This document shows, piece by piece, positions 1 through 64,000 of a DNA stretch of 64,000 nucleotides. This DNA comes from Brevundimonas sp. M20. Lineage in GTDB: Bacteria; Pseudomonadota; Alphaproteobacteria; Caulobacterales; Caulobacteraceae. The stretch spans positions 3,251,349 through 3,315,348 of the forward strand of contig NZ_CP041243.1 in the NCBI RefSeq assembly GCF_006547065.1, in the 5' to 3' direction. The notes beneath the pieces were generated by a model. It was not told the DNA's origin and did no database searches. It saw only the letters and a list, made by a program, of their open reading frames with translations. Each line of letters opens with the position of its first letter. Within the stretch, counting starts at the first letter, position 1. The translations under genes and the position numbers were made by a program.

Positions 1-167
1 TGGACCCCGAGGACCACCGCCCCTGGCTCGACGTCGCCGCCGCCCGCGAGAAGCAGGGCGCGCTGGCCGGGGCGCTCGAAGCCCTCTCCCGCGCCCGCTC
101 GCTCGACGACGGCGCCGAAGTCCGCCGCCGCCTGTCCGTGGATCGCGTCCGGCTGCAGCTGAACTGA
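1..167 (+). CDS. C-terminal end of a TPR-like protein (5' partial)
   Basis: The window opens inside a reading frame (first full codon at base 3) that runs 54 codons to a TGA at 165-167. The visible residues (REKQGALAGALEALSRARSL and flanks) form an Ala/Leu-rich amphipathic helix pair of the kind found in tetratricopeptide repeats. That would fit a scaffold or envelope-assembly protein, but the piece is too short to name. It lies upstream of gshB in the same orientation, so it may belong to the same transcript. The family assignment is inference; what is seen is only an open frame with typical high-GC codon use ending at a stop. Confidence 0.45.
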   Translation, partial: DPEDHRPWLDVAAAREKQGALAGALEALSRARSLDDGAEVRRRLSVDRVRLQLN

Positions 168-227
168 CGCCAAAGGGTTGCGCCCGGCCCGTCCGGCGCC
201 CATTAGCCAAGCTGCTGCCCGCGAGGC

Positions 228-257
228 GGCCTCAAGTAGCGCGAAGCGCGGTAGGCC
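228..257. repeat. 30-bp palindromic dispersed repeat (CTTGAGG family)
   Basis: Imperfect palindrome with outer arms GGCCT/AGGCC and an inner CGCG-aag-CGCG. Its reverse complement matches the second repeat unit inside ccmD (36654-36683) at 25 of 30 positions. One paired difference is compensatory: positions 2 and 29 are G-C here and C-G there, which supports a selected stem. It sits in the 100-bp gap before gshB. Confidence 0.7.
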
Positions 258-269
258 AAGAGACAAGTG

Positions 270-1214
270 ATGCTGAAGGTCGCGATCCAGATGGACCCCA
301 TCGAAGGGGTCAATATCGAGTCCGACACCACATGGCTGCAGGCCATGGAGGCCCAGAACCGGGGCTACCCGCTCTGGGTCTATGACTTCCGCACCCTGGC
401 GCTGGAAGACGGCGTCCTGTTCTGCCGCGCCCGCCCGGTGACGTTGCGCCAGACCGTGGGCGACCACGTGACCTTCGGCGACGAGGTGAAGCTGGACCTG
501 TCGAAGGACGTCGACGTCATCCTGATGCGTCAGGACCCGCCCTTCGACATGGCCTATGTCACCGCCACCTACCTGCTGGAGACGGTGCACCCGAAGACGC
601 TGGTGGTGAACGACCCCGCCGAGGTCCGCTCGGCGCCCGAGAAGCTGCTGGTGACGAAATTCCCCGGCCTGACCCCGCCGACCCTGATCAGTTCGGACCC
701 GGTCGCCCTGGGCGACTTCCACCGCCGCCACGGCGAGGTGGTGCTCAAGCCCCTGCACGGCGCCGCCGGCTCGGGCGTGGTGCGGCTGAAGGCCGACGAC
801 CCCAACCTCGACGCCCTGGTTGAAATCCACGCCATGGGCTCGCGCGATCCGCTGGTGATCCAGAAGTTCATTCCGGCGGTGTCCAAGGGCGACAAGCGCA
901 TCATCCTGATCGATGGCGAGCCCGTCGGCGCCATCAACCGCGTCCCGGCCAAGGATCAGGTCCGCTCCAACCTGCGCGTCGGCGGCACCGCCCAACCGGT
1001 CGAACTGACCCCGCGCGATCTGGAAATCTGCAAGGCCATCGGCCCGACGCTCAAGGAACGTGGCCTGCTGTTCGTCGGCATCGACGTGATCGGCGACTAT
1101 CTCACCGAGATCAACGTCACCTCCCCCACCGGCGCCCAGCAACTGCTCCGCTTCACCGGCGTCAACGCCGCCGCCCTGATGTGGGACGCCATCGAGAGCA
1201 AGCGCGCCGGATAA
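270..1214 (+). CDS. gshB: Glutathione synthetase
   Basis: Catalyses the ATP-dependent joining of glycine to gamma-glutamylcysteine, the second step of glutathione synthesis, in the cytoplasm. The 314-residue product has the length of the bacterial GshB family and its hallmark N-terminus ([17 protein letters not shown]). An ATP-grasp core follows: [15 protein letters not shown] as the nucleotide-binding loop, [27 protein letters not shown], and the Mg-binding end [22 protein letters not shown] at 270 aligns with the family start; the GTG at 267 directly before it is an alternative. Only a weak purine-rich stretch precedes it. It is the first complete gene of a plus-strand series and is followed by yifB after about 60 bp. 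Confidence 0.96.
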
Positions 1215-1275
1215 CGTCGCTCTTGCAATGGTTGTGAGTTCGTGTTTCGTTCCTCTCCTATAGCGGGAGGGAGCC

Positions 1276-2874
1276 ATGCACGCGAGCGTCGTCACAGTCG
1301 CGTTCGAAGGGGTCGACGCCCGGCGTGTGGACGTCGAGGTCCAGCAGCTGTCGGCGGAAACGCCGTCCTTCACCATCGTCGGCCTCGCCGACAAGGCGGT
1401 GGCGGAAAGTCGTGAACGGGTGCGCGGGGCCTTCGCGGGCATCGGACTGGCCCTGCCGTCCAAGCGGATCATCGCCAATCTGGCGCCCGCTGACCTGCGC
1501 AAGGAGGGCAACCATTTCGACCTGCCGGTGGCTCTGGCCCTGCTGGCCTCGATGGGCGTCATCCCGCCGGACGCCCTGTCCGGCTGGGCTGCGATCGGCG
1601 AGCTGGGGCTGGATGGACGGATCGCGCCGGTCGGCGGCGCCCTGCCCGCCGCCGTCGCCGCCGACGGCATGGGGCTGGGCCTGATCTGCCCCGAGTCGAA
1701 TGGACCCGAGGCCGCCTGGGCGGGCGACGTGGCCGTGCTGGCGCCCCGGTCCCTCATCGCCCTGGTCAACCATTTCAAGGGGGCACAGGTTCTCCGTCGG
1801 CCCGATCCCGGCGCCATGCGCAGCGGCGAACGCGTGCCCGATCTGCGCGAGGTCAAGGGACAGGAAAGCGCCAAGCGGGCGCTGGAGATCGCGGCGGCAG
1901 GGAGCCACAATCTGCTTTTCGTCGGCCCGCCGGGCTCGGGCAAGTCGATGATGGCCGCCCGCCTGCCCGGCCTGCTGCCGCCCCTGACGCCGAAGGAGTT
2001 GCTGGAGACCTCCATGGTCTGGTCGGTGGCCGGGCTGATCGAGCGCGGCGCCCTGACCCGCGACCGCCCCTTCCGCGCTCCGCATCACTCGGCCTCCATG
2101 GCCGCCCTGACCGGCGGCGGCCTGCGCGCCAAGCCCGGCGAAGCCTCCCTCGCCCACAATGGCGTGCTCTTCCTGGATGAACTGCCCGAATATAGCGCCC
2201 AGGCCCTCGACTCGCTCCGCCAGCCCCTTGAGACCGGTGAGATCGTGGTCGCTCGCGCCAACGCCCATGTCCGCTATCCGGCGCGCTTCCAACTGGTGGC
2301 GGCGATGAACCCTTGCCGCTGCGGCGTGGGCGGCGCCGGGCGCGGGGCTTGCGGGAAGGCGCCGCGGTGCCAGATGGACTATCGCAACCGCATCTCCGGT
2401 CCGATGTTCGACCGCATCGACCTGACGGTGGAGGCGCCCCCGGTCACCGCAGCCGACATGGCCCTGCCGCCGCCCGCTGAAGGCACGGCCGAGGCCGCCG
2501 CCCGGGTCCTGCGCGCCCGTGAGATGCAGACCGACCGCCTGCACGCCGCCGGCGTCGATCCTGACACAGCGCAGGATCAGGCGGTGAACGCCCGGGTCTC
2601 GGGCGATCTTCTGGACCGCTTCGCCACGCCGGACGAGCCGGGCAAGGCCTTGCTGATGAAGGCGGGCGAGGTCGGCGGCCTGACCGCGCGGGGCTGGACC
2701 CGCACCCTGCGGCTGGCCCGCACCATCGCCGATCTGGACGGGTGCGACGGCGTCCTGCGCCGCCATATCGCCGAGGCCCTGATCTATCGTCGATCAACCG
2801 CCGACGCGAACGCCGCCTTCGACGCCCGCCGCCCGGCCGCCCCGGCTCCCGCGCCCGGCCTTCCCGCGTGGTGA
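1276..2874 (+). CDS. comM: YifB/ComM-family Mg-chelatase-like AAA+ ATPase
   Basis: Member of the YifB/ComM family, whose characterised members are hexameric helicases promoting branch migration during natural transformation. The 532-residue product has the N-terminal ChlI-like domain (about 20-145, with LPSKRIIANLAPADLRKEG) and an AAA+ core with Walker A GPPGSGKS at 217-224 and Walker B GVLFLDELPEY. A C-terminal Mg-chelatase segment contains the cysteine-rich MNPCRCGVGGAGRGACG insert and the sensor FDRIDLTVEAP. A GGAGGG ribosome-binding site lies just before ATG 1276. The last ~20 residues are a Pro/Ala-rich tail. No other competence genes are visible here, so a role in DNA uptake is inferred from the family only. 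Confidence 0.92.
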   Translation: MHASVVTVAFEGVDARRVDVEVQQLSAETPSFTIVGLADKAVAESRERVRGAFAGIGLALPSKRIIANLAPADLRKEGNHFDLPVALALLASMGVIPPDALSGWAAIGELGLDGRIAPVGGALPAAVAADGMGLGLICPESNGPEAAWAGDVAVLAPRSLIALVNHFKGAQVLRRPDPGAMRSGERVPDLREVKGQESAKRALEIAAAGSHNLLFVGPPGSGKSMMAARLPGLLPPLTPKELLETSMVWSVAGLIERGALTRDRPFRAPHHSASMAALTGGGLRAKPGEASLAHNGVLFLDELPEYSAQALDSLRQPLETGEIVVARANAHVRYPARFQLVAAMNPCRCGVGGAGRGACGKAPRCQMDYRNRISGPMFDRIDLTVEAPPVTAADMALPPPAEGTAEAAARVLRAREMQTDRLHAAGVDPDTAQDQAVNARVSGDLLDRFATPDEPGKALLMKAGEVGGLTARGWTRTLRLARTIADLDGCDGVLRRHIAEALIYRRSTADANAAFDARRPAAPAPAPGLPAW

Positions 2875-2919
2875 TCTCTTAACGTCTTGAGTTCACGGTG
2901 TGATCGAGGAGAACCCGAC

Positions 2920-4449
2920 ATGCCCCGGCGACGGATCGAACAGCCAGCCCCCGCGACGCCCGAGATCGTGTCGGCCGAGCAGCAGTTCCTTCGCCTGATG
3001 AGTCACGAGATGCGGACACCCCTGAACGGGGTGATCGGCATGCTCGGCCTGTTGTCCCGCACCAGGCTGGACGGCGCCCAGCGCGCCTATGCCGAGGCTG
3101 CGCGATCCTCAGCCGAACACCTGCTCGGCCTGGTCAACGACCTGCTGGACTACGCTCGTCTTGAAGCCGGCAAGCTGGAGTTCGACGCCGCCCCCGTCGA
3201 TCTGGAGGCGCTGGTGCGCGGCGTGGCCGAGCTGCTCAGTCCCCGCGCCCATGATAGGGACCTGGAAATCGCCTGGTCAGTCGCCGCCAACGCCCCCGAC
3301 GTGCTCGCCGACGAGGGTCGCTTGCGGCAGGTGCTGTTCAATCTGGCGGGCAATGCGGTGAAGTTCACCACGACCGGCGGTGTGCGCATCGCCGTCGAGC
3401 GCGCGGGGGGAACAGACGAGGCTCCGCGCCTTGCCTTCATCATCGACGACACCGGCCCCGGTGTTCCCGCCGAGGCGCGCGAGCGCATCTTCGAGGAGTT
3501 CGGCCACGTCGACTCCAGCGACGCCAGCCGTTTCGGCGGGGCGGGTCTGGGCCTCGCCGTCGTGCGCAAGCTGGCCGCCGCCATGGACGGGACAGTCGTC
3601 GTCACGGACCGCCCCGACGGCCCCGGCGCCCGCTTCCGCTTCGAGGCGCCGTTCCCGGCGGCGCCGGACACTGTGCGCGGACAACCCCTCGCGGACGTTT
3701 CCGTCGCGGTCCTCACTCCCGACCTGTTCATCCGTCAGGCCGCCGAGGCCCAGATCATAGCCTCAGGCGGGACCGTGGCGGCGGACGCCTCCATTGTGCT
3801 GGTCGATCACGCGGGGCGCCAAAGTCCGCACGGCCTCGCCGCCCGCCCCGCCGACAGCCGGGCCGTGGTGCTGCTCAAGCCCTCCGAACGTGACCTGATC
3901 GCCCGCTACCGTTCCTCCGGCTTCCACGGCTACCTCATCAAGCCACTGCGACGCGCCTCGCTGGCCGAGCGAGTTCTGGCCGTCGCCGGGGTTCAAACAC
4001 TGGAACGGTCCGGCGCCCGTCCGACGCACGCCGACGACGACCGGGTTCTCCCCGGCCGCTTCTCGGGCACGCGGGTGCTGCTGGTCGAGGACAATCCCGT
4101 CGGCGCCCTGCTGGCCTCGACCTTGCTGAAACGCGAAGGCTGCGCCGTGGAGACCGCCGCCAGCGGAGACGAGGCGCTCGCCGCCCTGAAGCGCGCCCGC
4201 TATGATCTGGTCTTCATGGACATGCGGATGCCCGGCATGGACGGCCCGACGGCCTCGCGCGCCCTTCGGGCCCGTGGCGACCGCACCCCCATCGTCGCTC
4301 TGACCGCCAACGCCTTCGCCGAAGACCGCAAGGCCTGCCTTGAGGCCGGCATGAATGACCATCTGGTCAAGCCGCTGGAACTGGAAGCCATGCGGGCCGC
4401 CCTGTCCCGCTGGACGAACCGCGAAGTCCGCGCCAAGGTCGCCGTCTGA
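2920..4449 (+). CDS. Soluble hybrid sensor histidine kinase with two receiver-like domains
   Basis: A 509-residue kinase without a signal peptide or membrane segments, hence cytoplasmic. A short N-terminal leader is followed by HisKA with H-box LMSHEMRTPLNG (phosphoryl-accepting His29), then a HATPase domain with N-box LFNLAGNAVKFTT, DDTGPGVP and FGGAGLGLAVV. Next is a shortened receiver-like domain (about 265-365, candidate Asp296, Lys in YLIKPLR). A canonical receiver ends the protein (about 380-500: VEDN acidic cluster, Asp434 in FMDMRMPGMDG, Lys484). ATG 2920 is chosen because GAGGAG lies directly upstream; a TTG at 2887 is less likely. No sensory domain is visible, so input probably comes from a partner protein. 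It lies 45 bp after yifB and 33 bp before the permease, suggesting co-transcription. Confidence 0.9.
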   Translation: MPRRRIEQPAPATPEIVSAEQQFLRLMSHEMRTPLNGVIGMLGLLSRTRLDGAQRAYAEAARSSAEHLLGLVNDLLDYARLEAGKLEFDAAPVDLEALVRGVAELLSPRAHDRDLEIAWSVAANAPDVLADEGRLRQVLFNLAGNAVKFTTTGGVRIAVERAGGTDEAPRLAFIIDDTGPGVPAEARERIFEEFGHVDSSDASRFGGAGLGLAVVRKLAAAMDGTVVVTDRPDGPGARFRFEAPFPAAPDTVRGQPLADVSVAVLTPDLFIRQAAEAQIIASGGTVAADASIVLVDHAGRQSPHGLAARPADSRAVVLLKPSERDLIARYRSSGFHGYLIKPLRRASLAERVLAVAGVQTLERSGARPTHADDDRVLPGRFSGTRVLLVEDNPVGALLASTLLKREGCAVETAASGDEALAALKRARYDLVFMDMRMPGMDGPTASRALRARGDRTPIVALTANAFAEDRKACLEAGMNDHLVKPLELEAMRAALSRWTNREVRAKVAV

Positions 4450-4482
4450 ATCAAGAGACGCCGGGGGCGTCCGGAGACGCCT

Positions 4483-6174
4483 ATGACCGACAGCTCGACG
4501 CCCGCGACCGAGGCCGCCTCGCCGCCGCCCGCGCCCAAGGGTCTGGCCGTCCTGAAGGCCGCCTTCCGCGAACGCCGGACACTGGCGATGCTGTTGCTGG
4601 GCTTCTCGGCGGGCCTGCCCTTCGCCATGCTGATCGGCACGCTGAACGCCTGGCTGACCGAGGCCGAAATTCCGGTCGCGACCATCGGCGTCCTGAGCTG
4701 GATAGGTCTGTTCGGCGCCTTCCGGTTCCTGTGGTCGCCCGTCGTGAGCTGGACCCCGCCGGTGATCGGCAAGCGGTTCGGCCGCCGGCGCAGCTGGCTG
4801 ATCGTCCTTCAGGTCATCATCGCCATCGCCCTGGGGCTGGTCGCTCTGTCGCATCCCGACACGGGAGTGCTGGGACCGCTGGCCATGGGGGCTGCACTGG
4901 GCGCCTTCGCCTTCGCGACGCAGGACATCGTCATCGATGCCTGGCGGATCGAGGTCGCCGATGAGACGACGCCCATCGACCTGCTGTCGACCATCTACCA
5001 ACTCGGCTATCGCACCGCCGCCCTGACCGGCGGAGCCGGCGCACTGCTGCTGGCGACGGTTCTGGGCTGGCCAGGGGTCTTCATCGTCGGCGCTGTCCTC
5101 ATGGGCGTGGGCGTCATGGGCACCCTGATCGCGCCCGAACCCCAAGCCAGCTCCCGCGCTGCCGTAGCGCGCGAACGTCGGGGGTCGCCGCGCCTGCGCC
5201 TGATTGTCCTGATCGCCACCCTGTCGGCCTGGGCCTGGGCGGCCTTCATGCTGTTCCGCTTCATGGTCACAGCCCTGACCACTTCGCCGGCGCCGAGCGC
5301 GGGCGCATTTACCGGCTCGTGGGGGCCGTGGATCGTCGGCGCGACCGTGATCCTGCCCGCCGCCCTCGCCGGCCTGATTGTCTGGAAGGGTCGCGGACCA
5401 ACCGCAGAGGAAGCCTCCGCCCGGCCGAAACTGGCTGATACCCTCTATGACGCCATCCTGGCGCCGCTGGTCGAACTGATGGGACGGCTGGGTTGGGGCG
5501 CATTGATCGTTCTGGGCCTGATCCTGACCTACCGCATCACCGACGGCGTCTGGGGTCCGTTCGCCTTCCCCTTCTACATGGGGGACACTGGCGGCGCGCT
5601 GGGCCACACCAATGCGGAAGTGGCGCTGGCGTCCAAGACCTTCGGCGTCTTCATGACCATCGCCGGCATCGCGCTGGGCGGCTGGGCGCTTCTGGTCATC
5701 GGCCGGATGTGGAGCCTGCTGATCGGCGCGATCCTGTCGGCCGCCACCAATCTGCTGATGATGGATCTGGCCATGGGCGCGCCGGTGATCGGCGGCTTCA
5801 TGCGCGCGACGCACCTGTACGACCTGTTCGCCGTCTTCCATATCGGCGAACCGCTGGCCCGCCTGATGCTGGCCATCGCGGGCGAGAACGTTGCGGGCGG
5901 CTTCGCCGGCGCCGCCTTCGTGGCCTATCTGTCCGCCCTGTCGAACAAGACCTTCGGTGCGGTTCAGTTCGCGGTCTTCATCTCGCTGGCCCTGCTGATC
6001 GGCACGCTCGGCCGGGGCGCGCTGGGAGAGCTGGTCGATGCACAGGGCTATGCGCCGATGTTCGCCATCGCCGCCTGGCTGGGCCTGCTGGCCGTCGTGT
6101 TCTGTATCCTGGAGTGGGTGCGCGGCAGTATTGTCGAGCGTCGCAAGGTCGACGCCCGGAGCCTGATCGGCTGA
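4483..6174 (+). CDS. ampG: AmpG-family muropeptide permease (MFS)
   Basis: A 563-residue, highly hydrophobic protein with many predicted membrane spans. AmpG hallmarks are clear at the N-terminus: LLLGFSAGLPFAMLIGTLNA, AWLTEAEIP, then FRFLWSPVV, and FATQDIVIDAWRIEV around residues 145-160. The MFS loop between helices 2 and 3 is seen as GKRFGRRRSWL. AmpG proteins import GlcNAc-anhydro-muropeptides from the periplasm for peptidoglycan recycling and beta-lactamase induction. The central cytoplasmic loop (about 225-330) is longer than in the short enteric AmpG. GGAGA precedes ATG 4483. No ampD, nagZ or beta-lactamase gene is nearby, so substrate is inferred from family similarity. Confidence 0.85.
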   Translation: MTDSSTPATEAASPPPAPKGLAVLKAAFRERRTLAMLLLGFSAGLPFAMLIGTLNAWLTEAEIPVATIGVLSWIGLFGAFRFLWSPVVSWTPPVIGKRFGRRRSWLIVLQVIIAIALGLVALSHPDTGVLGPLAMGAALGAFAFATQDIVIDAWRIEVADETTPIDLLSTIYQLGYRTAALTGGAGALLLATVLGWPGVFIVGAVLMGVGVMGTLIAPEPQASSRAAVARERRGSPRLRLIVLIATLSAWAWAAFMLFRFMVTALTTSPAPSAGAFTGSWGPWIVGATVILPAALAGLIVWKGRGPTAEEASARPKLADTLYDAILAPLVELMGRLGWGALIVLGLILTYRITDGVWGPFAFPFYMGDTGGALGHTNAEVALASKTFGVFMTIAGIALGGWALLVIGRMWSLLIGAILSAATNLLMMDLAMGAPVIGGFMRATHLYDLFAVFHIGEPLARLMLAIAGENVAGGFAGAAFVAYLSALSNKTFGAVQFAVFISLALLIGTLGRGALGELVDAQGYAPMFAIAAWLGLLAVVFCILEWVRGSIVERRKVDARSLIG

Positions 6175-6179
6175 AGGGG

Positions 6180-6242
6180 AATCGGAGCCAGGCTGGACCG
6201 CGTCCAACCTGGCCGATTTCGTTCCGGGCCTGATCGGCCCGG
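6180..6242. terminator. Two hairpins between convergent ampG and maeB
   Basis: Hairpin one (6180-6218) has an almost uninterrupted stem of about 18 bp around a CGC loop, with arms GCCAGGCTGGAC and GTCCAACCTGGC inside AATCGG/CGATT. Hairpin two (6224-6242) pairs CCGGGCC with GGCCCGG. Neither has a strong T-run. They lie between two converging stops (6174 and 6253), which fits bidirectional termination or transcript-end protection. Confidence 0.6.
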
Positions 6243-6252
6243 ACTTCAGGCC

Positions 6253-8535
6253 TTACTCCTCGCCTTCGGCGCCGTCTTCATAGGCGGCGAAGGTCGCGGC
6301 GGTGATGATCTCGCTGACCGAGGCGCCCAGCGAAACGATCTGCACCGACTTCTCCAGGCCGACCAGCAGCGGGCCGATCACGGTCGCTCCGCCCAGCGCC
6401 TGCACCAGACGGGTCGAGATGGCGGCTGAATGAATGGCCGGCATGACCAGAACGTTGGCGTGACCGGTCAGGCGCATGAACGGATAGGCTCCCCGCAGTT
6501 CCGGCTCCAGAGCCAGTTCCGGCGGCATCTCACCCTCGTACTCGAAGTCCACGCCCTTGCTGTCGAGGATGCGGATCGCCTCGCGCACCTTCTCGCCCCG
6601 CTCGCCCGGCGGGTTGCCGAAAGTGGAGTAGGACAGGAAGGCGACGCGGGGGGTCTTGCCCAGCTTGCGCACCGTAGCCGCCGCCTGGATGGCGATCTCG
6701 GCCAGCTCCTCGGCGTCCGGAAGCTCATGGATCGAGGTGTCGGCGACGAACAGGGTCCGGCCCTTGGCCAGCAGGACCGACAGGCCGATCATCCGTTCCT
6801 TCACGTCCAGAACGCGGCGGACCTCCTTCAGCACCATATTGAAGTTGCGGGTCACCCCGGTGACCATGGCGTCGGCCTGACCGCGCGCGATCATGGTGGC
6901 GCCGAAGTAGTTGCGGTCCTGATTGATCATCCGCTGAACGTCACGGCGCAGATAGCCCCGGCGCTGCAGCTTGGCGTAGAGCCATTCGGTGTATTCGGCG
7001 TTGCGGTCGCTGATGCGGGCGTTGACGATCTCGATGCCCATGTCATCGAAATTCAGACCGGCGTCTGCGGCATTCTTGCGGATCAGCTCCTCGCGGCCCA
7101 GCAGGATGGGCGTGCCCAGTTCGGCCTGCTTGAAACCCCAGGCGGCGCGGATGACCGAGGTTTCTTCGCCTTCGGCGAAGACGACCCGCTTGTTCGGGGC
7201 GGCGCGCACCGCGCCGGAAATGTTCTGCATCAGGGCCGCCGACGGGTCGAGGCGCTGGCGCAGGGAGGCGCGGTATTCATCCATGTCGGCGATCGGCTGG
7301 CGGGCCACGCCGGTGTCCATGGCCGCCTGGGCCACGAAGGGCGGAATGAACCAGATCAGACGCGGATCGAACGGGGTCGGGATGATATAGTCCCGGCCGA
7401 ACTTCAGCTTGCGGCCACGGTAGGCGGCGGCGACCTCGTCGGGCACATCCTCGCGGGCGAGAGCGGCCAGCGCCTGGGCGCAGGCGACCTTCATCTCGTG
7501 GTTCACCCGGCGGGCGCGCACATCCAGCGCGCCGCGGAACAGATAGGGGAAGGCCAGAACATTGTTGACCTGGTTGGCGTAGTCCGACCGGCCGGTCGCG
7601 ATGATGGCGTCAGTGCGAACCGACAGCACATCCTCGGGCAGGATTTCCGGGTCCGGGTTGGCCATGGCGAAGATGATCGGATTGGGCGCCATGGTGGCGA
7701 CCATCTCCTTGGTGATCGCGCCCTTGGCCGACAGGCCGATGACGACGTCAGCGCCGACCATGGCCTCGGACAGCGTCCGGTGGGGCGTATCGGTCGCATG
7801 GGCGGCCTTCCACTGGTCCATGCCGTGCTCGCGGCCCTTGAAGACCACGCCGTCACGGTCGACGATCACGGTGTTCTCGGCCTTCACGCCCGCCGCCTTC
7901 ATCAGGGCGATGGACGACAGGCCCGCCGCGCCGGCGCCGGACAGGACGACCTTCACGTCTTCCAGACGCTTGCCCGCGACGTGGCAGGCGTTGATCAGGC
8001 CGGCGGTGGAGATGATCGCCGTGCCGTGCTGGTCGTCGTGGAAGACCGGAATGTCGAGCAGATCCTGAAGCTCGCTCTCGATCACGAAGCATTCCGGGGA
8101 CTTGATGTCCTCCAGATTGATGCCGCCCCAGGTGTCTCCGATGTTCTTGACGACGGTGACGAACTCTTCCGGATCGGTGGTCTTCACCTCCACATCGAAG
8201 CTGTCGACATCGGCGAAGCGTTTGAACAGGACCGACTTGCCCTCCATCACAGGCTTTGAGGCCATGTGCCCGAGGTTGCCGAGGCCGAGGATGGCCGTGC
8301 CGTTCGAAATGACGGCGACCATATTGCCCTTGGACGTATAGTCGTAGGCCTTGTCCGCATCCTTTGCGATCGCCAGCACCGGGATGGCCACGCCGGGCGA
8401 ATAGGCCAGCGACAGGTCACGCTGGGTCGCCATCGGCTTGATCGGCGCCATCGAGATCTTGCCCGGCGTGGGAAGGCGGTGGAAGTCCAGCGCGTCCTCG
8501 TCGGAGAAGGTCTGTTTGTCTGTCAGGTCGGGCAT
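6253..8535 (-). CDS. maeB: NADP-dependent malic enzyme with C-terminal phosphotransacetylase domain
   Basis: Oxidative decarboxylation of malate to pyruvate with NADPH formation. The 760-residue product has the MaeB architecture. An N-terminal malic enzyme domain (about 1-430) contains SLAYSPGVAIPVLAIA, YDYTSKGNMVAVISNGTAI, FHDDQHGTAIISTAGL and the nucleotide-binding VVLSGAGAAGLSSIAL. A phosphotransacetylase-like domain (about 440-750) contains RVVFAEGEE, NYFGATMI and the terminal segment GGATVIGPLLVGL. In characterised MaeB enzymes that C-terminal domain is regulatory, sensing acetyl-CoA, and is not an active phosphotransacetylase. ATG 8535 gives the family N-terminus; a TTG at 8559 is possible. 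The gene is transcribed away from the TonB-receptor operon. Confidence 0.95.
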   Translation of the reverse strand: MPDLTDKQTFSDEDALDFHRLPTPGKISMAPIKPMATQRDLSLAYSPGVAIPVLAIAKDADKAYDYTSKGNMVAVISNGTAILGLGNLGHMASKPVMEGKSVLFKRFADVDSFDVEVKTTDPEEFVTVVKNIGDTWGGINLEDIKSPECFVIESELQDLLDIPVFHDDQHGTAIISTAGLINACHVAGKRLEDVKVVLSGAGAAGLSSIALMKAAGVKAENTVIVDRDGVVFKGREHGMDQWKAAHATDTPHRTLSEAMVGADVVIGLSAKGAITKEMVATMAPNPIIFAMANPDPEILPEDVLSVRTDAIIATGRSDYANQVNNVLAFPYLFRGALDVRARRVNHEMKVACAQALAALAREDVPDEVAAAYRGRKLKFGRDYIIPTPFDPRLIWFIPPFVAQAAMDTGVARQPIADMDEYRASLRQRLDPSAALMQNISGAVRAAPNKRVVFAEGEETSVIRAAWGFKQAELGTPILLGREELIRKNAADAGLNFDDMGIEIVNARISDRNAEYTEWLYAKLQRRGYLRRDVQRMINQDRNYFGATMIARGQADAMVTGVTRNFNMVLKEVRRVLDVKERMIGLSVLLAKGRTLFVADTSIHELPDAEELAEIAIQAAATVRKLGKTPRVAFLSYSTFGNPPGERGEKVREAIRILDSKGVDFEYEGEMPPELALEPELRGAYPFMRLTGHANVLVMPAIHSAAISTRLVQALGGATVIGPLLVGLEKSVQIVSLGASVSEIITAATFAAYEDGAEGEE

Positions 8536-8559
8536 GGCTTTCGGCGTTTCCGGTCGCAA

Positions 8560-8834
8560 GGTCGCAGGTCGTCTGTGGCCCCGTTCCTAGTGCGCGGGAC
8601 CCGGCGCGACAACCGCTGACGCAAGGGAAGGCGCAAACCCGGCGGGACAGGCTTTCCCGGCCGCCCGCCCGCCATCCTGTCCGGAAAATGTGACAGGACG
8701 GCTCGCAATTGCGCGGATTCCCGCACCTTGAGCCCGATCAGCGCGCCAAACCACTACGGCCAAGGTTGTGTCCGGGGAGCGTCGCTGTTAGTGCGACCCG
8801 TTCTCAATATCAGCCCTCCCCCAAGGCAGATCCC
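8560..8834. promoter_or_regulatory. Divergent maeB / TonB-receptor control region with Fur-box-like site
   Basis: This 275-bp gap separates maeB (minus) from the TonB receptor (plus). At about 8789-8810 it contains TGCGACCCGTTCTCAATAT, which matches the alphaproteobacterial Fur operator style: a TGC-A half followed by TTCTCAAT. It lies about 25-45 bp upstream of the receptor start. Co-location with an iron-uptake-type receptor and a PepSY protein makes Fur control plausible. One imperfect site read by eye is modest evidence. Confidence 0.4.
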
Positions 8835-11012
8835 GTGACCCTCCGCTCCCTTCTTCTGCTGTCCACCGCCGCCGGCGCCGCCCTGATCGCGGCCCCCGCC
8901 TTCGCGCAGGACGCCTCCTCGGCCGCCGAACTCGACGACGTCATCGTCACCGGCTCCCAGGTCCGCCAGGCCCCGGCCTATGCGGGCGGCCAGGTTGCGA
9001 CCGGCGGCCGCGTCGGCCTGTTCGGTTCGATGGATGTGATGGACACGCCCTTCTCCAGCACCGCCTATACGGAAGCGCTCGTCCGCAACCAGCAGGCCGT
9101 CAGCATCGGCGACGTACTTCAGAACGACCCGACCGTCCGCGTGTCCAAGGGCTTCGGCAATTTCCAGGAACTCTACGTCATCCGGGGCTTCCCCGTGTAC
9201 TCGGACGACATGACCTGGAACGGCTTGTACGGCGTTCTGCCGCGCCAGTTCGTAGCGGCTGAACTGGTCGAGCGCGTCGAGGTGTTCCGCGGCGCCTCGG
9301 CCTTCCTGAACGGCGCCGCTCCGGGCGGCACCGGCGTCGGCGGCGCCTTCAACCTGACGCCCAAGCGCGCCGGAGACCTTCCCCTGAACCGCGTCACTCT
9401 TGGCTGGGACGGTGGCGACGCCCTCTATGCCGCCGGCGACTTTTCGCGACGCTTCGGAGAGAGCGGCGAGTGGGGTGGCCGCCTGAACGTCGCCGCGCGC
9501 GACGGCGAAGGCTCCATCGACCGTCAGAACAGCGAGCTTCAGGTCATCGGCCTGGGCCTCGACCGTCGTGGCGACCGCGCCCGCTTCTCGGCTGACTTCG
9601 GCTGGCAGAACCACCGTATCGACGCGCCGCGCCCCAGCGTGACGCCCGCCTTCGGCAGCACGTCGCTCCCGACCGCCCCATCGGCGGACAGCAATTTCGG
9701 CCAGTCCTGGACCTATACGGATGAGGAACAGCTGTTCGGAGCCGTGCGCGGCGAGTTCGACCTGACCGACAACGTCACCGCCTGGGCGGCGATCGGCGGA
9801 CGCCGCGGCACGGAAGAGAACGTTCTGGCCAACCCCACGGCCCAGTCTGATGGAACGATCAGCGCCTATCGCTTCGACAACGTGCGTGAAGACACCGTCT
9901 GGTCGGGCGACATCGGCCTGCGCGCGGAACTCACGACCGGGCCGGTCGGCCACACGCTCGTGGCGTCGGCCTCGCAAGTGCAACTGAAGTCGCGCAATGC
10001 CTGGGCGGCGTCCGACTTCTCGGGCTTCGCCATGGGCACGCTCTACAACCCGACCCTTGTTCCGGCCCCGGCGGCCTCGATCCTGTCCGGCGACATGGAC
10101 GATCCGCACGTGACCGAGCGCGTGAAGACCTCCAGCTTCGCCGTCGCCGACATCCTGTCCTTCCTCGACGGTCGTTTGCTGGCGACGGTCGGGGCCCGCT
10201 ATCAGGAGATCGAGACCAGAACCTACGCCTATGCCGACGGCTCGGCCTACACGCCCTACACCGCCGATGCGGTGACCCCCGTCTTCGCGCTGGTCTACAA
10301 GCCGAGCGATACGATCTCGCTTTACGCCAACTACGCCGAAGCGCTGATCCCCGGAAAGATCGCGCCGGGCGTCGTCAACGGCGTGCCGGTGACCAACCCG
10401 GGGACGGTGCTGGATCCGTTCCGCGCTGAACAGGCCGAGGTCGGCGTGAAGTACGACGCCGGTTCGTTCGGCGGCACGCTGAGCGTCTTCCGCACCACCC
10501 TGCCGAGCGAGTCCTTCGACCCGGGCACGGGTGTCTACAGCTCGGGCGGCGAGCAGGAGAACAGGGGCGTCGAGCTGACCGTCTATGGCGAGCCCGTCGA
10601 AGGCCTGCGCCTGATCGGCGGCGCGACCTGGCTGGACGCCGAGGTCAAGCAGGCCCTGAACACCGCGCTGAACGGCAACTCGGCCATCGGCGTGCCGGAG
10701 TTCCAGATCAACGCCAACGTCGAGTGGGACGTGCCCGTCGTGAACGGCCTGACGCTGGAAGGCCGCGCGATCCACACCAGCTCGCAGCCCGCCAGCGCCG
10801 ACAACACGCTGGAGCTCGACAGCTGGACCCGGTTCGACGCGGGCGTCCGTTATGAGTTCGAGGCCGGTGACCGCCCACTGACCCTCCGCGCACGGGTCGA
10901 GAACCTGGCGGATGAGGATCAATGGGTGGCCGTCGGCGGCTATCCGGGCTCGAACTATCTGACGCTCGGCGCCCCGCGCACCTTCCGCCTTTCGATCTCC
11001 ACGGACTTCTGA
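8835..11012 (+). CDS. TonB-dependent siderophore-type outer membrane receptor
   Basis: A 725-residue outer-membrane beta-barrel gated by a plug and energised by TonB. GTG 8835 starts a clear signal peptide (TLRSLLLLSTAAGAALIAAP, cleavage after AFA-Q). It is followed by a TonB box (DDVIVTG) and a plug domain (about 60-190) containing VSIGDVLQNDPTVRV, ELYVIRGFPV and VERVEVFRGASAFLNG, typical of siderophore receptors. Barrel strands fill the remainder and the protein ends in the aromatic signature FRLSISTDF. An upstream in-frame start at 8709 would place the signal peptide internally, so it is rejected. It is the first gene of an operon with the PepSY protein, 5 bp downstream. The ligand cannot be read from sequence; ferric siderophore is the family default. 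Confidence 0.9.
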   Translation: MTLRSLLLLSTAAGAALIAAPAFAQDASSAAELDDVIVTGSQVRQAPAYAGGQVATGGRVGLFGSMDVMDTPFSSTAYTEALVRNQQAVSIGDVLQNDPTVRVSKGFGNFQELYVIRGFPVYSDDMTWNGLYGVLPRQFVAAELVERVEVFRGASAFLNGAAPGGTGVGGAFNLTPKRAGDLPLNRVTLGWDGGDALYAAGDFSRRFGESGEWGGRLNVAARDGEGSIDRQNSELQVIGLGLDRRGDRARFSADFGWQNHRIDAPRPSVTPAFGSTSLPTAPSADSNFGQSWTYTDEEQLFGAVRGEFDLTDNVTAWAAIGGRRGTEENVLANPTAQSDGTISAYRFDNVREDTVWSGDIGLRAELTTGPVGHTLVASASQVQLKSRNAWAASDFSGFAMGTLYNPTLVPAPAASILSGDMDDPHVTERVKTSSFAVADILSFLDGRLLATVGARYQEIETRTYAYADGSAYTPYTADAVTPVFALVYKPSDTISLYANYAEALIPGKIAPGVVNGVPVTNPGTVLDPFRAEQAEVGVKYDAGSFGGTLSVFRTTLPSESFDPGTGVYSSGGEQENRGVELTVYGEPVEGLRLIGGATWLDAEVKQALNTALNGNSAIGVPEFQINANVEWDVPVVNGLTLEGRAIHTSSQPASADNTLELDSWTRFDAGVRYEFEAGDRPLTLRARVENLADEDQWVAVGGYPGSNYLTLGAPRTFRLSISTDF

Positions 11013-11017
11013 TCCGG

Positions 11018-12121
11018 ATGAAGCCGGGCACGATCCGGGCGTGGAGCTGGGTGCATAAATGGTCGAGCCTCGTCTCGACCATTTTCCTGCTGATGCTCTG
11101 CATCACCGGGCTTCCGCTCGTCTTCACCCATGAGCTCGACCATGTCCTGCTCGGCCACGACGAGACGGCTCCCGTCTCCCGGGGCGCGGAGAAACTGAAC
11201 CTCGACCAGGTCCTGAACCTCGCCCTCGCCCGCAAGCCAGGCGAGGTTCCGGCCTTCATGAGTTTCGACGTCGAGCGCCCAGTGGTGAATGTCACCAGCA
11301 TCGACCCGAACGGCCCGGCCGACCGGTACAGCTTCCAGCCGATCAACCAGTTCACCGGCGAAGCCGCGCCACTCGTCGCCGGTCACCCGGTGATGGAGTT
11401 CATTCTCCAACTGCACACCGACATGTTCCTGGGGCTAGCGGGGATGCTGTTTCTCGGCGCCATGGGCCTGCTGCTGGTGGCGGCGCTGGTGTCAGGGGTG
11501 GTGCTCTACGCCCCCTTCATGCGACGCCTGCCCTTCGGAACCGTGCGGGCGACGAAGGCCGCGCGGACGCGGTGGCTCGACTATCATAACCTGCTGGGCG
11601 TGGTGACCGCCGCCTGGGTGCTGGTCGTGGGCGTGACCGGGGTGGTGAACACCCTCGCGGTGCCGATCATCGCCTACTGGAAGGATGACGCTCTCAAGGA
11701 ACTAATGGTCGCCTATGACGCCCCGGTCAGCCTGACGGAGCGCAGCTCCCTCAACGCCGCCGTCGAGCGCGCCAAACAGGCCCTGCCGGGCATGACGCTG
11801 CAGTTCGTCGCCTTCCCCGGCTCGACCTATTCGACCGACAACCACTATGCGGTCTTCTTCCACGGCGACACGCCGCTGACCGAGCATCTGACCACGCCCG
11901 CCCTGATCGACGCCCGCACCGGCGAACTGGCGGCGGTCGCGCCCGCCCCCTGGTATGTGAAGTCCCTGTCCCTGTCTCAGCCGCTGCATTTCGGCGACTA
12001 TGGCGGCCTGCCGCTGAAGATCCTCTGGGCCCTGCTGGATCTGGCGACCATCATCATTCTCGGCAGCGGGCTTTACCTGTGGTGGGTCAAGCATCGGTCG
12101 GCGAAACGCGGTGCGAAATGA
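11018..12121 (+). CDS. PepSY-associated transmembrane protein
   Basis: A 367-residue inner-membrane protein starting 5 bp after the receptor stop. The N-terminus (IRAWSWVHKWSSLVSTIF) with its WxHxW-type motif, the membrane helix ending ITGLPLVFTHEL, a large periplasmic loop, then paired helices around LFLGAMGLLLVAALVSGVVL and LVVGVTGVVNTLAVPII, and a C-terminal helix ending LYLWWVKHR define the PepSY_TM family. Members are commonly encoded beside ferric-siderophore receptors and are thought to act in reductive iron release or in electron transfer across the inner membrane. Conserved His residues in helices (HKW, LQLHTDMF, YHNL) could bind haem; this is inference. It overlaps the next gene by ATGA. 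Confidence 0.85.
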   Translation: MKPGTIRAWSWVHKWSSLVSTIFLLMLCITGLPLVFTHELDHVLLGHDETAPVSRGAEKLNLDQVLNLALARKPGEVPAFMSFDVERPVVNVTSIDPNGPADRYSFQPINQFTGEAAPLVAGHPVMEFILQLHTDMFLGLAGMLFLGAMGLLLVAALVSGVVLYAPFMRRLPFGTVRATKAARTRWLDYHNLLGVVTAAWVLVVGVTGVVNTLAVPIIAYWKDDALKELMVAYDAPVSLTERSSLNAAVERAKQALPGMTLQFVAFPGSTYSTDNHYAVFFHGDTPLTEHLTTPALIDARTGELAAVAPAPWYVKSLSLSQPLHFGDYGGLPLKILWALLDLATIIILGSGLYLWWVKHRSAKRGAK

Positions 12122-12303
12122 AGACCGGTCCGTTCAGCCTGAAGGTCATCTTCGCCGTTCCGCTGGTCGTCGCCTTCCTGTCCCTGATCGGGCTCGTCGG
12201 CGCCCTGCTCGGCGACGACGTCTGGGACTGGATCGGCTGGCTGGGTCTGGGGGCCTGTATCGCGGTGACGATCTGGGCGTTGATCGCCCGACGGGTTCGC
12301 TAG
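12118..12303 (+). CDS. Small two-helix membrane protein of the receptor/PepSY operon
   Basis: A 61-residue protein that begins within the PepSY stop codon (ATGA overlap), so translation is probably coupled. It has two hydrophobic segments (VIFAVPLVVAFLSLIGLVGA and WLGLGACIAVTIWALI) separated by GDDVWDWIG, and ends in RRVR, which suggests a cytoplasmic C-terminus. No function is recognised. Its position as third gene of the operon suggests an accessory role with the PepSY protein, such as a subunit of a membrane complex. It is followed by a converging gene 2 bp downstream of its stop. Confidence 0.7.
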   Translation: MKTGPFSLKVIFAVPLVVAFLSLIGLVGALLGDDVWDWIGWLGLGACIAVTIWALIARRVR

Positions 12304-12305
12304 CT

Positions 12306-12908
12306 CTAGGGCCGCGTGCCGATCCGTGACGGGTCGTCCGAACGCACCACGGACACCACGACGCCACACAGGTCCGACGCGGCTGTCGGACCGTGAACCC
12401 GGTCATCCACCGCATTGTCACGGCTGTCACCGAGCGCGAACCAGTGCCCTTCCGGCACAAGAACTTCAGGCGTGTCATCCAACATTTGGCCGTCCCCGAA
12501 GTCCGAGATTAGCCAGGACCGGCCGGAAGGCAGAGTTTCACGCCAGACAGAGACCTGCGGATACAACTGTTTCGATTGGTCCTCCGACATGGCGGCGGGA
12601 TCAACGCGCTCGCGTTTGACCGGCTGTCCATCGACATGGAGGACGCCGCCCATGACCTGAACCGTCTGTCCCGATCCCGCGACGACCCGCCTGAGCCACG
12701 GCTGACCTCGGGTGCGCGCAACCACGATGTCTCCCTGAACAGGCCGGGTTGTTCCGCAGACACCGCCGGGACGGTCGGCAAGCACGACATCCCCCTCCAG
12801 GAGGGTCGGCTCCATCGAACCGGAAGACACCCGATAAGCGTGATGCCCGGCAGGCACGAGCACAGGCTCCTCCGTCAGCAGGGCGAAAAGGAGCAGCGCG
12901 GCGATCAC
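12306..12908 (-). CDS. S26 signal peptidase I-like protein with substituted catalytic Lys
   Basis: A 200-residue protein with one N-terminal membrane helix (MIAALLLFALL) and the S26 boxes: SGSMEPTL with the nucleophile at Ser31, GDVVLADRP, and GHWFALGDSRDNAVDDRV near the C-terminus. Active signal peptidases carry Lys as general base in a (I/V)KRVVG-type box. Here the box reads WLRRVVAGSG, so the Lys is Arg73 (codon AGG at that place). Unless another Lys substitutes, the enzyme may be inactive or altered. Family members remove signal peptides or process pilin-like and conjugation proteins in the periplasm. It overlaps the dapF stop by ATGA and is probably co-translated with it. It is more likely a secondary paralogue than the housekeeping lepB. 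Confidence 0.8.
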   Translation of the reverse strand: MIAALLLFALLTEEPVLVPAGHHAYRVSSGSMEPTLLEGDVVLADRPGGVCGTTRPVQGDIVVARTRGQPWLRRVVAGSGQTVQVMGGVLHVDGQPVKRERVDPAAMSEDQSKQLYPQVSVWRETLPSGRSWLISDFGDGQMLDDTPEVLVPEGHWFALGDSRDNAVDDRVHGPTAASDLCGVVVSVVRSDDPSRIGTRP

Positions 12909-13738
12909 AGGTTCAACGCGCCCGTCCGCTCGACCTCCACCGGACCGGTCATGAAGACGTGATCACTGGCCTCGTCCCAGTCGATCAGCAGGCGGCCGCC
13001 ATCGACATCCACCGTGGCATGCCGACCGGTCACCCCCCGCCGCGCCGAGGCGACCAGAGCCGCGCAGGCGCCGGTGCCGCAGGCCTTGGTCAGACCCGCG
13101 CCGCGCTCCCACACCCGCAGGCGAATGTGATCCGGCGACAGGGCGTGGACGAAGCCGACATTAACCCCTTCAGGGAACATCGGGTGATGCTCGACCAGCG
13201 AGCCCGAGCCGCGCACGAAGCCGTCGTCCGGCGTCTCGCCGACAAAGAAGACCACATGCGGATTGCCCATCGAGACCGCGCCCGGCGTATGCAGCAGGGG
13301 GGCGTCGATGGGGCCGACCTGAAGCTCGATCCCTCGCGTGTCCATCTCCTCGGCCAGCGGCACCTGCTGCCAGTCCAGTCGGGGCACGCCCATGTCGACG
13401 GTCACCTGTCCGCCCGGCGCGCGGGTCGCCACGGTCGGACCACCGGCGGTGTCGATCACCACCCTGTCCTTGCCCGTGGACTCCATCAGCACCCAGCCGA
13501 CGCAGCGCAGGGCGTTGCCGCAGGTTTCGACCATCGTCCCGTCATTGTTCCAGACACGCATGAAGGCGTCGGCGCTATTGCTCGGTTCGATGGCGATCAG
13601 CTGGTCGCAGCCCTCGCCCGTCTGCCGGTCCGCGATGGCGCGCACCTGCTCAACCGTCGGCGAGAACGGGGTTGCGAGCGCATTGACGACGACGAAGTCG
13701 TTGCCGGCGCCGTTCATCTTGAGGAAGGGACGGGTCAT
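12905..13738 (-). CDS. dapF: Diaminopimelate epimerase
   Basis: Interconverts LL- and meso-diaminopimelate for lysine and peptidoglycan synthesis in the cytoplasm. The 277-residue product has the N-terminal signature FLKMNGAGNDFVVVNAL. Both catalytic cysteines lie in their usual contexts: Cys73 in ETCGNALRCV and Cys220 in TKACGTGACAALVAS. The substrate-binding GSLVEHHPMFPEGVNVGF is also present. ATG 13738 gives the standard start (MTRPFLKM); an in-frame ATG at 13750 would add four residues. The downstream signal-peptidase-like gene overlaps its stop. The gene is divergent from the ion channel, with about 60 bp between starts. Confidence 0.96.
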   Translation of the reverse strand: MTRPFLKMNGAGNDFVVVNALATPFSPTVEQVRAIADRQTGEGCDQLIAIEPSNSADAFMRVWNNDGTMVETCGNALRCVGWVLMESTGKDRVVIDTAGGPTVATRAPGGQVTVDMGVPRLDWQQVPLAEEMDTRGIELQVGPIDAPLLHTPGAVSMGNPHVVFFVGETPDDGFVRGSGSLVEHHPMFPEGVNVGFVHALSPDHIRLRVWERGAGLTKACGTGACAALVASARRGVTGRHATVDVDGGRLLIDWDEASDHVFMTGPVEVERTGALNL

Positions 13739-13798
13739 TACACTTCGCATATAGGGCCAGACTGGACCTGAGACGAGAGAACCGCGTTAAGCTGGGCC

Positions 13799-14662
13799 AT
13801 GACCACCACCGCACCTGCCCGGAAGACCGTCGGAAAAGCTGCTCGCAAGGCGGACAACGCTCCGCAATTCCCGGAGCCGCCGGCGCGGGGCGAGGGCCTG
13901 CGGCTGCGCGCCCGACTGCGCTACCTGTACCACGGCGCGTCCCCGCTGGCGGTGAAGTTCCGACTGGCTGTCATTGTCATCGACTTCGCCATCATCGCCT
14001 TCTTCCTCGCCGCACCGATCCTGCATGAGGCGGGGATCGTCTTCTATGTGATCGACTACATCATCGCCCTGATCCTCATCGCCGACCTGACCGGTCGGGC
14101 GTTGGCGCATACGGACATCAAGGACTGGCTCAAGAAACCCGCGACCTGGGTGGACCTGTTCGTGCTGGCCACCCTGCTGTTCCCTTACTGGCTGTTCAAC
14201 CTGGGCTTCCTGCGCTTGGTGCGCCTGTGGACCCTGCTACATTCCGAGTTTTTCTGGCGCACCATCGGACAGAAGTACGATGACACGCGTGTGGAGGAGG
14301 TCACCAAGGCTGTCGCCTCGCTGACCACCTTCATCTTCGTGGTCACGGGTTTCGTTTACACCAGCTTCCGGGGCGAGCATCCGGGCATCACCGGCTATCT
14401 GGACGCCCTGTATTTCACCATCGCCACCCTGACGACGACCGGCTTCGGCGACATCACCTTGCCGGGCAACTGGGGGCGGGTGCTGTCGATCTTCGTCATG
14501 CTGACCGGGATCACCCTGTTCCTGCGGCTGGCCCAGACCATCTTCCGCCCGCACAAGGTCAGCCACGATTGCCCCACATGCGGCCTGAAGAAGCACGACC
14601 CCGACGCCGTCCATTGCAAGGCCTGCGGCGAAATCCTGTGCATTCCGGACGAGGGCGCGTGA
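13799..14662 (+). CDS. Voltage-gated-like ion channel with C-terminal zinc ribbon
   Basis: A 287-residue inner-membrane protein. A basic, Pro-rich cytoplasmic N-terminus (1-50) precedes about six hydrophobic segments: about 52-74, 80-100, 116-135, a short S4-like LGFLRLVRLW, 172-190 and 226-245. A pore loop with filter TTTGFGD (212-218) matches the K+ channel TVGYGD class with conservative changes. The C-terminus carries two CxxC pairs (Cys258/261 and Cys273/276; CPTCG, CKACG) that form a likely zinc ribbon of about 25 residues. Ion selectivity is inferred from the filter. The zinc ribbon is unusual for a small prokaryotic channel and may be a ligand- or redox-responsive gate or an assembly element. 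Confidence 0.85.
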   Translation: MTTTAPARKTVGKAARKADNAPQFPEPPARGEGLRLRARLRYLYHGASPLAVKFRLAVIVIDFAIIAFFLAAPILHEAGIVFYVIDYIIALILIADLTGRALAHTDIKDWLKKPATWVDLFVLATLLFPYWLFNLGFLRLVRLWTLLHSEFFWRTIGQKYDDTRVEEVTKAVASLTTFIFVVTGFVYTSFRGEHPGITGYLDALYFTIATLTTTGFGDITLPGNWGRVLSIFVMLTGITLFLRLAQTIFRPHKVSHDCPTCGLKKHDPDAVHCKACGEILCIPDEGA

Positions 14663-14762
14663 CACCGCGCCGCATGACAAAGCCGTAACCTTTGTCCTCA
14701 ACGCCTTGCCGACCTTCCGCCCCCGGATAAGGTGCCGGCGACTTTTCCGGGGGAGTACCCAT

Positions 14763-16931
14763 ATGTTCCGTTCCGCCGCGCTCGCCGCGCTTCTCGCCAC
14801 TACCGCCCTTTCGAGCGCCGCCATGGCCCAGACCGCTCCCGCTTCCGCCAACGCCCCCTCGGGCTTCGCCACTTCAGACGCCGCCGATCCCTATCTGTGG
14901 CTGGAAGAGGTCGAGGGCGAGCGGGCGATGGAATGGGTCCGCGCCCACAATGAACATTCGCTCGGCGTTCTGCAGGGCGACCCCCGCTACGCCCAGCTGC
15001 ACGCCCAGGCGCTGGAGATCGTGCAGTCTCGCGACCGCATCCCCGGCGTCGGCTTCAACCACGACGGCACGCTGGACAATTTCTGGCAGGACGCCACCCA
15101 CGTGCGCGGCGTCTGGCGCACGACCACACTGGACAGCTATCGCACGGCCGAGCCCGTGTGGGAGACCATCCTCGACATCGACGCCCTGTCGACCGCCGAG
15201 GGAAAGAACTGGGTCTACAAGGGTGTGACCTGCCTGCCGCCGCAGGAGACGCGCTGCCTCGTCAGCCTGTCGGACGGCGGCAAGGACGCCGTCACGGTGC
15301 GCGAGTTCGACCGCGCCACCCGCACCTTCGTCGCCGACGGCTTCATCCTGCCGGAATCCAAGGGCGGGGCCTCTTGGATCGACGAGAACACCCTGCTGGT
15401 CTCGCGTGACTTCGGCGACGGCACCCTGACGGACTCGGGCTACCCGCGCACCGTCCGCCTCATGCGCCGCGGCCAGACGATCGAACAGGCCACGACCATC
15501 TTTGAAGGTCAGCAGACAGATGTTTCGGTCAACGCCTACACCCTGCGCAACGCCGACGGCGTGGTGAAGGCGACCCTGATCAACCGGGGGATCAACTTCT
15601 ACGAGGGTGAAACCTGGCGTCTGAACGCTGACGGCACGACGACCCAGCTGCAACTGCCGGCCAAGTCCAACATCAACGCCCTGGTGCAGGGCCAGCTGGT
15701 GGTCACCACCGATCAGGACTGGACCGCCCCCTCGGGGCAGGAGTTCAGGACCGGCGACGTCATCGCCTGGAACCTCGAGCAATGGCTGGCCAACCCGGCC
15801 ACGCCCGCGCAACTGATCATCCGCCCGACCGAGCGGGAAGCCATCGAAGGCATCACCGCGACCCGCAACAAGCTGGTCGTGGCCCTGTACGAAAACGTGC
15901 GCGGCTCGGTTTACGTCTACCAACCCAATCCCTCGGGCGAGTGGGCGCGGACCCGTCTGGACCTGCCGCAGAACGTCACGGTCGGCGTCGGTTCGGCCTC
16001 GGAACGGAACGATCAGGTCTTCGTCAGCGTCGCCGGCTATCTGAACCCGTCCAGCCTCTATCTGGCCGACGCCGCCACCGGTCAGGCCGATGTGGTGAAG
16101 TCCCTGCCCGCCAAATTCGACGCCACCGGCATGGTGGTCGAACAGTTCGAGGCCCGCAGCGCCGATGGCACGATGATCCCCTACTTCGTCGTCCATAAGG
16201 GCGACATGCCGATGGACGGCTCGAACCCGACCCTGCTGTACGGCTACGGCGGCTTCCAGAGCTCGCTGTTGCCCGGCTATTCGGCCACGGTCGGCAAGCT
16301 GTGGCTGGAGCGCGGCGGCGTCTATGTGATCGCCAACACCCGCGGCGGCGGCGAGTTCGGCCCCCGTTGGCACCAGGCGGCCCTGCAGGAGAACCGCCAG
16401 CGCGCCCACGAGGACTTCCAGGCCGTCGCCCTGGACCTCGAGGCCCGCAACATCACCTCGCAGCCCCGCCTCGGCATTATGGGCGGCTCGCAGGGCGGCC
16501 TGTTCATGGGCGCCATGCTGACCCAGCGCCCGGATCTCATCAACGGCGCGGTCATCCAGGTGCCCCTGTTCGACATGTTGCGCTTCCACAAGCTGCTGGC
16601 CGGCGCGTCGTGGATCGCCGAATACGGCAACCCGGACATTCCGGAACAGCGCGCCTGGATCGAGCAGTACTCGCCCTACCAGAACCTGCGCGCGGGCCAG
16701 CCCTATCCCGAGGTCTTCATCCACACCTCGACCAAGGACGACCGCGTCCACCCGGGCCACGCCCGCAAGGCGGCGGCGCGTCTGGAGGAGCTGGGCTATC
16801 CCGTCCTGTTCTATGAAAACACCGACGGCGGCCACGCCGCCGGCGCCAACCTGCAGGAGACGGCCCGCCGTCTGGCGCTGGAGTACACCTATCTGACCCG
16901 CCGCCTGATGGACTCTCCGGCGCAGCAATAG
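14763..16931 (+). CDS. Secreted S9 family prolyl oligopeptidase (copy 1)
   Basis: Serine peptidase that cleaves peptides, typically after proline, probably in the periplasm. ATG 14763, behind GGGGGA, gives a signal peptide (MFRSAALAALLATTALSSAA, cleavage near AMA-Q). The 722-residue product has the S9 layout: an N-terminal segment DPYLWLEEVEGERAMEWV, a seven-bladed propeller (about 100-440), and a C-terminal alpha/beta hydrolase with LLYGYGGFQSSLLPGY and NTRGGGEFGPRWHQAA. Candidate triad residues are Ser576 (GIMGGSQGGLF), Asp660 (STKDDRVHPGH) and His691 (TDGGHAAG). The nucleophile elbow has Gln where GGSNGG is usual. A second, similar gene follows in tandem after about 130 bp. Confidence 0.92.
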   Translation: MFRSAALAALLATTALSSAAMAQTAPASANAPSGFATSDAADPYLWLEEVEGERAMEWVRAHNEHSLGVLQGDPRYAQLHAQALEIVQSRDRIPGVGFNHDGTLDNFWQDATHVRGVWRTTTLDSYRTAEPVWETILDIDALSTAEGKNWVYKGVTCLPPQETRCLVSLSDGGKDAVTVREFDRATRTFVADGFILPESKGGASWIDENTLLVSRDFGDGTLTDSGYPRTVRLMRRGQTIEQATTIFEGQQTDVSVNAYTLRNADGVVKATLINRGINFYEGETWRLNADGTTTQLQLPAKSNINALVQGQLVVTTDQDWTAPSGQEFRTGDVIAWNLEQWLANPATPAQLIIRPTEREAIEGITATRNKLVVALYENVRGSVYVYQPNPSGEWARTRLDLPQNVTVGVGSASERNDQVFVSVAGYLNPSSLYLADAATGQADVVKSLPAKFDATGMVVEQFEARSADGTMIPYFVVHKGDMPMDGSNPTLLYGYGGFQSSLLPGYSATVGKLWLERGGVYVIANTRGGGEFGPRWHQAALQENRQRAHEDFQAVALDLEARNITSQPRLGIMGGSQGGLFMGAMLTQRPDLINGAVIQVPLFDMLRFHKLLAGASWIAEYGNPDIPEQRAWIEQYSPYQNLRAGQPYPEVFIHTSTKDDRVHPGHARKAAARLEELGYPVLFYENTDGGHAAGANLQETARRLALEYTYLTRRLMDSPAQQ

Positions 16932-16955
16932 GCCGACCGGTTCAGGGCCTCGAAG

Positions 16956-16981
16956 CGGTGGAGGGGTGTTCCGCTCCACCG
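16956..16981 (+). terminator. Hairpin between the two S9 peptidase genes
   Basis: CGGTGGAG (16956-16963) pairs with CTCCACCG (16974-16981) around a 10-nt loop, 25 bp after the first peptidase stop. A second hairpin follows with GACCATCC and GGATGGTC arms (about 17004-17023). There is no T-run. These may attenuate read-through between the tandem genes or simply mark independent transcripts. Confidence 0.4.
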
Positions 16982-17063
16982 TCTCCGGTCCTTGACCACC
17001 CCGACCATCCTGCGGATGGTCCCGCTCCCCCTTCCGGGGAGGAATAACGCGGAGTCTGTTTCG

Positions 17064-19226
17064 ATGATGAAGTCCCTGATGATGGGTGTGGCCATGGTCG
17101 CCATCGCCGCGCCCGCCTATGCGCAGAGCCAGACCCCGCCGCACTTCCCCGCCGACCTGACCCCAGCCGGCGTCCGCGCCGCCGACGATCATCTGGCGCT
17201 GGAGGAGGTCAACGGGACCGAGGCGATGGCCTTCGTCGCGGCGTCGAACGAGCGCGCCCTGGCCAGCCTGACCAACGATCCGCGCTACGAAACCTTCCGG
17301 GCCGAGGCCGAAGCCATCCTGACCGCCACCGACCGCATCCCGGCGCCCAGCTTCCTCGGCGACGGTATCGGCAACTTCTGGCAGGACGCGACCAATCCCA
17401 AGGGCGTTTGGCGCCGAACCACGCTGGACAGCTACCGTTCGGCCGATACGCAGTGGGAGACCCTGCTGGACATTGACGCCCTGTCGCGCGCCGAGGGCAG
17501 GGACTGGGTCTTCAAGGGCGCCAGCTGCCTGGCCCCGGACGAGACCCGCTGCCTGATCAACCTGTCGGACGGCGGCAAGGACGCCGTGGTCGTGCGCGAA
17601 TTCGACACCACCACCAAGAGCTTCGTGGACGGCGGCTTCATCCTACCCGAAGGCAAGCACCGCATCAGCTGGCTGGACCGCGACACGCTTCTGGTCGCCA
17701 CCGACTTCGGCCCCGGCACCCTGACCGAGAGCGGCTACCCCTTCATCGTCAAATCCCTGAAGCGCGGCCAGCCGCTGAACCAAGCGACCGAAGTCTACCG
17801 CGGCGACCGGTCGGACGGCGGCTATGGCGTCTCGGCTTCGGTCTATCGTGATAGCCGAGGCGCGGTGGAGGCCGTCATCATCTCGCGTCCTCTGGACACC
17901 TACCGGTCGGAGACATGGCGGCTGATTGACGGTCGACCCGCGAAGCTGGCCGTGCCCGAACAGGTCTCCATCTATGGAACGCTGGGGCAGCGGCTGGTGC
18001 TGTCGAATGACGAGGCCTGGCGCTGGGGCGCCCGGACCATCGCCCCCGGAACCCTGCTGGCGATTTCCATGGAGGAACTGGCGCGCGGCGCCGGAGGGCT
18101 CTACCCCGATACGGATCCGGAAACGATCTTCACGCCCACCCCGCGCCAGTCGCTTCAAAGCGTGGCGGTGATGGATGACCACGTCGTCGCTGTCATTTCA
18201 GACAATGTCGTCAGCCGGGTCAGGCGCTATCGCTTCGGCCAGAACAATCAGGCCGTCTGGTCGGGGAGCGATATCGCCGGACCGGAGAACAGCGCCATCG
18301 GATTAGGCGACAGTTCGAAGGCGTCGGGACGGGTCTTCGTGTCCGCTCAGGGCTTCCTGACGCCCCCCACACTGGGCCTTCTGGCGGCCGACGCTGCCGC
18401 GCCGACCGAGCTGAAGTCGGCTCCCGCCAAGTTCGACGCCTCGACGCACGTCACCGAGCAGTTCGAGGCGACGTCCTCGGACGGGACGAAGATTCCCTAT
18501 TTCGTCACCCGCCCGCGCGACCAGAGCGGCCCGGCGCCGACCATCCTGTTCGGCTACGGCGGCTTCCAGGTCAGCTTCCCGCCCGCTTACAAACCCGAAA
18601 TGGGCAAGCTGTGGCTCGAGAACGGCGGCGTCTTCGTCCAGGCCAACATCCGGGGCGGTGGCGAGTTCGGGCCGCAATGGCATCAGGCGGTGCTGAACGA
18701 GAACCGCCAGCTCGCCTTCGACGACTTCGCGGCGGTCGCCCGTGATCTGGAAGCGCGTGGCATCACCACCCCACGCCGTCTGGGCATCTATGGCCGGTCG
18801 AACGGCGGGGTCCTGACCTCGGTGTCGATCACCCAGCATCCGGAGTTGTTCAATGCCGCGGTCATCGAGAGCCCGCTGATCGACATGCTGCGCTATCACG
18901 AGTTGCCCGCGGGCGCTTCGTGGATCGGCGAGTACGGCGACCCCCGAATCCCCGAGGAAGCCGCCTGGATCGCCCGCTATTCGGCCTATCAACAGCTTCG
19001 TCCGGGCGCGCACTATCCGCGCGTCTACATCACCACCAACACTCGCGACGACCGCGTCCATCCGGGTCACGCCCGCAAGTTCGCGGCGCGTCTGGGCGAT
19101 ATGGGCTACGACCACCTCTATTATGAGGAAACCGCGGGCGGTCACTCCAACGACGCCGACCCGGTCGCCAACGCCCGTCGCTGGGCGCGCCACTACGTCT
19201 ATCTGTCGCAACAGCTGATGGATTGA
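17064..19226 (+). CDS. Secreted S9 family prolyl oligopeptidase (copy 2)
   Basis: Paralogue of the preceding gene: 720 residues, with signal peptide MMKSLMMGVAMVAIAAPAYA (cleavage at AYA-Q). The N-terminal helix region is DDHLALEEVNGTEAMAFV. Propeller blades share motifs with copy 1, such as FWQDATNPKGVWR and INLSDGGKDAVVVREFD. The hydrolase domain has candidate Ser579 (GIYGRSNGGVL), Asp in TRDDRVHPGH, and His694 (AGGHSNDADP). It has the commoner Asn after the nucleophile, where copy 1 has Gln. ATG 17064 is taken because it opens the signal peptide; the longer frame from 16992 lacks an initiation context. Divergence within the propeller suggests different peptide specificities. Confidence 0.92.
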   Translation: MMKSLMMGVAMVAIAAPAYAQSQTPPHFPADLTPAGVRAADDHLALEEVNGTEAMAFVAASNERALASLTNDPRYETFRAEAEAILTATDRIPAPSFLGDGIGNFWQDATNPKGVWRRTTLDSYRSADTQWETLLDIDALSRAEGRDWVFKGASCLAPDETRCLINLSDGGKDAVVVREFDTTTKSFVDGGFILPEGKHRISWLDRDTLLVATDFGPGTLTESGYPFIVKSLKRGQPLNQATEVYRGDRSDGGYGVSASVYRDSRGAVEAVIISRPLDTYRSETWRLIDGRPAKLAVPEQVSIYGTLGQRLVLSNDEAWRWGARTIAPGTLLAISMEELARGAGGLYPDTDPETIFTPTPRQSLQSVAVMDDHVVAVISDNVVSRVRRYRFGQNNQAVWSGSDIAGPENSAIGLGDSSKASGRVFVSAQGFLTPPTLGLLAADAAAPTELKSAPAKFDASTHVTEQFEATSSDGTKIPYFVTRPRDQSGPAPTILFGYGGFQVSFPPAYKPEMGKLWLENGGVFVQANIRGGGEFGPQWHQAVLNENRQLAFDDFAAVARDLEARGITTPRRLGIYGRSNGGVLTSVSITQHPELFNAAVIESPLIDMLRYHELPAGASWIGEYGDPRIPEEAAWIARYSAYQQLRPGAHYPRVYITTNTRDDRVHPGHARKFAARLGDMGYDHLYYEETAGGHSNDADPVANARRWARHYVYLSQQLMD

Positions 19227-19233
19227 GGAGGCC

Positions 19234-19256
19234 GGGCTCCATTGGCGATGGAGCCC
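19234..19256 (+). terminator. Hairpin after second S9 peptidase
   Basis: Perfect 9-bp stem GGGCTCCAT/ATGGAGCCC with a 5-nt loop, 8 bp after the stop at 19226. It has no poly-T tail. It is followed by the heptad-repeat hairpin at 19282-19373. Confidence 0.5.
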
Positions 19257-19281
19257 ATTGCCCCTCTTCTGCGCTGGGGAA

Positions 19282-19373
19282 GTGATTAGTGGTTCGATGC
19301 CGCTCGCGCAGGTGCACGGCCTGCGGGCGCCGGCGCCGAAACCGCCACCCATTGATCACTAACCACTAATCAC
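19282..19373. repeat. Heptad-word inverted repeat (copy 1)
   Basis: Perfect 13-bp inverted repeat GTGATTAGTGGTT / AACCACTAATCAC enclosing about 66 bp, AT-rich against the surrounding DNA. Read on the minus strand, the right arm extends as GTGATTA-GTGGTTA-GTGATC, a 7-bp periodic word. It lies between two converging genes. Similar 7-bp periodic hairpins occur at 29625-29694 and 32311-32399. Confidence 0.65.
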
Positions 19374-19396
19374 GAGCTGGCTCCGCAGCCCGCCGC

Positions 19397-20020
19397 TTAC
19401 GCCGGCTCCGCCACCTTGTCCTTCTTTACCTTGGCCGGCTTTTCAGCCTTCGGAGCCTTGGCGGGCTTGTCGGCTTTCTCGGCCTTGCGAGCCGCCTTTT
19501 CAGCCTTCTTGACCTCGCGGGCGGCCTTTTTGGCGGCCTTGGCTTCCGCCTTGGCTTTCAGCGGGGCGGCGTCCGCCTCGCCGGCCAGTTCGCCCAGCAG
19601 GTCCAGGAAGACATCACGCTTGCCCTTGGGCAGCAGGCCGACGATTCGCTTGTCAGCGGCCTCGACGCGCGGGCGCGCCGCTTCCAGCGCCGCCTCGCCG
19701 GCTGGCGACAGGCGCACCGCCTTGGCGCGGGCGTCGAGCGTCGACTTCTCCCGATCCAGCAGGCCCTTGGTGGTCATCCGCGCGACCAGATCAGCGAGGG
19801 TCGAACGGTCGATGCCGGTGGCGCGCACCAGATCGGTCTGCGTCAGACCCGCCTTGTGGCTCACGGCCTCCAGCACGGCGAACTGCCGCTGGGTCAGACC
19901 GTCCGGACCCGTCTCTTCGGCATAGATATCGAGCGCCAGCTGCAAGGCGCGGTGAATCAGATGGCTGGGCGAAACGCCGAGGGCGCCGCCACGCTTGGGC
20001 TTGTTACCGGACTTGACCAT
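19397..20020 (-). CDS. MarR-family regulator with Lys/Ala-rich C-terminal tail
   Basis: A 207-residue DNA-binding protein. The winged helix-turn-helix (about 35-125) has LTQRQFAVLEAV, a recognition region TQTDLVRATGIDRSTLADLV, and the wing LLDREKSTLDARAKAVRLS, all typical of MarR dimers that sense small molecules. After about residue 150 it switches to a 55-60-residue low-complexity tail of Lys, Ala, Pro and Glu (for example KAAREVKKAEKAARKAEKA) resembling histone-H1 or AlgP-type tails, absent from ordinary MarR proteins of about 150 residues. The tail probably adds nonspecific DNA or RNA affinity. Target genes are unknown. It lies 78 bp downstream of yciB on the same strand. Confidence 0.85.
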   Translation of the reverse strand: MVKSGNKPKRGGALGVSPSHLIHRALQLALDIYAEETGPDGLTQRQFAVLEAVSHKAGLTQTDLVRATGIDRSTLADLVARMTTKGLLDREKSTLDARAKAVRLSPAGEAALEAARPRVEAADKRIVGLLPKGKRDVFLDLLGELAGEADAAPLKAKAEAKAAKKAAREVKKAEKAARKAEKADKPAKAPKAEKPAKVKKDKVAEPA

Positions 20021-20098
20021 GAACCGTATCCCCTCGGCTGCATCGACAGAGCTAGCAGCCGCGTTTTACGGTTTGACGACGGACAATCTCTTTCAGCG

Positions 20099-20770
20099 TC
20101 AAAGCCCGGTGTCGGGCGATACCGGCTCTACGGTCTCTTCATCCTTGATCAGGTGCTTCATGATGAAGAACACCTGCCAGATGCCGAAGGCGGCCGAAGC
20201 CATCCAAAGTCCGCCCCGGAAGGCCATCCAGACATCATAGGGATCCGCCGGCGGACGTTTCAACGCCTGCAGCGCGGCCTCGACCACCACCGGACTGCGC
20301 ACCAGCTCGTTCACGATCGCGACGGCGGCGAAATACAGGCCGTAGCGGAGCGTCAGCCCACGCCAGCCCGCGTCGGTGATCTTCAGGGCTGAACCCAGAA
20401 GATATTTGAACGGATACCGGCCCAGCGGCAACGAACCCAGCAGCACCACCGCGAGCAGCGCGTTCTGCACCGTGATCTTGATCTGCAGCAACTTCGGATC
20501 GTGAAACACCAGCGTCAGCACGCCGAACACTAGGGCGAAGCCGCCGGTGAGCAGCGGCAAGGGCGCCAGTCGCCGCTCGACGATCCAGCCGACCGCCAGG
20601 GCGACAAACGAGGCTCCGACCAGAACCCAGGTCGCGTGCAGCATCGCCTGGGTGCTGTCCTGCTTAAGCACGAACCGCATAAAGGCATAGGCGGCCAGGA
20701 AGGCGACGAGCGCGCCGAAATCGACGGCCTGACGAATGCTGGAGCCCCGACGTTCAGTGACTTCGGTCAT
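20099..20770 (-). CDS. yciB: Inner membrane septation protein YciB/IspZ
   Basis: A 223-residue inner-membrane protein of the YciB/IspZ family, linked to cell-envelope synthesis and septation. Signatures: DFGALVAFLAAYAF, HATWVLVGASFVALAVGW, GGFALVFGVLTLVFHDP, and the characteristic loop KITVQNALLAVVLLGS then GRYPFKYLLGSALKITDAGW. About five membrane helices are visible. It is longer than the enteric protein (about 180) at both ends. ATG 20770 starts 4 bp after the ftsY stop, so the two genes are almost certainly co-transcribed. This ftsY-ispZ pairing is common in alphaproteobacteria. Confidence 0.92.
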   Translation of the reverse strand: MTEVTERRGSSIRQAVDFGALVAFLAAYAFMRFVLKQDSTQAMLHATWVLVGASFVALAVGWIVERRLAPLPLLTGGFALVFGVLTLVFHDPKLLQIKITVQNALLAVVLLGSLPLGRYPFKYLLGSALKITDAGWRGLTLRYGLYFAAVAIVNELVRSPVVVEAALQALKRPPADPYDVWMAFRGGLWMASAAFGIWQVFFIMKHLIKDEETVEPVSPDTGL

Positions 20771-20774
20771 GGGT

Positions 20775-21710
20775 TCAGTCCTCCAGTCCGACCAGCGAGC
20801 GCGAGAACGCACGGGCATCGAAAGGTTGCAGGTCCTCGACCCCTTCGCCGACGCCGATCAGCTTGATCGGAGCGTCCGAGGCCTGCGCCACCGGCACCAG
20901 CACCCCGCCACGCGCGGTGCCGTCCAGCTTGGTCATCACCACGCCCGACACATAGGCCGTCCGGCCGAAGATCTTTTCCTGTTCCAGCGCATTGCGGCCG
21001 ACCGTGGCGTCCAGCACCAGCAGGGTCTCGTGCGGGGCGTCCGCATCAATCTTCTTCAGCACGCGAACGATCTTCAGCAGTTCGTCCATCAGGGCCGACT
21101 TGTTCTGCAGCCGGCCGGCGGTGTCGATCAGCACGACATCGAACCCTTCCGCCTTGGCGCGGGTGTAGGCGTCGAAGGCCAGACCGGCGGCGTCGGCGCC
21201 GTCGCGGCGGCTCTCGAAGGTGGCTCCGGCCCGCTCGGCCCAGACCTTCAGCTGTTCACGCGCGGCGGCGCGGAAGGTGTCGCAGGCCACGATCATCACC
21301 TTGGCGCCCTGCGCCGTCAGGTCCGAGGCGATCTTGCCCAGGGTCGTCGTCTTGCCCGAGCCGTTCACCCCCACGAACAGGGTCACGAAGGGCTTCTGAC
21401 CGGCCAGCGGCTCGTAACGGGCCTCGTGATTGATCAGCTCGGCGGCCACGGCCTCGGCCAGCGCTTCCTTGACCTCCCGCTCATTCGCCCCGGCGGAGAA
21501 GCGCAGCTCGCGGAACCGCTCCACGATCCGGTCGGTCGCCGCCGGCCCCAGATCGCTCTCCAGCAGATGCTCTTCCAGCTGTTCCAGCGCCTTGTCGCTG
21601 AGCGGCTCCTTCACGAACGTGGCGACGACCTGTTCGGTCATCTGCTTGGAGGAACGGCTCAGGCCTTCGGTCAGGCGCGAGAACCAGCCTTTTTTGGGCG
21701 TATCGGTCAT
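20775..21710 (-). CDS. ftsY: Signal recognition particle receptor FtsY
   Basis: GTPase that docks SRP-ribosome complexes at the membrane for co-translational insertion. The 311-residue product consists of the N domain (about 1-95, LSDKALEQLEEHLLESDLGP) and the G domain. The latter has P-loop GVNGSGKTTTLGK, DTFRAAAREQLKVW, DTAGRLQNKSALMDEL, TKLDGTARGG and the closing GVGEGVEDLQPFDARAF. The acidic N-terminal A domain of E. coli FtsY is essentially absent, as in many alphaproteobacteria. The N-terminal segment GWFSRLTEGLSRSSKQM gives an amphipathic membrane-targeting helix. It is divergent from nadE across a 70-bp region. Confidence 0.96.
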   Translation of the reverse strand: MTDTPKKGWFSRLTEGLSRSSKQMTEQVVATFVKEPLSDKALEQLEEHLLESDLGPAATDRIVERFRELRFSAGANEREVKEALAEAVAAELINHEARYEPLAGQKPFVTLFVGVNGSGKTTTLGKIASDLTAQGAKVMIVACDTFRAAAREQLKVWAERAGATFESRRDGADAAGLAFDAYTRAKAEGFDVVLIDTAGRLQNKSALMDELLKIVRVLKKIDADAPHETLLVLDATVGRNALEQEKIFGRTAYVSGVVMTKLDGTARGGVLVPVAQASDAPIKLIGVGEGVEDLQPFDARAFSRSLVGLED

Positions 21711-21780
21711 GACCCCCGTTTAGCGGTCGGCGTTCGTCAGGTCACGGGCTAACGTAGCCGCAGCCCGCCTTTGGCTCTAT

Positions 21781-23865
21781 ATGAGCAAAAGACCCCTGAA
21801 GGATCGCGCCTTGGCCGAGACATCCGCCTTCCACCGCCCCGCCAACCACGGCTTCGTCCGCGTCGCCGCCGCCACCCCGGTGGTGCACACCGCCGACCCG
21901 GCGGCCAATGCTGACGAACACATCGCCCTGATCCGTCAGGCGGCCGGACAAGGGGTGGACCTGATCGTCTTTCCCGAGCTGTCCCTCAGCGGCTACGCCA
22001 TTGACGACCTGCTGCTCCAGACGGCGCTGCTCGATGAGGTCGAACGGCAGGTCGACCGGATCGTGCAGACGATCAAGGATCTCAAGATCATCGCTGTCGT
22101 CGGCGCGCCGGTGCGTCACGAGCAGCGGCTTTACAACGCCGCCGTGGTCATCGCCGACGGCTGGATCTGGGGCGTGGTTCCCAAGACCTATCTGCCCAAT
22201 TACCGGGAGTACTACGAGAAGCGCTGGTTCTCACCGGCTTCGCCAGAACTGAACCCAGGCGGCGGGACCCATTTCGCGGGCTATTACGCCGCCTTCGGCA
22301 CCCACCTCATCTTCAGCGTTGAGGATCGTCCCGACCTGAGCTTCGGCGTGGAGATCTGCGAGGATTACTGGGCCCCGCTGCCGCCCTCGACGCGTCTGGC
22401 GCTCGCGGGCGCGCGCGTCCTGCTCAACCTGTCAGCCTCCAATGTCGTCATCGGCAAGTCCGTTGACCGCGCCATGCTCAGCTCCAGCCAGTCGGCTCGC
22501 GCCATGGCGGCCTATGTGTTCACCGCCTCGGGCTGGGGCGAGAGCACCACCGACCTGGCCTGGGATGGGCAGGCCACCATCCACGAACTGGGCGCCAAAC
22601 TGGCCGAGGGCGAACGCTTCGCCCTGGAAAGCCACCTGACCGTCGCCGACATCGACCTGGACCGGATTGCGCAGGAGCGCATGCGCACCGGCACCTTCGC
22701 CGATTGCGTCCGGCGGGAGATCAAACCCGGCGACTACATCGAGGTGGCGATCCGTGAACAGGGCCTCGGTCAGGCGACCGGGGACCTTGTCCGCCCCCTC
22801 GACCGCTTCCCCTTCGTGCCCGACGACCCGGCGCGGCTGGATCAGGACTGCTACGAGGCGTTCAACATCCAGGTCCAGGGCCTGATGCGGCGGCTGCAGG
22901 CGACGGGGTCGAAGACCCTCGTCATCGGCGTCTCGGGCGGGCTCGATTCCACACAGGCGCTGTTGGTCGCCTGCCGCGCCTTCGACCGGCTGGGGCTGCC
23001 GCGCACCGGCATCCTCGGCTTCACGATGCCCGGCTTCGCCACCTCGGACAGCACCAAGTCAAACGCCTGGGCCCTGATGAAGGCGCTGGGCGTCACCGGC
23101 GAAGAGATCGATATCCGCCCCGCCGCCGAGCGCATGCTGGCCGACATCAAACACCCTTACGCCGACGGCGAACCGGTCCACGACATCACCTTCGAGAATG
23201 TGCAGGCGGGCCTGAGGACCGACTATCTGTTCCGCCTCGCCAACCACAACGGCGGCCTGGTGCTGGGCACCGGCGACCTGTCGGAACTGGCGCTGGGCTG
23301 GGCCACCTATGGCGTCGGCGACCATATGAGCCACTACAACGTCAACGGTGGCGTGGCGAAGACCCTGATCCGGCACCTGATCCGCTGGGTCGCGGCCAAG
23401 GAACATGACGGCGAAACGGTTCGCGTGCTGCACGCCATCCTGGACACCGAGATCTCGCCCGAGCTGGTCCCGGCCAGGGACGGCAAGATCCAGTCGACCG
23501 AGGCGACCGTCGGTCCCTATGCCCTGAACGACTTCTTCCTGTTCTACATCACCCGCTTCGGGATGACCCCGTCCAGGGTGGCCTTCCTGGCCCATCAGGC
23601 CTGGAAGGATGCGTCGACCGGCCACTGGCCCGAGGGCACGCCGGAGGATGAGAAGGTCGAATACGACCTGCCGACCATCAAGAACTGGCTGCGAAAATTC
23701 CTGCACCGCTTCTTTCAGACCAGCCAGTTCAAGCGCTCGGCCGTGCCGAACGGGCCCAAGGTCGTCACCGGCGGCTCTCTGTCGCCGCGCGGCGACTGGC
23801 GCGCGCCGTCCGACGCGACGGCCAAGGTCTGGATCGATGAGCTGGAGACGAACGTTCCCGGCTAG
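21781..23865 (+). CDS. nadE: Glutamine-dependent NAD+ synthetase
   Basis: Final step of NAD synthesis: amidation of nicotinate adenine dinucleotide with ammonia from glutamine. The 694-residue two-domain enzyme has an N-terminal nitrilase-type glutaminase with triad Glu66 ([10 protein letters not shown]), Lys135 ([18 protein letters not shown]) and Cys193 (GVEICEDYW). The C-terminal synthetase has PP-loop SGGLDS at 385-390 and [20 protein letters not shown]. This is the long, self-sufficient NadE class. No strong ribosome-binding site precedes ATG 21781, and the first ~25 residues are not conserved, so a later start is possible. Its stop overlaps the converging hydrolase stop within a shared CTAG. 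Confidence 0.95.
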
Positions 23866-24737
23866 GGCAGTTCGTTCAGGAAGGGGAAAATCGCCGCCCG
23901 CGCCTCGGGCTCGTCCAGCATCGGAGCGTGTCCCACGCCCGGCACCTCGACGAAGTCCATCTTGGGCGCACGCTTGCGCATCTTGGCCGCGATGCTCTCG
24001 CTCAGCAGGTCCGATGTCTGGCCGCGCACCAGCAGCACCTGACGGCCGCGGGTCAGCCGGCCGAACATCGGCCACAGGTTCGGGACCAGCGCCTTGGCCC
24101 CCGCCGCCTTGATCGGCACGGCGATGTCCGGATCGTAGTTCAGCACCGGCGCCCCTTCCGTCCCCTCACGGAAGATGCGGCGGGCGAAGGCGTCCCAGTC
24201 GGCGTCCGTATAGCGTGGGAAGGCGACCGCGTTGATCCGCTTCGCATAGGCGGCGGCATCGGCCCAGGTCGGGGTGTCCACCGGCTGGCCTGAATAGGCG
24301 GCAATACGCGCCAGCCCTTCCTTGGCCACCTCGGGACCGACGTCATTGATGATGGCGCCCGCGATCACTTTCGAACGGATGGCGGCCAGCGCCATGGTGA
24401 TCAGCCCGCCCATGGAGGTGCCGACAAAAACCGCGCGCTCGATTCCGGTCTGCGCCAGCAGAGCCAGCACATCCTGGGCATAGGTGGCCGGCTGATAGGT
24501 CATCGGATCCTGGGCCTCGTCCGACAGGCCGCGCCCGCGCACGTCGATGGCCAGCACCCGCCGCCCGCTCTGGGCGATCAGAGGAGCGATGACCTCGAAA
24601 TCCTTGGAATTGCGGGTCAGGCCGTGAATGCAGATCACCGGCAGCTTCGCCGGCCCGCCCGCCGGGGCGTAGTCGCGGGCATATAGGCTGAGGCCGTCAG
24701 CGCTGGTCCAGCGGCGATCAACGAAGGACTGGCTCAT
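23862..24737 (-). CDS. Alpha/beta hydrolase
   Basis: A 291-residue soluble hydrolase. Oxyanion-hole motif HGLTRNSKDFE (about 39-49), DVRGRGLSD, nucleophile Ser108 in VFVGTSMGGLITM, an acidic residue near QTSDLLSES, and His270 in PGVGHAPMLDEPEA make a complete triad. The layout matches the esterase/haloperoxidase-like branch of the fold. The substrate cannot be read from sequence. It converges on nadE with a 4-bp overlap, and no signal peptide is seen, so it acts in the cytoplasm. About 80 bp separates it from the HAD phosphatase upstream on the same strand. Confidence 0.9.
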   Translation of the reverse strand: MSQSFVDRRWTSADGLSLYARDYAPAGGPAKLPVICIHGLTRNSKDFEVIAPLIAQSGRRVLAIDVRGRGLSDEAQDPMTYQPATYAQDVLALLAQTGIERAVFVGTSMGGLITMALAAIRSKVIAGAIINDVGPEVAKEGLARIAAYSGQPVDTPTWADAAAYAKRINAVAFPRYTDADWDAFARRIFREGTEGAPVLNYDPDIAVPIKAAGAKALVPNLWPMFGRLTRGRQVLLVRGQTSDLLSESIAAKMRKRAPKMDFVEVPGVGHAPMLDEPEARAAIFPFLNELP

Positions 24738-24816
24738 GCGGTCTCCGGGAAGCTAAGGGCCAATCGTAATTCATCGGGGCGGGAAAACCCACCGGTCGAG
24801 CCCTGACAAAAACGGA

Positions 24817-25329
24817 TCAGTGGCCGAGGAGTTCGCGGACGAAGTCGTCCAGATTGCCGCCCTCGAAGCGGAAGCCGGGGATGCCCGCGCGTTTCGCAGC
24901 CTCCATGTCCGACGGCTGGTCGCCGATCATGAAGCTCTTCGCCGGATCGATATTGTGCTCGGCGATGGCCTTCAGGATCATGCCCGGATTGGGCTTCCGG
25001 TCCGGATGGTCGGGATGGATATAGGCCTCGACCCGCCCCTCCGAGTGATACGGACAGGCATAGATGGCGCCGATACGCCCGCCCCCGAGCGCCAGCTTGC
25101 GCACGATCAGATCGTTGAAGGCGTGCATCTGCTGTTCGGTGAACAGACCCCGCGCGACGCCGGACTGGTTGGTCACGATCACGCACAGATAGCCGAGACG
25201 GTTCAGCCGACGCACGGCCTCGGCGGCGCCGGGCATCATGCGAAGCTGTGCTTCGAGGTGGGGGTAGCCCGTGTCCTCGATCAGAACGCCGTCGCGGTCG
25301 AGAAATACAGCGGGATGGCCGGTCGACAT
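24817..25329 (-). CDS. gmhB: HAD-IIIA phosphatase, GmhB-like
   Basis: A 170-residue HAD-superfamily enzyme. Motif I is AVFLDRDGVLIED (nucleophile and acid Asp), motif II VTNQSGVARG, and motif III/IV RKPNPGMI then MIGDQPSDMEAAKRAGIP. This pattern is that of D-glycero-D-manno-heptose-1,7-bisphosphate 7-phosphatase or histidinol-phosphatase-like proteins. The GmhB zinc loop usually has C-x-H...C-x-C. Here only CPYH remains and the second pair is replaced by HPDHPDR, so metal binding may differ. ATG 25329 is the family start; an upstream frame to 25365 is nonconserved. It is divergent from the gnnB-like gene, which would fit envelope-sugar metabolism. Confidence 0.8.
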   Translation of the reverse strand: MSTGHPAVFLDRDGVLIEDTGYPHLEAQLRMMPGAAEAVRRLNRLGYLCVIVTNQSGVARGLFTEQQMHAFNDLIVRKLALGGGRIGAIYACPYHSEGRVEAYIHPDHPDRKPNPGMILKAIAEHNIDPAKSFMIGDQPSDMEAAKRAGIPGFRFEGGNLDDFVRELLGH

Positions 25330-25490
25330 GGCGCTTGGGATAGGCGCCCCGGAGGTTCGTTGCAATCCCTCACCCGAAGTGACCCCTCACGATTTGGCGG
25401 GACCGGGCGCCATTTGTTAGGAGCGGCCAACCTCACCGGCGCGTTGAACCCGCGCCGCACCGCCCGCGCGTCCGCGACCGGAGACCACGA

Positions 25491-26657
25491 ATGAGCATTC
25501 CCTTCATCGACCTTCAGGCCCAGCGCCTGCGTCTGGCCGGCAAGATCGAGGCCGCCGTTCAGGAGGCTGTCGTCGGCGGCGCCTGGGTCATGGGCCCGCA
25601 GGTCCGCCAGTTCGAGGCTGATCTGGCCGCCTTTGGTCAGGCGAAGCACGCGCTGGGCTGCGCCAACGGCACGGACGCCCTGGTCCTGCCGCTGATGGCC
25701 TGGGGCGTGGGCGCCGGTGACGCTGTCTTCTGCCCCAGCTTCACCTTCACGGCGACGGCCGAGATCGTGCCCTGGACCAATGCGGAGCCGGTCTTCGTGG
25801 ACGTCGACCCGGTCACCTACAACATCGACCCGGTGAAGCTGGAAGCCGCCATCGAGGGCATCAAGGCCGAGGGCCGCCTGACCCCGCGCGTGGTCATCGC
25901 TGTCGATCTGTTCGGCCAGCCCGCCGACTATCCGGCCATCAAGGCGATCTGCGACAGGCATGGCCTGAAGCTGATCTCGGATTCGGCCCAGGGCTTCGGC
26001 TGCACCGTCAACGGCGACCACCCGATCAAATGGGCCGATGTCACCACCACCAGCTTCTTCCCGGCCAAGCCGCTGGGTTGCTACGGCGACGGCGGCGCGG
26101 TGCTGACCAATGACGACGATCTGGCGCAGGAGATGGATTCCTACCGTGTCCACGGCAAGGTGGTCGCCAAGGACCTGACCGCCGGGGCCGACGCCTTCGA
26201 GCACGATCCGAAATACCTGGCCATGCGCATCGGCATGAACAGCCGCCTGGACACCATTCAGGCCGCGATCCTGATCGAGAAGCTGAAGGTCTTCGGCGAG
26301 GAGATCGAGTGGCGCAACCGCATCGCCGCCCGCTACAACGAAGGCCTGCGTCCCCACGTCGGCGCGGTGCCGGACGTGCCGGCCGGAAACGTCTCCAACT
26401 GGGCCCAGTACACGATCGAGCACGATGACCGCGACGGCCTGATCGCCCATCTGAAAGAACAGGGCGTGCCCACCGCCGTCTACTATCCGGTGCCGATGCA
26501 CATGCAGCCGGCCTACAGGCACTTCCCGCAGGGCGCGGGCGGTCTGCCGGTCACGGAGCGCCTGAAGGACCGGGTTCTCAGCCTGCCGATGCATTCGGAT
26601 CTGGACGAAGCGACCCAGGACCGCATCATCGCCGCCGTCGCATCGTTCAAGGGCTGA
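25491..26657 (+). CDS. DegT/DnrJ/EryC1 sugar aminotransferase (GnnB/WbpE-like)
   Basis: PLP-dependent sugar-nucleotide aminotransferase, 388 residues. Characteristic segments: IPFIDLQAQRLRL at the start, GCANGTDALVLPLMAWGVG, FTFTATAEIVPWTNAEPVFV, SDSAQGFG, and the PLP-Lys motif TSFFPAKPLGCYGDGGA (Lys193). The paired Gfo/Idh/MocA oxidoreductase begins 5 bp downstream. In GnnA/GnnB systems such a pair turns UDP-GlcNAc into UDP-GlcNAc3N, the precursor of 2,3-diamino-2,3-dideoxyglucose lipid A reported for Caulobacter and Brevundimonas. The WbpE-type reaction for O-antigen is the alternative. Fold and operon are clear; the exact substrate is inference. Confidence 0.85.
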   Translation: MSIPFIDLQAQRLRLAGKIEAAVQEAVVGGAWVMGPQVRQFEADLAAFGQAKHALGCANGTDALVLPLMAWGVGAGDAVFCPSFTFTATAEIVPWTNAEPVFVDVDPVTYNIDPVKLEAAIEGIKAEGRLTPRVVIAVDLFGQPADYPAIKAICDRHGLKLISDSAQGFGCTVNGDHPIKWADVTTTSFFPAKPLGCYGDGGAVLTNDDDLAQEMDSYRVHGKVVAKDLTAGADAFEHDPKYLAMRIGMNSRLDTIQAAILIEKLKVFGEEIEWRNRIAARYNEGLRPHVGAVPDVPAGNVSNWAQYTIEHDDRDGLIAHLKEQGVPTAVYYPVPMHMQPAYRHFPQGAGGLPVTERLKDRVLSLPMHSDLDEATQDRIIAAVASFKG

Positions 26658-26662
26658 TCCGC

Positions 26663-27598
26663 ATGACCGTCCAGACCACCCCGCTCAAGATCGGCGTCGC
26701 CGGAGTCGGCGTCATGGGCCGCAACCACGCCCGCGTCCTGTCGGACGTTCGTGACGTCACCGTCGCCGCCGTCTTCGATCCGGACGCCGCCACGGCCGAG
26801 GGCGTCGCGAGCCTGTACGGCGCGACCGCCTTCACCACGGCGGAGGACTTCGTCAACGCGGGTCTGGACGCCGCCGTCGTCGCCACCCCGAACCGCTACC
26901 ACGCCGACCTGTCGGTTGCCCTGCTCGAGAAGGGCGTCCACGTCCTGGTCGAGAAGCCCATCGCCGCCACCGTCGCCGACGCCCAGCGGATGATCGACGC
27001 CGCCAAAGCCAACGGCCGCGTGCTGATGGTCGGTCAGGTCGAGCGCTTCAACCCCGCCGTCGAGGCCGTGAAGCGCGCCATCCAGGGCGAGGACGTCATC
27101 TCCATCCAGATCACCCGCGTCGGCCCCTTCCCGCCGCGCATGGGCGAGGTGGGCGTGGTCATCGATCTGGCGGTGCACGACATCGACATCATCCGCCACC
27201 TGACCGACAGCGAGATCGTCGAGGTCCAGCCGCAACTGGCCCGCACCAAGGCCGAGCGCGAGGACACCGCCCTGCTCCAGTTCCGGCTGGAAAACGGGGT
27301 GATCGCCCACATCACCACCAACTGGGTCACGCCCTACAAGACCCGCACCCTGCAGGTCGCCACCAAGGGCAAGTTCGTGGTCGCCGACCTGATGACCCGT
27401 CAGGTCACCGAGTATTTCGGCCAGCAGCCGGACGGCAGCTACTCCACGCGCGGCGTGATGAGCTGGCCGAACGAGCCCCTGAAGAAGGAGCTGGAAGCCT
27501 TCGCCCACGCCATCCGCACCGGCGAGACCCCGGCGGTCACCGGCGAGGACGGGCTGCGCAACCTTGAGGTCGCGCTGCGCTGCCTGGGCGAGGGCTGA
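26663..27598 (+). CDS. Gfo/Idh/MocA sugar-nucleotide oxidoreductase (GnnA/WbpB-like)
   Basis: NAD(P)-dependent dehydrogenase of 311 residues. The Rossmann motif is KIGVAGVGVMGRNHARVL, followed by VVATPNRYHADLSVALLEKG and the catalytic-Lys motif HVLVEKPIAATVADAQ. The C-terminal domain contains VGQVERFNPAVEAVKRAI and DLAVHDIDIIRHL with the conserved Asp/His. It follows the aminotransferase by 5 bp, so the pair forms an operon: oxidation at C3, then transamination. The length matches GnnA-like enzymes better than longer WbpB-like ones, but that is weak evidence. Its stop abuts the converging MaoC gene (1-bp gap). Confidence 0.88.
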   Translation: MTVQTTPLKIGVAGVGVMGRNHARVLSDVRDVTVAAVFDPDAATAEGVASLYGATAFTTAEDFVNAGLDAAVVATPNRYHADLSVALLEKGVHVLVEKPIAATVADAQRMIDAAKANGRVLMVGQVERFNPAVEAVKRAIQGEDVISIQITRVGPFPPRMGEVGVVIDLAVHDIDIIRHLTDSEIVEVQPQLARTKAEREDTALLQFRLENGVIAHITTNWVTPYKTRTLQVATKGKFVVADLMTRQVTEYFGQQPDGSYSTRGVMSWPNEPLKKELEAFAHAIRTGETPAVTGEDGLRNLEVALRCLGEG

Positions 27599-27599
27599 T

Positions 27600-28058
27600 T
27601 TAAGCCCCGCCCACCATTTGCATCCCCAGCCATTCGGCGATCAGGGCGGGCTTTTCGCCGCCTTCGATCTCGACGGTCAGTTCGTGCTTGATCAGCCAGC
27701 GGCCGCCGCCCTTGTCCTCGGCGGACAGCAGCTTGAAGCGACCGCGGATTTTCGATCCGGCGGGCACGGGGGCGATAAAGCGCAGCTTGTCGAAGCCGTA
27801 GTTGACGCCCATCACCACCCCGTCCAGCGGCTTCACGCAGTCATAGGACATGGCCGAGGCGAGGCTGAGGGTCAGGAAGCCGTGCGCGATGGTCCCGCCG
27901 AAGGGTGTCTGCTTCGCCAGTTCGGGGTTCACATGGATGAACTGCCAGTCCTCGGTGGTGTCGGCGAAGGCGTCGATCTTCGCCTGATCGACCAGGAACC
28001 AGCGCGAGACCCCGATTTCGGTCCCGACGAGCGACTGCAATTCTGACGGCTTGGGCAT
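27600..28058 (-). CDS. MaoC family (R)-specific enoyl-CoA hydratase-like protein
   Basis: A 152-residue single hot-dog-fold protein. The hydratase signature DWQFIHVNPELAKQTPFGGT and IAHGFLTLSLAS contains the catalytic Asp/His pair. Family members hydrate trans-2-enoyl-CoA to (R)-3-hydroxyacyl-CoA for beta-oxidation branches or polyhydroxyalkanoate supply. ATG 28058 has a near-ideal GGAGGA six bases upstream, which excludes the GTG at 28082. No PHA or acyl-CoA genes are adjacent, so its pathway is unknown. It converges on the gnnA-like gene. Confidence 0.9.
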   Translation of the reverse strand: MPKPSELQSLVGTEIGVSRWFLVDQAKIDAFADTTEDWQFIHVNPELAKQTPFGGTIAHGFLTLSLASAMSYDCVKPLDGVVMGVNYGFDKLRFIAPVPAGSKIRGRFKLLSAEDKGGGRWLIKHELTVEIEGGEKPALIAEWLGMQMVGGA

Positions 28059-28147
28059 GGTTTCCTCCGGTTTTGAGGCCACGCTAGCGGGGTCGGTCCA
28101 TTATCGAAACCCCTGTCTTCACCCGACCCGACACATCATGAAAATGC

Positions 28148-28170
28148 GCACTCAAAAATTTTTTGAGTGC
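28148..28170. promoter_or_regulatory. A/T-core palindrome upstream of MaoC gene
   Basis: GCACTCAAAAA and TTTTGAGTGC form a near-perfect 23-bp dyad, followed at once by a second GTGCAC-aaag-GTGCAC direct repeat of the arm ends. It lies 90-112 bp upstream of the MaoC ATG. It could be a repressor operator or an intrinsic terminator, because one arm ends in a T-run. Its AT-richness stands out from the surrounding DNA. Confidence 0.45.
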
Positions 28171-28311
28171 ACAAAGGTGCACTTTTTCCCGCGAGACGGA
28201 GGATGGGCGCAGGGCTCTACCTGAGGGGTTTGGTTGTCAAAGACCCGGGATCGACACGTTAGCAGGTCGGTGCGTCAAAATTGGTCGCAGGGGTCAGTGG
28301 AAGGGCCGCCT

Positions 28312-28515
28312 GTCATCCCGGCCGAAGCGAAGCGGAGAGCCGGGACCGCTTGGTCCTTTAAAAATTCAACGCCCCGGACAGCCCGCAGGGCTGAGCGGGC
28401 GACGGACAGAGCCAGGTTCAACCCTGCTCCCGGATAACCGCTTCGCAGTTTCCGGGAGGATGGAGGAAAGAGCGCCAGCGTCCCGGATAGCGCCTGCGGC
28501 GCTTCCGGGATGACA
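28312..28515. repeat. Three TCCCGG...CCGGGA palindromic repeat modules
   Basis: Modules at 28312-28347, 28427-28458 and 28480-28515 each pair TCCCGG with CCGGGA/C across a purine-rich AAGCG or CGCTTCG-type centre. The third is the most complete: CCCGGATAGCGCC then GCGCTTCCGGGATGAC. The pattern resembles the REP-like elements ending in GGGATGAC that are widespread in alphaproteobacterial intergenic DNA. Confidence 0.65.
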
Positions 28516-28613
28516 AGGGGTAGATGAGCAGGAGCCTCCCGGGCTGGTCCTGAAATGGCCTGCCCGCACCCCTCCCAACCCTCCCCGTCGAGGGGAGGGC
28601 TATCAGAGTGTAG

Positions 28614-29603
28614 TCATTTCCCCTCGAACCGGCCCTCGATGATCTCGCTGAACAGGGACGGGTCTACGTTGCCGCCGGACAGGACCACCGCCGTCGTCCG
28701 GTCCTTCGCCTCAACCTTGCCGGCCAGCAAGGCGGCCAGCGACACCGCGCCGCCGGGTTCGACCACCAGCTTCAGCACCCGGAAGGCGTAGCGCACGGCG
28801 TCGGCCACCTCGGCGTCCGACACGGTCTCGACGTGCGACAGGCGGCGGTTGATCGGGAAGGTCAGCTCGCCCGGACGGTCGGTCATCAGGGCGTCGCAGA
28901 TGGTGCCGTGGGCCGGGGCGTGGGTCAGACGTTCGCCCGCTGCCATCGACAGCTGGGTGTCGTTGTAGTCGCGCGGTTCGATGCCGATGACCGGAACGTC
29001 CGGCAGCAGCGCGCCCATCGACAGATTGATGCCGGCGATCAGACCGCCGCCCGAGGCGCCGCACAGCAGCTGGTCGATCTTCGCCCCGACCACCTCGGCC
29101 TGTTCCACGATCTCCAGCCCGGTCGTGCCCTGACCTTCGATGACGAAGGGATCGTCGAAGGGCCGGACCAGAACGCTGCCGCGCGTGCGGGCGATCTCCT
29201 CGCCGATGTCCTCGCGGCTTTCGGTGTAGCGGTCGTACAGGCGCACCTCGCCGCCGAAGCCGATCACGCCCTCGACCTTCACCTTCGGACTGTCGGCGGG
29301 CATGACGATGATGGCGCTGGTCCCCATCATTTTCGCCGCGCAAGCCACCGCCTGGGCGTGGTTGCCGGACGAATAGGCGACGACGCCCCGCGTCAGTTCA
29401 TCGGCCGTCAGACGGCTGATCCGATTATAGGCCCCACGGAATTTGAACGCCCCCGCCTGCTGCAGGTTCTCGGCCTTGAGCAGGACCCGTCCGCCCAGAT
29501 GCGCGTTCAGCGCCGGGCTTTCGATCAGGGGGGTGCGAACCGCATGGCCGAGAAGCTGGCGGGCGGCGTCGCGGACGCCTTCAAAAGAGGCTGTGTGGGT
29601 CAT
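28614..29603 (-). CDS. Threonine/serine dehydratase-like PLP enzyme
   Basis: A fold-type II PLP enzyme of 329 residues. PLP-Lys54 lies in AFKFRGAYN, with SSGNHAQAVACAAKM, the phosphate-binding GASGGGLIAG, and the C-terminal VLSGGNVDPSLF. The layout is that of catabolic threonine dehydratase (short form without ACT domain) or serine racemase-like proteins. The usual product is 2-oxobutyrate from threonine or pyruvate from serine. Absence of the regulatory ACT domain argues against biosynthetic IlvA. It is divergent from glpK, with a hairpin repeat in between. Substrate preference cannot be decided from the sequence. Confidence 0.9.
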   Translation of the reverse strand: MTHTASFEGVRDAARQLLGHAVRTPLIESPALNAHLGGRVLLKAENLQQAGAFKFRGAYNRISRLTADELTRGVVAYSSGNHAQAVACAAKMMGTSAIIVMPADSPKVKVEGVIGFGGEVRLYDRYTESREDIGEEIARTRGSVLVRPFDDPFVIEGQGTTGLEIVEQAEVVGAKIDQLLCGASGGGLIAGINLSMGALLPDVPVIGIEPRDYNDTQLSMAAGERLTHAPAHGTICDALMTDRPGELTFPINRRLSHVETVSDAEVADAVRYAFRVLKLVVEPGGAVSLAALLAGKVEAKDRTTAVVLSGGNVDPSLFSEIIEGRFEGK

Positions 29604-29624
29604 GGGCTCTCAAGCGGCGCGAAA

Positions 29625-29694
29625 GTGAGGAGTGTTGGTGAGCGGAGAAGTGAGCAAGGGCGGCGCTCACGCCTCGCTCACTAGCACTCTTCAC
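29625..29694. repeat. GTGAGNNG-word inverted repeat (copy 2)
   Basis: Left arm 29625-29644 (GTGAGGAGTGTTGGTGAGCG) pairs with right arm 29675-29694 at 17 of 20 positions. A nested GTGAGC/GCTCAC stem lies inside. The arms consist of repeated GTGA-type words with about 7-bp spacing, like the elements at 19282-19373 and 32311-32399. Unlike those, it sits between divergent genes. Confidence 0.55.
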
Positions 29695-29724
29695 CCCGCC
29701 GGTTCACCGGCCTAACAATCACAC

Positions 29725-31214
<1,490 letters not shown>

Positions 31215-31218
<4 letters not shown>

Positions 31219-32306
31219 CCCAGACGCCCCCTGAAGACGCGCCAACAGACGCCCAGTCGACCTTCTCCGGCACCCGCGAGGTCGATCCCCGATACGCCCT
31301 TGATGAGGCGTCGCTCGGCGTCTGGCTGACGGCGAACGTCGAGGGCTACGCCGGTCCGCTGACCGTGCGCCAGTTCAAGGGCGGCCAGTCCAATCCGACC
31401 TATGAGCTGTCCACGCCCGGCAGGACCTATGTGCTGCGTCGCAAGCCGCCGGGAACCCTGCTGCCCAGCGCCCATGCGGTGGACCGGGAGTTCACCGTCA
31501 TCTCGGCCCTGCACGCGCAGGGCTATCCGGTGGCGAAGCCTTGGGCCCTGTGCACCGACGACGGCGTCATCGGCTCGATGTTCTATGTGATGGACAAGGT
31601 CGAGGGCCGGGTCCTGTGGGACCTGAAACTGCCGGGGATGGCGCCTGCCGAGCGCCGCGCCGTCTATAACGCGCAGGTCGATACGCTGGCGGCCCTGCAC
31701 CGGTTCGACCCCGCCGCCATCGGGCTGGGCGACTACGGCAAGCCGGGCAACTATTTCGAGCGGCAGGTCGGGCGCTGGACCAAACAGTATCGGGCGTCCG
31801 AGATCGACCCGATCCCGGCGATGGATCGGCTGATCGACTTCCTGCCCGCCACCCTGCCGCCCGAGGGGCCGACCCGGATCGTCCATGGCGACTTCCGCCT
31901 CGACAACATGATCCTTGCGCCGGATCAGGCGCAGGTGCGCGCGGTTCTGGACTGGGAGCTGTCCACGCTCGGCGATCCGCTGGCCGACTTCTCCTATCTG
32001 CTGATCGCCTGGGCCATTCCGGGCTCGTTGCGCAACGGCCTCGCCGGCGCCGATCTGAAGGCGCTGGGCATTCCGTCGGTAGAGGAGGTGGTCGCCCGCT
32101 ATTCGGAGAAGACCGGCGCCCCCGCGCCGTCGAACCTCGACTGGCTGTTCGCTTACAACCTGTTCCGGCTGGCGGCCATTTGTCAGGGCATCGCCGGGCG
32201 GGTCCGCGACGGCACGGCGGCCTCGCCGCAGGCGAAGTCCATGGCCGCACAGGTTCCGGCGCTGGCCGAAGGGGCGTGGAGCTTCGCGAAGAAGGCGGGG
32301 GCCTGA
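31215..32306 (+). CDS. Phosphotransferase family protein (APH/ACAD10-11 N-domain-like)
   Basis: A 363-residue protein kinase-like-fold enzyme. N-lobe: TVRQFKGGQSNPTYEL and YVLRRKPPGTLLPSAHAV. Catalytic loop: RIVHGDFRLDNMI. Metal motif: VLDWELSTLGDPLADFSYL. This combination characterises the aminoglycoside-phosphotransferase-like branch related to the N-terminal domains of mammalian ACAD10/ACAD11, which phosphorylate 4-hydroxyacyl-CoAs during hydroxy-acid catabolism. It is probably not an antibiotic-resistance enzyme. It starts inside the glpK stop (ATGA), so it is translationally coupled, but the metabolic link to glycerol is unclear. Confidence 0.85.
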
Positions 32307-32310
32307 AGAG

Positions 32311-32399
32311 AGGAATTAGGGCGTAAGAATTAGGAGTTAGGGAGGCGCAAAACGGATCGCGCCCGCCCCCTAACTCCTAATTCCTACGCCCTAATTCCT
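32311..32399. repeat. Heptad-word inverted repeat (copy 3)
   Basis: Arms 32311-32342 and 32368-32399 are 32 bp each and pair with a single mismatch around a 25-bp loop. Each arm is an exact 7-bp-periodic series, read GGAATTA-GGGCGTA-(A/G)GAATTA-GGAGTTA-GGG (groups separated by hyphens). The right arm runs into the stop codon of the CHAT gene. It lies between converging genes and could terminate both. It is strikingly AT-rich in the local context. Confidence 0.75.
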
Positions 32400-34125
32400 A
32401 TCCGGGCTCTCCGACCAGCGTAAACGCCGCCCAATAGGCAGGATGGGCCCAGCGGCGTTCGGCGCGGACGGCGCGTTGGCCCGCCTGAAGCGCGCGGGCG
32501 CGAACGCCCGGATCGCTGACCGCGTGGCCGTCCAGATCGGCGAAGGTGGCGGTGATCAGGGTGGTGGTGGCGGCGTCCGACACCTCCCAGTGAGACACCA
32601 GCACCGACCGCGCGCCCGCATAGAAGAAGGCCCGCGCCAGTCCGGACAGCCCCTCCCCGCCCGGCCGCCCGTCAGACGCCGCGGTGTTGCAGGCCGACAG
32701 GACCACGAATTCGGCATTCAGGCGCAGCTGGGCTGCTTCGGAGGCGCTCAGATAGCCGTCGTCGGCCTCCGTCGCCTGATCCGGCGGGGTCATGACCAGC
32801 CCCGGCTCGGCCGCGGCTGATCCGGCCATCAGGCCATGGGTCGAGAAGACCACGAACCGGGCGCGCGACAGGGCCTCGGCGTCGGCGGTCCGCACCGCCC
32901 GCTCCGTGGCCTCCGAGCCGATCCGCACCACCGAGTCCGGATAGCGGGCCTTCAGCGTCTCCAGCTCCAGCCGCGATCCGCGCAGATAGGGCAGGGCCTT
33001 CAGCTTGCTGACATCGGCCAGCTGGCCGTTCATGACCGAGTCCGCCGCCGCCGCGCCGCGCGTCGGGTCGGACGGGGCTCCCGCCAGCAGGGGCGCGCCG
33101 AACGCCGCCAGCCGGAGCGGCTCGACCCTCGGCTCATTGCGCGAGGCGGGGGCCAGACCGGGCGGGCAGCCCGCGCTGCGCATCGCCGGAGAGGCGACCA
33201 GATAGCAGCGCAGCGACCGCAGGCTGGACACCGCCGGCAACCCGGCCATGGCGTAGCGATCCGCCAGCCAGGGCGTGGCGGCCAGCGCCTCCGGGTCCGC
33301 ATCGGCCCCTTGCGGCGGCGCGGTCACCAGCACCGAAAGCGGCAGGGTGGACAGGGCCCCGGTCGTGACGGTGATCAGGGTGCTCTTGTCCTTGAAGGTC
33401 TCCTCGACCGGCAGGATCAGCTCGGAATAGAGCCGCCAGCTCTCGGCCCGGTCGAAAGCAACCGGCTGACGGCCCGCGAACAGGGTCGGGTCCACGTCAT
33501 CGCCGCGCGGCGCGGCGGTGGCGCTCAGCGACAGACGCAACTTGTCCACCGTGACCTTCAGCCGGGCCTCATCCATCGCCTCGGAGCGGGTCCAGGCGGC
33601 GCGCTCGCGCGTGACGGCCCAGACATAGGTCGCCTCCGGATTGACCAGGATGAGCAGCAGCCCCTCGTCGGGGCGCAGCAGTTGCCGGGTCTCGGCGATG
33701 GACAGGGCGCGGGGGCTGGTCAGATCTGAATAGGCCGGGAAGCGGGTCTCGATCTCGCCGTCCAGCGCCGCCAGACGGGCGGTCGCGGCCTCCCAGTCGG
33801 ACTGGGCGCGGGTCCGGGCCGCCAGATCGGCGGGATCGGACGAGGCGTAGTGCCGCTCCAGCTCCCGCTCCAGACGGTCGCGGCGGACGATCAGCGCCTC
33901 ACGCTCCTCGGCCAGACGACCGAGCGCGTCATCGCCCTGGGCGAAGCGGGCGGACACCCGGGCCAGGGCGTCGGCGGCGTCGGAGGCGATGGCCCATTGG
34001 GCCGCCTCGAAGGCTTCGGCGCGCAGGCTTTCGGGCGTGTCCGGACGGGCGGGCGCTCCACCGGCGGCCATCAGCAGGCCGGCCGCCGCCAGACCCGCCG
34101 CGCAGAGCCGCCCGAAGCGCCGCAT
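32398..34125 (-). CDS. Secreted CHAT-domain (caspase-like) protease
   Basis: A 575-residue protein with an N-terminal signal or anchor segment (MRRFGRLCAAGLAAAGLLMA), so it acts outside the cytoplasm. Residues about 60-150 form a charged coiled-coil (EEREALIVRRDRLERELERH), with no intact TPR array. The C-terminal half is a CHAT domain with catalytic dyad His430 (FVVFSTHGLMAG) and Cys479 (FVVLSACNTAAS), plus GEGLSGLARAFFYAGARSVL and SHWEVSDAAT. CHAT proteases relate to separase and caspases; the TPR-CHAT of the Craspase system is one example. This one is exported and coupled (TGATG overlap) to the gene before it. Its substrate is unknown. Confidence 0.88.
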   Translation of the reverse strand: MRRFGRLCAAGLAAAGLLMAAGGAPARPDTPESLRAEAFEAAQWAIASDAADALARVSARFAQGDDALGRLAEEREALIVRRDRLERELERHYASSDPADLAARTRAQSDWEAATARLAALDGEIETRFPAYSDLTSPRALSIAETRQLLRPDEGLLLILVNPEATYVWAVTRERAAWTRSEAMDEARLKVTVDKLRLSLSATAAPRGDDVDPTLFAGRQPVAFDRAESWRLYSELILPVEETFKDKSTLITVTTGALSTLPLSVLVTAPPQGADADPEALAATPWLADRYAMAGLPAVSSLRSLRCYLVASPAMRSAGCPPGLAPASRNEPRVEPLRLAAFGAPLLAGAPSDPTRGAAAADSVMNGQLADVSKLKALPYLRGSRLELETLKARYPDSVVRIGSEATERAVRTADAEALSRARFVVFSTHGLMAGSAAAEPGLVMTPPDQATEADDGYLSASEAAQLRLNAEFVVLSACNTAASDGRPGGEGLSGLARAFFYAGARSVLVSHWEVSDAATTTLITATFADLDGHAVSDPGVRARALQAGQRAVRAERRWAHPAYWAAFTLVGEPG

Positions 34126-34781
34126 CAGTTGCTGAGCACCTGAATACTGGTGCGGACATCCCCCCGGTTGGTCAGGGCGACCCGCATCTTGCCCCCGGCG
34201 CGCGAGGACACGGTGCAGACCGGATAGTGGTCGCCGAAACCGTCACGGCACATCGTCGCGCCACGCTGGTCCTGGACAGTCAGGTCGATGTCCGTGTCGC
34301 CGTCGCCGATGGCCGCCACCCGCAGCACCTCTCCGGCGCGGGCGTCGACGTCGAAGGTCCAGCTCTCGCGGGCTCTCAGTTGCTTGACGGTGAACACCGG
34401 CCCCGCGCCGAACGGTGAGGAGCGGACGCCGCGCGTCATTGGCTCGCGCAGACGGTCGATGGCGTCGATGATCGGCTGGTTGCCCGCCGACAGGGCCGCC
34501 GCCTCGTCCAGCAGGCGGGCCGGGGTGAGGATCGGTTCTGGCCCCTCGCCCTGCCGGACCGGCACCTCGGACAGCAGTCGAGCCGCCATGATCAGGGCGC
34601 CGGCGTCCCCACGCTCGCGCCCCCATGCCGCCAGTTCGGCGGCGGTCACGGCCTGGGCCACGCCGCGCGCTTCAGGCGTAATGACCGTCTCGGGATCGGT
34701 GGTGAAGGCCGACACGCTTCCGGCCGCGGCCAGAACCGCTGCGAGGGCCAGACCCTTCATCACAGGCTTTAAACCGATCAT
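34125..34781 (-). CDS. Exported protein with PPC-like C-terminal domain, CHAT partner
   Basis: A 218-residue protein with a signal peptide (MKGLALAAVLAAAGSVSAF, from an internal Met at codon 8; the true start may be 34781 or 34760). The middle (about 40-130) is helical and not recognised. The last ~85 residues (ARESWTFDVDARAGEVLRVA, GDTDIDLTVQD, VCTVSSRAGGKMRVALTNRG) have the beta-sandwich pattern of bacterial pre-peptidase C-terminal (PPC) domains, which usually accompany secreted proteases. Two cysteines (MCRDGF, YPVCTV) could form a disulfide. Its stop overlaps the CHAT ATG (TGATG), so the two products are made together and may form a complex. Confidence 0.75.
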   Translation of the reverse strand: MIGLKPVMKGLALAAVLAAAGSVSAFTTDPETVITPEARGVAQAVTAAELAAWGRERGDAGALIMAARLLSEVPVRQGEGPEPILTPARLLDEAAALSAGNQPIIDAIDRLREPMTRGVRSSPFGAGPVFTVKQLRARESWTFDVDARAGEVLRVAAIGDGDTDIDLTVQDQRGATMCRDGFGDHYPVCTVSSRAGGKMRVALTNRGDVRTSIQVLSN

Positions 34782-34894
34782 GCGCGCATCCCCGGGCGAT
34801 GACGCCCCGACGTCCGGGGCCGATCATGCACTGTGAAAGACCTCTGGAGAACAGGGATACTGATCAAAGCTGACAGCGCCGCAATCGGACGGGA

Positions 34895-35644
34895 TCAGCG
34901 ACTTTCCAGCACCGCCGCCGTCAGGATGCGGCGATCCTCCCGTGACTGGACCAGAACCGCGACCGCCTGATCCGGGCCGGAAGCCTGAGGAAGGGTGTAA
35001 AGCACGGGGCGTCCGTTCCACGGCCCCAGCACGCGCAGCGACCGCACGACGTTCACATGCCGCACTTTCTGGCCGCGATTGTCGCCGCCGCCGATCTCCA
35101 CCGTCTGGGGGCCGGGCGTATAGACCACCGCGACCACCTCGGCCCCGCCCGCGGGCGCGCGGCCCGAGCCGACGCCGACCCGGTCGCCGGTCTCACGGAA
35201 CTCGACATCAGGCGGAGAGACGCGGCGGGCCGCTTCCTCGTCGATGGCGATCTGGATCGCCTCGATGCTGGCCGGAGCCTGACGGCGCCCGTCGATCACC
35301 ACCTGCGGCGTCGAAACATTGCGGATGCGCAGCGCCCGGCGATAGTCGCGCTGGCGCTGGGCGAACTCGGGCCGCGCGAAGGTGTCGGCCCAGCCCATAT
35401 AGTCCCAGTAGTCCACGCCATAGGTCAGGGCGATGACGCCCGGCTCCGCGGCGATGGTCTCGATCCGGGCGTTGGCTTCCGGACACCCCGCGCAGCCCTG
35501 CGCGGTGAACAGCTCGACCACCACAGGCTCTGTCGGCGCGGCGCGATGACGGACACGGGTCGACGACGGCTGGGCCGATGAGGCCGCCGTGAGCAGCGCG
35601 GTCAGGCCGACCGCGATCGAGAATGTCCACCCCCAGGTACGCAT
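34895..35644 (-). CDS. DUF1223 thioredoxin-like exported protein
   Basis: A 249-residue protein with an N-terminal signal segment (TFSIAVGLTALLTAASSA). The DUF1223 signature VVELFTAQGCAGCPEANARI contains a CxxC (Cys51/Cys54) at the thioredoxin position. ALTYGVDYWDYMGWADTFARPEF and STPQVVIDGR follow. The family is widespread in alphaproteobacteria and annotated as secreted with no established function. The fold and CxxC suggest periplasmic thiol redox activity. That would fit the nearby cytochrome c maturation genes, but the link is inference. About 110 bp separates it from the CHAT operon. Confidence 0.88.
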   Translation of the reverse strand: MRTWGWTFSIAVGLTALLTAASSAQPSSTRVRHRAAPTEPVVVELFTAQGCAGCPEANARIETIAAEPGVIALTYGVDYWDYMGWADTFARPEFAQRQRDYRRALRIRNVSTPQVVIDGRRQAPASIEAIQIAIDEEAARRVSPPDVEFRETGDRVGVGSGRAPAGGAEVVAVVYTPGPQTVEIGGGDNRGQKVRHVNVVRSLRVLGPWNGRPVLYTLPQASGPDQAVAVLVQSREDRRILTAAVLESR

Positions 35645-35703
35645 GCGAACATCTTAATCACGGCGTTCACACACGCGCCGGTCATTTTCGCGTGAGCCTG
35701 GCG

Positions 35704-35964
35704 TCAGACCCTGATGTCGAGCAGGCTGCCGGGGCGGCTGGGGCGTTGGCCGCCCTCGCCGGCATCGGCCCTCGGCGCGACCGAGCGAACCGGCGTGTCG
35801 CGCTGGACCACCGGCGCCGTGATGGCCGGAGCCGCCGCCGCGATGGAAGGTGAAGCCGCCGCCAGCGCCGACTGGAAGAAGGACGAACGCGAGGCCGCGG
35901 CCGGAGACGGGGGCGTCTGCGACGGGAACAACGGCGACGGAACAGGCGGGCGAATCACGCTCAT
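35704..35964 (-). CDS. Small Pro/Ala-rich hypothetical protein
   Basis: An 86-residue frame with a proline/serine-rich N-terminal part (IRPPVPSPLFPSQTPPSPA), an Ala-rich helix (FFQSALAAASPSIAAAAPAI), and a basic, flexible end closing with RPGSLLDIRV. No family is recognised. No strong ribosome-binding site lies upstream. It is preferred over the overlapping plus-strand frame (35714-36010) because it runs with its neighbours and its defined C-terminal motif resembles those of small Caulobacterales proteins, recalled only from general familiarity. It could be spurious. Confidence 0.4.
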   Translation of the reverse strand: MSVIRPPVPSPLFPSQTPPSPAAASRSSFFQSALAAASPSIAAAAPAITAPVVQRDTPVRSVAPRADAGEGGQRPSRPGSLLDIRV

Positions 35965-36043
35965 GCCGACAGGGTTAATGAAAACCGTCGGAAAAGGGTT
36001 AACGCCCTGAAAGCAAGGGTTTCGGCCCCGGCTCAGACAGGGA

Positions 36044-36610
36044 TCAGCGGCTCGTGGCGGTCGGCAGCGGACGCGCAGGGGCCTGCATGGCCGCCACCAG
36101 CCGTTCGATCTCGGCGTCTTCCAGCAACGGCCCGGCGAATTTCGCGACCACCCGACCCTGGGCGTCCACGGCGAAGGTCTCCGGCGCGCCGGTGATGCCC
36201 AGATCCAGCCCGGCCCTGCCCTCGCGATCCACCAGAACCATCGAGAAGGGATTGCCCAACTCGTCCAGGAAGGCGCGGGTGGCGACCGGGTCATCCTTCC
36301 ACGCCACGCCGACGACGGCGACGCCGCGTTCCTTCAGCGCCATCAGCTTCGGATGCTCGACCCGGCAGGGCGCGCACCAGCTGGCGAAGACATTGATCAA
36401 CATCGGCCGACCGACGCCCGCCGTCTTCAGGTCCACATGGCCCGGCCCGGCTTCGGTCCCGGTCAGGATCGGCAGGACGGTCTCCGGCACGGTCTGACCG
36501 ACCAGCGCTTCCGGCTTCACCGCCGGATCGCGTTTCAACGACCAGCCGATGAACAGGGCCGACAGGGCGACCAGCACCACCAACGGAACGACAGCAAACC
36601 AGCGGCTCAT
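36044..36610 (-). CDS. dsbE: Thiol:disulfide interchange protein DsbE/CcmG
   Basis: Membrane-anchored periplasmic thioredoxin that reduces apocytochrome c or CcmH during cytochrome c maturation. The 188-residue protein has an N-terminal anchor helix (VVPLVVLVALSALFIGWSL), the CcmG-type segment MLINVFASWCAPCRVEHP with active-site Cys79/Cys82, the acidic region VVGVAWKDDP, and the cis-Pro loop ITGAPETFAVD. It starts in the stop of ccmD (ATGA overlap), placing it last in the ccmC-ccmD-dsbE unit. Confidence 0.94.
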   Translation of the reverse strand: MSRWFAVVPLVVLVALSALFIGWSLKRDPAVKPEALVGQTVPETVLPILTGTEAGPGHVDLKTAGVGRPMLINVFASWCAPCRVEHPKLMALKERGVAVVGVAWKDDPVATRAFLDELGNPFSMVLVDREGRAGLDLGITGAPETFAVDAQGRVVAKFAGPLLEDAEIERLVAAMQAPARPLPTATSR

Positions 36611-36864
36611 TCTTTTGGCCCTAACGCGCCTTGCGCTGCTTGAGGGCGAGTTTGCCCTACCGCGCCTTGCGCTGCTTGAGGGCGGGCTTGCCCTGCCGCG
36701 TCCTGCGCAGCCGGAGGGCGGTCAGCTTCGAGCCTGGCCAGCTCCGCCTTCCAGCGACGCGCCGAAACGAGAGCGCGCGCGGCCAGCGCCGCCAGCACCA
36801 CGGCGCTGACGCCCCAGGCGGGCCAGACGTAGGCGGCGTACTTCCCCATGTCGAAGTCGAGCAT
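36607..36864 (-). CDS. ccmD: Heme exporter protein CcmD with repeat-derived C-terminal tail
   Basis: An 85-residue single-span inner-membrane protein that stabilises the CcmC/CcmE heme-delivery complex. The N-terminal ~45 residues are ordinary CcmD: MGKYAAYVWPAWGVSAVVLA, then LVSARRWKAELARLEA. Residues about 49-84 are three 12-residue repeats: RPPAAQDAAGQA, RPQAAQGAVGQT and RPQAAQGALGPK. They are encoded by three tandem 36-bp copies of a palindromic DNA repeat also found in intergenic regions here. CcmD is normally 45-60 residues, so the tail is an added, in-frame product of repeat expansion. It begins 2 bp after the ccmC stop and overlaps dsbE. Confidence 0.85.
   Translation of the reverse strand: MLDFDMGKYAAYVWPAWGVSAVVLAALAARALVSARRWKAELARLEADRPPAAQDAAGQARPQAAQGAVGQTRPQAAQGALGPKE
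36618..36719. repeat. Three tandem 36-bp palindromic units inside ccmD
   Basis: Units begin at 36618, 36654 and 36690, exactly 36 bp apart. Each has a 30-bp imperfect palindrome (GCCCT at the left end, GAGGGC at the right, core TGCGCTGCTTGAGGGC) plus a 6-bp spacer. Units one and two differ at few positions; unit three is more diverged. Other copies lie at 228-257, 37608-37671 and, as a longer variant, 43758-43796. Confidence 0.85.
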
Positions 36865-36866
36865 GA

Positions 36867-37589
36867 TCAGGCCTCCAGAGCCCGGCGGGCGCGGATCGCC
36901 ACGACCCGGCGGCGCACGATCTCGGTGCGGATCGCGGTCAGCCAGATGGCGAGGAACAGGACGAACCAGGCCGCCATCATGGTCAGCAGCGGCGTCAGGA
37001 ACACCGGCGGCATCGACGGTCCGTCGGCGCGGATCAGGGAGGCGGGCTGGTGCAGGGTGTTCCACCAGTCGACCGAGAATTTCACGATCGGCAGATTGAT
37101 CAGACCGACCAGTCCCAGCACGGCGGCGGCGCGGGCGGCGCGGGCCTCATCGTCGATCGAGGCGCGCAGGGCCATGTAGCCGAGGTAGAAGAGGAACAGC
37201 ACCAGCACCGACATCAGGCGGGCGTCGCCCCATTCCCACCAGCTGCCCCACATCGGCTTGCCCCACAGGCTGCCGGTCGCCAGCGCCAGAAGGGTGTAGG
37301 CGGCGCCCGGCAGGGCGGCGGCCCGGGCCGCGGCGTCGGCCAGAGGGTGGCGAAACACCAGGGCGAAGAAGCTCGAAACGCCCAGCGCGCCATAGATCAT
37401 CAGGCCAACCGAGGCGGCCGGAACGTGCACGAACATGATCCGCACGGTGTCGCCCTGCTGATAGTCCTCGGGCGCGGCGAAGCTGAACCAGCTCCCGGCC
37501 AGAAGCAGCACGATGGCGGCTCCCCACAGCACCGGCACAAGCGGGCGCGTGAAGCGGGCGAAGCGGTCGGGATTGGCGAGGCCGAACAT
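36867..37589 (-). CDS. ccmC: Heme export protein CcmC
   Basis: Inner-membrane protein that loads heme onto CcmE during System I cytochrome c maturation. The 240-residue product has six membrane helices and the tryptophan-rich periplasmic heme-handling motif WGKPMWGSWWEWGDARL. It has conserved His residues flanking this motif (FVHVPAAS and VDWWNTLHQPAS). These features distinguish CcmC from the larger CcmF. It starts at ATG 37589 and is followed by ccmD after 2 bp. It is separated from ccmAB by two plus-strand genes, so it needs its own promoter in the 37590-37722 gap, where two repeat units also lie. Confidence 0.95.
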   Translation of the reverse strand: MFGLANPDRFARFTRPLVPVLWGAAIVLLLAGSWFSFAAPEDYQQGDTVRIMFVHVPAASVGLMIYGALGVSSFFALVFRHPLADAAARAAALPGAAYTLLALATGSLWGKPMWGSWWEWGDARLMSVLVLFLFYLGYMALRASIDDEARAARAAAVLGLVGLINLPIVKFSVDWWNTLHQPASLIRADGPSMPPVFLTPLLTMMAAWFVLFLAIWLTAIRTEIVRRRVVAIRARRALEA

Positions 37590-37607
37590 TGTGAGCGCTC
37601 TTTAATC

Positions 37608-37671
37608 GCCTCTGACGATTTGCGCTACTTGAGGCTTTGTGCGGCCTATCGCGCATCGTGCGGCTTGAAGC
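37608..37671. repeat. Two tandem units of the 36-bp palindromic repeat
   Basis: The units start 36 bp apart (37608 and 37644), the same period as inside ccmD. The first pairs GCCTC with GAGGC around TTTGCGCTACTT; the second (GCCTATCGCGCATCG...CTTGAAGC) is degenerate. They lie between the ccmC start and the PhnA-like gene, so they occupy the likely promoter region of both. Confidence 0.6.
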
Positions 37672-37722
37672 TTGACCGTTCGACATGCCAGACCGTCGCG
37701 CACCAACTCCCCGAGGACCACA

Positions 37723-37947
37723 ATGACCGACGACGTGACCAAGGATTCCAACGGCAATACCCTCGCCGACGGCGACAGCGTGACCCTGATCAAGGATCTG
37801 AAGGTCAAGGGCTCGGGCGGCGTGACCCTGAAGCGCGGCACGCTGGTGAAGAACATCCGTCTGACCGGCGACCCCGATGAAATCGAGGCCAATGTCGAGA
37901 AGGTGCGCGGCCTCGTCCTGCGCACCGAGTTCGTCAAGAAGGCCTGA
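37723..37947 (+). CDS. PhnA/YjdM C-terminal domain protein without zinc ribbon
   Basis: A 74-residue protein matching the C-terminal domain of YjdM (formerly PhnA): VTKDSNGNTLADGDSVTLIK, KGSGGVTLKRGTLVKNIRL and a closing RTEFVKKA. The N-terminal zinc-ribbon half (two CxxC pairs) of full-length YjdM is missing and no cysteines remain. GAGGA precedes ATG 37723. The family name refers to alkylphosphonate operons, but no phosphonate function is established for YjdM. It is encoded opposite to, and inside, the split ccm cluster. Confidence 0.85.
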   Translation: MTDDVTKDSNGNTLADGDSVTLIKDLKVKGSGGVTLKRGTLVKNIRLTGDPDEIEANVEKVRGLVLRTEFVKKA

Positions 37948-38023
37948 GCGCAGGTTACAAAGCCTTAAGTGGCGGGCCGTCGCCCCCTCCGGTAGCGCTT
38001 GCGTCACACCGGAGGGGAAACCG

Positions 38024-39541
38024 ATGACCGCACGCCTGCTCGCCGCCGCTCCGGCCCTCGGCCTGACGGTCGTCCTGGCCCTGGCCGCCGCGCCCGTCAC
38101 CGCCCAGGAGGCGCCCGCCGCGCCGTCCTTCCTGACCACGCCGCGCGACTGGTCCGCGACCCTGCGCGAGGACGTGACAGCCCTGCACGCCGTCATCATG
38201 GACAGCCATCCGGGCCCCTACGATACCCTGAACCCCGGGTTCCGCGCCAGGGCGGAGGCCGGACTGGCGACCGCGTTGCAGCGGGCCGAAGCCACCACCG
38301 ACGCCGGCGGCTGGTGGTGGGCCCTGCGCGCCTATGTCGCCAGCTTCGATGACGGCCACGTGCAGATGGGCCTGAAGGAATCCGGCGGCTTTCCGACCCG
38401 CTGGCCCGGCTTCCTGACGAATGACAAGGGCGGCGACCAGATCGTCATGACCCGCGACGAGACCGACGCCGACACCCCGCCCGTCGGCGCCCGCCTGATC
38501 GATTGCGACGGCGTGTCGGCGGATCAGCTCGGCGCCGACCGGATTGGCGCTTTCCGGGGGCGCTGGTTCCTGGAATCCCAGCACGTCCTCTACGGCGACT
38601 GGCTGTTCATGAACGCCTCCAATCCCTGGACGCCCGAGATGCGCAACTGCCGCTTCGAGGTCGGCGGGCAGACCCGCGGCTGGACCCTGAACTGGCGTCC
38701 CATCGCGACCGATGACCTGTCCGCCCGCCGTCAGGCCCTGAGCGGCCGGGGGGACTATGAGTTCGGCCTGAAGACGCTGGATGACGGGGGCGTCTGGTTC
38801 TCGGCCCCCTCCTTCAACGGGAACCCCGGGAGTGACGCCTATGCGGCCCTCACCCCTTTGATGGAGGAAATGAAAACGCGTCAGACCGAACTGCGCGCCG
38901 CTCCCTATGTGGTGCTGGACCTGCGCGGCAACGGTGGCGGGTCCTCCCACTGGAGTGATTTGGTGGCTCAGGCGCTGTGGGGCGACGACTGGATGGCCTC
39001 GCACCAGCTCCCGGCGATTGAAGCCATCGAGTGGCGTGCCTCTGACGATAATCTGAAGGCCATTCAGGCCTATTTCGATGAGTGGACCGCCGCCAACGCG
39101 GATGCCCAGCGGATCAACTGGGCCCGCCGCATCATCGATGGCATGACCGCCGCCCGCGCGGCGGGCCAACCCTACTGGCGCGACGGAAACGACCAAACCG
39201 CGCCGGAAGAGGCTCGCCCGGCCCCGACCCGGGTCGTGCGCGGTCCGGTCTTCGTCCTGACCGACGCCGGCTGCGGCTCGGCCTGTCTGGACGCCGTCGA
39301 TCTCTGGAAGGCCATGGGCGGGATCCAGATCGGTCGCGAGACCTCGGCGGACACGGTCTATATGGATGTACGCGGCGACGAACTGCCCAGCGGCCTTGTG
39401 CAGATCGCCATTCCCATGAAGGTCTGGCGCGGTCGTCAGCGTGGCAACAACGAGCCCCAGCGCCCGGCCCACGTCTTCGACGGCGACATGGCCGACACCG
39501 CCGCCCTCCAGGCCTGGGTCCGGACCCTGCCGGAAAACTGA
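38024..39541 (+). CDS. Exported S41-family (tail-specific protease-like) peptidase
   Basis: A 505-residue protein with a signal peptide (LLAAAPALGLTVVLALAAAP, cleavage near VTA-Q) and a strong GGAGGGG ribosome-binding site before ATG 38024. After a helical N-terminal domain (LHAVIMDSHPGPYDTLNPGF, then FDDGHVQMGL), the S41 core is seen as YVVLDLRGNGGGSSHW. The nucleophile region is VFVLTDAGCGSACLDAVDL, with Ser in the GSA position, followed by VQIAIPMKVWRG. No PDZ domain is obvious. A periplasmic serine protease is likely. It is convergent with ccmB, whose stop lies 6 bp away, and interrupts the ccm gene order. Confidence 0.85.
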   Translation: MTARLLAAAPALGLTVVLALAAAPVTAQEAPAAPSFLTTPRDWSATLREDVTALHAVIMDSHPGPYDTLNPGFRARAEAGLATALQRAEATTDAGGWWWALRAYVASFDDGHVQMGLKESGGFPTRWPGFLTNDKGGDQIVMTRDETDADTPPVGARLIDCDGVSADQLGADRIGAFRGRWFLESQHVLYGDWLFMNASNPWTPEMRNCRFEVGGQTRGWTLNWRPIATDDLSARRQALSGRGDYEFGLKTLDDGGVWFSAPSFNGNPGSDAYAALTPLMEEMKTRQTELRAAPYVVLDLRGNGGGSSHWSDLVAQALWGDDWMASHQLPAIEAIEWRASDDNLKAIQAYFDEWTAANADAQRINWARRIIDGMTAARAAGQPYWRDGNDQTAPEEARPAPTRVVRGPVFVLTDAGCGSACLDAVDLWKAMGGIQIGRETSADTVYMDVRGDELPSGLVQIAIPMKVWRGRQRGNNEPQRPAHVFDGDMADTAALQAWVRTLPEN

Positions 39542-39547
39542 CGCCGC

Positions 39548-40213
39548 TCAGCCCTGGGCGTTGCGGATCGCCGCGGCGCCCGCGAAAGGCGTGATCACGG
39601 CGGCGAACAGCACATAGGCGATCAGGAAGGCCAGCGCCGGTCCCGGCGACTGACCGTTCGCCGCCCGTTCCAGCGCTCCCGCCCCGAACACCACCGGCGG
39701 GATGAACAGGGGCAGGACGACCACCGCGATCAGCAGACCCCCGCGCTTCGAGCCCAACGCCAAAGCCGCGCCCAGCGCGCCGGTCAGGGCGAAGCCCAGT
39801 CCGCCGATCAGGGCCGCCAGCGCGGCCAGCGGAGCCAGCGACACCGGCAGGCCGAGCGTGATCGCCGCCACCGGCGCGGTCACCGCCAGCGGCCAGCCGA
39901 CCGCCAGCCATTGCGCCTTGGCCTTGGCGATGACCGCCAACTCCAGCGGCGCGGGACCGAGCGCCAGCAGGTCCAGCGTCCCGTCCTCGAAATCCCGCTC
40001 GAACAGCCGCTCCAGCGACAGGATCGAGGACACCGCCAACGCCACCCAGGCGATGCCGCCCGCGACCGGTCTCAACGCCGCCGGATCACTGCCCGAGGCC
40101 AGCGGCACCAGCACCGTCAGGCACAGGAAGAAGCCACAGGCCAGCAAGGGCCCGCCCCCGCCCGCCCAGGCCAAAGCCAGTTCGCGTCGCCACAGGATCA
40201 TCAGCGCCTTCAT
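39548..40213 (-). CDS. ccmB: Heme exporter protein CcmB
   Basis: Membrane subunit of the CcmAB ABC transporter that releases holo-CcmE from CcmC/D during cytochrome c maturation. The 221-residue product has six hydrophobic helices and family segments: [15 protein letters not shown] at the start, [14 protein letters not shown], the conserved [20 protein letters not shown], and [20 protein letters not shown]. It overlaps ccmA by ATGA. The gene ends 6 bp from the converging S41 peptidase, and ccmC is found only 2 kb further on. Confidence 0.94.
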
Positions 40214-40821
40214 GCGGCGTCTCCCGGGGCAAGGCCGATGTCGAGAGACCGCGCCGGGATCGGCAGGGGATCATGGACGGCGGAGAGGATGCATCCGCCG
40301 CGATCCAGATGCGCCTTCATCAGCACTCCCATGGCCTCGCGCCAGCGCGCGTCCAGCGGGCTGAGCGGCTCGTCCAGCAGCCAGATCGGGCGCTGCACGG
40401 CGATCAGTCGCGCGAAGGCCAGCCGTCTCCTCTGCCCCGCCGACAGCTTACGCACCTCCAGGTCCAGCAGGGGGGTCAGCGCCAGCACATCCACGGCCGC
40501 CGCGAGCCCGTCCGCGCCGGCCCCCAGCCACCGGGCCTGAAACATCAGTTCTTCCCGCGCCCGGCGTGCGCCCTTCAGACCGTCCAGATGGCCCAGCCAG
40601 TGCAGATGTCTGGTGCGCGCCTCGTCCGCCTCGACGTCGGCGAAGGCGATGCTGCCCGTGTCCGGACGCAGGAAGCCGGCCAGCGCCCGCAGCAGGCTGG
40701 TCTTGCCCGCCCCGTTCGCGCCGGTCAGGGCCACGGCCTCGCCGGAAGCCACTGAAAAGGAAAGATTTCGGAACAGAACCCGTTCGCCGCGCGACAGGGT
40801 CAGACCATCGACGGTGATCAT
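40210..40821 (-). CDS. ccmA: Heme exporter ATP-binding protein CcmA
   Basis: ABC-type ATPase of the CcmAB transporter. The 203-residue product has Walker [12 protein letters not shown] (34-44), the ABC signature [16 protein letters not shown], Walker [14 protein letters not shown] and a terminal His region AVHDPLP. Small size and the [11 protein letters not shown] segment are typical of CcmA. It heads the ccmAB unit and is divergent from acnA; the 200-bp gap must hold both promoters. Confidence 0.94.
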
Positions 40822-41022
40822 CTGAAAGGGCTCCAGTTGCGAGCCGCTATCAATGCCCCTTCTGACGTCATGGATTCATGGACGGAGGGGGGAACCATCG
40901 CTATATGCCCGAACGCCGCAGCAGGCGTTCGCCGCGCGCGACGGGACCCTGTGCGCCCCGCCGACGAGAGCGCGAACGTGCAACCGGATTGTCGGGCGGC
41001 TTTGACCAGAGGACGCTTCTCC

Positions 41023-43749
<2,727 letters not shown>

Positions 43750-43757
43750 GCCAGACC

Positions 43758-43796
43758 GCCCTCAAGCAGCGAGGCTCCGCGAGCCTCGCGATAGGG
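43758..43796. repeat. Long variant of the CTTGAGG palindrome after acnA
   Basis: Outer arms GCCCT/AGGG and the family word CTCAAGCAGCG flank an enlarged, perfect inner stem GCGAGGCTC-CGC-GAGCCTCGC (43769-43789). It lies 9 bp after the acnA stop, so it may also protect or terminate the transcript together with the next hairpin. Confidence 0.6.
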
Positions 43797-43807
43797 GAAC
43801 AAGAATG

Positions 43808-43837
43808 AAAGGCCGGTGGAGCGATCCACCGGCCTTT
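43808..43837 (+). terminator. Intrinsic terminator of acnA
   Basis: GGCCGGTGGA-gcga-TCCACCGGCC stem followed by TTTTGCTTT. A near-identical hairpin ends the acnB side of the interval (45254-45288), so the two flank the PLD-like insert. Confidence 0.85.
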
Positions 43838-43931
43838 TGCTTTGTAGATGGGCGATTTGAGTCTCAGCTATGGGTTCAAATCAATAGATAGGAATGGCAG
43901 CTTTTGGTGCCGTTACTCCAGAACCAGCCGG

Positions 43932-45152
43932 TCAGTCAGTGCGCCGGACCTTCTTCTGGAAAATCCAGTTCAGGAAGGCGTCCGTCTCGGGAAAATCTGC
44001 GGCGCCGATTCGATCACGAACCGACGCGATAAGCCCCAGGATGACTGCGTAGCGCTCAGGCTTGATGGTTGGGAGATAGAGACTGCTTGAACCCTTGAAT
44101 CGCATTCCCAGCTTGGCGAGGGCGCTAACGGTGTTTTTGTTGACCACCGCGAACCGTTTGGGGGCGTAAGTCGACAACACCTCACTAACCAAGTTGATAC
44201 CCACTCCAGGGATTTGCACGGCAATCTCCCAGACCACGGCATAACCCTCTGCGGGCGACAACTTGGCAGCGCGTTCTGCCTCACGGAACAGATCGATCAT
44301 CTTGCGGGGATGTTTCAGCCCTTCGCCCGCCTTGCGGAAGATGTTGTCAGACGGCCAGAGATGGCGACCGCCATTGCCGCTCATCAGATCCTGTAAATGA
44401 CTTTCCAGTTGGGACCGCACTTCACTGGATAGGCCCGCTTCGTGCAGCGCGGCGATCTTGCGCTGAACGCCGCGAGCCTCCGTCCGCGTCGGCCTTCTTT
44501 TGGCCAGTTCAGCTTGGGCGGCGTTGTCCTTCCGGTACTCCTGATAGAGGCCACCAAGCAGGTCTGCATCGAGAGGCAACTCATCTGCCGCCTCCATCTC
44601 GGCCTCAAACGCCTTCCGCGCTAGTTCGACCGGCTTCCATGACGACCGATAGCGGATCAAGGCTTGGCGCGTCAGCAACTCAAAGCGCGGGCTCTTCTGC
44701 AGGCCGACGGCCATCTCACGAAGCTGATCAGCGAGGGGAGACGGATCGGCCGCATCGACCCTAAGTGAGGTTTCGATGTTCGAGCCAAGCGCGCCGCCAG
44801 TAAGGTTGGCGGACCCCACGAGGCACCGGAGCCCGGCTCGGCTAAAGCCAGCATAGGTCTTCGGGTGGAAGGTCGAGCTTTTGCGCGCGCCAAGGAAGAC
44901 ATCGAGCGCGTCGTGGGCCTCAGCGAGGTCGAGCAGCGACTGCAACGCATCGGGTTCGGTCAGATAGAAGTCTGTGCCGATGAATATCCGCGCACGACCT
45001 TCAGATTTCAGCAACGGACCTAGTTCGCGACAAAGATAGGTCGCGCCCTCCTTTTTCAGGAAGGCGACGGCGACGAACACCTCATGGGCAGCCTTGAAGA
45101 CATCGCGGATGGCTGCGCGATGGCCCGCAGAGTCATTGGTGATGAGTTGCAC
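43932..45152 (-). CDS. Phospholipase D-like nuclease-family protein, probable acquired gene
   Basis: A 406-residue protein (GTG 45152 behind GGGGG; a GTG at 45194 would abut a hairpin). Residues about 15-150 form a single PLD domain with FHPKTYAGF (HxK) and LVGSANLTGGALGSNIETSL, the pattern of NgoFVII/BfiI-type nucleases and defence-associated PLD proteins, which work as dimers. The middle is a charged helical linker. The C-terminal ~130 residues contain VQIPGVGINLVSEVLSTYAP followed by FAVVNKNTVSALAKLG, a helix-hairpin-helix-like DNA-binding segment. Codon use is visibly less GC-biased than in its neighbours, and the flanks are AT-richer, which suggests horizontal transfer. It sits alone between the acnA and acnB terminators. 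Nuclease or defence function is inferred, not shown. Confidence 0.75.
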   Translation of the reverse strand: MQLITNDSAGHRAAIRDVFKAAHEVFVAVAFLKKEGATYLCRELGPLLKSEGRARIFIGTDFYLTEPDALQSLLDLAEAHDALDVFLGARKSSTFHPKTYAGFSRAGLRCLVGSANLTGGALGSNIETSLRVDAADPSPLADQLREMAVGLQKSPRFELLTRQALIRYRSSWKPVELARKAFEAEMEAADELPLDADLLGGLYQEYRKDNAAQAELAKRRPTRTEARGVQRKIAALHEAGLSSEVRSQLESHLQDLMSGNGGRHLWPSDNIFRKAGEGLKHPRKMIDLFREAERAAKLSPAEGYAVVWEIAVQIPGVGINLVSEVLSTYAPKRFAVVNKNTVSALAKLGMRFKGSSSLYLPTIKPERYAVILGLIASVRDRIGAADFPETDAFLNWIFQKKVRRTD

Positions 45153-45194
45153 AAGAGCCCCCAAGCATTGGTCACTATGAGGCTGCACCGTCAC

Positions 45195-45232
45195 GCTTGC
45201 GATGACAACGACCTGAAGTTGTCATCGCAAGC
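45195..45232. promoter_or_regulatory. 15-bp perfect inverted repeat upstream of the PLD-like gene
   Basis: Arms GCTTGCGATGACAAC (45195-45209) and GTTGTCATCGCAAGC (45218-45232) are perfectly complementary around an 8-nt loop. The element ends 42 bp upstream of the preferred GTG start. It has no following T-run in the direction of the PLD-like gene. The length and symmetry suit an operator for a dimeric repressor or a 5'-leader hairpin controlling expression of a potentially toxic nuclease. Confidence 0.65.
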
Positions 45233-45253
45233 CGCCTGTACACGTCGCCCAAA

Positions 45254-45288
45254 CAAAAAGGCCGGTGGAGCGATCCCCCGGCCCTTTG
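45254..45288 (-). terminator. Intrinsic terminator of acnB
   Basis: On the minus strand, GGGCCGGGGGATCGCTCC pairs with the following CCGGCC arm and ends in TTTTTGTTT, 24 bp after the acnB stop. The GGAGCGATCC core is shared with the acnA terminator at 43808-43837. Confidence 0.8.
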
Positions 45289-45311
45289 TCGTTTCCGACT
45301 GACGTCCGCCC

Positions 45312-47894
45312 TTACCCGGCGGCGACGCGATCCGCGTATTCGGGGATCTGGTCGAAATTCATGTAGCGGTAGACCTCGGCGCGGTCGGCGTCGATGACGC
45401 CCATCTCGGCCATGTATTCCGCCACGGTCGGGATGCGGCCCAGCTTGGAGGCGACGGCCGCCAGCTCGGCCGAGGCCAGATAGACGTTCGAGCCCTTGCC
45501 CAGACGGTTGGGGAAGTTGCGGGTGGAGGTCGAGACCACGGTCGCGCCTTCCTTCACCTGCGCCTGATTGCCCATGCACAGCGAGCAGCCCGGCATCTCC
45601 ATGCGCGCGCCGGCGCCGCCGAGGGTCGAGTAATGGCCCTCCCTGGTCAGTTCGGAGGCGTCCATCTTGGTCGGCGGGGCGACCCACAGACGGGTCGGGA
45701 TGTCCTTCTTGCCCTTCAGCAGCAGCGAGGCGGCGCGGAAGTGGCCGATGTTGGTCATGCACGAGCCGATGAAGACCTCGTCGATCGGAGTCTCCTGCAC
45801 CTCGGACAGCAGGCGCGCGTCGTCGGGGTCGTTCGGGGCGCACAGGACCGGCTCGGTCACTTCGGCCAGATCGATCTCGATGACGTGGGCGTACTCGGCG
45901 TCCGCGTCGGCTTCCAGCAGGTTCGGATGGGCGAGCCACAGCTCCATGGCGTCGATCCGGCGCTGCAGGGTGCGGGCGTCGGCATAGCCGTCGGCGATCA
46001 TGGTCTTCATGAGCACGATGTTCGAGGTCATGTACTCGATGATCGGCTCCTTGTTCAGCTTGACGGTGCAGCCCGCCGCCGAACGCTCGGCCGAGGCGTC
46101 GGTCAGTTCGAACGCCTGTTCCACCTTCAGGTCCGGCAGGCCCTCGATCTCGAGGATGCGGCCCGAGAAGGCGTTGATCTTGCCCGCCTTGGCCACCGTC
46201 AGCAGGCCCTGCTGGATGGCGTAGTAGGGGATGGCGTGAACCAGATCGCGCAGGGTGATGCCCGGCTGCATCTCGCCCTTGAAGCGGACGAGGATCGATT
46301 CCGGCATGTCCAGCGGCATCACGCCGGTGGCGGCGCCGAAGGCCACCAGACCCGAACCGGCCGGGAAGGAGATGCCGATGGGGAAGCGGGTGTGGCTGTC
46401 GCCGCCGGTGCCGACCGTGTCGGGCAGCAGCAGGCGGTTCAGCCACGAGTGGATCACGCCGTCGCCCGGACGCAGGGCCACGCCGCCGCGGTTCGAGATG
46501 AACTGCGGCAGTTCGCGGTGCGTCTTGACGTCCACCGGCTTCGGATAGGCGGCGGTGTGGCAGAAGGACTGCATCACCATGTCGGCCGAGAAGCCGAGGC
46601 AGGCCAGATCCTTCAGCTCGTCACGGGTCATCGGACCGGTGGTGTCCTGTGACCCCACGGTGGTCATCTTCGGCTCGCAGTACGTGCCCGGACGCACGCC
46701 CTGACCTTCCGGCAGACCGCAGGCGCGGCCGACCATCTTCTGGGCGAGGGTAAAGCCCTTGCCGCTGTCCTCCGGCGTGACCGGCAGGCGGAACGCGGTC
46801 GAGGGCGGCAGGCCCAGCGCCTCACGCGCGCGGGCGGTCAGCGACCGGCCGATGATCAGGTTGATGCGGCCGCCGGCCTGCACCTCGTCCAGCAGGACCT
46901 GCGACTTCAGCTCGAAGTCGGCGACCGTCTGGCCGTCCTTCTCGATTTTCCCGGCGTAGGGATAGATGTCGATGACGTCGCCCATGTTGAGGTTCGAGAC
47001 GTCGACCTCGATCGGCAGGGCGCCGGAGTCTTCCTGGGTGTTGAAGAAGATCGGGGCAATCTTGCCGCCCAGGGTCACGCCGCCGAAGCGCTTGTTCGGC
47101 ACGAAGGGAATGTCCTCGCCGGTGGCCCAGATCACACTGTTGGTCGCCGACTTGCGCGACGAACCGGTGCCGACCACGTCGCCGACATAGGCCACCAGAT
47201 GGCCCCTGGCCTTCAGGTTCTCGATGAACTGCATCGGACCACGCACGCCGTCCTGTTCCGGCGCGATGCCCGGGCGCGCGTTCTTCAGCATGGCCAGATA
47301 GTGCAGCGGGATGTCCGGGCGCGACCAGGCGTCGGGCGCCGGCGACAGGTCATCGGTGTTGGTCTCGCCGGTCACCTTGAAGACGGTGACGGTGATCTTC
47401 TCGGCGACCTTGTCGCGCGAGGTGAACCATTCGGCGTCGGCCCAGGACCGGATCACGGCCTGGGCGTTGACGTTGCCGCCCCTGGCCAGTTCGGCGACGT
47501 CATGGAAGAAGTCGAACATCAGCAGGGTCTTCTTCAGACCCTCGGCGGCGACCGCGCCGACCACCGCATCCGTCAGCAGGTCGATCAGCGGCTTGACGTT
47601 GTAACCGCCCACCATGGTGCCCAGCAGCTCGGTCGCGCGCTCGCGCGACAGGGCCGGAACCGCGAAATCGCCATGCGCCACCGCCGACAGGAAAGACGCC
47701 TTCACCTTGGCCGCGTCATCCACGCCGGGCGGCACGCGATGCGTCAGTAGGTCCAGCAGTTCCTGTTCGGACTCACCGGCCGGGGGCGCCTTGATCAGCT
47801 CGATCAGGTCCGCGGTCTGCTCCGCCGACAGCGGGAGCGGCGGGATGCCGAGCGCCGCGCGTTCGGCGACGTGGGAGCGATAGGCTTCGAGCAT
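45312..47894 (-). CDS. acnB: Aconitate hydratase B
   Basis: Second aconitase, of the structurally distinct AcnB type, which also dehydrates 2-methylcitrate in some bacteria. The 860-residue product has the N-terminal HEAT-like domain ([20 protein letters not shown]), the swivel domain [19 protein letters not shown], and cluster ligands in [12 protein letters not shown] and [14 protein letters not shown]. It ends with the family C-terminus [14 protein letters not shown]. An ideal AAGGAGG lies before ATG 47894, suggesting high expression. Both isozymes in one locus, facing each other, suggests differential use (housekeeping versus stress), as known in enterics. Confidence 0.97.
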
Positions 47895-48074
47895 GAGGGC
47901 CTCCTTGATCCAGTCGCGATCAGGTTGGCCACCGGCCCGTCAAAACCGCGCGCGGGCTTTCCCACATAAGGCCCGACGCCGCAACACGAGGGCCCGATCC
48001 GGCGGGGACCGGGCGGCAGCCTGTGTCATGCGCGGAACAGGTCACCCCGCGTCAGCCGACGCTTCCGCCCGGGT

Positions 48075-48950
48075 TCAGCGCCCGAAGACCTCGACACCGA
48101 TCTCCCCGGCGGGCGTCAGCCAGGCGCGCTTCATGCCCTGGCTGTTGAACGGGGCGGTGATGTTGCCTTCGCGGTCCAGCGCGATCAGACCCCCGTCGCC
48201 GCCCATGGCGCCGATCTCGTCGATAACCGCCTGAGCGGCCACGCTCAACGATTGACCCGCCGCCACTCGCCAGGCCGTCTGGGCGGTGGCGGCGACGCGA
48301 ATGAAGTATTCACCCTGCCCGGTGCCCGAGACGGCGACATTGCCGTCCGCCCAGGTCCCGGCGGCGGGTATCGGGGTGTCCCCGACCCGGCCCGGCATCT
48401 TGCCGAAAACCCCGGCGGTCGAGGTCGCGGCCGCCAGCCGACCCTCGCTGTCCAGCACGCAGCAGCCCACCGTGCCGTGGCTCAGCGTGCCCGGCGGATG
48501 GTTGTCCTCGCCCTTGCCGGCGCGCGTGAACCAGGCCTCTTCATCGGCGATGGGCTCCAGTCCCTGATCCAGCGCGAACAGGGCCGCGCCCTCGCCGGCC
48601 AGCATGACGTGTGGCGTCCGGTCCATCACCGCGCGCGCGGCCACCACCGGATTGCGGAAGCCCTGCAGCGCCGCCACGGCGCCCGCCCGCTTCGTCGCAC
48701 CATCCATGATGCTGGCGTCCAGCTCATAGGCCCCGGCCAGATTCGGCGAGGCGCCCCGTCCGGCGACATAGAGACCCGAGTCCTCCAGCATCACGACCGC
48801 CGCGACCGCGACGTCCAGCGCGCTGTCGCCCCGGTCCAGCCGAACCTTCATCGCCTCGACAACCTCGCGCATGTGCACGACCTCCCGGTCATAGTTGCGT
48901 TCGCGCCGCGCGCCGGCGCCGCCGTGAAGGATGAGGGTGGGTTGGGTCAT
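48075..48950 (-). CDS. iaaA: Isoaspartyl peptidase / L-asparaginase (Ntn hydrolase)
   Basis: Removes beta-aspartyl residues from damaged peptides and hydrolyses asparagine. The 291-residue precursor has LILHGGAGARRE at the start, the mid-region VAGRGASPNLAGAYELDASI, and the autocleavage site before Thr160 in LSHGTVGCCVLD, which becomes the N-terminal nucleophile of the beta subunit. MPGRVGDTPIPAAGTWAD and SGTGQGEYFIR complete the substrate site. It is of the plant-type (IaaA) family. It lies 180 bp downstream of acnB's start region on the same strand and is divergent from the 2OG oxygenase; the two starts are close. Confidence 0.93.
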   Translation of the reverse strand: MTQPTLILHGGAGARRERNYDREVVHMREVVEAMKVRLDRGDSALDVAVAAVVMLEDSGLYVAGRGASPNLAGAYELDASIMDGATKRAGAVAALQGFRNPVVAARAVMDRTPHVMLAGEGAALFALDQGLEPIADEEAWFTRAGKGEDNHPPGTLSHGTVGCCVLDSEGRLAAATSTAGVFGKMPGRVGDTPIPAAGTWADGNVAVSGTGQGEYFIRVAATAQTAWRVAAGQSLSVAAQAVIDEIGAMGGDGGLIALDREGNITAPFNSQGMKRAWLTPAGEIGVEVFGR

Positions 48951-49035
48951 TGAGGTCTTTTATCTCGTGCCGGGACTGCTAGCGTCTTCCGGTGTGGACG
49001 GAAGATCACCGTCCATGCGCTGCAAGGGGCGAGGC

Positions 49036-49827
49036 ATGCAAGCACCGGGAACGGGGAATACGACCAGGGGCGCGACGATCACCATTGATCCGGCGCTGGA
49101 CGGTCGCGCCATGGCCGCTGCCTTCAAGGCCCATGGTCGCATCCACATCCCGGGTTTCCTGGCCCCGCACTCGGCGGCCGCCCTGCACGACGCCCTCGCC
49201 GCCGAGACCATGTGGGTCTGCTCCACCCGGGGCGGCGGCCAGAACATCGACATCCCGGTCGAGCATTTCGACGCCTTCACGCCCCAACAGGCGGCGCGAT
49301 TCTTCAGCCTGGCCCACGCCGAGGCGCGCGACGGCTTCCACTATATGTTCGACAGCCTGCGGGTCAGCGACCTGATCGAGAAGGGCGAGTCGATCCATCC
49401 GGCGCTGGCCGCCGGCTACGCCTTCCTGAACAGTCCGGCCTTCCTCGACTTCGTTCGCGCCCTGACCGGCGATGAACGACCCAATCATGTCGATGCCCAG
49501 GCGACCCGCTTCGAGGCCGGCCACTATCTGACGCAGCACGACGACAAAAAGCCGGAGGCCGGGCGGCTGTACGCCTATGTGCTGAACCTGACGCCACGCT
49601 GGCGTACGGACTGGGGCGGACTGCTGACCTTCATCGACGAGGACGGCCATCTGGCCGAAGCCTACGCGCCCGCCTGGAATGCGCTGAACCTTTTCCGCGT
49701 GCCGGCGGAGCACGCCGTCTCCTTCGTCACGCCCTTCGCCGGCGCGCCCCGGCTATCCATCACCGGCTGGGTGCGTCATCTCCCGTCCGACTCCCCGCAC
49801 CGTCGCGCGTCCGCGCGTCGCCCCTAG
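49036..49827 (+). CDS. 2-oxoglutarate/Fe(II)-dependent oxygenase (prolyl hydroxylase-like)
   Basis: A 263-residue double-stranded beta-helix dioxygenase. Iron ligands are His168 and Asp170 (LTQHDDKK) and His226 (VPAEHAVSFV), with the 2OG-binding Arg239 in APRLSITGWVR. The AYVLNLTPRWRTDWGGLLTF strand is typical of the P4H-like/SM-20 group, in which proteins or small prolyl compounds are hydroxylated. ATG 49036 follows GGGGCGAGG; an in-frame ATG at 49015 is an alternative. Substrate is unknown. The quinone oxidoreductase begins 11 bp downstream, so they may be co-transcribed. Confidence 0.88.
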   Translation: MQAPGTGNTTRGATITIDPALDGRAMAAAFKAHGRIHIPGFLAPHSAAALHDALAAETMWVCSTRGGGQNIDIPVEHFDAFTPQQAARFFSLAHAEARDGFHYMFDSLRVSDLIEKGESIHPALAAGYAFLNSPAFLDFVRALTGDERPNHVDAQATRFEAGHYLTQHDDKKPEAGRLYAYVLNLTPRWRTDWGGLLTFIDEDGHLAEAYAPAWNALNLFRVPAEHAVSFVTPFAGAPRLSITGWVRHLPSDSPHRRASARRP

Positions 49828-49838
49828 AGAGAGATTTC

Positions 49839-50840
49839 ATGCGCGCTGTTCTGTCCAAGGCCCCCGGCGGCCCCGAAACCCTGGTCGTCGAGGAGGTTCT
49901 GGACCCCCGCCCGCAGAAGGGCGAGGTGGTGATCGAGGTGAAGGCCATCGGGGTCAACTTCCCCGACACCCTGATCATCGAGGACAAATACCAGTTCAAG
50001 CCGCAGCGCCCCTTCTCGCCGGGCGGTGAGGTGGCCGGGATCATCGAGGCCGTCGGCGAGGGCGTGAAGGGCGTCTTCAAGGGCGACCGCGTCATCGCCG
50101 TGCCCGGCTGGGGCGGCATGGTCGAACGGCTGGCCGTGCCCGCCAGTCAGGTCATCAAGATTCCCGACGGCATGGATTTCCAGACCGCCGCCTCGCTGGT
50201 GATGACCTACGGCACGTCCTACTACGCCCTGAAGGACCGGGCGCAGCTGAAGGCGGGGGAAAGCCTGCTGGTGCTGGGCGCCGCGGGCGGTGTCGGCGTC
50301 GCCGCCGTCGAACTGGGCAAGGCCATGGGCGCCCACGTCATCGCCGCCGCCTCGACCAACGACAAGGTCCAGTTCGCGTTGGAAGCCGGGGCCGACAACG
50401 GCCTGATCTATCCGTCGGGCAAGATGGACAAGACGGCCCAGAAGGAGCTGTCGGGCGAGCTGAAACTGGCTTCGGGCCGCGACGGCCCCGACGTGGTCTA
50501 TGACGGCGTCGGCGGCGACTACTGCGAGCCGGCCCTGCGCGCCATGGACTGGAACGGCCGCTATCTGGTGGTCGGCTTCCCGGCGGGCATTCCGTCCCTG
50601 CCGCTGAACCTGACCCTGCTGAAGTCGGTGTCGGTGATCGGCGTCTTCTGGGGCGCCGCCGTGGCCCGCGATCCGTCGCTGCACGTCGCCAACATGGCCG
50701 ACCTGTTCAGGTTCTGGAGCGAGGGCAAGATCAAGCCCCGCATCAGCCGCACCTTCCCGCTTGAACGCGCTCACGAGGCCATTCAGGCGCTGGGCGACCG
50801 CTCGGTCATGGGCAAGGTCGTGGTGACCGTCGAGGACTGA
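49839..50840 (+). CDS. NADPH:quinone oxidoreductase-like MDR enzyme
   Basis: A 333-residue zinc-independent medium-chain reductase. N-terminal catalytic domain: IGVNFPDTLIIEDKYQFKP and PGGEVAGIIEAVGEGVKG. The cofactor domain has GAAGGVGVAAVELGKAMGA with NADPH preference likely. There are no zinc-binding Cys/His clusters. It resembles bacterial QOR enzymes that reduce quinones or enones, giving protection against electrophiles. GAGAGAGA precedes ATG 49839. It is convergent with the YkvA-like gene, with 7 bp between stops. Confidence 0.92.
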   Translation: MRAVLSKAPGGPETLVVEEVLDPRPQKGEVVIEVKAIGVNFPDTLIIEDKYQFKPQRPFSPGGEVAGIIEAVGEGVKGVFKGDRVIAVPGWGGMVERLAVPASQVIKIPDGMDFQTAASLVMTYGTSYYALKDRAQLKAGESLLVLGAAGGVGVAAVELGKAMGAHVIAAASTNDKVQFALEAGADNGLIYPSGKMDKTAQKELSGELKLASGRDGPDVVYDGVGGDYCEPALRAMDWNGRYLVVGFPAGIPSLPLNLTLLKSVSVIGVFWGAAVARDPSLHVANMADLFRFWSEGKIKPRISRTFPLERAHEAIQALGDRSVMGKVVVTVED

Positions 50841-50847
50841 GCCCCGC

Positions 50848-51264
50848 TCAGTCCTGATCGCCTTTCAGATGATCAAGCGCGGTCCGGGCCAGTTCCCGGT
50901 GCCGCGCCTTGATGTTCGCCCCCAGCGTCGCCAGCAGGGCCGCGAACACCGCCGCATCGTCAGTGAAGCCGACCACGGCGAACAGGTCCGGGATGGCGTC
51001 CGTCGGAAGGACGAAATAGGCCAGCGCCCCCAGCATGATGCCCTTGGCCGCCGTCGGGGTCTCCGGGTCGCGCGCCGCGTACCAGACCGACAGCACCTGA
51101 TCGGCGAAGGGGATGCGCGCCGCCGTGCGCCGGATCTTGGGCCAGAAGCCCCGGCGCACCCGCGCCTCGTTCACCTGCTGGACGGCGGGCACGAGGGCGT
51201 AGGACGGGTCCAGCGCGTTTTCGGGGTTGGCTGCCCCGGCGGCAGGTTTGGCATTGGTGGTCAT
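50848..51264 (-). CDS. YkvA family (DUF1232) protein
   Basis: A 138-residue protein whose core WPKIRRTAARIPFADQVLSV, DPETPTAAKGIMLGALAYFV and LPTDAIPDLFAVVGFTDDA is the DUF1232/YkvA signature. One or two hydrophobic segments (MLGALAYFVLP and AAVFAALLATLGA) suggest membrane association. The N-terminal ~35 residues are Ala/Pro-rich and flexible. No biochemical function is established for the family. It is transcribed toward the quinone oxidoreductase and divergent from the SDR gene. Confidence 0.9.
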   Translation of the reverse strand: MTTNAKPAAGAANPENALDPSYALVPAVQQVNEARVRRGFWPKIRRTAARIPFADQVLSVWYAARDPETPTAAKGIMLGALAYFVLPTDAIPDLFAVVGFTDDAAVFAALLATLGANIKARHRELARTALDHLKGDQD

Positions 51265-51321
51265 GGCGGCTAAATCCCCCGCGACAGTCTCGGTTCACAA
51301 CAACACATAGGGTCTCCGGAC

Positions 51322-52104
51322 ATGAAACTCGACAGCAGCATCGCCGCGGTGGTCACCGGCGGGGCCTCGGGCCTCGGTGAAGGCACCGCCCGCGCCATCG
51401 CCGCCACCGGCGCCAGGGTCGCCCTGTTCGACATGAACGAGGAAAAGGGCGAGGCCGTCGCGAGGGAGATCGGCGGGATCTTCTGCAAGGTCGACGTCAC
51501 CTCCGATGAAGAGGTCGCCGCCGCCTTCGCCAAGGCCCGCGCCGCCCACGGGCAGGAGCGCCTGACCATCAACTGCGCCGGCATCGCCACCGGCCAGAAG
51601 ACCGTCAGCCGCAAGAAGGACACCGGCGAAATCCGCGCTCACGACATGGCGTCGTTCGAGCGCACGGTCCGGATCAACCTGTTCGGCACCTTCCGGGTCC
51701 TGTCGCAATCGGCGGCGGGCATGGTGACGCTGGAGCCCATGGCTGACGGCGAGCGCGGCCTGATCGTCAACACCGCCTCGGTGGCGGCCCAGGACGGCCA
51801 GATCGGTCAGGCGGCCTACTCGGCGTCCAAGGGCGGCGTCTACGCCATGACCCTGCCCATCGCCCGCGACCTCGCCCAGGAAGGCGTCCGCTGCAACACC
51901 ATCCTGCCCGGCATCATGTGGACGCCGATGATGGCCGGCATGGACCAGAAGGTTCAGGACAGCCTCGCCGCCGCCATCCCCTTCCCCAGCCGCCTCGGCA
52001 CCCCCGCCGACTACGCCTCGCTGGTGCTGGAACTGGCCCGCAACGTCTACATCAACGGCGAATGCATCCGCCTCGACGGCGCCATCCGTCTGGCGCCGCG
52101 GTAA
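51322..52104 (+). CDS. Short-chain dehydrogenase, 3-hydroxyacyl-CoA dehydrogenase type II-like
   Basis: A 260-residue classical SDR. The cofactor motif is VTGGASGLGEGTARAIAATG, with DMNEEKGEAVA indicating NAD(H) preference through the Asp. The NAG-type element is INCAGIAT and the catalytic motif AAYSASKGGVYAMT, with the Ser in NTASVAAQDG. The overall order and ending (NGECIRLDGAIRLAP) match bacterial HSD17B10-like enzymes that oxidise short-chain 3-hydroxyacyl-CoA. The gene starts at ATG 51322, and a T-run hairpin follows its stop. Confidence 0.92.
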   Translation: MKLDSSIAAVVTGGASGLGEGTARAIAATGARVALFDMNEEKGEAVAREIGGIFCKVDVTSDEEVAAAFAKARAAHGQERLTINCAGIATGQKTVSRKKDTGEIRAHDMASFERTVRINLFGTFRVLSQSAAGMVTLEPMADGERGLIVNTASVAAQDGQIGQAAYSASKGGVYAMTLPIARDLAQEGVRCNTILPGIMWTPMMAGMDQKVQDSLAAAIPFPSRLGTPADYASLVLELARNVYINGECIRLDGAIRLAPR

Positions 52105-52112
52105 GCGCGCTA

Positions 52113-52154
52113 GCGCTCATGACGCCGTCATTCGCTGCTTGAGCGCAGTTTTTT
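52113..52154 (+). terminator. Intrinsic terminator of the SDR gene
   Basis: Outer stem GCGCTC/GAGCGC with an inner ATGAC-gcc-GTCAT stem, followed by GTTTTTTC. The word CGCTGCTTGAG on its 3' side is shared with the dispersed 36-bp repeat family, so it may be a domesticated copy. Confidence 0.75.
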
Positions 52155-52165
52155 CAAAAAGGGAC

Positions 52166-52195
52166 TTGCCGGATGTCGAAAGCGTCCGCTATACG
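52166..52195 (+). promoter_or_regulatory. Sigma-70-type promoter of tRNA-Gly
   Basis: TTGCCG (52166-52171), an 18-bp spacer, then TATACG (52190-52195). The tRNA begins 18 bp further on. Spacing and position fit a housekeeping promoter. Confidence 0.6.
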
Positions 52196-52213
52196 CCCGC
52201 CTCCAACTGAAGC

Positions 52214-52288
52214 GCGGGCGTAGCTCAGGGGTAGAGCATCACCTTGCCAAGGTGAGGGTCGGGCGTTCGAATCGCCTCGCCCGCTCCA
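52214..52288 (+). tRNA. tRNA-Gly (anticodon GCC)
   Basis: 75-nt tRNA with acceptor GCGGGCG pairing with CGCCCGC, D-arm AGCTCAGGGGTAGAGC, anticodon loop TTGCCAA (GCC), T-arm GGGCGTTCGAATCGCC, and encoded CCA. A CUUCGG-type terminator follows at 52301. The 3' part is duplicated at 52358-52402. Confidence 0.97.
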
Positions 52289-52300
52289 GTTTGGAACAGC

Positions 52301-52331
52301 AAAAGGCTCGGTCTTCGGACCGGGCCTTTTT
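52301..52331 (+). terminator. tRNA-Gly terminator with UUCG loop
   Basis: AAAAGGCTCGGTC-TTCG-GACCGGGCCTTTTT: a GC stem closed by a C(UUCG)G tetraloop and followed by a T-run. It is nearly repeated at 52414-52444 after the partial tRNA copy. Confidence 0.85.
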
Positions 52332-52357
52332 GTTTGGCGTCATGGGCCGCCCCCAGA

Positions 52358-52402
52358 TTGCCAAGGTGAGGGTCGGGCGTTCGGATCGCCTCGCCCGCTC
52401 CA
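52358..52402 (+). pseudogene. Duplicated 3' part of tRNA-Gly
   Basis: 45 bp identical to the tRNA from the anticodon loop through CCA, except for one change in the T-loop (TTCGAAT becomes TTCGGAT). The 5' half is missing, so it cannot fold as a tRNA. It is followed by a second copy of the terminator. The unit fragment-plus-terminator repeats the real gene with about 114-bp spacing. Confidence 0.9.
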
Positions 52403-52413
52403 GTCGAAGCTTT

Positions 52414-52444
52414 AAGGGGCTCGGTCTTCGGACCGGGCCCTTTT
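52414..52444. terminator. Second copy of the UUCG terminator
   Basis: AGGGGCTCGGTC-TTCG-GACCGGGCCCTTTT. Same stem-loop as 52301-52331 with one more G-C pair. It lies 13 bp from the converging SDR stop, so it may serve both strands. Confidence 0.8.
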
Positions 52445-52456
52445 GCTTTTCCGGCC

Positions 52457-53263
52457 CTAGATCCGCTTCAGCCGTTTCGCGTGCCCGCCGACCATGTTCA
52501 GGGCGATGCGGTCGGGCAGGTGTTTGGCCAGACCGGCCAGCAGGTTGTTCATGAACCCCGGCGTGACCTGCGGGCGGTTGGCCTCGACGGCGTCATAGCC
52601 GACGCGGGCGACGTGTTCGGCCGTCTGCCACATCCAGGCGGGATAGGCGGTCGAGACTTCGTCCCGCGTGCCGTTGACGTCGTGGAACTCGGTCAGGGTG
52701 TAGCCCGGGCAAAGCACGGTGACGTGCACCCCGGTGTCGAGCAGTTCCAGATACAGCCCCTGCGAGGCCTTGATCAGGAAGCTCTTGATAGGGCCGTACA
52801 GGGTGTCGCCGCCGGTCGCGGGCATCCGACCCGCCAGAGAGGCGACGTTCAGGATGCGGCCATAGCTGCGGGCGACCATGTCGGGCGCGAACAGGCGGGC
52901 CAGTTCGACCGGCGCGCTGAGCATCACCCGGATCATGGCCGCATGGTCGGCCGGGTCGGTCTGCAGGAAACCCTCGGTCCGGCTGAAGCCCGCATTGTTG
53001 ATCAGGGCGTCGATCATCAGCCCGCGTTCAAGAACGGCCTCATACAGGGCGCGCGGCGCGGCCGGATCGGCCAGATCGGCGGTCAGGACCGTGACGGCGG
53101 ACCCCATCCGCCGCAGTTCCCCGGCCAGCGCCTGCAACGGCGCCTCGCGACGGGCGGTCAGGATCAGATCCCAGCCCTCGCCGGCATAGACGCGCGCCAG
53201 GGCGGCGCCGATGCCCGCCGACGCGCCGGTGATCAGGGCTGTGCGGCGATTTCCGGGATTCAC
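52457..53263 (-). CDS. Short-chain dehydrogenase (DltE/YqjQ-like) in an Rrf2 operon
   Basis: A 268-residue SDR. Cofactor motif ALITGASAGIGAALARVYAG with TARREAPL following, INNAGFSRTEGF, ILNVASLAGRMPAT with the catalytic Ser, and a catalytic region LYGPIKSFLIKASQGL with Tyr and Lys, although the YxxxK reads YGPIK. The C-terminal ~70 residues (MNNLLAGLAKHLPDRIA) resemble membrane-associated SDRs. GTG 53263 lies 7 bp after the Rrf2 stop; longer frames only overlap that gene. Probably co-transcribed with and regulated by the Rrf2 protein. Substrate unknown. Confidence 0.88.
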   Translation of the reverse strand: MNPGNRRTALITGASAGIGAALARVYAGEGWDLILTARREAPLQALAGELRRMGSAVTVLTADLADPAAPRALYEAVLERGLMIDALINNAGFSRTEGFLQTDPADHAAMIRVMLSAPVELARLFAPDMVARSYGRILNVASLAGRMPATGGDTLYGPIKSFLIKASQGLYLELLDTGVHVTVLCPGYTLTEFHDVNGTRDEVSTAYPAWMWQTAEHVARVGYDAVEANRPQVTPGFMNNLLAGLAKHLPDRIALNMVGGHAKRLKRI

Positions 53264-53270
53264 GCGCGGA

Positions 53271-53741
53271 TCAGGCGGCGACGGGGCAGGATTTGTGGAG
53301 CGCGAAACCCGCCAGAGACGCCGGGTTTTCCGCCAGCAGGTCGGCGATGGTGATCTTGGCCAGAGCCGCCGTCGCCGCTTCATCGGCGGCGGTCAGGGCC
53401 TTGGCCACCTGACGCGGGATATGCTCGCTGACCGGGCAGCCGCGGGCGCCCGCCGGAGTCGAGCCGATGTGGGCGCAACCGTTGACGGCCTTCAGCACCT
53501 CATCCAGGCGAATATCCTCGGGGCGGCGCAGCAGCCAGGCGCCGCCGGACGCACCGGGACGGGTCGCGATCAGCCCGGCCTTGGCCAGCAGGGCGGTCAC
53601 GCGGCGCACCACCACGGGGTTGGTCGGCACCGACGCGGCCAGCACCGCGCTCGGCGCGGCTTCGGCCGGCGAGTACGCGCCCTTGTGGGCCAGATAGGCC
53701 AGGGAGTGGGCGGCGACGGGGAATCGTTGGCTGTCGGACAT
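53271..53741 (-). CDS. Rrf2 family transcriptional regulator
   Basis: A 156-residue winged-helix regulator. N-terminal RFPVAAHSLAYLAHKG, helix-turn-helix ASVPTNPVVVRRVTALLAKA, and wing GLIATRPGASGGAWLLR are diagnostic of Rrf2. Cysteines lie at 89 (VNGCAH), 102 (ARGCPV) and 152 near the end (HKSCPV). IscR/NsrR use three closely spaced Cys for an Fe-S cluster; here only two lie in the loop, so cluster binding is uncertain and a thiol sensor, as in YwnA/CymR-like members, is possible. ATG 53741 is the family start; the longer upstream frame runs antisense to kup. It pairs with the SDR gene and is divergent from kup. Confidence 0.92.
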   Translation of the reverse strand: MSDSQRFPVAAHSLAYLAHKGAYSPAEAAPSAVLAASVPTNPVVVRRVTALLAKAGLIATRPGASGGAWLLRRPEDIRLDEVLKAVNGCAHIGSTPAGARGCPVSEHIPRQVAKALTAADEAATAALAKITIADLLAENPASLAGFALHKSCPVAA

Positions 53742-53900
53742 GGGCGCTCTTTTCAACCCCCAAGATAGGCGTTCCATCCGCGTTTCACAAACAGACGCAA
53801 CCTTCGCACATGCAGCACGATTGAAACGCCGATTGAAAGGGCCTAAAGGCTCGCCGCTCTTTGATGGGGCCGCGCCAAAGCGGAGCCCCGGAGGAACTTC

Positions 53901-55889
53901 ATGGCCGGGGCCTCTCCCCAAGGTGAAGACGGCGCGACCGGCGCCGGCGACCTGACCTCTTCCCAAACCGCGAATCCTGCTTCCGCCGCCCCCGGCGCGG
54001 ATGCGCACGGTCACGGCCATGCGGTCGGCAAGGCTGGCAAGTTCGGCCTGATCATCGGCGCCATCGGCGTCGTCTTCGGCGACATCGGCACCAGCCCGCT
54101 CTACGCCCTGCGGGAAGCCATCGACCATGCCCGCGACGGCGTGGGCGGCGACCTGGCCGTCATCGGCGTGGTCTCGCTGGCCTTCTGGGCCCTGATGGTG
54201 GTGGTGACGTTCAAATACGTCTTCTTCCTCATGCGCGCGGACAACAAGGGCGAAGGCGGCACCCTGGCCCTGATGGCCCTGGCCCAGAACGCCGTCGGAC
54301 GGCGCTCGGCCCTGATCTTCATTCTCGGCGTCTGCGGCGCGGCCCTGTTCTATGGCGACGGCATCATCACGCCCGCCATCTCGGTCCTGTCGGCCATCGA
54401 GGGCGTCAAGGAAGCCCCGGGAATGGGCGGATCGCTCGACCCCTTCATCGTGCCGGTCTCGGCGGGCATCCTGATCGCCCTGTTCATGGTTCAGGCGCGC
54501 GGCACCGCCGGTCTGGCCAAATGGTTCGGCCCGATCACCGCCGTCTGGTTCCTGAGCCTGGGCGTGCTGGGCCTGATCCACATCTTCGACGACATCTCGA
54601 TCCTGCGCGCCCTGTCGCCCCACTACGGCGTGCAACTGCTGATCAACGACGGCTTCCTGGGCTTCGTCATTCTGGGCAGTGTCTTCCTGGCCGTGACCGG
54701 GGCCGAGGCCCTGTATGCGGACATGGGCCATTTCGGTAAGTCGCCCATCCGCGCCGGCTGGATGTTCTTCGTCCTGCCCTGCCTGACGCTGAACTATCTG
54801 GGTCAGGGCGCCCTGATCCTCGACAACCCCGCCGCCTCGGAGAATCCGTTCTGGAGCATGGTGCCGCAGGTCGTTTACTGGCCGATGCTGGGGCTGGCGA
54901 CCGCCGCCACCGTGATCGCCTCGCAGGCTGTCATCACCGGGGCCTTCTCGGTCACCCAGCAGGCCGTCCAGCTGGGCCTTCTGCCCCGCATCCAGATCCT
55001 GAACACCTCCGAGAGTCAGGCCGGCCAGATCTTCGTCCCGGCGGTGAACACCCTGCTGATGGTGGGCGTACTGGTGCTGCTGGTCGTCTTCCAGAGCTCG
55101 CATAACCTGACCGCCGCCTATGGCGTGGCGGTCACCGGCACCATGCTGGTCAACACCCTGATGTCGTACTCGGTCATCACCAAGAAGTGGAAATGGCCGA
55201 TGTGGGCGGTGCTGGGCTGCCTGATCCCGTTCGGCTTCATCGACACCGTCTTCCTGACCTCGAACCTGCTGAAGATTCCGGACGGCGCCTGGATGCCGCT
55301 GGTGCTCGGCGCGGCGCTGGTGTTGCTGATGTGGACCTGGGTGCGCGGCACCCAGATTCTGACCGCCAAGACCCGCAAGGACAGCCTGCCGCTGATCGAC
55401 CTGATCGAGATGCTCCGCGCCCGTCCGCCCCACCGCGCGCCGGGCACGGCCATCTTCCTGACCAGCGACCCGGACATCGCCCCGGTCGCCCTGATGCACA
55501 ATCTCAAGCACAACAAGGTGCTGCACGAGAAGAACGTCATCCTGACCGTCCGCACCACCGACCGGCCCCGCGTCGATCCCGCCAACCGGGTCTCGATCGA
55601 GCCGATATCTGACGACTTCAAGAAGCTGGTCATCTCCTACGGCTTCATGGAACAACCCAACGTGCCCAAGGCGCTTGGCGTCTGCCGCAAACAGGGTTTG
55701 AAGTTCGACATCATGTCGACCAGCTTCTTCCTCGGCCGCCGCTCCGTCGTGCCTTCCGCCACCGAAGGCATGCCCCTGTGGCAGGACCGGTTGTTCATCT
55801 TCCTCATGCGCAACGCCGCCAATCCCACCGACTTCTTCCACATTCCGCCCGGCCGTGTGGTCGAACTCGGCACGCAGGTGTCGGTTTGA
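53901..55889 (+). CDS. kup: Low-affinity potassium transporter Kup
   Basis: K+/H+ symporter of the KUP/HAK/KT family, 662 residues. After a ~45-residue His/Gly-rich N-terminus come the family signature IGVVFGDIGTSPLYALREAI and KYVFFLMRADNKGEGGTLAL, twelve hydrophobic helices, AVTGAEALYADMGHFGKSPI, and YLGQGALILDNP. A C-terminal cytoplasmic domain of ~180 residues ends TQVSV. GGAGGA precedes ATG 53901. A GC hairpin (about 53866-53889) lies immediately upstream of the ribosome-binding site. rsmB begins 47 bp downstream on the same strand. Confidence 0.96.
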   Translation: MAGASPQGEDGATGAGDLTSSQTANPASAAPGADAHGHGHAVGKAGKFGLIIGAIGVVFGDIGTSPLYALREAIDHARDGVGGDLAVIGVVSLAFWALMVVVTFKYVFFLMRADNKGEGGTLALMALAQNAVGRRSALIFILGVCGAALFYGDGIITPAISVLSAIEGVKEAPGMGGSLDPFIVPVSAGILIALFMVQARGTAGLAKWFGPITAVWFLSLGVLGLIHIFDDISILRALSPHYGVQLLINDGFLGFVILGSVFLAVTGAEALYADMGHFGKSPIRAGWMFFVLPCLTLNYLGQGALILDNPAASENPFWSMVPQVVYWPMLGLATAATVIASQAVITGAFSVTQQAVQLGLLPRIQILNTSESQAGQIFVPAVNTLLMVGVLVLLVVFQSSHNLTAAYGVAVTGTMLVNTLMSYSVITKKWKWPMWAVLGCLIPFGFIDTVFLTSNLLKIPDGAWMPLVLGAALVLLMWTWVRGTQILTAKTRKDSLPLIDLIEMLRARPPHRAPGTAIFLTSDPDIAPVALMHNLKHNKVLHEKNVILTVRTTDRPRVDPANRVSIEPISDDFKKLVISYGFMEQPNVPKALGVCRKQGLKFDIMSTSFFLGRRSVVPSATEGMPLWQDRLFIFLMRNAANPTDFFHIPPGRVVELGTQVSV

Positions 55890-55936
55890 CCGCCCGCGAC
55901 ACCGGCGGTCGGAACTCCGCCGCCCGGGGACGCCGC

Positions 55937-57274
55937 ATGGCCGAAAAGGCCCGAGGCCCGCGCCCGCCGCGCGCCGAGGCCCCGCGCGATGAAGCCGCCG
56001 ACATCGGCGTCGAGGCCCGTCTGGCCGCCGGCATCCTGCTGAACGCCGCGCTCGAGGGCCGGGGTGGGCTGGATTCCGCCCTGACCTTCCGCGAGGTGTC
56101 GGCCCTGCCGCCCGCCGACCGCGCCTTCGCCCGCGCCGTCGCCATGGCCGCGCTGCGCCGTCTGGGCGAGATCGACCAGATTCTGGATCGCCGCCTCAAC
56201 AAGGCGCCGCCGCTGGCGGTTCGCACCATCCTGCGGATCGCCCTGGCCCAGACGCTGGTGCTCGAGACCCCGGCCTTCGCCGCCGTTTCGACCGCCGTGA
56301 AGCTGGCCGAGCGGGATACCAAGACCCGTCCCTACAAGAATCTCGTCAACGCCGTGCTGCGCGGCATCGGTCGTGACGGCCCCGGCCTGACCACCGCCGA
56401 GAGCAACCTGCCCGACTGGATCGCCGCCCGCTGGAAGGCGACCTGGGGCGAACAGGGCCTGATCGCCCTGGCTCTGGCCGCGCGCGAGGAACCGCCGACC
56501 GATCTGAGCCTGAAGCCCGGCACGGACGCAGCCGCTTTGGCGGACGTCGTCGACGGCGAGGTTCTGCCCGGGGGCACGGTTCGCACCGGTCGCCGCGGCG
56601 ATGTGGCCGCCTGGCCCGAGTTCGAAGCCGGCAGCTGGTGGGTGCAGGACGCCGCCGCCGCCGTGCCCGCCCGCCTGCTGGCCCCCAAGGCCGGCGAGTC
56701 CATCATTGATCTGTGCGCCGCGCCGGGCGGCAAGACGCTGCAGCTGGCCGCCTCGGGCGCCTCCGTCGCGGCGCTGGACCGCTCGGAAAGCCGGCTGAAG
56801 CGCCTGCACGCCAATCTGCAGCGCACAGGCCTGTCCGCCGAAGTGGTCGCCGTCCCCGCCGAGGACTGGGAAGACGACCGCGCCTTCGACGGCGTCCTGC
56901 TGGATGCGCCGTGCACCGCCACCGGCACCTTCCGCCGCAACCCCGAAGTCCTGCGCGCCACCAGGCCCGCCGACGTCGCCAAGCTGGCCGATGTTCAACA
57001 CCGTCTGCTGGACGCCGCCGCCGGGCGGGTGAAGCCGGGCGGCCGTCTGGTCTATTGCGTCTGCTCGATGGAACGCGAGGAGGGCGAGACCCAGATCATC
57101 GCCTTCCTGCGCCGCAACCCGGCCTTCAGGACGGCGCCTGCGGTGCCCGCCGAGGTGGGCGCGCCGGAAGAGGCCCTGACGCCCGAGGGCTGGCTGCGCA
57201 TCCTGCCGTCCATGTGGGCGGAAAAGGGCGGCGTGGACGGCTTCTTCGTCGCTCGTCTGGACCGCGTCAGCTGA
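55937..57274 (+). CDS. rsmB: 16S rRNA m5C967 methyltransferase RsmB
   Basis: Methylates C967 of 16S rRNA with SAM. The 445-residue product has an N-terminal NusB-like RNA-binding domain (about 25-155: EARLAAGILLNAALEGRG, LRIALAQTLVLETPAFAAV) and a C-terminal Rossmann methyltransferase. The latter has motif I DLCAAPGGKTLQLAASGA, motif IV LLDAPCTATGTFRRNPEV with one catalytic Cys, and motif VI YCVCSMEREEGE with the other. ATG 55937 with GGGGA upstream is chosen; the overlapping longer frame begins inside kup. It converges on the GNAT gene with an 8-bp overlap. Confidence 0.94.
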   Translation: MAEKARGPRPPRAEAPRDEAADIGVEARLAAGILLNAALEGRGGLDSALTFREVSALPPADRAFARAVAMAALRRLGEIDQILDRRLNKAPPLAVRTILRIALAQTLVLETPAFAAVSTAVKLAERDTKTRPYKNLVNAVLRGIGRDGPGLTTAESNLPDWIAARWKATWGEQGLIALALAAREEPPTDLSLKPGTDAAALADVVDGEVLPGGTVRTGRRGDVAAWPEFEAGSWWVQDAAAAVPARLLAPKAGESIIDLCAAPGGKTLQLAASGASVAALDRSESRLKRLHANLQRTGLSAEVVAVPAEDWEDDRAFDGVLLDAPCTATGTFRRNPEVLRATRPADVAKLADVQHRLLDAAAGRVKPGGRLVYCVCSMEREEGETQIIAFLRRNPAFRTAPAVPAEVGAPEEALTPEGWLRILPSMWAEKGGVDGFFVARLDRVS

Positions 57275-57953
57275 TCGCCGGAACGGCCTCCATCACCACA
57301 TAGCTGGGGGTGGTGCGGGGCCGGAAGCCGAGGGTCCCGTAGAAGGCGATGGTCGCCGCGTGGCCGATCCGCGCGTGCAGGAAGACCGTGTCGCCCCGAT
57401 CCAGAATGCTCTGCCCCACCGCGCGCATCAGGGCGCCGGCATAGCCGTGGCCGCGATGGTCCGGATGGGTGCAGACGCCGCTGATCTCGCTGAACCCGTC
57501 CAGGCTCAGCCGCTCGCCCGCCATGGCCACCAGCACGCCTTCGCGGCGGATGCCGATGAAGGGGCCGAGCAGATGGGTCTTCGAAAAGAACGGTCCCGGC
57601 TGGGTCAGGGTCGCCAGCGCCAGCATCTCCGGCCCGTCGGCGTCAGTCAGGGCTTCGAACTCGATCAACTTGCCGCCCGCTGACAGGTTGGTGGCCACCA
57701 TCTGAAGGCAATCGATCCGGTCCACCTCGACCAGACCCTCCGGCACAACCGCATCGGCCTCAAACAGGGCGGCGCGACCGGTCGCCGTGGTCAGCGCCAA
57801 CCAATCTTCCGGGCGCGCGTCCGGCCCGGCGGCGGCGAAGGTGGCGTAGGCCGGATCGAAGCGGACGACTCCGCCCACATGAAGGGCAAGAGACGCCTGA
57901 CGGCTGGTCAGCGCGTTCCAGACGGCGCGGTCGAGGGGGTGGCTGGACGTCAT
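57267..57953 (-). CDS. GNAT family N-acetyltransferase
   Basis: A 228-residue acetyl-CoA-dependent transferase. The first ~110 residues form an unassigned alpha/beta domain (HVGGVVRFDPAYATFAAAG). The GNAT core follows with ISGVCTHPDHRGHGYAGALM (motif A, acetyl-CoA pyrophosphate loop RGHGYA) and TVFLHARIGHAATIAFYGTL then GFRPRT (motif B). The FR47-like branch is the best fit. Substrate is unknown. Its stop lies within the last codons of rsmB on the other strand. Confidence 0.9.
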   Translation of the reverse strand: MTSSHPLDRAVWNALTSRQASLALHVGGVVRFDPAYATFAAAGPDARPEDWLALTTATGRAALFEADAVVPEGLVEVDRIDCLQMVATNLSAGGKLIEFEALTDADGPEMLALATLTQPGPFFSKTHLLGPFIGIRREGVLVAMAGERLSLDGFSEISGVCTHPDHRGHGYAGALMRAVGQSILDRGDTVFLHARIGHAATIAFYGTLGFRPRTTPSYVVMEAVPAIS

Positions 57954-58026
57954 TACAGCGATCTACTGCACAACATCGGGTTCGCCAGTTCGGAGCCCGT
58001 AAACGATGTCCGCAATTCGCCCGGCA

Positions 58027-58512
58027 TCAAGGCTTGGACGCGGGGTTCCGCTGGGGCCGGATCACAGGCCGCGGCGGCCGTGCGACCACATCGACCCAGC
58101 CCGACCTTTCAAACCGTAACCGGATCGGCACGCCGTTCGAGTATCGCTCCGCGTCACCCAGCCCAGCCAAGGAGGCCCGTACCACCACGATGGCGGCGGT
58201 CGGACCGGACGGCGGAATCAACAGCGGATCGTCCTGCGGGATCAACGCCTCTTGCCGATCGCGGACATAGACCATGATCGGTCCCTCGACACTCCCCGGA
58301 GCCTCGATCTCGACAACCCGGTCCGGCGTCGCGCCGCGATTGGACACAACCACCCAGAAATCAGCCGTATAGGGCGCTTGCGAGCCCTCCACGTTGATCC
58401 GGGGTTGGGTGAACTCCAGACTCCCGGCCCGCGCCTCCACCATCGGCGCAGGCATGATCGGAGGTGCGACTTGCAAAGCGACGAACAGGGCCAGAGCGGT
58501 GGCTGAGATCAT
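58027..58512 (-). CDS. Exported PCuAC-like (DUF461) protein lacking copper ligands
   Basis: A 161-residue protein with a signal peptide (SATALALFVALQVAPP). The pattern of strands (TADFWVVVSNRGATPDRVVE, LLIPPSGPTAAIVVVRASL, and VPIRLRFERSGWVDVVARP) follows the periplasmic copper chaperone PCuAC fold. The conserved His/Met ligands are absent: no ELH motif, no HLML. It is therefore recognised weakly and cannot bind copper in the usual way. The C-terminus is basic and Pro-rich. It starts 2 bp after the trpS stop, so it is probably on the same transcript. Confidence 0.6.
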   Translation of the reverse strand: MISATALALFVALQVAPPIMPAPMVEARAGSLEFTQPRINVEGSQAPYTADFWVVVSNRGATPDRVVEIEAPGSVEGPIMVYVRDRQEALIPQDDPLLIPPSGPTAAIVVVRASLAGLGDAERYSNGVPIRLRFERSGWVDVVARPPRPVIRPQRNPASKP

Positions 58513-58514
58513 GG

Positions 58515-59552
58515 CTATGCGCCCCAGAAGCCGATGATCTTCTTCACCTCGGCCACCACCGGGTCAGCGATCTGGGCGGCACGTTCGGCCCCGTCCTTCA
58601 GCACCCGGTCGATCTCGGTCGTGTCGGCCATCAGACGACGCATCTCGGCGGTGACCGGGGCCATCGATTCGACCGCCAGCTCGGCCAGCGCCGGCTTGAA
58701 GGCGCCGAAGCCCTGACCACCGTACCGGGCCAGAACCTGTTCCCGGGTCAGGTCGGCCAGAGCCGCATAGATGGTCACAAGGTTCTTCGCCTCGGGCCGG
58801 TCGTTCAGACCCTCGACATCCTCCGGCAGGTTGCCCGGGTCGGTCTTGGCCTTGCGGATCTTGGCGACGATGGTGTCGGCGTCGTCGGTCAGATTGATGC
58901 GCGAGGCGTCCGACGGATCGGACTTGCTCATCTTGGCCGCCCCGTCGCGCAGGCTCATCACGCGCGGGGCCGGGCCCTGCGTCAGGGGTTCCGGCAGCGG
59001 GAAGAAGCCGGGGACGTTGAAGTCGTTGTTGAACTTGGCGGCGATGTCGCGGGTCAGTTCCAGATGCTGCTTCTGGTCCTCGCCGGTCGGCACCTCGGTC
59101 GCCTTGTACAGCAGGATGTCCGCCGCCTGTAGCACCGGATAGGTGTACAGGCCGACGCTCGAGCGTTCCTTGTGCTTGCCCGACTTCTCCTTGAACTGGG
59201 TCATCCGGTCCAGCCAGCCGAGGCGGGCGACACAGTTGAACATCCAGGCCAGTTCAGTGTGCGCGCGAACCGCCGACTGCGGGAAGATCACCGACTTCGC
59301 CGGGTCCAGCCCCGAGGCCAGATAGGCGGCGGCGATCTCGCGGGTCTGGGCGGTCAGCAGGGCCGGGTCCTGCCACACGGTGATGGCGTGCAGATCGGCC
59401 ACGAACAGGAAGCAGGGCGCGCCTGTGTCCTGCAGCTGGGTGAAGCGCTTCAGGGCGCCCAGATAGTTGCCCAGATGCAGGGCGCCGGAGGCCTGGATGC
59501 CGGACAGGATGCGGCGCGGGCCGGTGTATTGAGCCGGGACGGTATCGGTCAT
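58515..59552 (-). CDS. trpS: Tryptophanyl-tRNA synthetase
   Basis: Class I aminoacyl-tRNA synthetase charging tRNA-Trp. The 345-residue product has the HIGH-like motif [24 protein letters not shown], the tryptophan pocket [40 protein letters not shown] followed by EDQKQHLEL, and KMSKS as [17 protein letters not shown]. It lies downstream of murJ in the glnD-murJ-trpS order conserved in alphaproteobacteria; a 143-bp gap with no gene separates murJ and trpS. Confidence 0.97.
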
Positions 59553-59695
59553 GGTCGGGTACTCGGGAGGAATCTGGATCAGACGCGCGAAAACGCGCGC
59601 GGCAAGGTGCTGGAGCAGGTCAGCGGCGCCATCGAGGCGCGGCGAAGGTCGGTCCCGAAATCATCATGCCATCGCGCTTATCGCCTCACCGTCGG

Positions 59696-61291
59696 TCAGT
59701 CCAGACCGGAGGAAATCGAGGCGCCCGGCTCACGCCGCAGCACGGCCTTCAGTTCGGCGACGCTGACGGCGCGGAAGGCCAGCAGACAGACGCCGTAGAG
59801 ACCCGCCCCGACCGCGCAGACCACCAGCACGGCGATCTCCTTGGCGAGGAACAGACGGCTCAGGGTCTCGTAGCCGATGCTCGCGGCCAGCAGCACCGCC
59901 GCCATGACCGCGCTGGCCAGCACGACGCGGGAAATACGTGAAATGAAGGCCGTCGAGGCGTGCCAGGCCTTTTCACGGATCAGCGTCCCGCCCAGCAGGG
60001 CGACGTTCAGCCAGGCCGACAGGCTGGTGGCGATGGCGAGGCCCAGAACCCCGTCACGACCGGCGGCCGACAGCCAGAAGAACAGGGCCGAACCGACAAC
60101 GACGGTGAACACCACCGCCGAGATGGCGAAGATCATCGGCCGGCGCGTGTCCTCGCGGGCGAAAAAGGGCGGGGTCAACACCTTGGCCAGCACGAAGGCC
60201 GGAACGCCCCAGGCGAACTGGCGCAGCACGTCAGCGGTGCGCGCGGCGTCGGCGCTGGTGAAGGCGCCCCGGGTCACGGTGGCGTCGATGATGAAGAACG
60301 GGATCACGAACAGGGCCACCGCCGCGGGCAGGGTGAAGGCCATGGCCAGGGTCACGCCGTCGTCCAGCGTCTTGCGGCCCCCCTCATGATCGCCCTGCAC
60401 GAAGGCGCGGGTCAGGCGCGGCACCAGCGCCAGACCGATCGCCACCCCGACCAGACCCAGCGGCAGCTGGTACAGGCGGTCGGCGTTGTAGAGCACCGAG
60501 CGGGCGCCCTCGTCCGACCCGGTCAGCACCTGACTGACCACCGAGTTGATCTGCATGGCGCCGCCCGCCAGAGCGCCGGGCACGGCGAGGGCCAGCGCCT
60601 TCTTCACATTGGGGGTCAGGCGCGGCATGCCCAGCTTCAGCTTCACGCCCAACCGGCGCACGCCCCACCACAACAGGCCCGCCTGAATCAGGCCCGACAC
60701 CGTCACCGCCGTCGCGGCGGCCAGAAGCGTGGTCTCCTGACTCATCGCAAGGACGCTGGGCGCCAGCAGCGGCACCAGGGTGCAGACGTTCAGGAAGGCG
60801 GGCACCGCCGCCGACAGGGCGAACCGTCCGCCCGTGTTCAGCACGCCGGACAGCAGGGAGGCGATGGTCATGCAGGCCAGATAGGGCATGGCCAGCTGGG
60901 TCGCGATCACGGCGACGCGCATCACCTCCGCATCACTCCGCCAGGCCGACAGCAGCCAGGGCATGATCCACGGCATCAGCACCTGCAGAACGATGCAGAA
61001 GCCCGCGACCACGGCGAACATGAAGCTGAGCGCTTCGGAGGCGGTGACGGTCGCGGCCTCGTCTCCCTCGCGCGCCTTCACGCCGCCGTAGACCGGCACG
61101 AAGGCCTGGGCGAAGGCCCCCTCCGCGAACAGACGCCGGAACAGGTTGGGCAACATCAGACAGGTCGCCCACACATCCATCATCGGCCCCTGACCGAACC
61201 GGGCCGAGAGGGCCAGATCGCGGGCGAAACCCAGAACGCGGCTCCCCAGCGTCAGGGTCGCTTGCACCAAGGTGTTTCGGGCGAGGCTCAT
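59696..61291 (-). CDS. murJ: Lipid II flippase MurJ
   Basis: Flips lipid II across the inner membrane for peptidoglycan synthesis. The 531-residue MOP-superfamily protein starts MSLARNTLVQATLTLGSRVL followed by GFARDLALSARFG, then DVWATCLMLPNLFRRLFAEGAFAQAFVPVY, the family signature with the essential Arg. Fourteen hydrophobic segments are visible, including QINSVVSQVLTGSDEGARSV and LGLAIATSLSAWLNVALLG. It begins 30 bp after glnD ends, so the genes are likely co-transcribed. Confidence 0.96.
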   Translation of the reverse strand: MSLARNTLVQATLTLGSRVLGFARDLALSARFGQGPMMDVWATCLMLPNLFRRLFAEGAFAQAFVPVYGGVKAREGDEAATVTASEALSFMFAVVAGFCIVLQVLMPWIMPWLLSAWRSDAEVMRVAVIATQLAMPYLACMTIASLLSGVLNTGGRFALSAAVPAFLNVCTLVPLLAPSVLAMSQETTLLAAATAVTVSGLIQAGLLWWGVRRLGVKLKLGMPRLTPNVKKALALAVPGALAGGAMQINSVVSQVLTGSDEGARSVLYNADRLYQLPLGLVGVAIGLALVPRLTRAFVQGDHEGGRKTLDDGVTLAMAFTLPAAVALFVIPFFIIDATVTRGAFTSADAARTADVLRQFAWGVPAFVLAKVLTPPFFAREDTRRPMIFAISAVVFTVVVGSALFFWLSAAGRDGVLGLAIATSLSAWLNVALLGGTLIREKAWHASTAFISRISRVVLASAVMAAVLLAASIGYETLSRLFLAKEIAVLVVCAVGAGLYGVCLLAFRAVSVAELKAVLRREPGASISSGLD

Positions 61292-61321
61292 CGGGAACTC
61301 GAAGGGACGTGTGACGCTGGC

Positions 61322-64000
61322 TTAGCGCGCTTCCGGGCGGGGCGATACGGGGCGTTTCCGACCGAATTCCGACACGTCCCGCAGGCTGGCCCGGACCGGG
61401 GTGGAGACGGATCGACCATTGGCGTCGCGGCGATCCAGAACCGCCTCCAACGCCTCGCGCAACCGCTCCAGTCTGGGTCCTGCTTTCGGGCGCCGGCCCT
61501 TCGCATCCGTGACATAGAAGCTGTCCACCGCCCGCTCGCCGAAACCGGCGATATGGGCCGAGCGGATCGACAGCCCGTTGTCGGTCAGCACCCGCGACAG
61601 CTCGGCCAGCAGGCCGGGCCGGTCAGCGCCGGACAGCTCGATCACCGCCGCATCGAGGCTCTCGTCCAGATCAATCAGGGCCACCGGACGCACATCGAAG
61701 GCCGCGCGCCGGGGGTTCGGTTGCGGTTCCGGCGGGGGCGTCAGGCCCTTTCCCCGCGCCGCCGCTTCGAGCGCCGAGACCAGCCGGGTCAGACGACGGG
61801 GTTCCGCCTGTCCATAGGGCGCGCCCGATCCGTCCTGAAGCTCGAACACGTCCAGCGCGGTGCCGTCTTCCGCCGTCGCCACCCGCGCCCCGACGACGTC
61901 GGCCCCGCCCGCCGCCAGCGCCGCCGCCAGATCGGCGAACAGACCCGGACGGTCCTTGGCCGCGACGGCGATGCGGGCGGCGGCCAGAGGCTCATTGCCC
62001 TCATCGTCCGGCCTCCCCGTGATGATGCTGGCCGCCGCACCGGACTGGGCGGCGCGCTTCACCAGATCAGGATAGTCCGCCAGCGGGTCCGCCCGGGTCA
62101 CGTTCTCTCCCCGGAACACCGCCTCGGTGCGCTGATACAGGTCGCGCATCAGCTGGCCCTTCCAGCCGTTCCAGACCCCCGGCCCCACCGCCCGGACGTC
62201 AGCCACGGTCAGCACCAGCAGGGTCCGCAACCGTTCGGGGTCTCCGACCAGTTCGGCGAAGGCGCGGATGGTCGCCGGGTCGGAGACATCCCGCTTCTGG
62301 GCGTAGTCCGACAGGGCCAGATGGTTGCGCACCAGCCAGACCACGAACTCGGTTCGTCTGGGATCGATTCCCAGCCGGTCGCAGGCGCGACGGGCGGAGA
62401 TGGCGCCGTCCTCCAGCTGCCCGCGATCCCCGCCCTTGCCCACGTCATGCAGCAGCATGGCCAGCATCAGGGCCTCGAAGTCGTCGATCCGGTGGACCAT
62501 CTCGGTCGCGGTCGGATGTTCGGCCTTCAGCTTGCCGCGCCAGATGTCGTTGATGATGCCGATGGCCTGCAGGGTGTGCTCGTCCACCGTGAAGGCGTGA
62601 TACATGTTGAACTGGGTCTGGCCGACAATCCGTCCCCACTCCGGCAGGAAGCGGCCCAGCAGACCCGTCTCGTTCATCAGGGTCAGGACACGATAGGGAC
62701 GCTGCCCCGTCAGGATATCCAGAAACGCCCGCGTCGCCTCCGCATCGCGTCGCAGCGACGGCGTCACCAGCGACAAGGACCGCGTCACCGCCGAAAAGGC
62801 CTCCGGATGCAGGTCCAGATCATGCTCGTCGGCGATCCGGAACAGGGTCAGCAGCTTTGCGGGGTCTTCGGCGAAGACCTCCGGCCCCGTCACCGAAAGC
62901 CGTCCCGCCACCTCGATGAAGCCCTCGACACCGAGGTTCCGCTTCCGGCCGGGGATCAGACGCGACAGGCTCATCGCCCGCTTCTGATGCCGCGCCTCCA
63001 GCTTGGCCGACATGGCCCGGGTCAGGGCGCCGACGTCACGGGCGACAAGGAAGTAGCGGCGCATGAAGCGTTCGACGGCGGGTTCATCCCCCCGTCCCTG
63101 CCAGCCCATCCGGCGGGCCACCTCGGGCTGAAGATCGAAGGTCAGCTTCTCCTCGGCCCGCCCCGCGACCAGATGCAGATGCGCCCGCGTGCGCCACAGG
63201 AAGTCGAACGATTCCTCGAACGTGCGACGCTCACGGGAGGTCAGCAGATCATCCATGACCCGGGCGCCCAGCGGACTTTCCGGCGCCAGCGAGCGGGCGA
63301 TCCAGAACAGGGTGTTCAGATCGCGCAGCCCGCCCTTTCCGTCCTTCACATTCGGCTCGACCCGGTACCGCACCGCCCCGGTCTTCTGGTGACGGACATT
63401 CCGCTCTTCAAGTTTGGCGGCGATGAAGGGGCGGGGATCGGCCTTCAGCACGAAGGCGCGGAAGCGGCTGATGAAATCATCGGTCAGCGCCATGTCCCCG
63501 GCGAGAGGTCGCGCTTCGAGCAGGGCGGTTCGCACCGTCATGTCGGTCTTCGCCAGCGACAGGGACTCGTCCACCGACCGCGCCGCCTGCCCGACCTTCA
63601 CCCCAAGATCCCACAGGACATAGAGCATGAACTCGATCACCTGCTCCGACCGGGGAATGGATTTCCACGGTCGCAGGAACAACAGATCCAGATCGGAAAA
63701 CGGCGCCAGCACGCCCCGGCCGTAGCCGCCGACGGCGATCAGGCTCAGCCGTTCGGCCTCGGTCGGATTGTAGGCCGGATAGAGAACCTCGGTCGTGAAC
63801 CGCCACAGGGCGGTCAGCATGTCGTCCGCGGCGTCCGAATACAGGCGCGCCACCTCGACGCCGTCGCCGCCTGCCTCCAGCCGTCGCGCCGCCCTCCCCC
63901 GCCCGGCGTCCCAGCTTTCACGCAGGATCGCCGCCACGGCCTTGCGGACGTCCGACGCCACGGCCGCCTCGACGAGCCGTGCGTCAAGAATGTCGGTCAC
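61322..64000 (-). CDS. glnD: PII uridylyltransferase/uridylyl-removing enzyme (5' partial)
   Basis: Bifunctional nitrogen sensor that uridylylates PII proteins when glutamine is low and deuridylylates them when it is high. 892 codons are visible and the gene runs off the window edge; a start may lie a few tens of codons upstream, since family members are about 930-950 residues. Domains in order: nucleotidyltransferase with GGYGRGVLAPFSDLDLLFL (about 91-109 of the visible part), the GlnD linker (VRHQKTGAVRYRVEPNVKDG), the HD domain with AMLLHDVGKGGDRG, and two ACT domains (VAAKDRPGLFADLAAAL and LSGADRPGLLAELSRVL). All catalytic motifs are intact. Confidence 0.96.
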   Translation of the reverse strand: MTDILDARLVEAAVASDVRKAVAAILRESWDAGRGRAARRLEAGGDGVEVARLYSDAADDMLTALWRFTTEVLYPAYNPTEAERLSLIAVGGYGRGVLAPFSDLDLLFLRPWKSIPRSEQVIEFMLYVLWDLGVKVGQAARSVDESLSLAKTDMTVRTALLEARPLAGDMALTDDFISRFRAFVLKADPRPFIAAKLEERNVRHQKTGAVRYRVEPNVKDGKGGLRDLNTLFWIARSLAPESPLGARVMDDLLTSRERRTFEESFDFLWRTRAHLHLVAGRAEEKLTFDLQPEVARRMGWQGRGDEPAVERFMRRYFLVARDVGALTRAMSAKLEARHQKRAMSLSRLIPGRKRNLGVEGFIEVAGRLSVTGPEVFAEDPAKLLTLFRIADEHDLDLHPEAFSAVTRSLSLVTPSLRRDAEATRAFLDILTGQRPYRVLTLMNETGLLGRFLPEWGRIVGQTQFNMYHAFTVDEHTLQAIGIINDIWRGKLKAEHPTATEMVHRIDDFEALMLAMLLHDVGKGGDRGQLEDGAISARRACDRLGIDPRRTEFVVWLVRNHLALSDYAQKRDVSDPATIRAFAELVGDPERLRTLLVLTVADVRAVGPGVWNGWKGQLMRDLYQRTEAVFRGENVTRADPLADYPDLVKRAAQSGAAASIITGRPDDEGNEPLAAARIAVAAKDRPGLFADLAAALAAGGADVVGARVATAEDGTALDVFELQDGSGAPYGQAEPRRLTRLVSALEAAARGKGLTPPPEPQPNPRRAAFDVRPVALIDLDESLDAAVIELSGADRPGLLAELSRVLTDNGLSIRSAHIAGFGERAVDSFYVTDAKGRRPKAGPRLERLREALEAVLDRRDANGRSVSTPVRASLRDVSEFGRKRPVSPRPEAR

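Follow-up and report, generated by a model that had tools for sequence, protein, structure and literature searches.

A short hairpin-forming repeat in ccmD, glpK and ribF of Brevundimonas, predicted to be translated into protein

When the same short palindrome is found between genes and inside the coding sequence of a small protein, the question arises which of the two is being kept, the nucleic acid or the peptide. This question is raised by the 3' end of ccmD in Brevundimonas sp. M20, which lies in the window analysed here, a stretch of 64,000 nucleotides (contig NZ_CP041243.1, positions 3,251,349 to 3,315,348) whose relevant features are collected in Table 1. The last 38 residues of CcmD (residues 48-85), DRPPAAQDAAGQA-RPQAAQGAVGQT-RPQAAQGALGPKE, are encoded almost wholly by a 36-bp array (36618-36720, 2.9 units) which, with a score of 143, is the top of the 12 TRF rows for the window; each 36 bp of the array holds a 30-bp imperfect palindrome, and there are three such copies (36618-36719), the last of them ending 7 nt before the dsbE ATG. 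An earlier, sequence-only reading had described exactly this arrangement, namely three tandem palindromic units that encode the end of CcmD and run into the ATGA overlap with dsbE, and the TRF array, the translation and the overlap of the ccmD stop with the dsbE start all bear it out. Two of the copies are 97% identical over the 30 bp, and the remaining copy, which comes first in the protein, is degenerate (77-80%). With copy 2 as the query, which matches itself with 0 mismatches by construction, copy 3 shows 1 mismatch, the intergenic sequence at 228-257 shows 5 and copy 1 shows 6, the best match in five Markov-resampled windows, taken as a chance control, having 9; similarly, a half-site pattern derived from the array is matched seven times in the window (two of the matches are the array itself) vs 0.32 expected. 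A search of 36000-38000 against Rfam 15 left the array unmatched and gave one sub-threshold match, outside the array. In the AlphaFold2 model of CcmD, residues 7-47 form a helix and the pLDDT is 48-56 in blocks beyond residue 50; the tail, presumably cytoplasmic, is predicted by this model to be disordered. Elsewhere in the window, 19420-19530 contains a 27- to 30-bp imperfect tandem repeat.

Table 1. Features of the window considered in the text (R1, covariance model described below)
Feature	Position	Strand	Basis
ccmD (haem exporter protein D), 85 aa	36607..36864	-	Pfam PF04995 residues 7-47; translation
ccmC	36867..37589	-	Pfam PF01578
dsbE/ccmG thioredoxin-like protein	36044..36610	-	Pfam Redoxin/AhpC-TSA
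ATGA, ccmD stop overlapping dsbE start	36607..36610	-	sequence
Palindrome copy 1, degenerate, ~RPPAAQDAAGQ	36690..36719	-	without R1 match of its own
Palindrome copy 2, RPQAAQGAVGQ	36654..36683	-	R1 51.6 bits, E 1.8e-11 (own genome)
Palindrome copy 3, RPQAAQGALGP	36618..36647	-	R1 49.2 bits, E 9.3e-11
Intergenic 30-bp element copy	228..257	+ (its CTCAAG strand)	R1 50.8 bits, E 3.1e-11
40-nt subfamily member	43758..43797	+	R1 23.5 bits, E 0.007
40-nt subfamily member	52107..52146	-	R1 23.9 bits, E 0.006
Two degenerate element-like palindromes upstream of ccmC	37620..37672	+	pattern matches; no R1 match at E 0.1
glpK 5' region, own genome	29731..30258	+	528 nt vs 561 nt in insert-bearing genomes

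How widely is this palindrome dispersed? The consensus of 39 distinct ccmD copies, GCCCTCAAGCAGCGCGAAGCGCGGTAGGGC, is a 30-bp imperfect palindrome whose outer stem has 5 pairs and is separated by an asymmetric internal loop from a 4-pair inner stem, which closes a loop of 3 nt. The covariance model R1 was built from these 39 copies, so that the genome-wide counts rest on a ccmD-derived model; moreover, they are lower bounds, because scoring was confined to 150 candidates per genome, out of several thousand from the first look. Counted in this way, the own genome of 3,315,348 bases contains at least 44 matches at E<=0.1, eight of them below 1e-6 and two of these eight in ccmD, whereby the core is enriched genome-wide, as it should be, according to the sequence-only reading, if the tail is more than an ordinary protein repeat. 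Nine congeners contain at least 24-56 matches each, and the basal congener G074 at least one. An early pattern scan of the own genome, allowing <=3 mismatches, was weak (38 matches vs 21 in the reversed control), and the covariance model was used instead. In a family-wide sample under stricter filters, a match at E<=0.001 was found in 74 of 199 genomes, belonging to 6 of 22 genera, with the top scores in Brevundimonas and in one neighbouring genus (code g10). Besides the 30-nt class, the own genome holds a 40-nt class whose inner arm is longer and whose members are more common and score lower.

The claim that the element also lies between genes elsewhere in the window holds for the copy at 228-257, which lies 9 nt ahead of an ORF (267-1214), and probably for the two members of the 40-nt subfamily, whose scores are weak. 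In a sample of 89 distinct clusters from seven congeners, picked by score with ccmD excluded, 82 are intergenic according to a simple codon-based gene predictor, as are 17 of the 18 clusters of a second sample. Of the 82 intergenic clusters, 28 are no more than 20 nt from the 3' end of a gene and 18 no more than that from a 5' end, and in L277, L247, L382 and L371 copies take up a short gap between genes of the same direction. Elements just upstream of ccmC, as in the window, occur also in L119, L139, L132, L136, L137 and L150, in up to 3 copies and on either strand. The RAYT/Y1 transposase PF01797, the sole mobiliser family searched for, was found in 0 of 13 Brevundimonas genomes (the own one and 12 congeners, some of them incomplete), the control being positive in 5 of 14 genomes. 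In the open-licence literature of PubMed Central, the titles and abstract openings among the matches listed contain no description of this element.

The distribution of the element in ccmD itself was followed across the genus. Of 131 congener genomes, 127 proved to contain CcmC, and the surrounding region was read from all 127 (L117-L243), ccmD being parsed automatically in 109 loci and by eye in the other 18. In 43 of the 127 loci, R1 matches occur in the interval from ccmC to dsbE; there are 51 of them (of 69 in the loci), and all 51 are on the sense strand of ccmD. With degenerate tails included by eye, the element is counted in 47 of the 127 loci, the ambiguous tails of L169, L192 and L242 being scored 0. 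Such a comparison across related genomes, with the units counted in each, had been proposed from the M20 sequence, and it yields one to three copies per element-bearing locus. The median length of CcmD is 71 residues with the element (45 parsed loci) vs 51 without it (62 loci, range 49-68), which fits, within the genus, the 45-60 residues initially taken to be normal for this protein; an exact 12-residue difference is seen in three pairs of related loci (L122/L125, L126/L130 and L135/L134). Across bacteria, CcmD lengths from 37 to 100 aa are reported in the cited passage (PMC12077264). Outside the genus, a scan of 80 loci from named records gave an R1 match in 0 of 66 ccm loci of other genera (L051-L116) and showed the element in ccmD of 5 of the 12 loci labelled Brevundimonas. 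A search with the tail peptide among proteins of 50-157 aa gave six matches, all six to CcmD and to no other protein. The possibility, raised beforehand, that related genera have the same tail encoded by unrelated DNA has found no support within the scope covered, that is, the 66 other-genus loci and six CcmD proteins read from other Caulobacterales. In ten Brevundimonas loci (L205, L206, L213-L216, L220, L222, L225, L231), the coding sequence from the element to the ccmD stop contains a second small hairpin, of the GGGCTTCGCCC type.

Within ccmD, the position of the element is regular. In one strand and one frame it reads without a stop as (R/G)PQ[AV]ARSA[VI]G, and four of the six strand-frame combinations are nearly always stop-free. 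A scan of ccmD gave 70 matches, and all 52 of those with at most 8 mismatches are in one phase; 16 matches in other phases, all with 9-10 mismatches and within the conserved ccmD body, were rejected as copies of the element on account of these mismatches. The distance from the element to the end of the ccmD stop is 11 nt in 33 of 43 loci and 26 nt in the other 10. The spacings in ccmD arrays are 36 or 39, that is, multiples of three in 9 of 9 cases, in keeping with the suggestion that the copy number changes in frame; the same is true for 3 of 3 spacings in glpK. In arrays elsewhere, 18 of 49 spacings are multiples of three, and all spacings are so in 10 of 30 loci, which is the chance level.

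The in-frame element in glpK is the strongest parallel to ccmD. It is present in 14 of 30 fetched loci, those nearest to an insert-bearing query, and sits in the turn that separates RAIAFE from VAVSQIEL and that is short in other congeners, e.g. REQNL; we take this position to be the first beta-turn of glycerol kinase. Three more loci, chosen by match length, carry three copies (G037, 42-nt spacing), two copies (G033, 36-nt spacing) and none (G081), so that 16 of the 33 loci read have the element, all 16 being matched by R1. In-frame copies are seen in L341 (G018, 1001-1030) and in L385-L392, L399, L401, L408, L410-L412, L415 and L416. For the remaining 96 of the 129 genomes that gave a glpK match, match length alone was the criterion, and none has a comparable excess, the match in G032 missing the site. 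The own genome has the short length of the form without the insert (G000:C1:3281079-3281606). A search with the three-copy GlpK region gave four matches, all of them FGGY kinases with one copy. The third host gene is ribF, which encodes the FAD synthetase/riboflavin kinase (Pfam PF06574, PF01687): in 8 of 29 readable loci (30 were fetched), a block of 12-13 residues is inserted into the FAD synthetase domain between an EVL(S/A)G-type sequence and GLGI (L429/L435, L436-L438, L440, L441, L444, L446). R1 recognises seven of these eight inserts. The insert of L437 is degenerate; L429, which comes from the second sample, is the FAD synthetase. None of the other 98 of 128 ribF genomes, judged by match length alone, is longer. 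In both glpK and ribF, the strand and frame of the inserts are identical to those in ccmD. Pairs 2 to 4 of the outer stem do not vary among the glpK inserts and hardly vary among those in ribF, a sign of inheritance at each site.

The 7 of the 89 clusters that were predicted to lie in or across genes were rechecked by Pfam and translation. One of them, L341, is the glycerol kinase copy described above, and it was copies of this kind, inside genes, that drew attention to glpK. L306 and L352 have no Pfam family, look spurious and were discarded as element-bearing genes. In L333 (G018) and L316 (G096), from 1001, the element provides the TAG stop of an EamA-family transporter, with one copy in one of them vs three in the other. 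Element-like matches in a phage baseplate hub gene (L343 of G018, 1001-1030) and in a terminase gene (L280 of the own genome, 1501-1530) might each be an insertion or due to chance. In L347 (G003, 1001-1108), three copies with a 39-nt spacing give SRFALLEA repeats past the DUF6065 Pfam domain, on the strand opposite to that of the other cases and with an unsure gene boundary at this C-terminus.

How could the element have come to occupy these sites? On the ccmC tree, 79 of 125 rows have no copy in ccmD, 39 have one, five have two and two have three. The tree, which was built from a single gene of 720 nt and leaves 33 of its 122 inner branches open, requires 16 changes of presence, 11 of them forced by starred branches, or 14 with a stricter list of 41 loci (43 by the full count, L172 being omitted and L243 lying outside the tree); these changes are gains or losses, which the tree does not separate. 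The seven array-bearing loci are seven separate tips. The notion that a palindrome has invaded ccmD and expanded there is sustained inasmuch as the element is REP-like and coding here, and has to be widened inasmuch as it is genus-wide and not private to one strain. The simplest history, itself a special case of the explanation that we prefer, would be one ancestral insertion into ccmD followed by vertical inheritance and many losses, without repeated mobility. Such a history would account for the constant strand and frame and for the near-constant distance to the ccmD stop, and the glpK and ribF inserts each retain their own outer-stem type; however, a single gain requires about 22 independent losses from ccmD, with separate origins for the inserts in glpK and ribF. 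We regard it as a real possibility, towards which we do not quite incline.

Whatever the history, it may be asked at which level the tail is constrained. In the 39 distinct ccmD copies, 98.0% of stem cells are paired vs 90.0% in shuffled ones, 25 cells show a double change vs 5.5, and the covariation score is 0.240 vs 0.077 (0 of 500 shuffles in each case); this sample leans towards structure, because the copies were picked at <=5 mismatches to the paired consensus. Two other measures show no excess, namely the number of pairs with a double change (3 vs 2.2, 167 of 500 shuffles) and that of further pair types (8 vs 6.2, 41 of 500 shuffles). Pairs 2-29, 3-28 and 13-21 of the ccmD copies change on both sides (CG, UA, GC), and like swaps are seen at pairs 2-29, 3-28 and 14-20 among 91 distinct genomic 30-nt copies found with R1. 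These stem swaps accompany linked changes of residues, e.g. from RPQ...G to RAQ...A and from VARSA to VVRST.

A hairpin with a covarying stem between ccmD and dsbE could also be a selected mRNA element that tunes the translational coupling of the two genes, supplies or hides the ribosome-binding site of dsbE, or protects the upstream mRNA. Although the last copy lies 7 nt before the dsbE ATG in 33 of 43 loci, the initiation region folds no more stably than its shuffled versions (mean z -0.29 in the presence of the element, 0.17 in its absence) and the pairing with the anti-SD is weaker when the element is present (-4.86 vs -7.08 kcal/mol), an SD-like core being found in 34 of 45 loci with the element vs 48 of 51 without it. 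The ATGA overlap, in turn, is present in all 45 parsed element loci vs 51 of the 62 without the element, and some copies elsewhere occupy short gaps between co-directional genes; yet most congeners dispense with the element altogether, and in glpK and ribF it is located mid-gene. A role of the hairpin as a selected mRNA signal seems, on balance, improbable.

As to the peptide, the codon adaptation index (CAI) of the ccmD tail is 0.239 vs 0.615 for the body, and none of 420 windows of the same length (38 codons) from the genes of the window has a CAI that low; with the codon table of this genome, the CAI of the tail is below that of the body in 41 of 41 loci with intact copies. In 467 pairs from single-copy loci, pairs that are not independent and in which the tail comprises a short stretch of 11 codons, pN/pS is 1.13 for the tail vs 0.56 for the body, and pS is 0.164 vs 0.261. 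From the sequences compared, the constraint on the ccmD tail looks to be at the level of the nucleic acid rather than of the peptide. That the tail is an ordinary tandem repeat of a protein, selected as a peptide with the palindrome as an incidental feature, is very improbable: the single frame throughout and the presence of the peptide motif in three proteins would favour it, but the pN/pS of about 1.1 with a low pS, the very rare codons, the occurrence of the same DNA between genes at dozens of sites and the linked residue changes that track base pairing all speak against it. By the same token, the proposal that the palindrome has been domesticated as coding sequence did not hold up, given the pN/pS values, the atypical codons and the prevalence of congeners without the tail; tolerated or structure-maintained DNA fits the ccmD tail better than domestication.

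Taken together, these data can be accommodated by the following scenario, which we consider very probably correct: a dispersed, REP-like palindrome is tolerated in frame within ccmD, glpK and ribF, is kept as a hairpin and duplicates locally. The element is a short dispersed palindrome of 30 bp, with a related 40-bp form, and has the genomic habit of a REP. Most of the sampled copies are intergenic, and inside three housekeeping genes one strand and one frame are used, at the C-terminal tail of ccmD, the first beta-turn of glpK and a site in the FAD synthetase domain of ribF. The sites of tolerance would be the ends and turns of proteins, and the element may be tolerated in genes because the peptide is small and hydrophilic and, in CcmD, predicted to be disordered. 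It is the hairpin and not the peptide that seems to be retained, as the partners in the stem change together and with them the paired residues (e.g. P..G to A..A); this might be brought about by selection on a hairpin, by copying between family members, or by template switching that corrects the palindrome. Slippage or unequal recombination would then probably duplicate the unit within ccmD and glpK, and copies at spacings other than multiples of three would be lost because the frame and, in ccmD, the coupling of ATGA to dsbE must hold. The scenario of a tolerated hairpin can be extended to a mobile palindrome that has evolved a 'harmless' frame, PQxARSAxG, and, moved by a novel enzyme, repeatedly enters conserved genes on one strand and in this one frame out of four nearly stop-free options, to be amplified there in frame; this extension is tentative and, in our estimate, rather doubtful, but, if true, it would amount to a protein-coding selfish repeat of the type of the Rickettsia palindromic elements (RPE) in a free-living bacterium.

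The best-known palindromes that code for protein are those of Rickettsia and Wolbachia; in these intracellular bacteria, whose genomes are reduced, invasion and decay are hard to separate. In Brevundimonas, three orthologous coding sites are available in a free-living, culturable genus, and therefore gain, loss, amplification and tolerance by the protein are directly testable. More than 100 species have been sequenced, with 0 to 3 copies of the element in ccmD and glpK, the element shows how nucleic-acid pairing is accompanied by linked amino-acid changes, and the length differences of CcmD, GlpK and RibF in this genus are partly due to it.

How does the element compare with the known palindromic repeats? 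The GTAG- and CGTC-tagged REPs, as the cited passages describe them, are palindromes of 20-40 bp that are mainly intergenic, form arrays, lie in some cases wholly inside ORFs, sometimes supply a TAG stop and, in clusters, encode 43-82 aa (PMC3733652). The Brevundimonas element shares with them the size range, the many copies and the mainly intergenic location, but none of the 39 and none of the 136 aligned copies has a terminal GTAG or CGTC, GTAG/CTAC occurring in the ends or flanks of 1 of 84 and internally in 25 of 39 and 81 of 136 copies; furthermore, unlike the GTAG REPs, it is not accompanied by a RAYT (PF01797) in the 13 Brevundimonas genomes. The CIR (CcrM-associated intergenic repeat) sequences of Caulobacter and Brucella, likewise alphaproteobacterial and with inverted arms, are described as being about 110 bp long, with the methylation site GANTC and with stops in all frames (PMC2229807), whereas the Brevundimonas element is 30 bp long, lacks GANTC in all 39 and all 136 copies, and has open frames. 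With PARCEL, the palindromic amphipathic coding repeats, which according to the cited account are repeats of coding sequences (PMC2996958), it has in common that it is palindromic, protein-coding and tandem; it differs in being mostly non-coding and in encoding a peptide that is predicted to be disordered. In habit the element also resembles the RPE (Ogata et al. 2000), with analogues in Wolbachia and Methanocaldococcus (PMC2229807, PMC2996958, as far as the passages cited go). The RPE unit is given as 105-146 bp (PMC2229807), and the Brevundimonas unit, with 30 bp or, in the subfamily, 40 bp, falls below this range; the free-living host and the in-frame tandem arrays are further differences. 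Like the RPE, however, the Brevundimonas palindromes are dispersed between genes and are found also in frame within conserved protein genes, and in this sense, by analogy of behaviour and not by comparison of sequences, the element works like an RPE, and also like the intragenic REPs.
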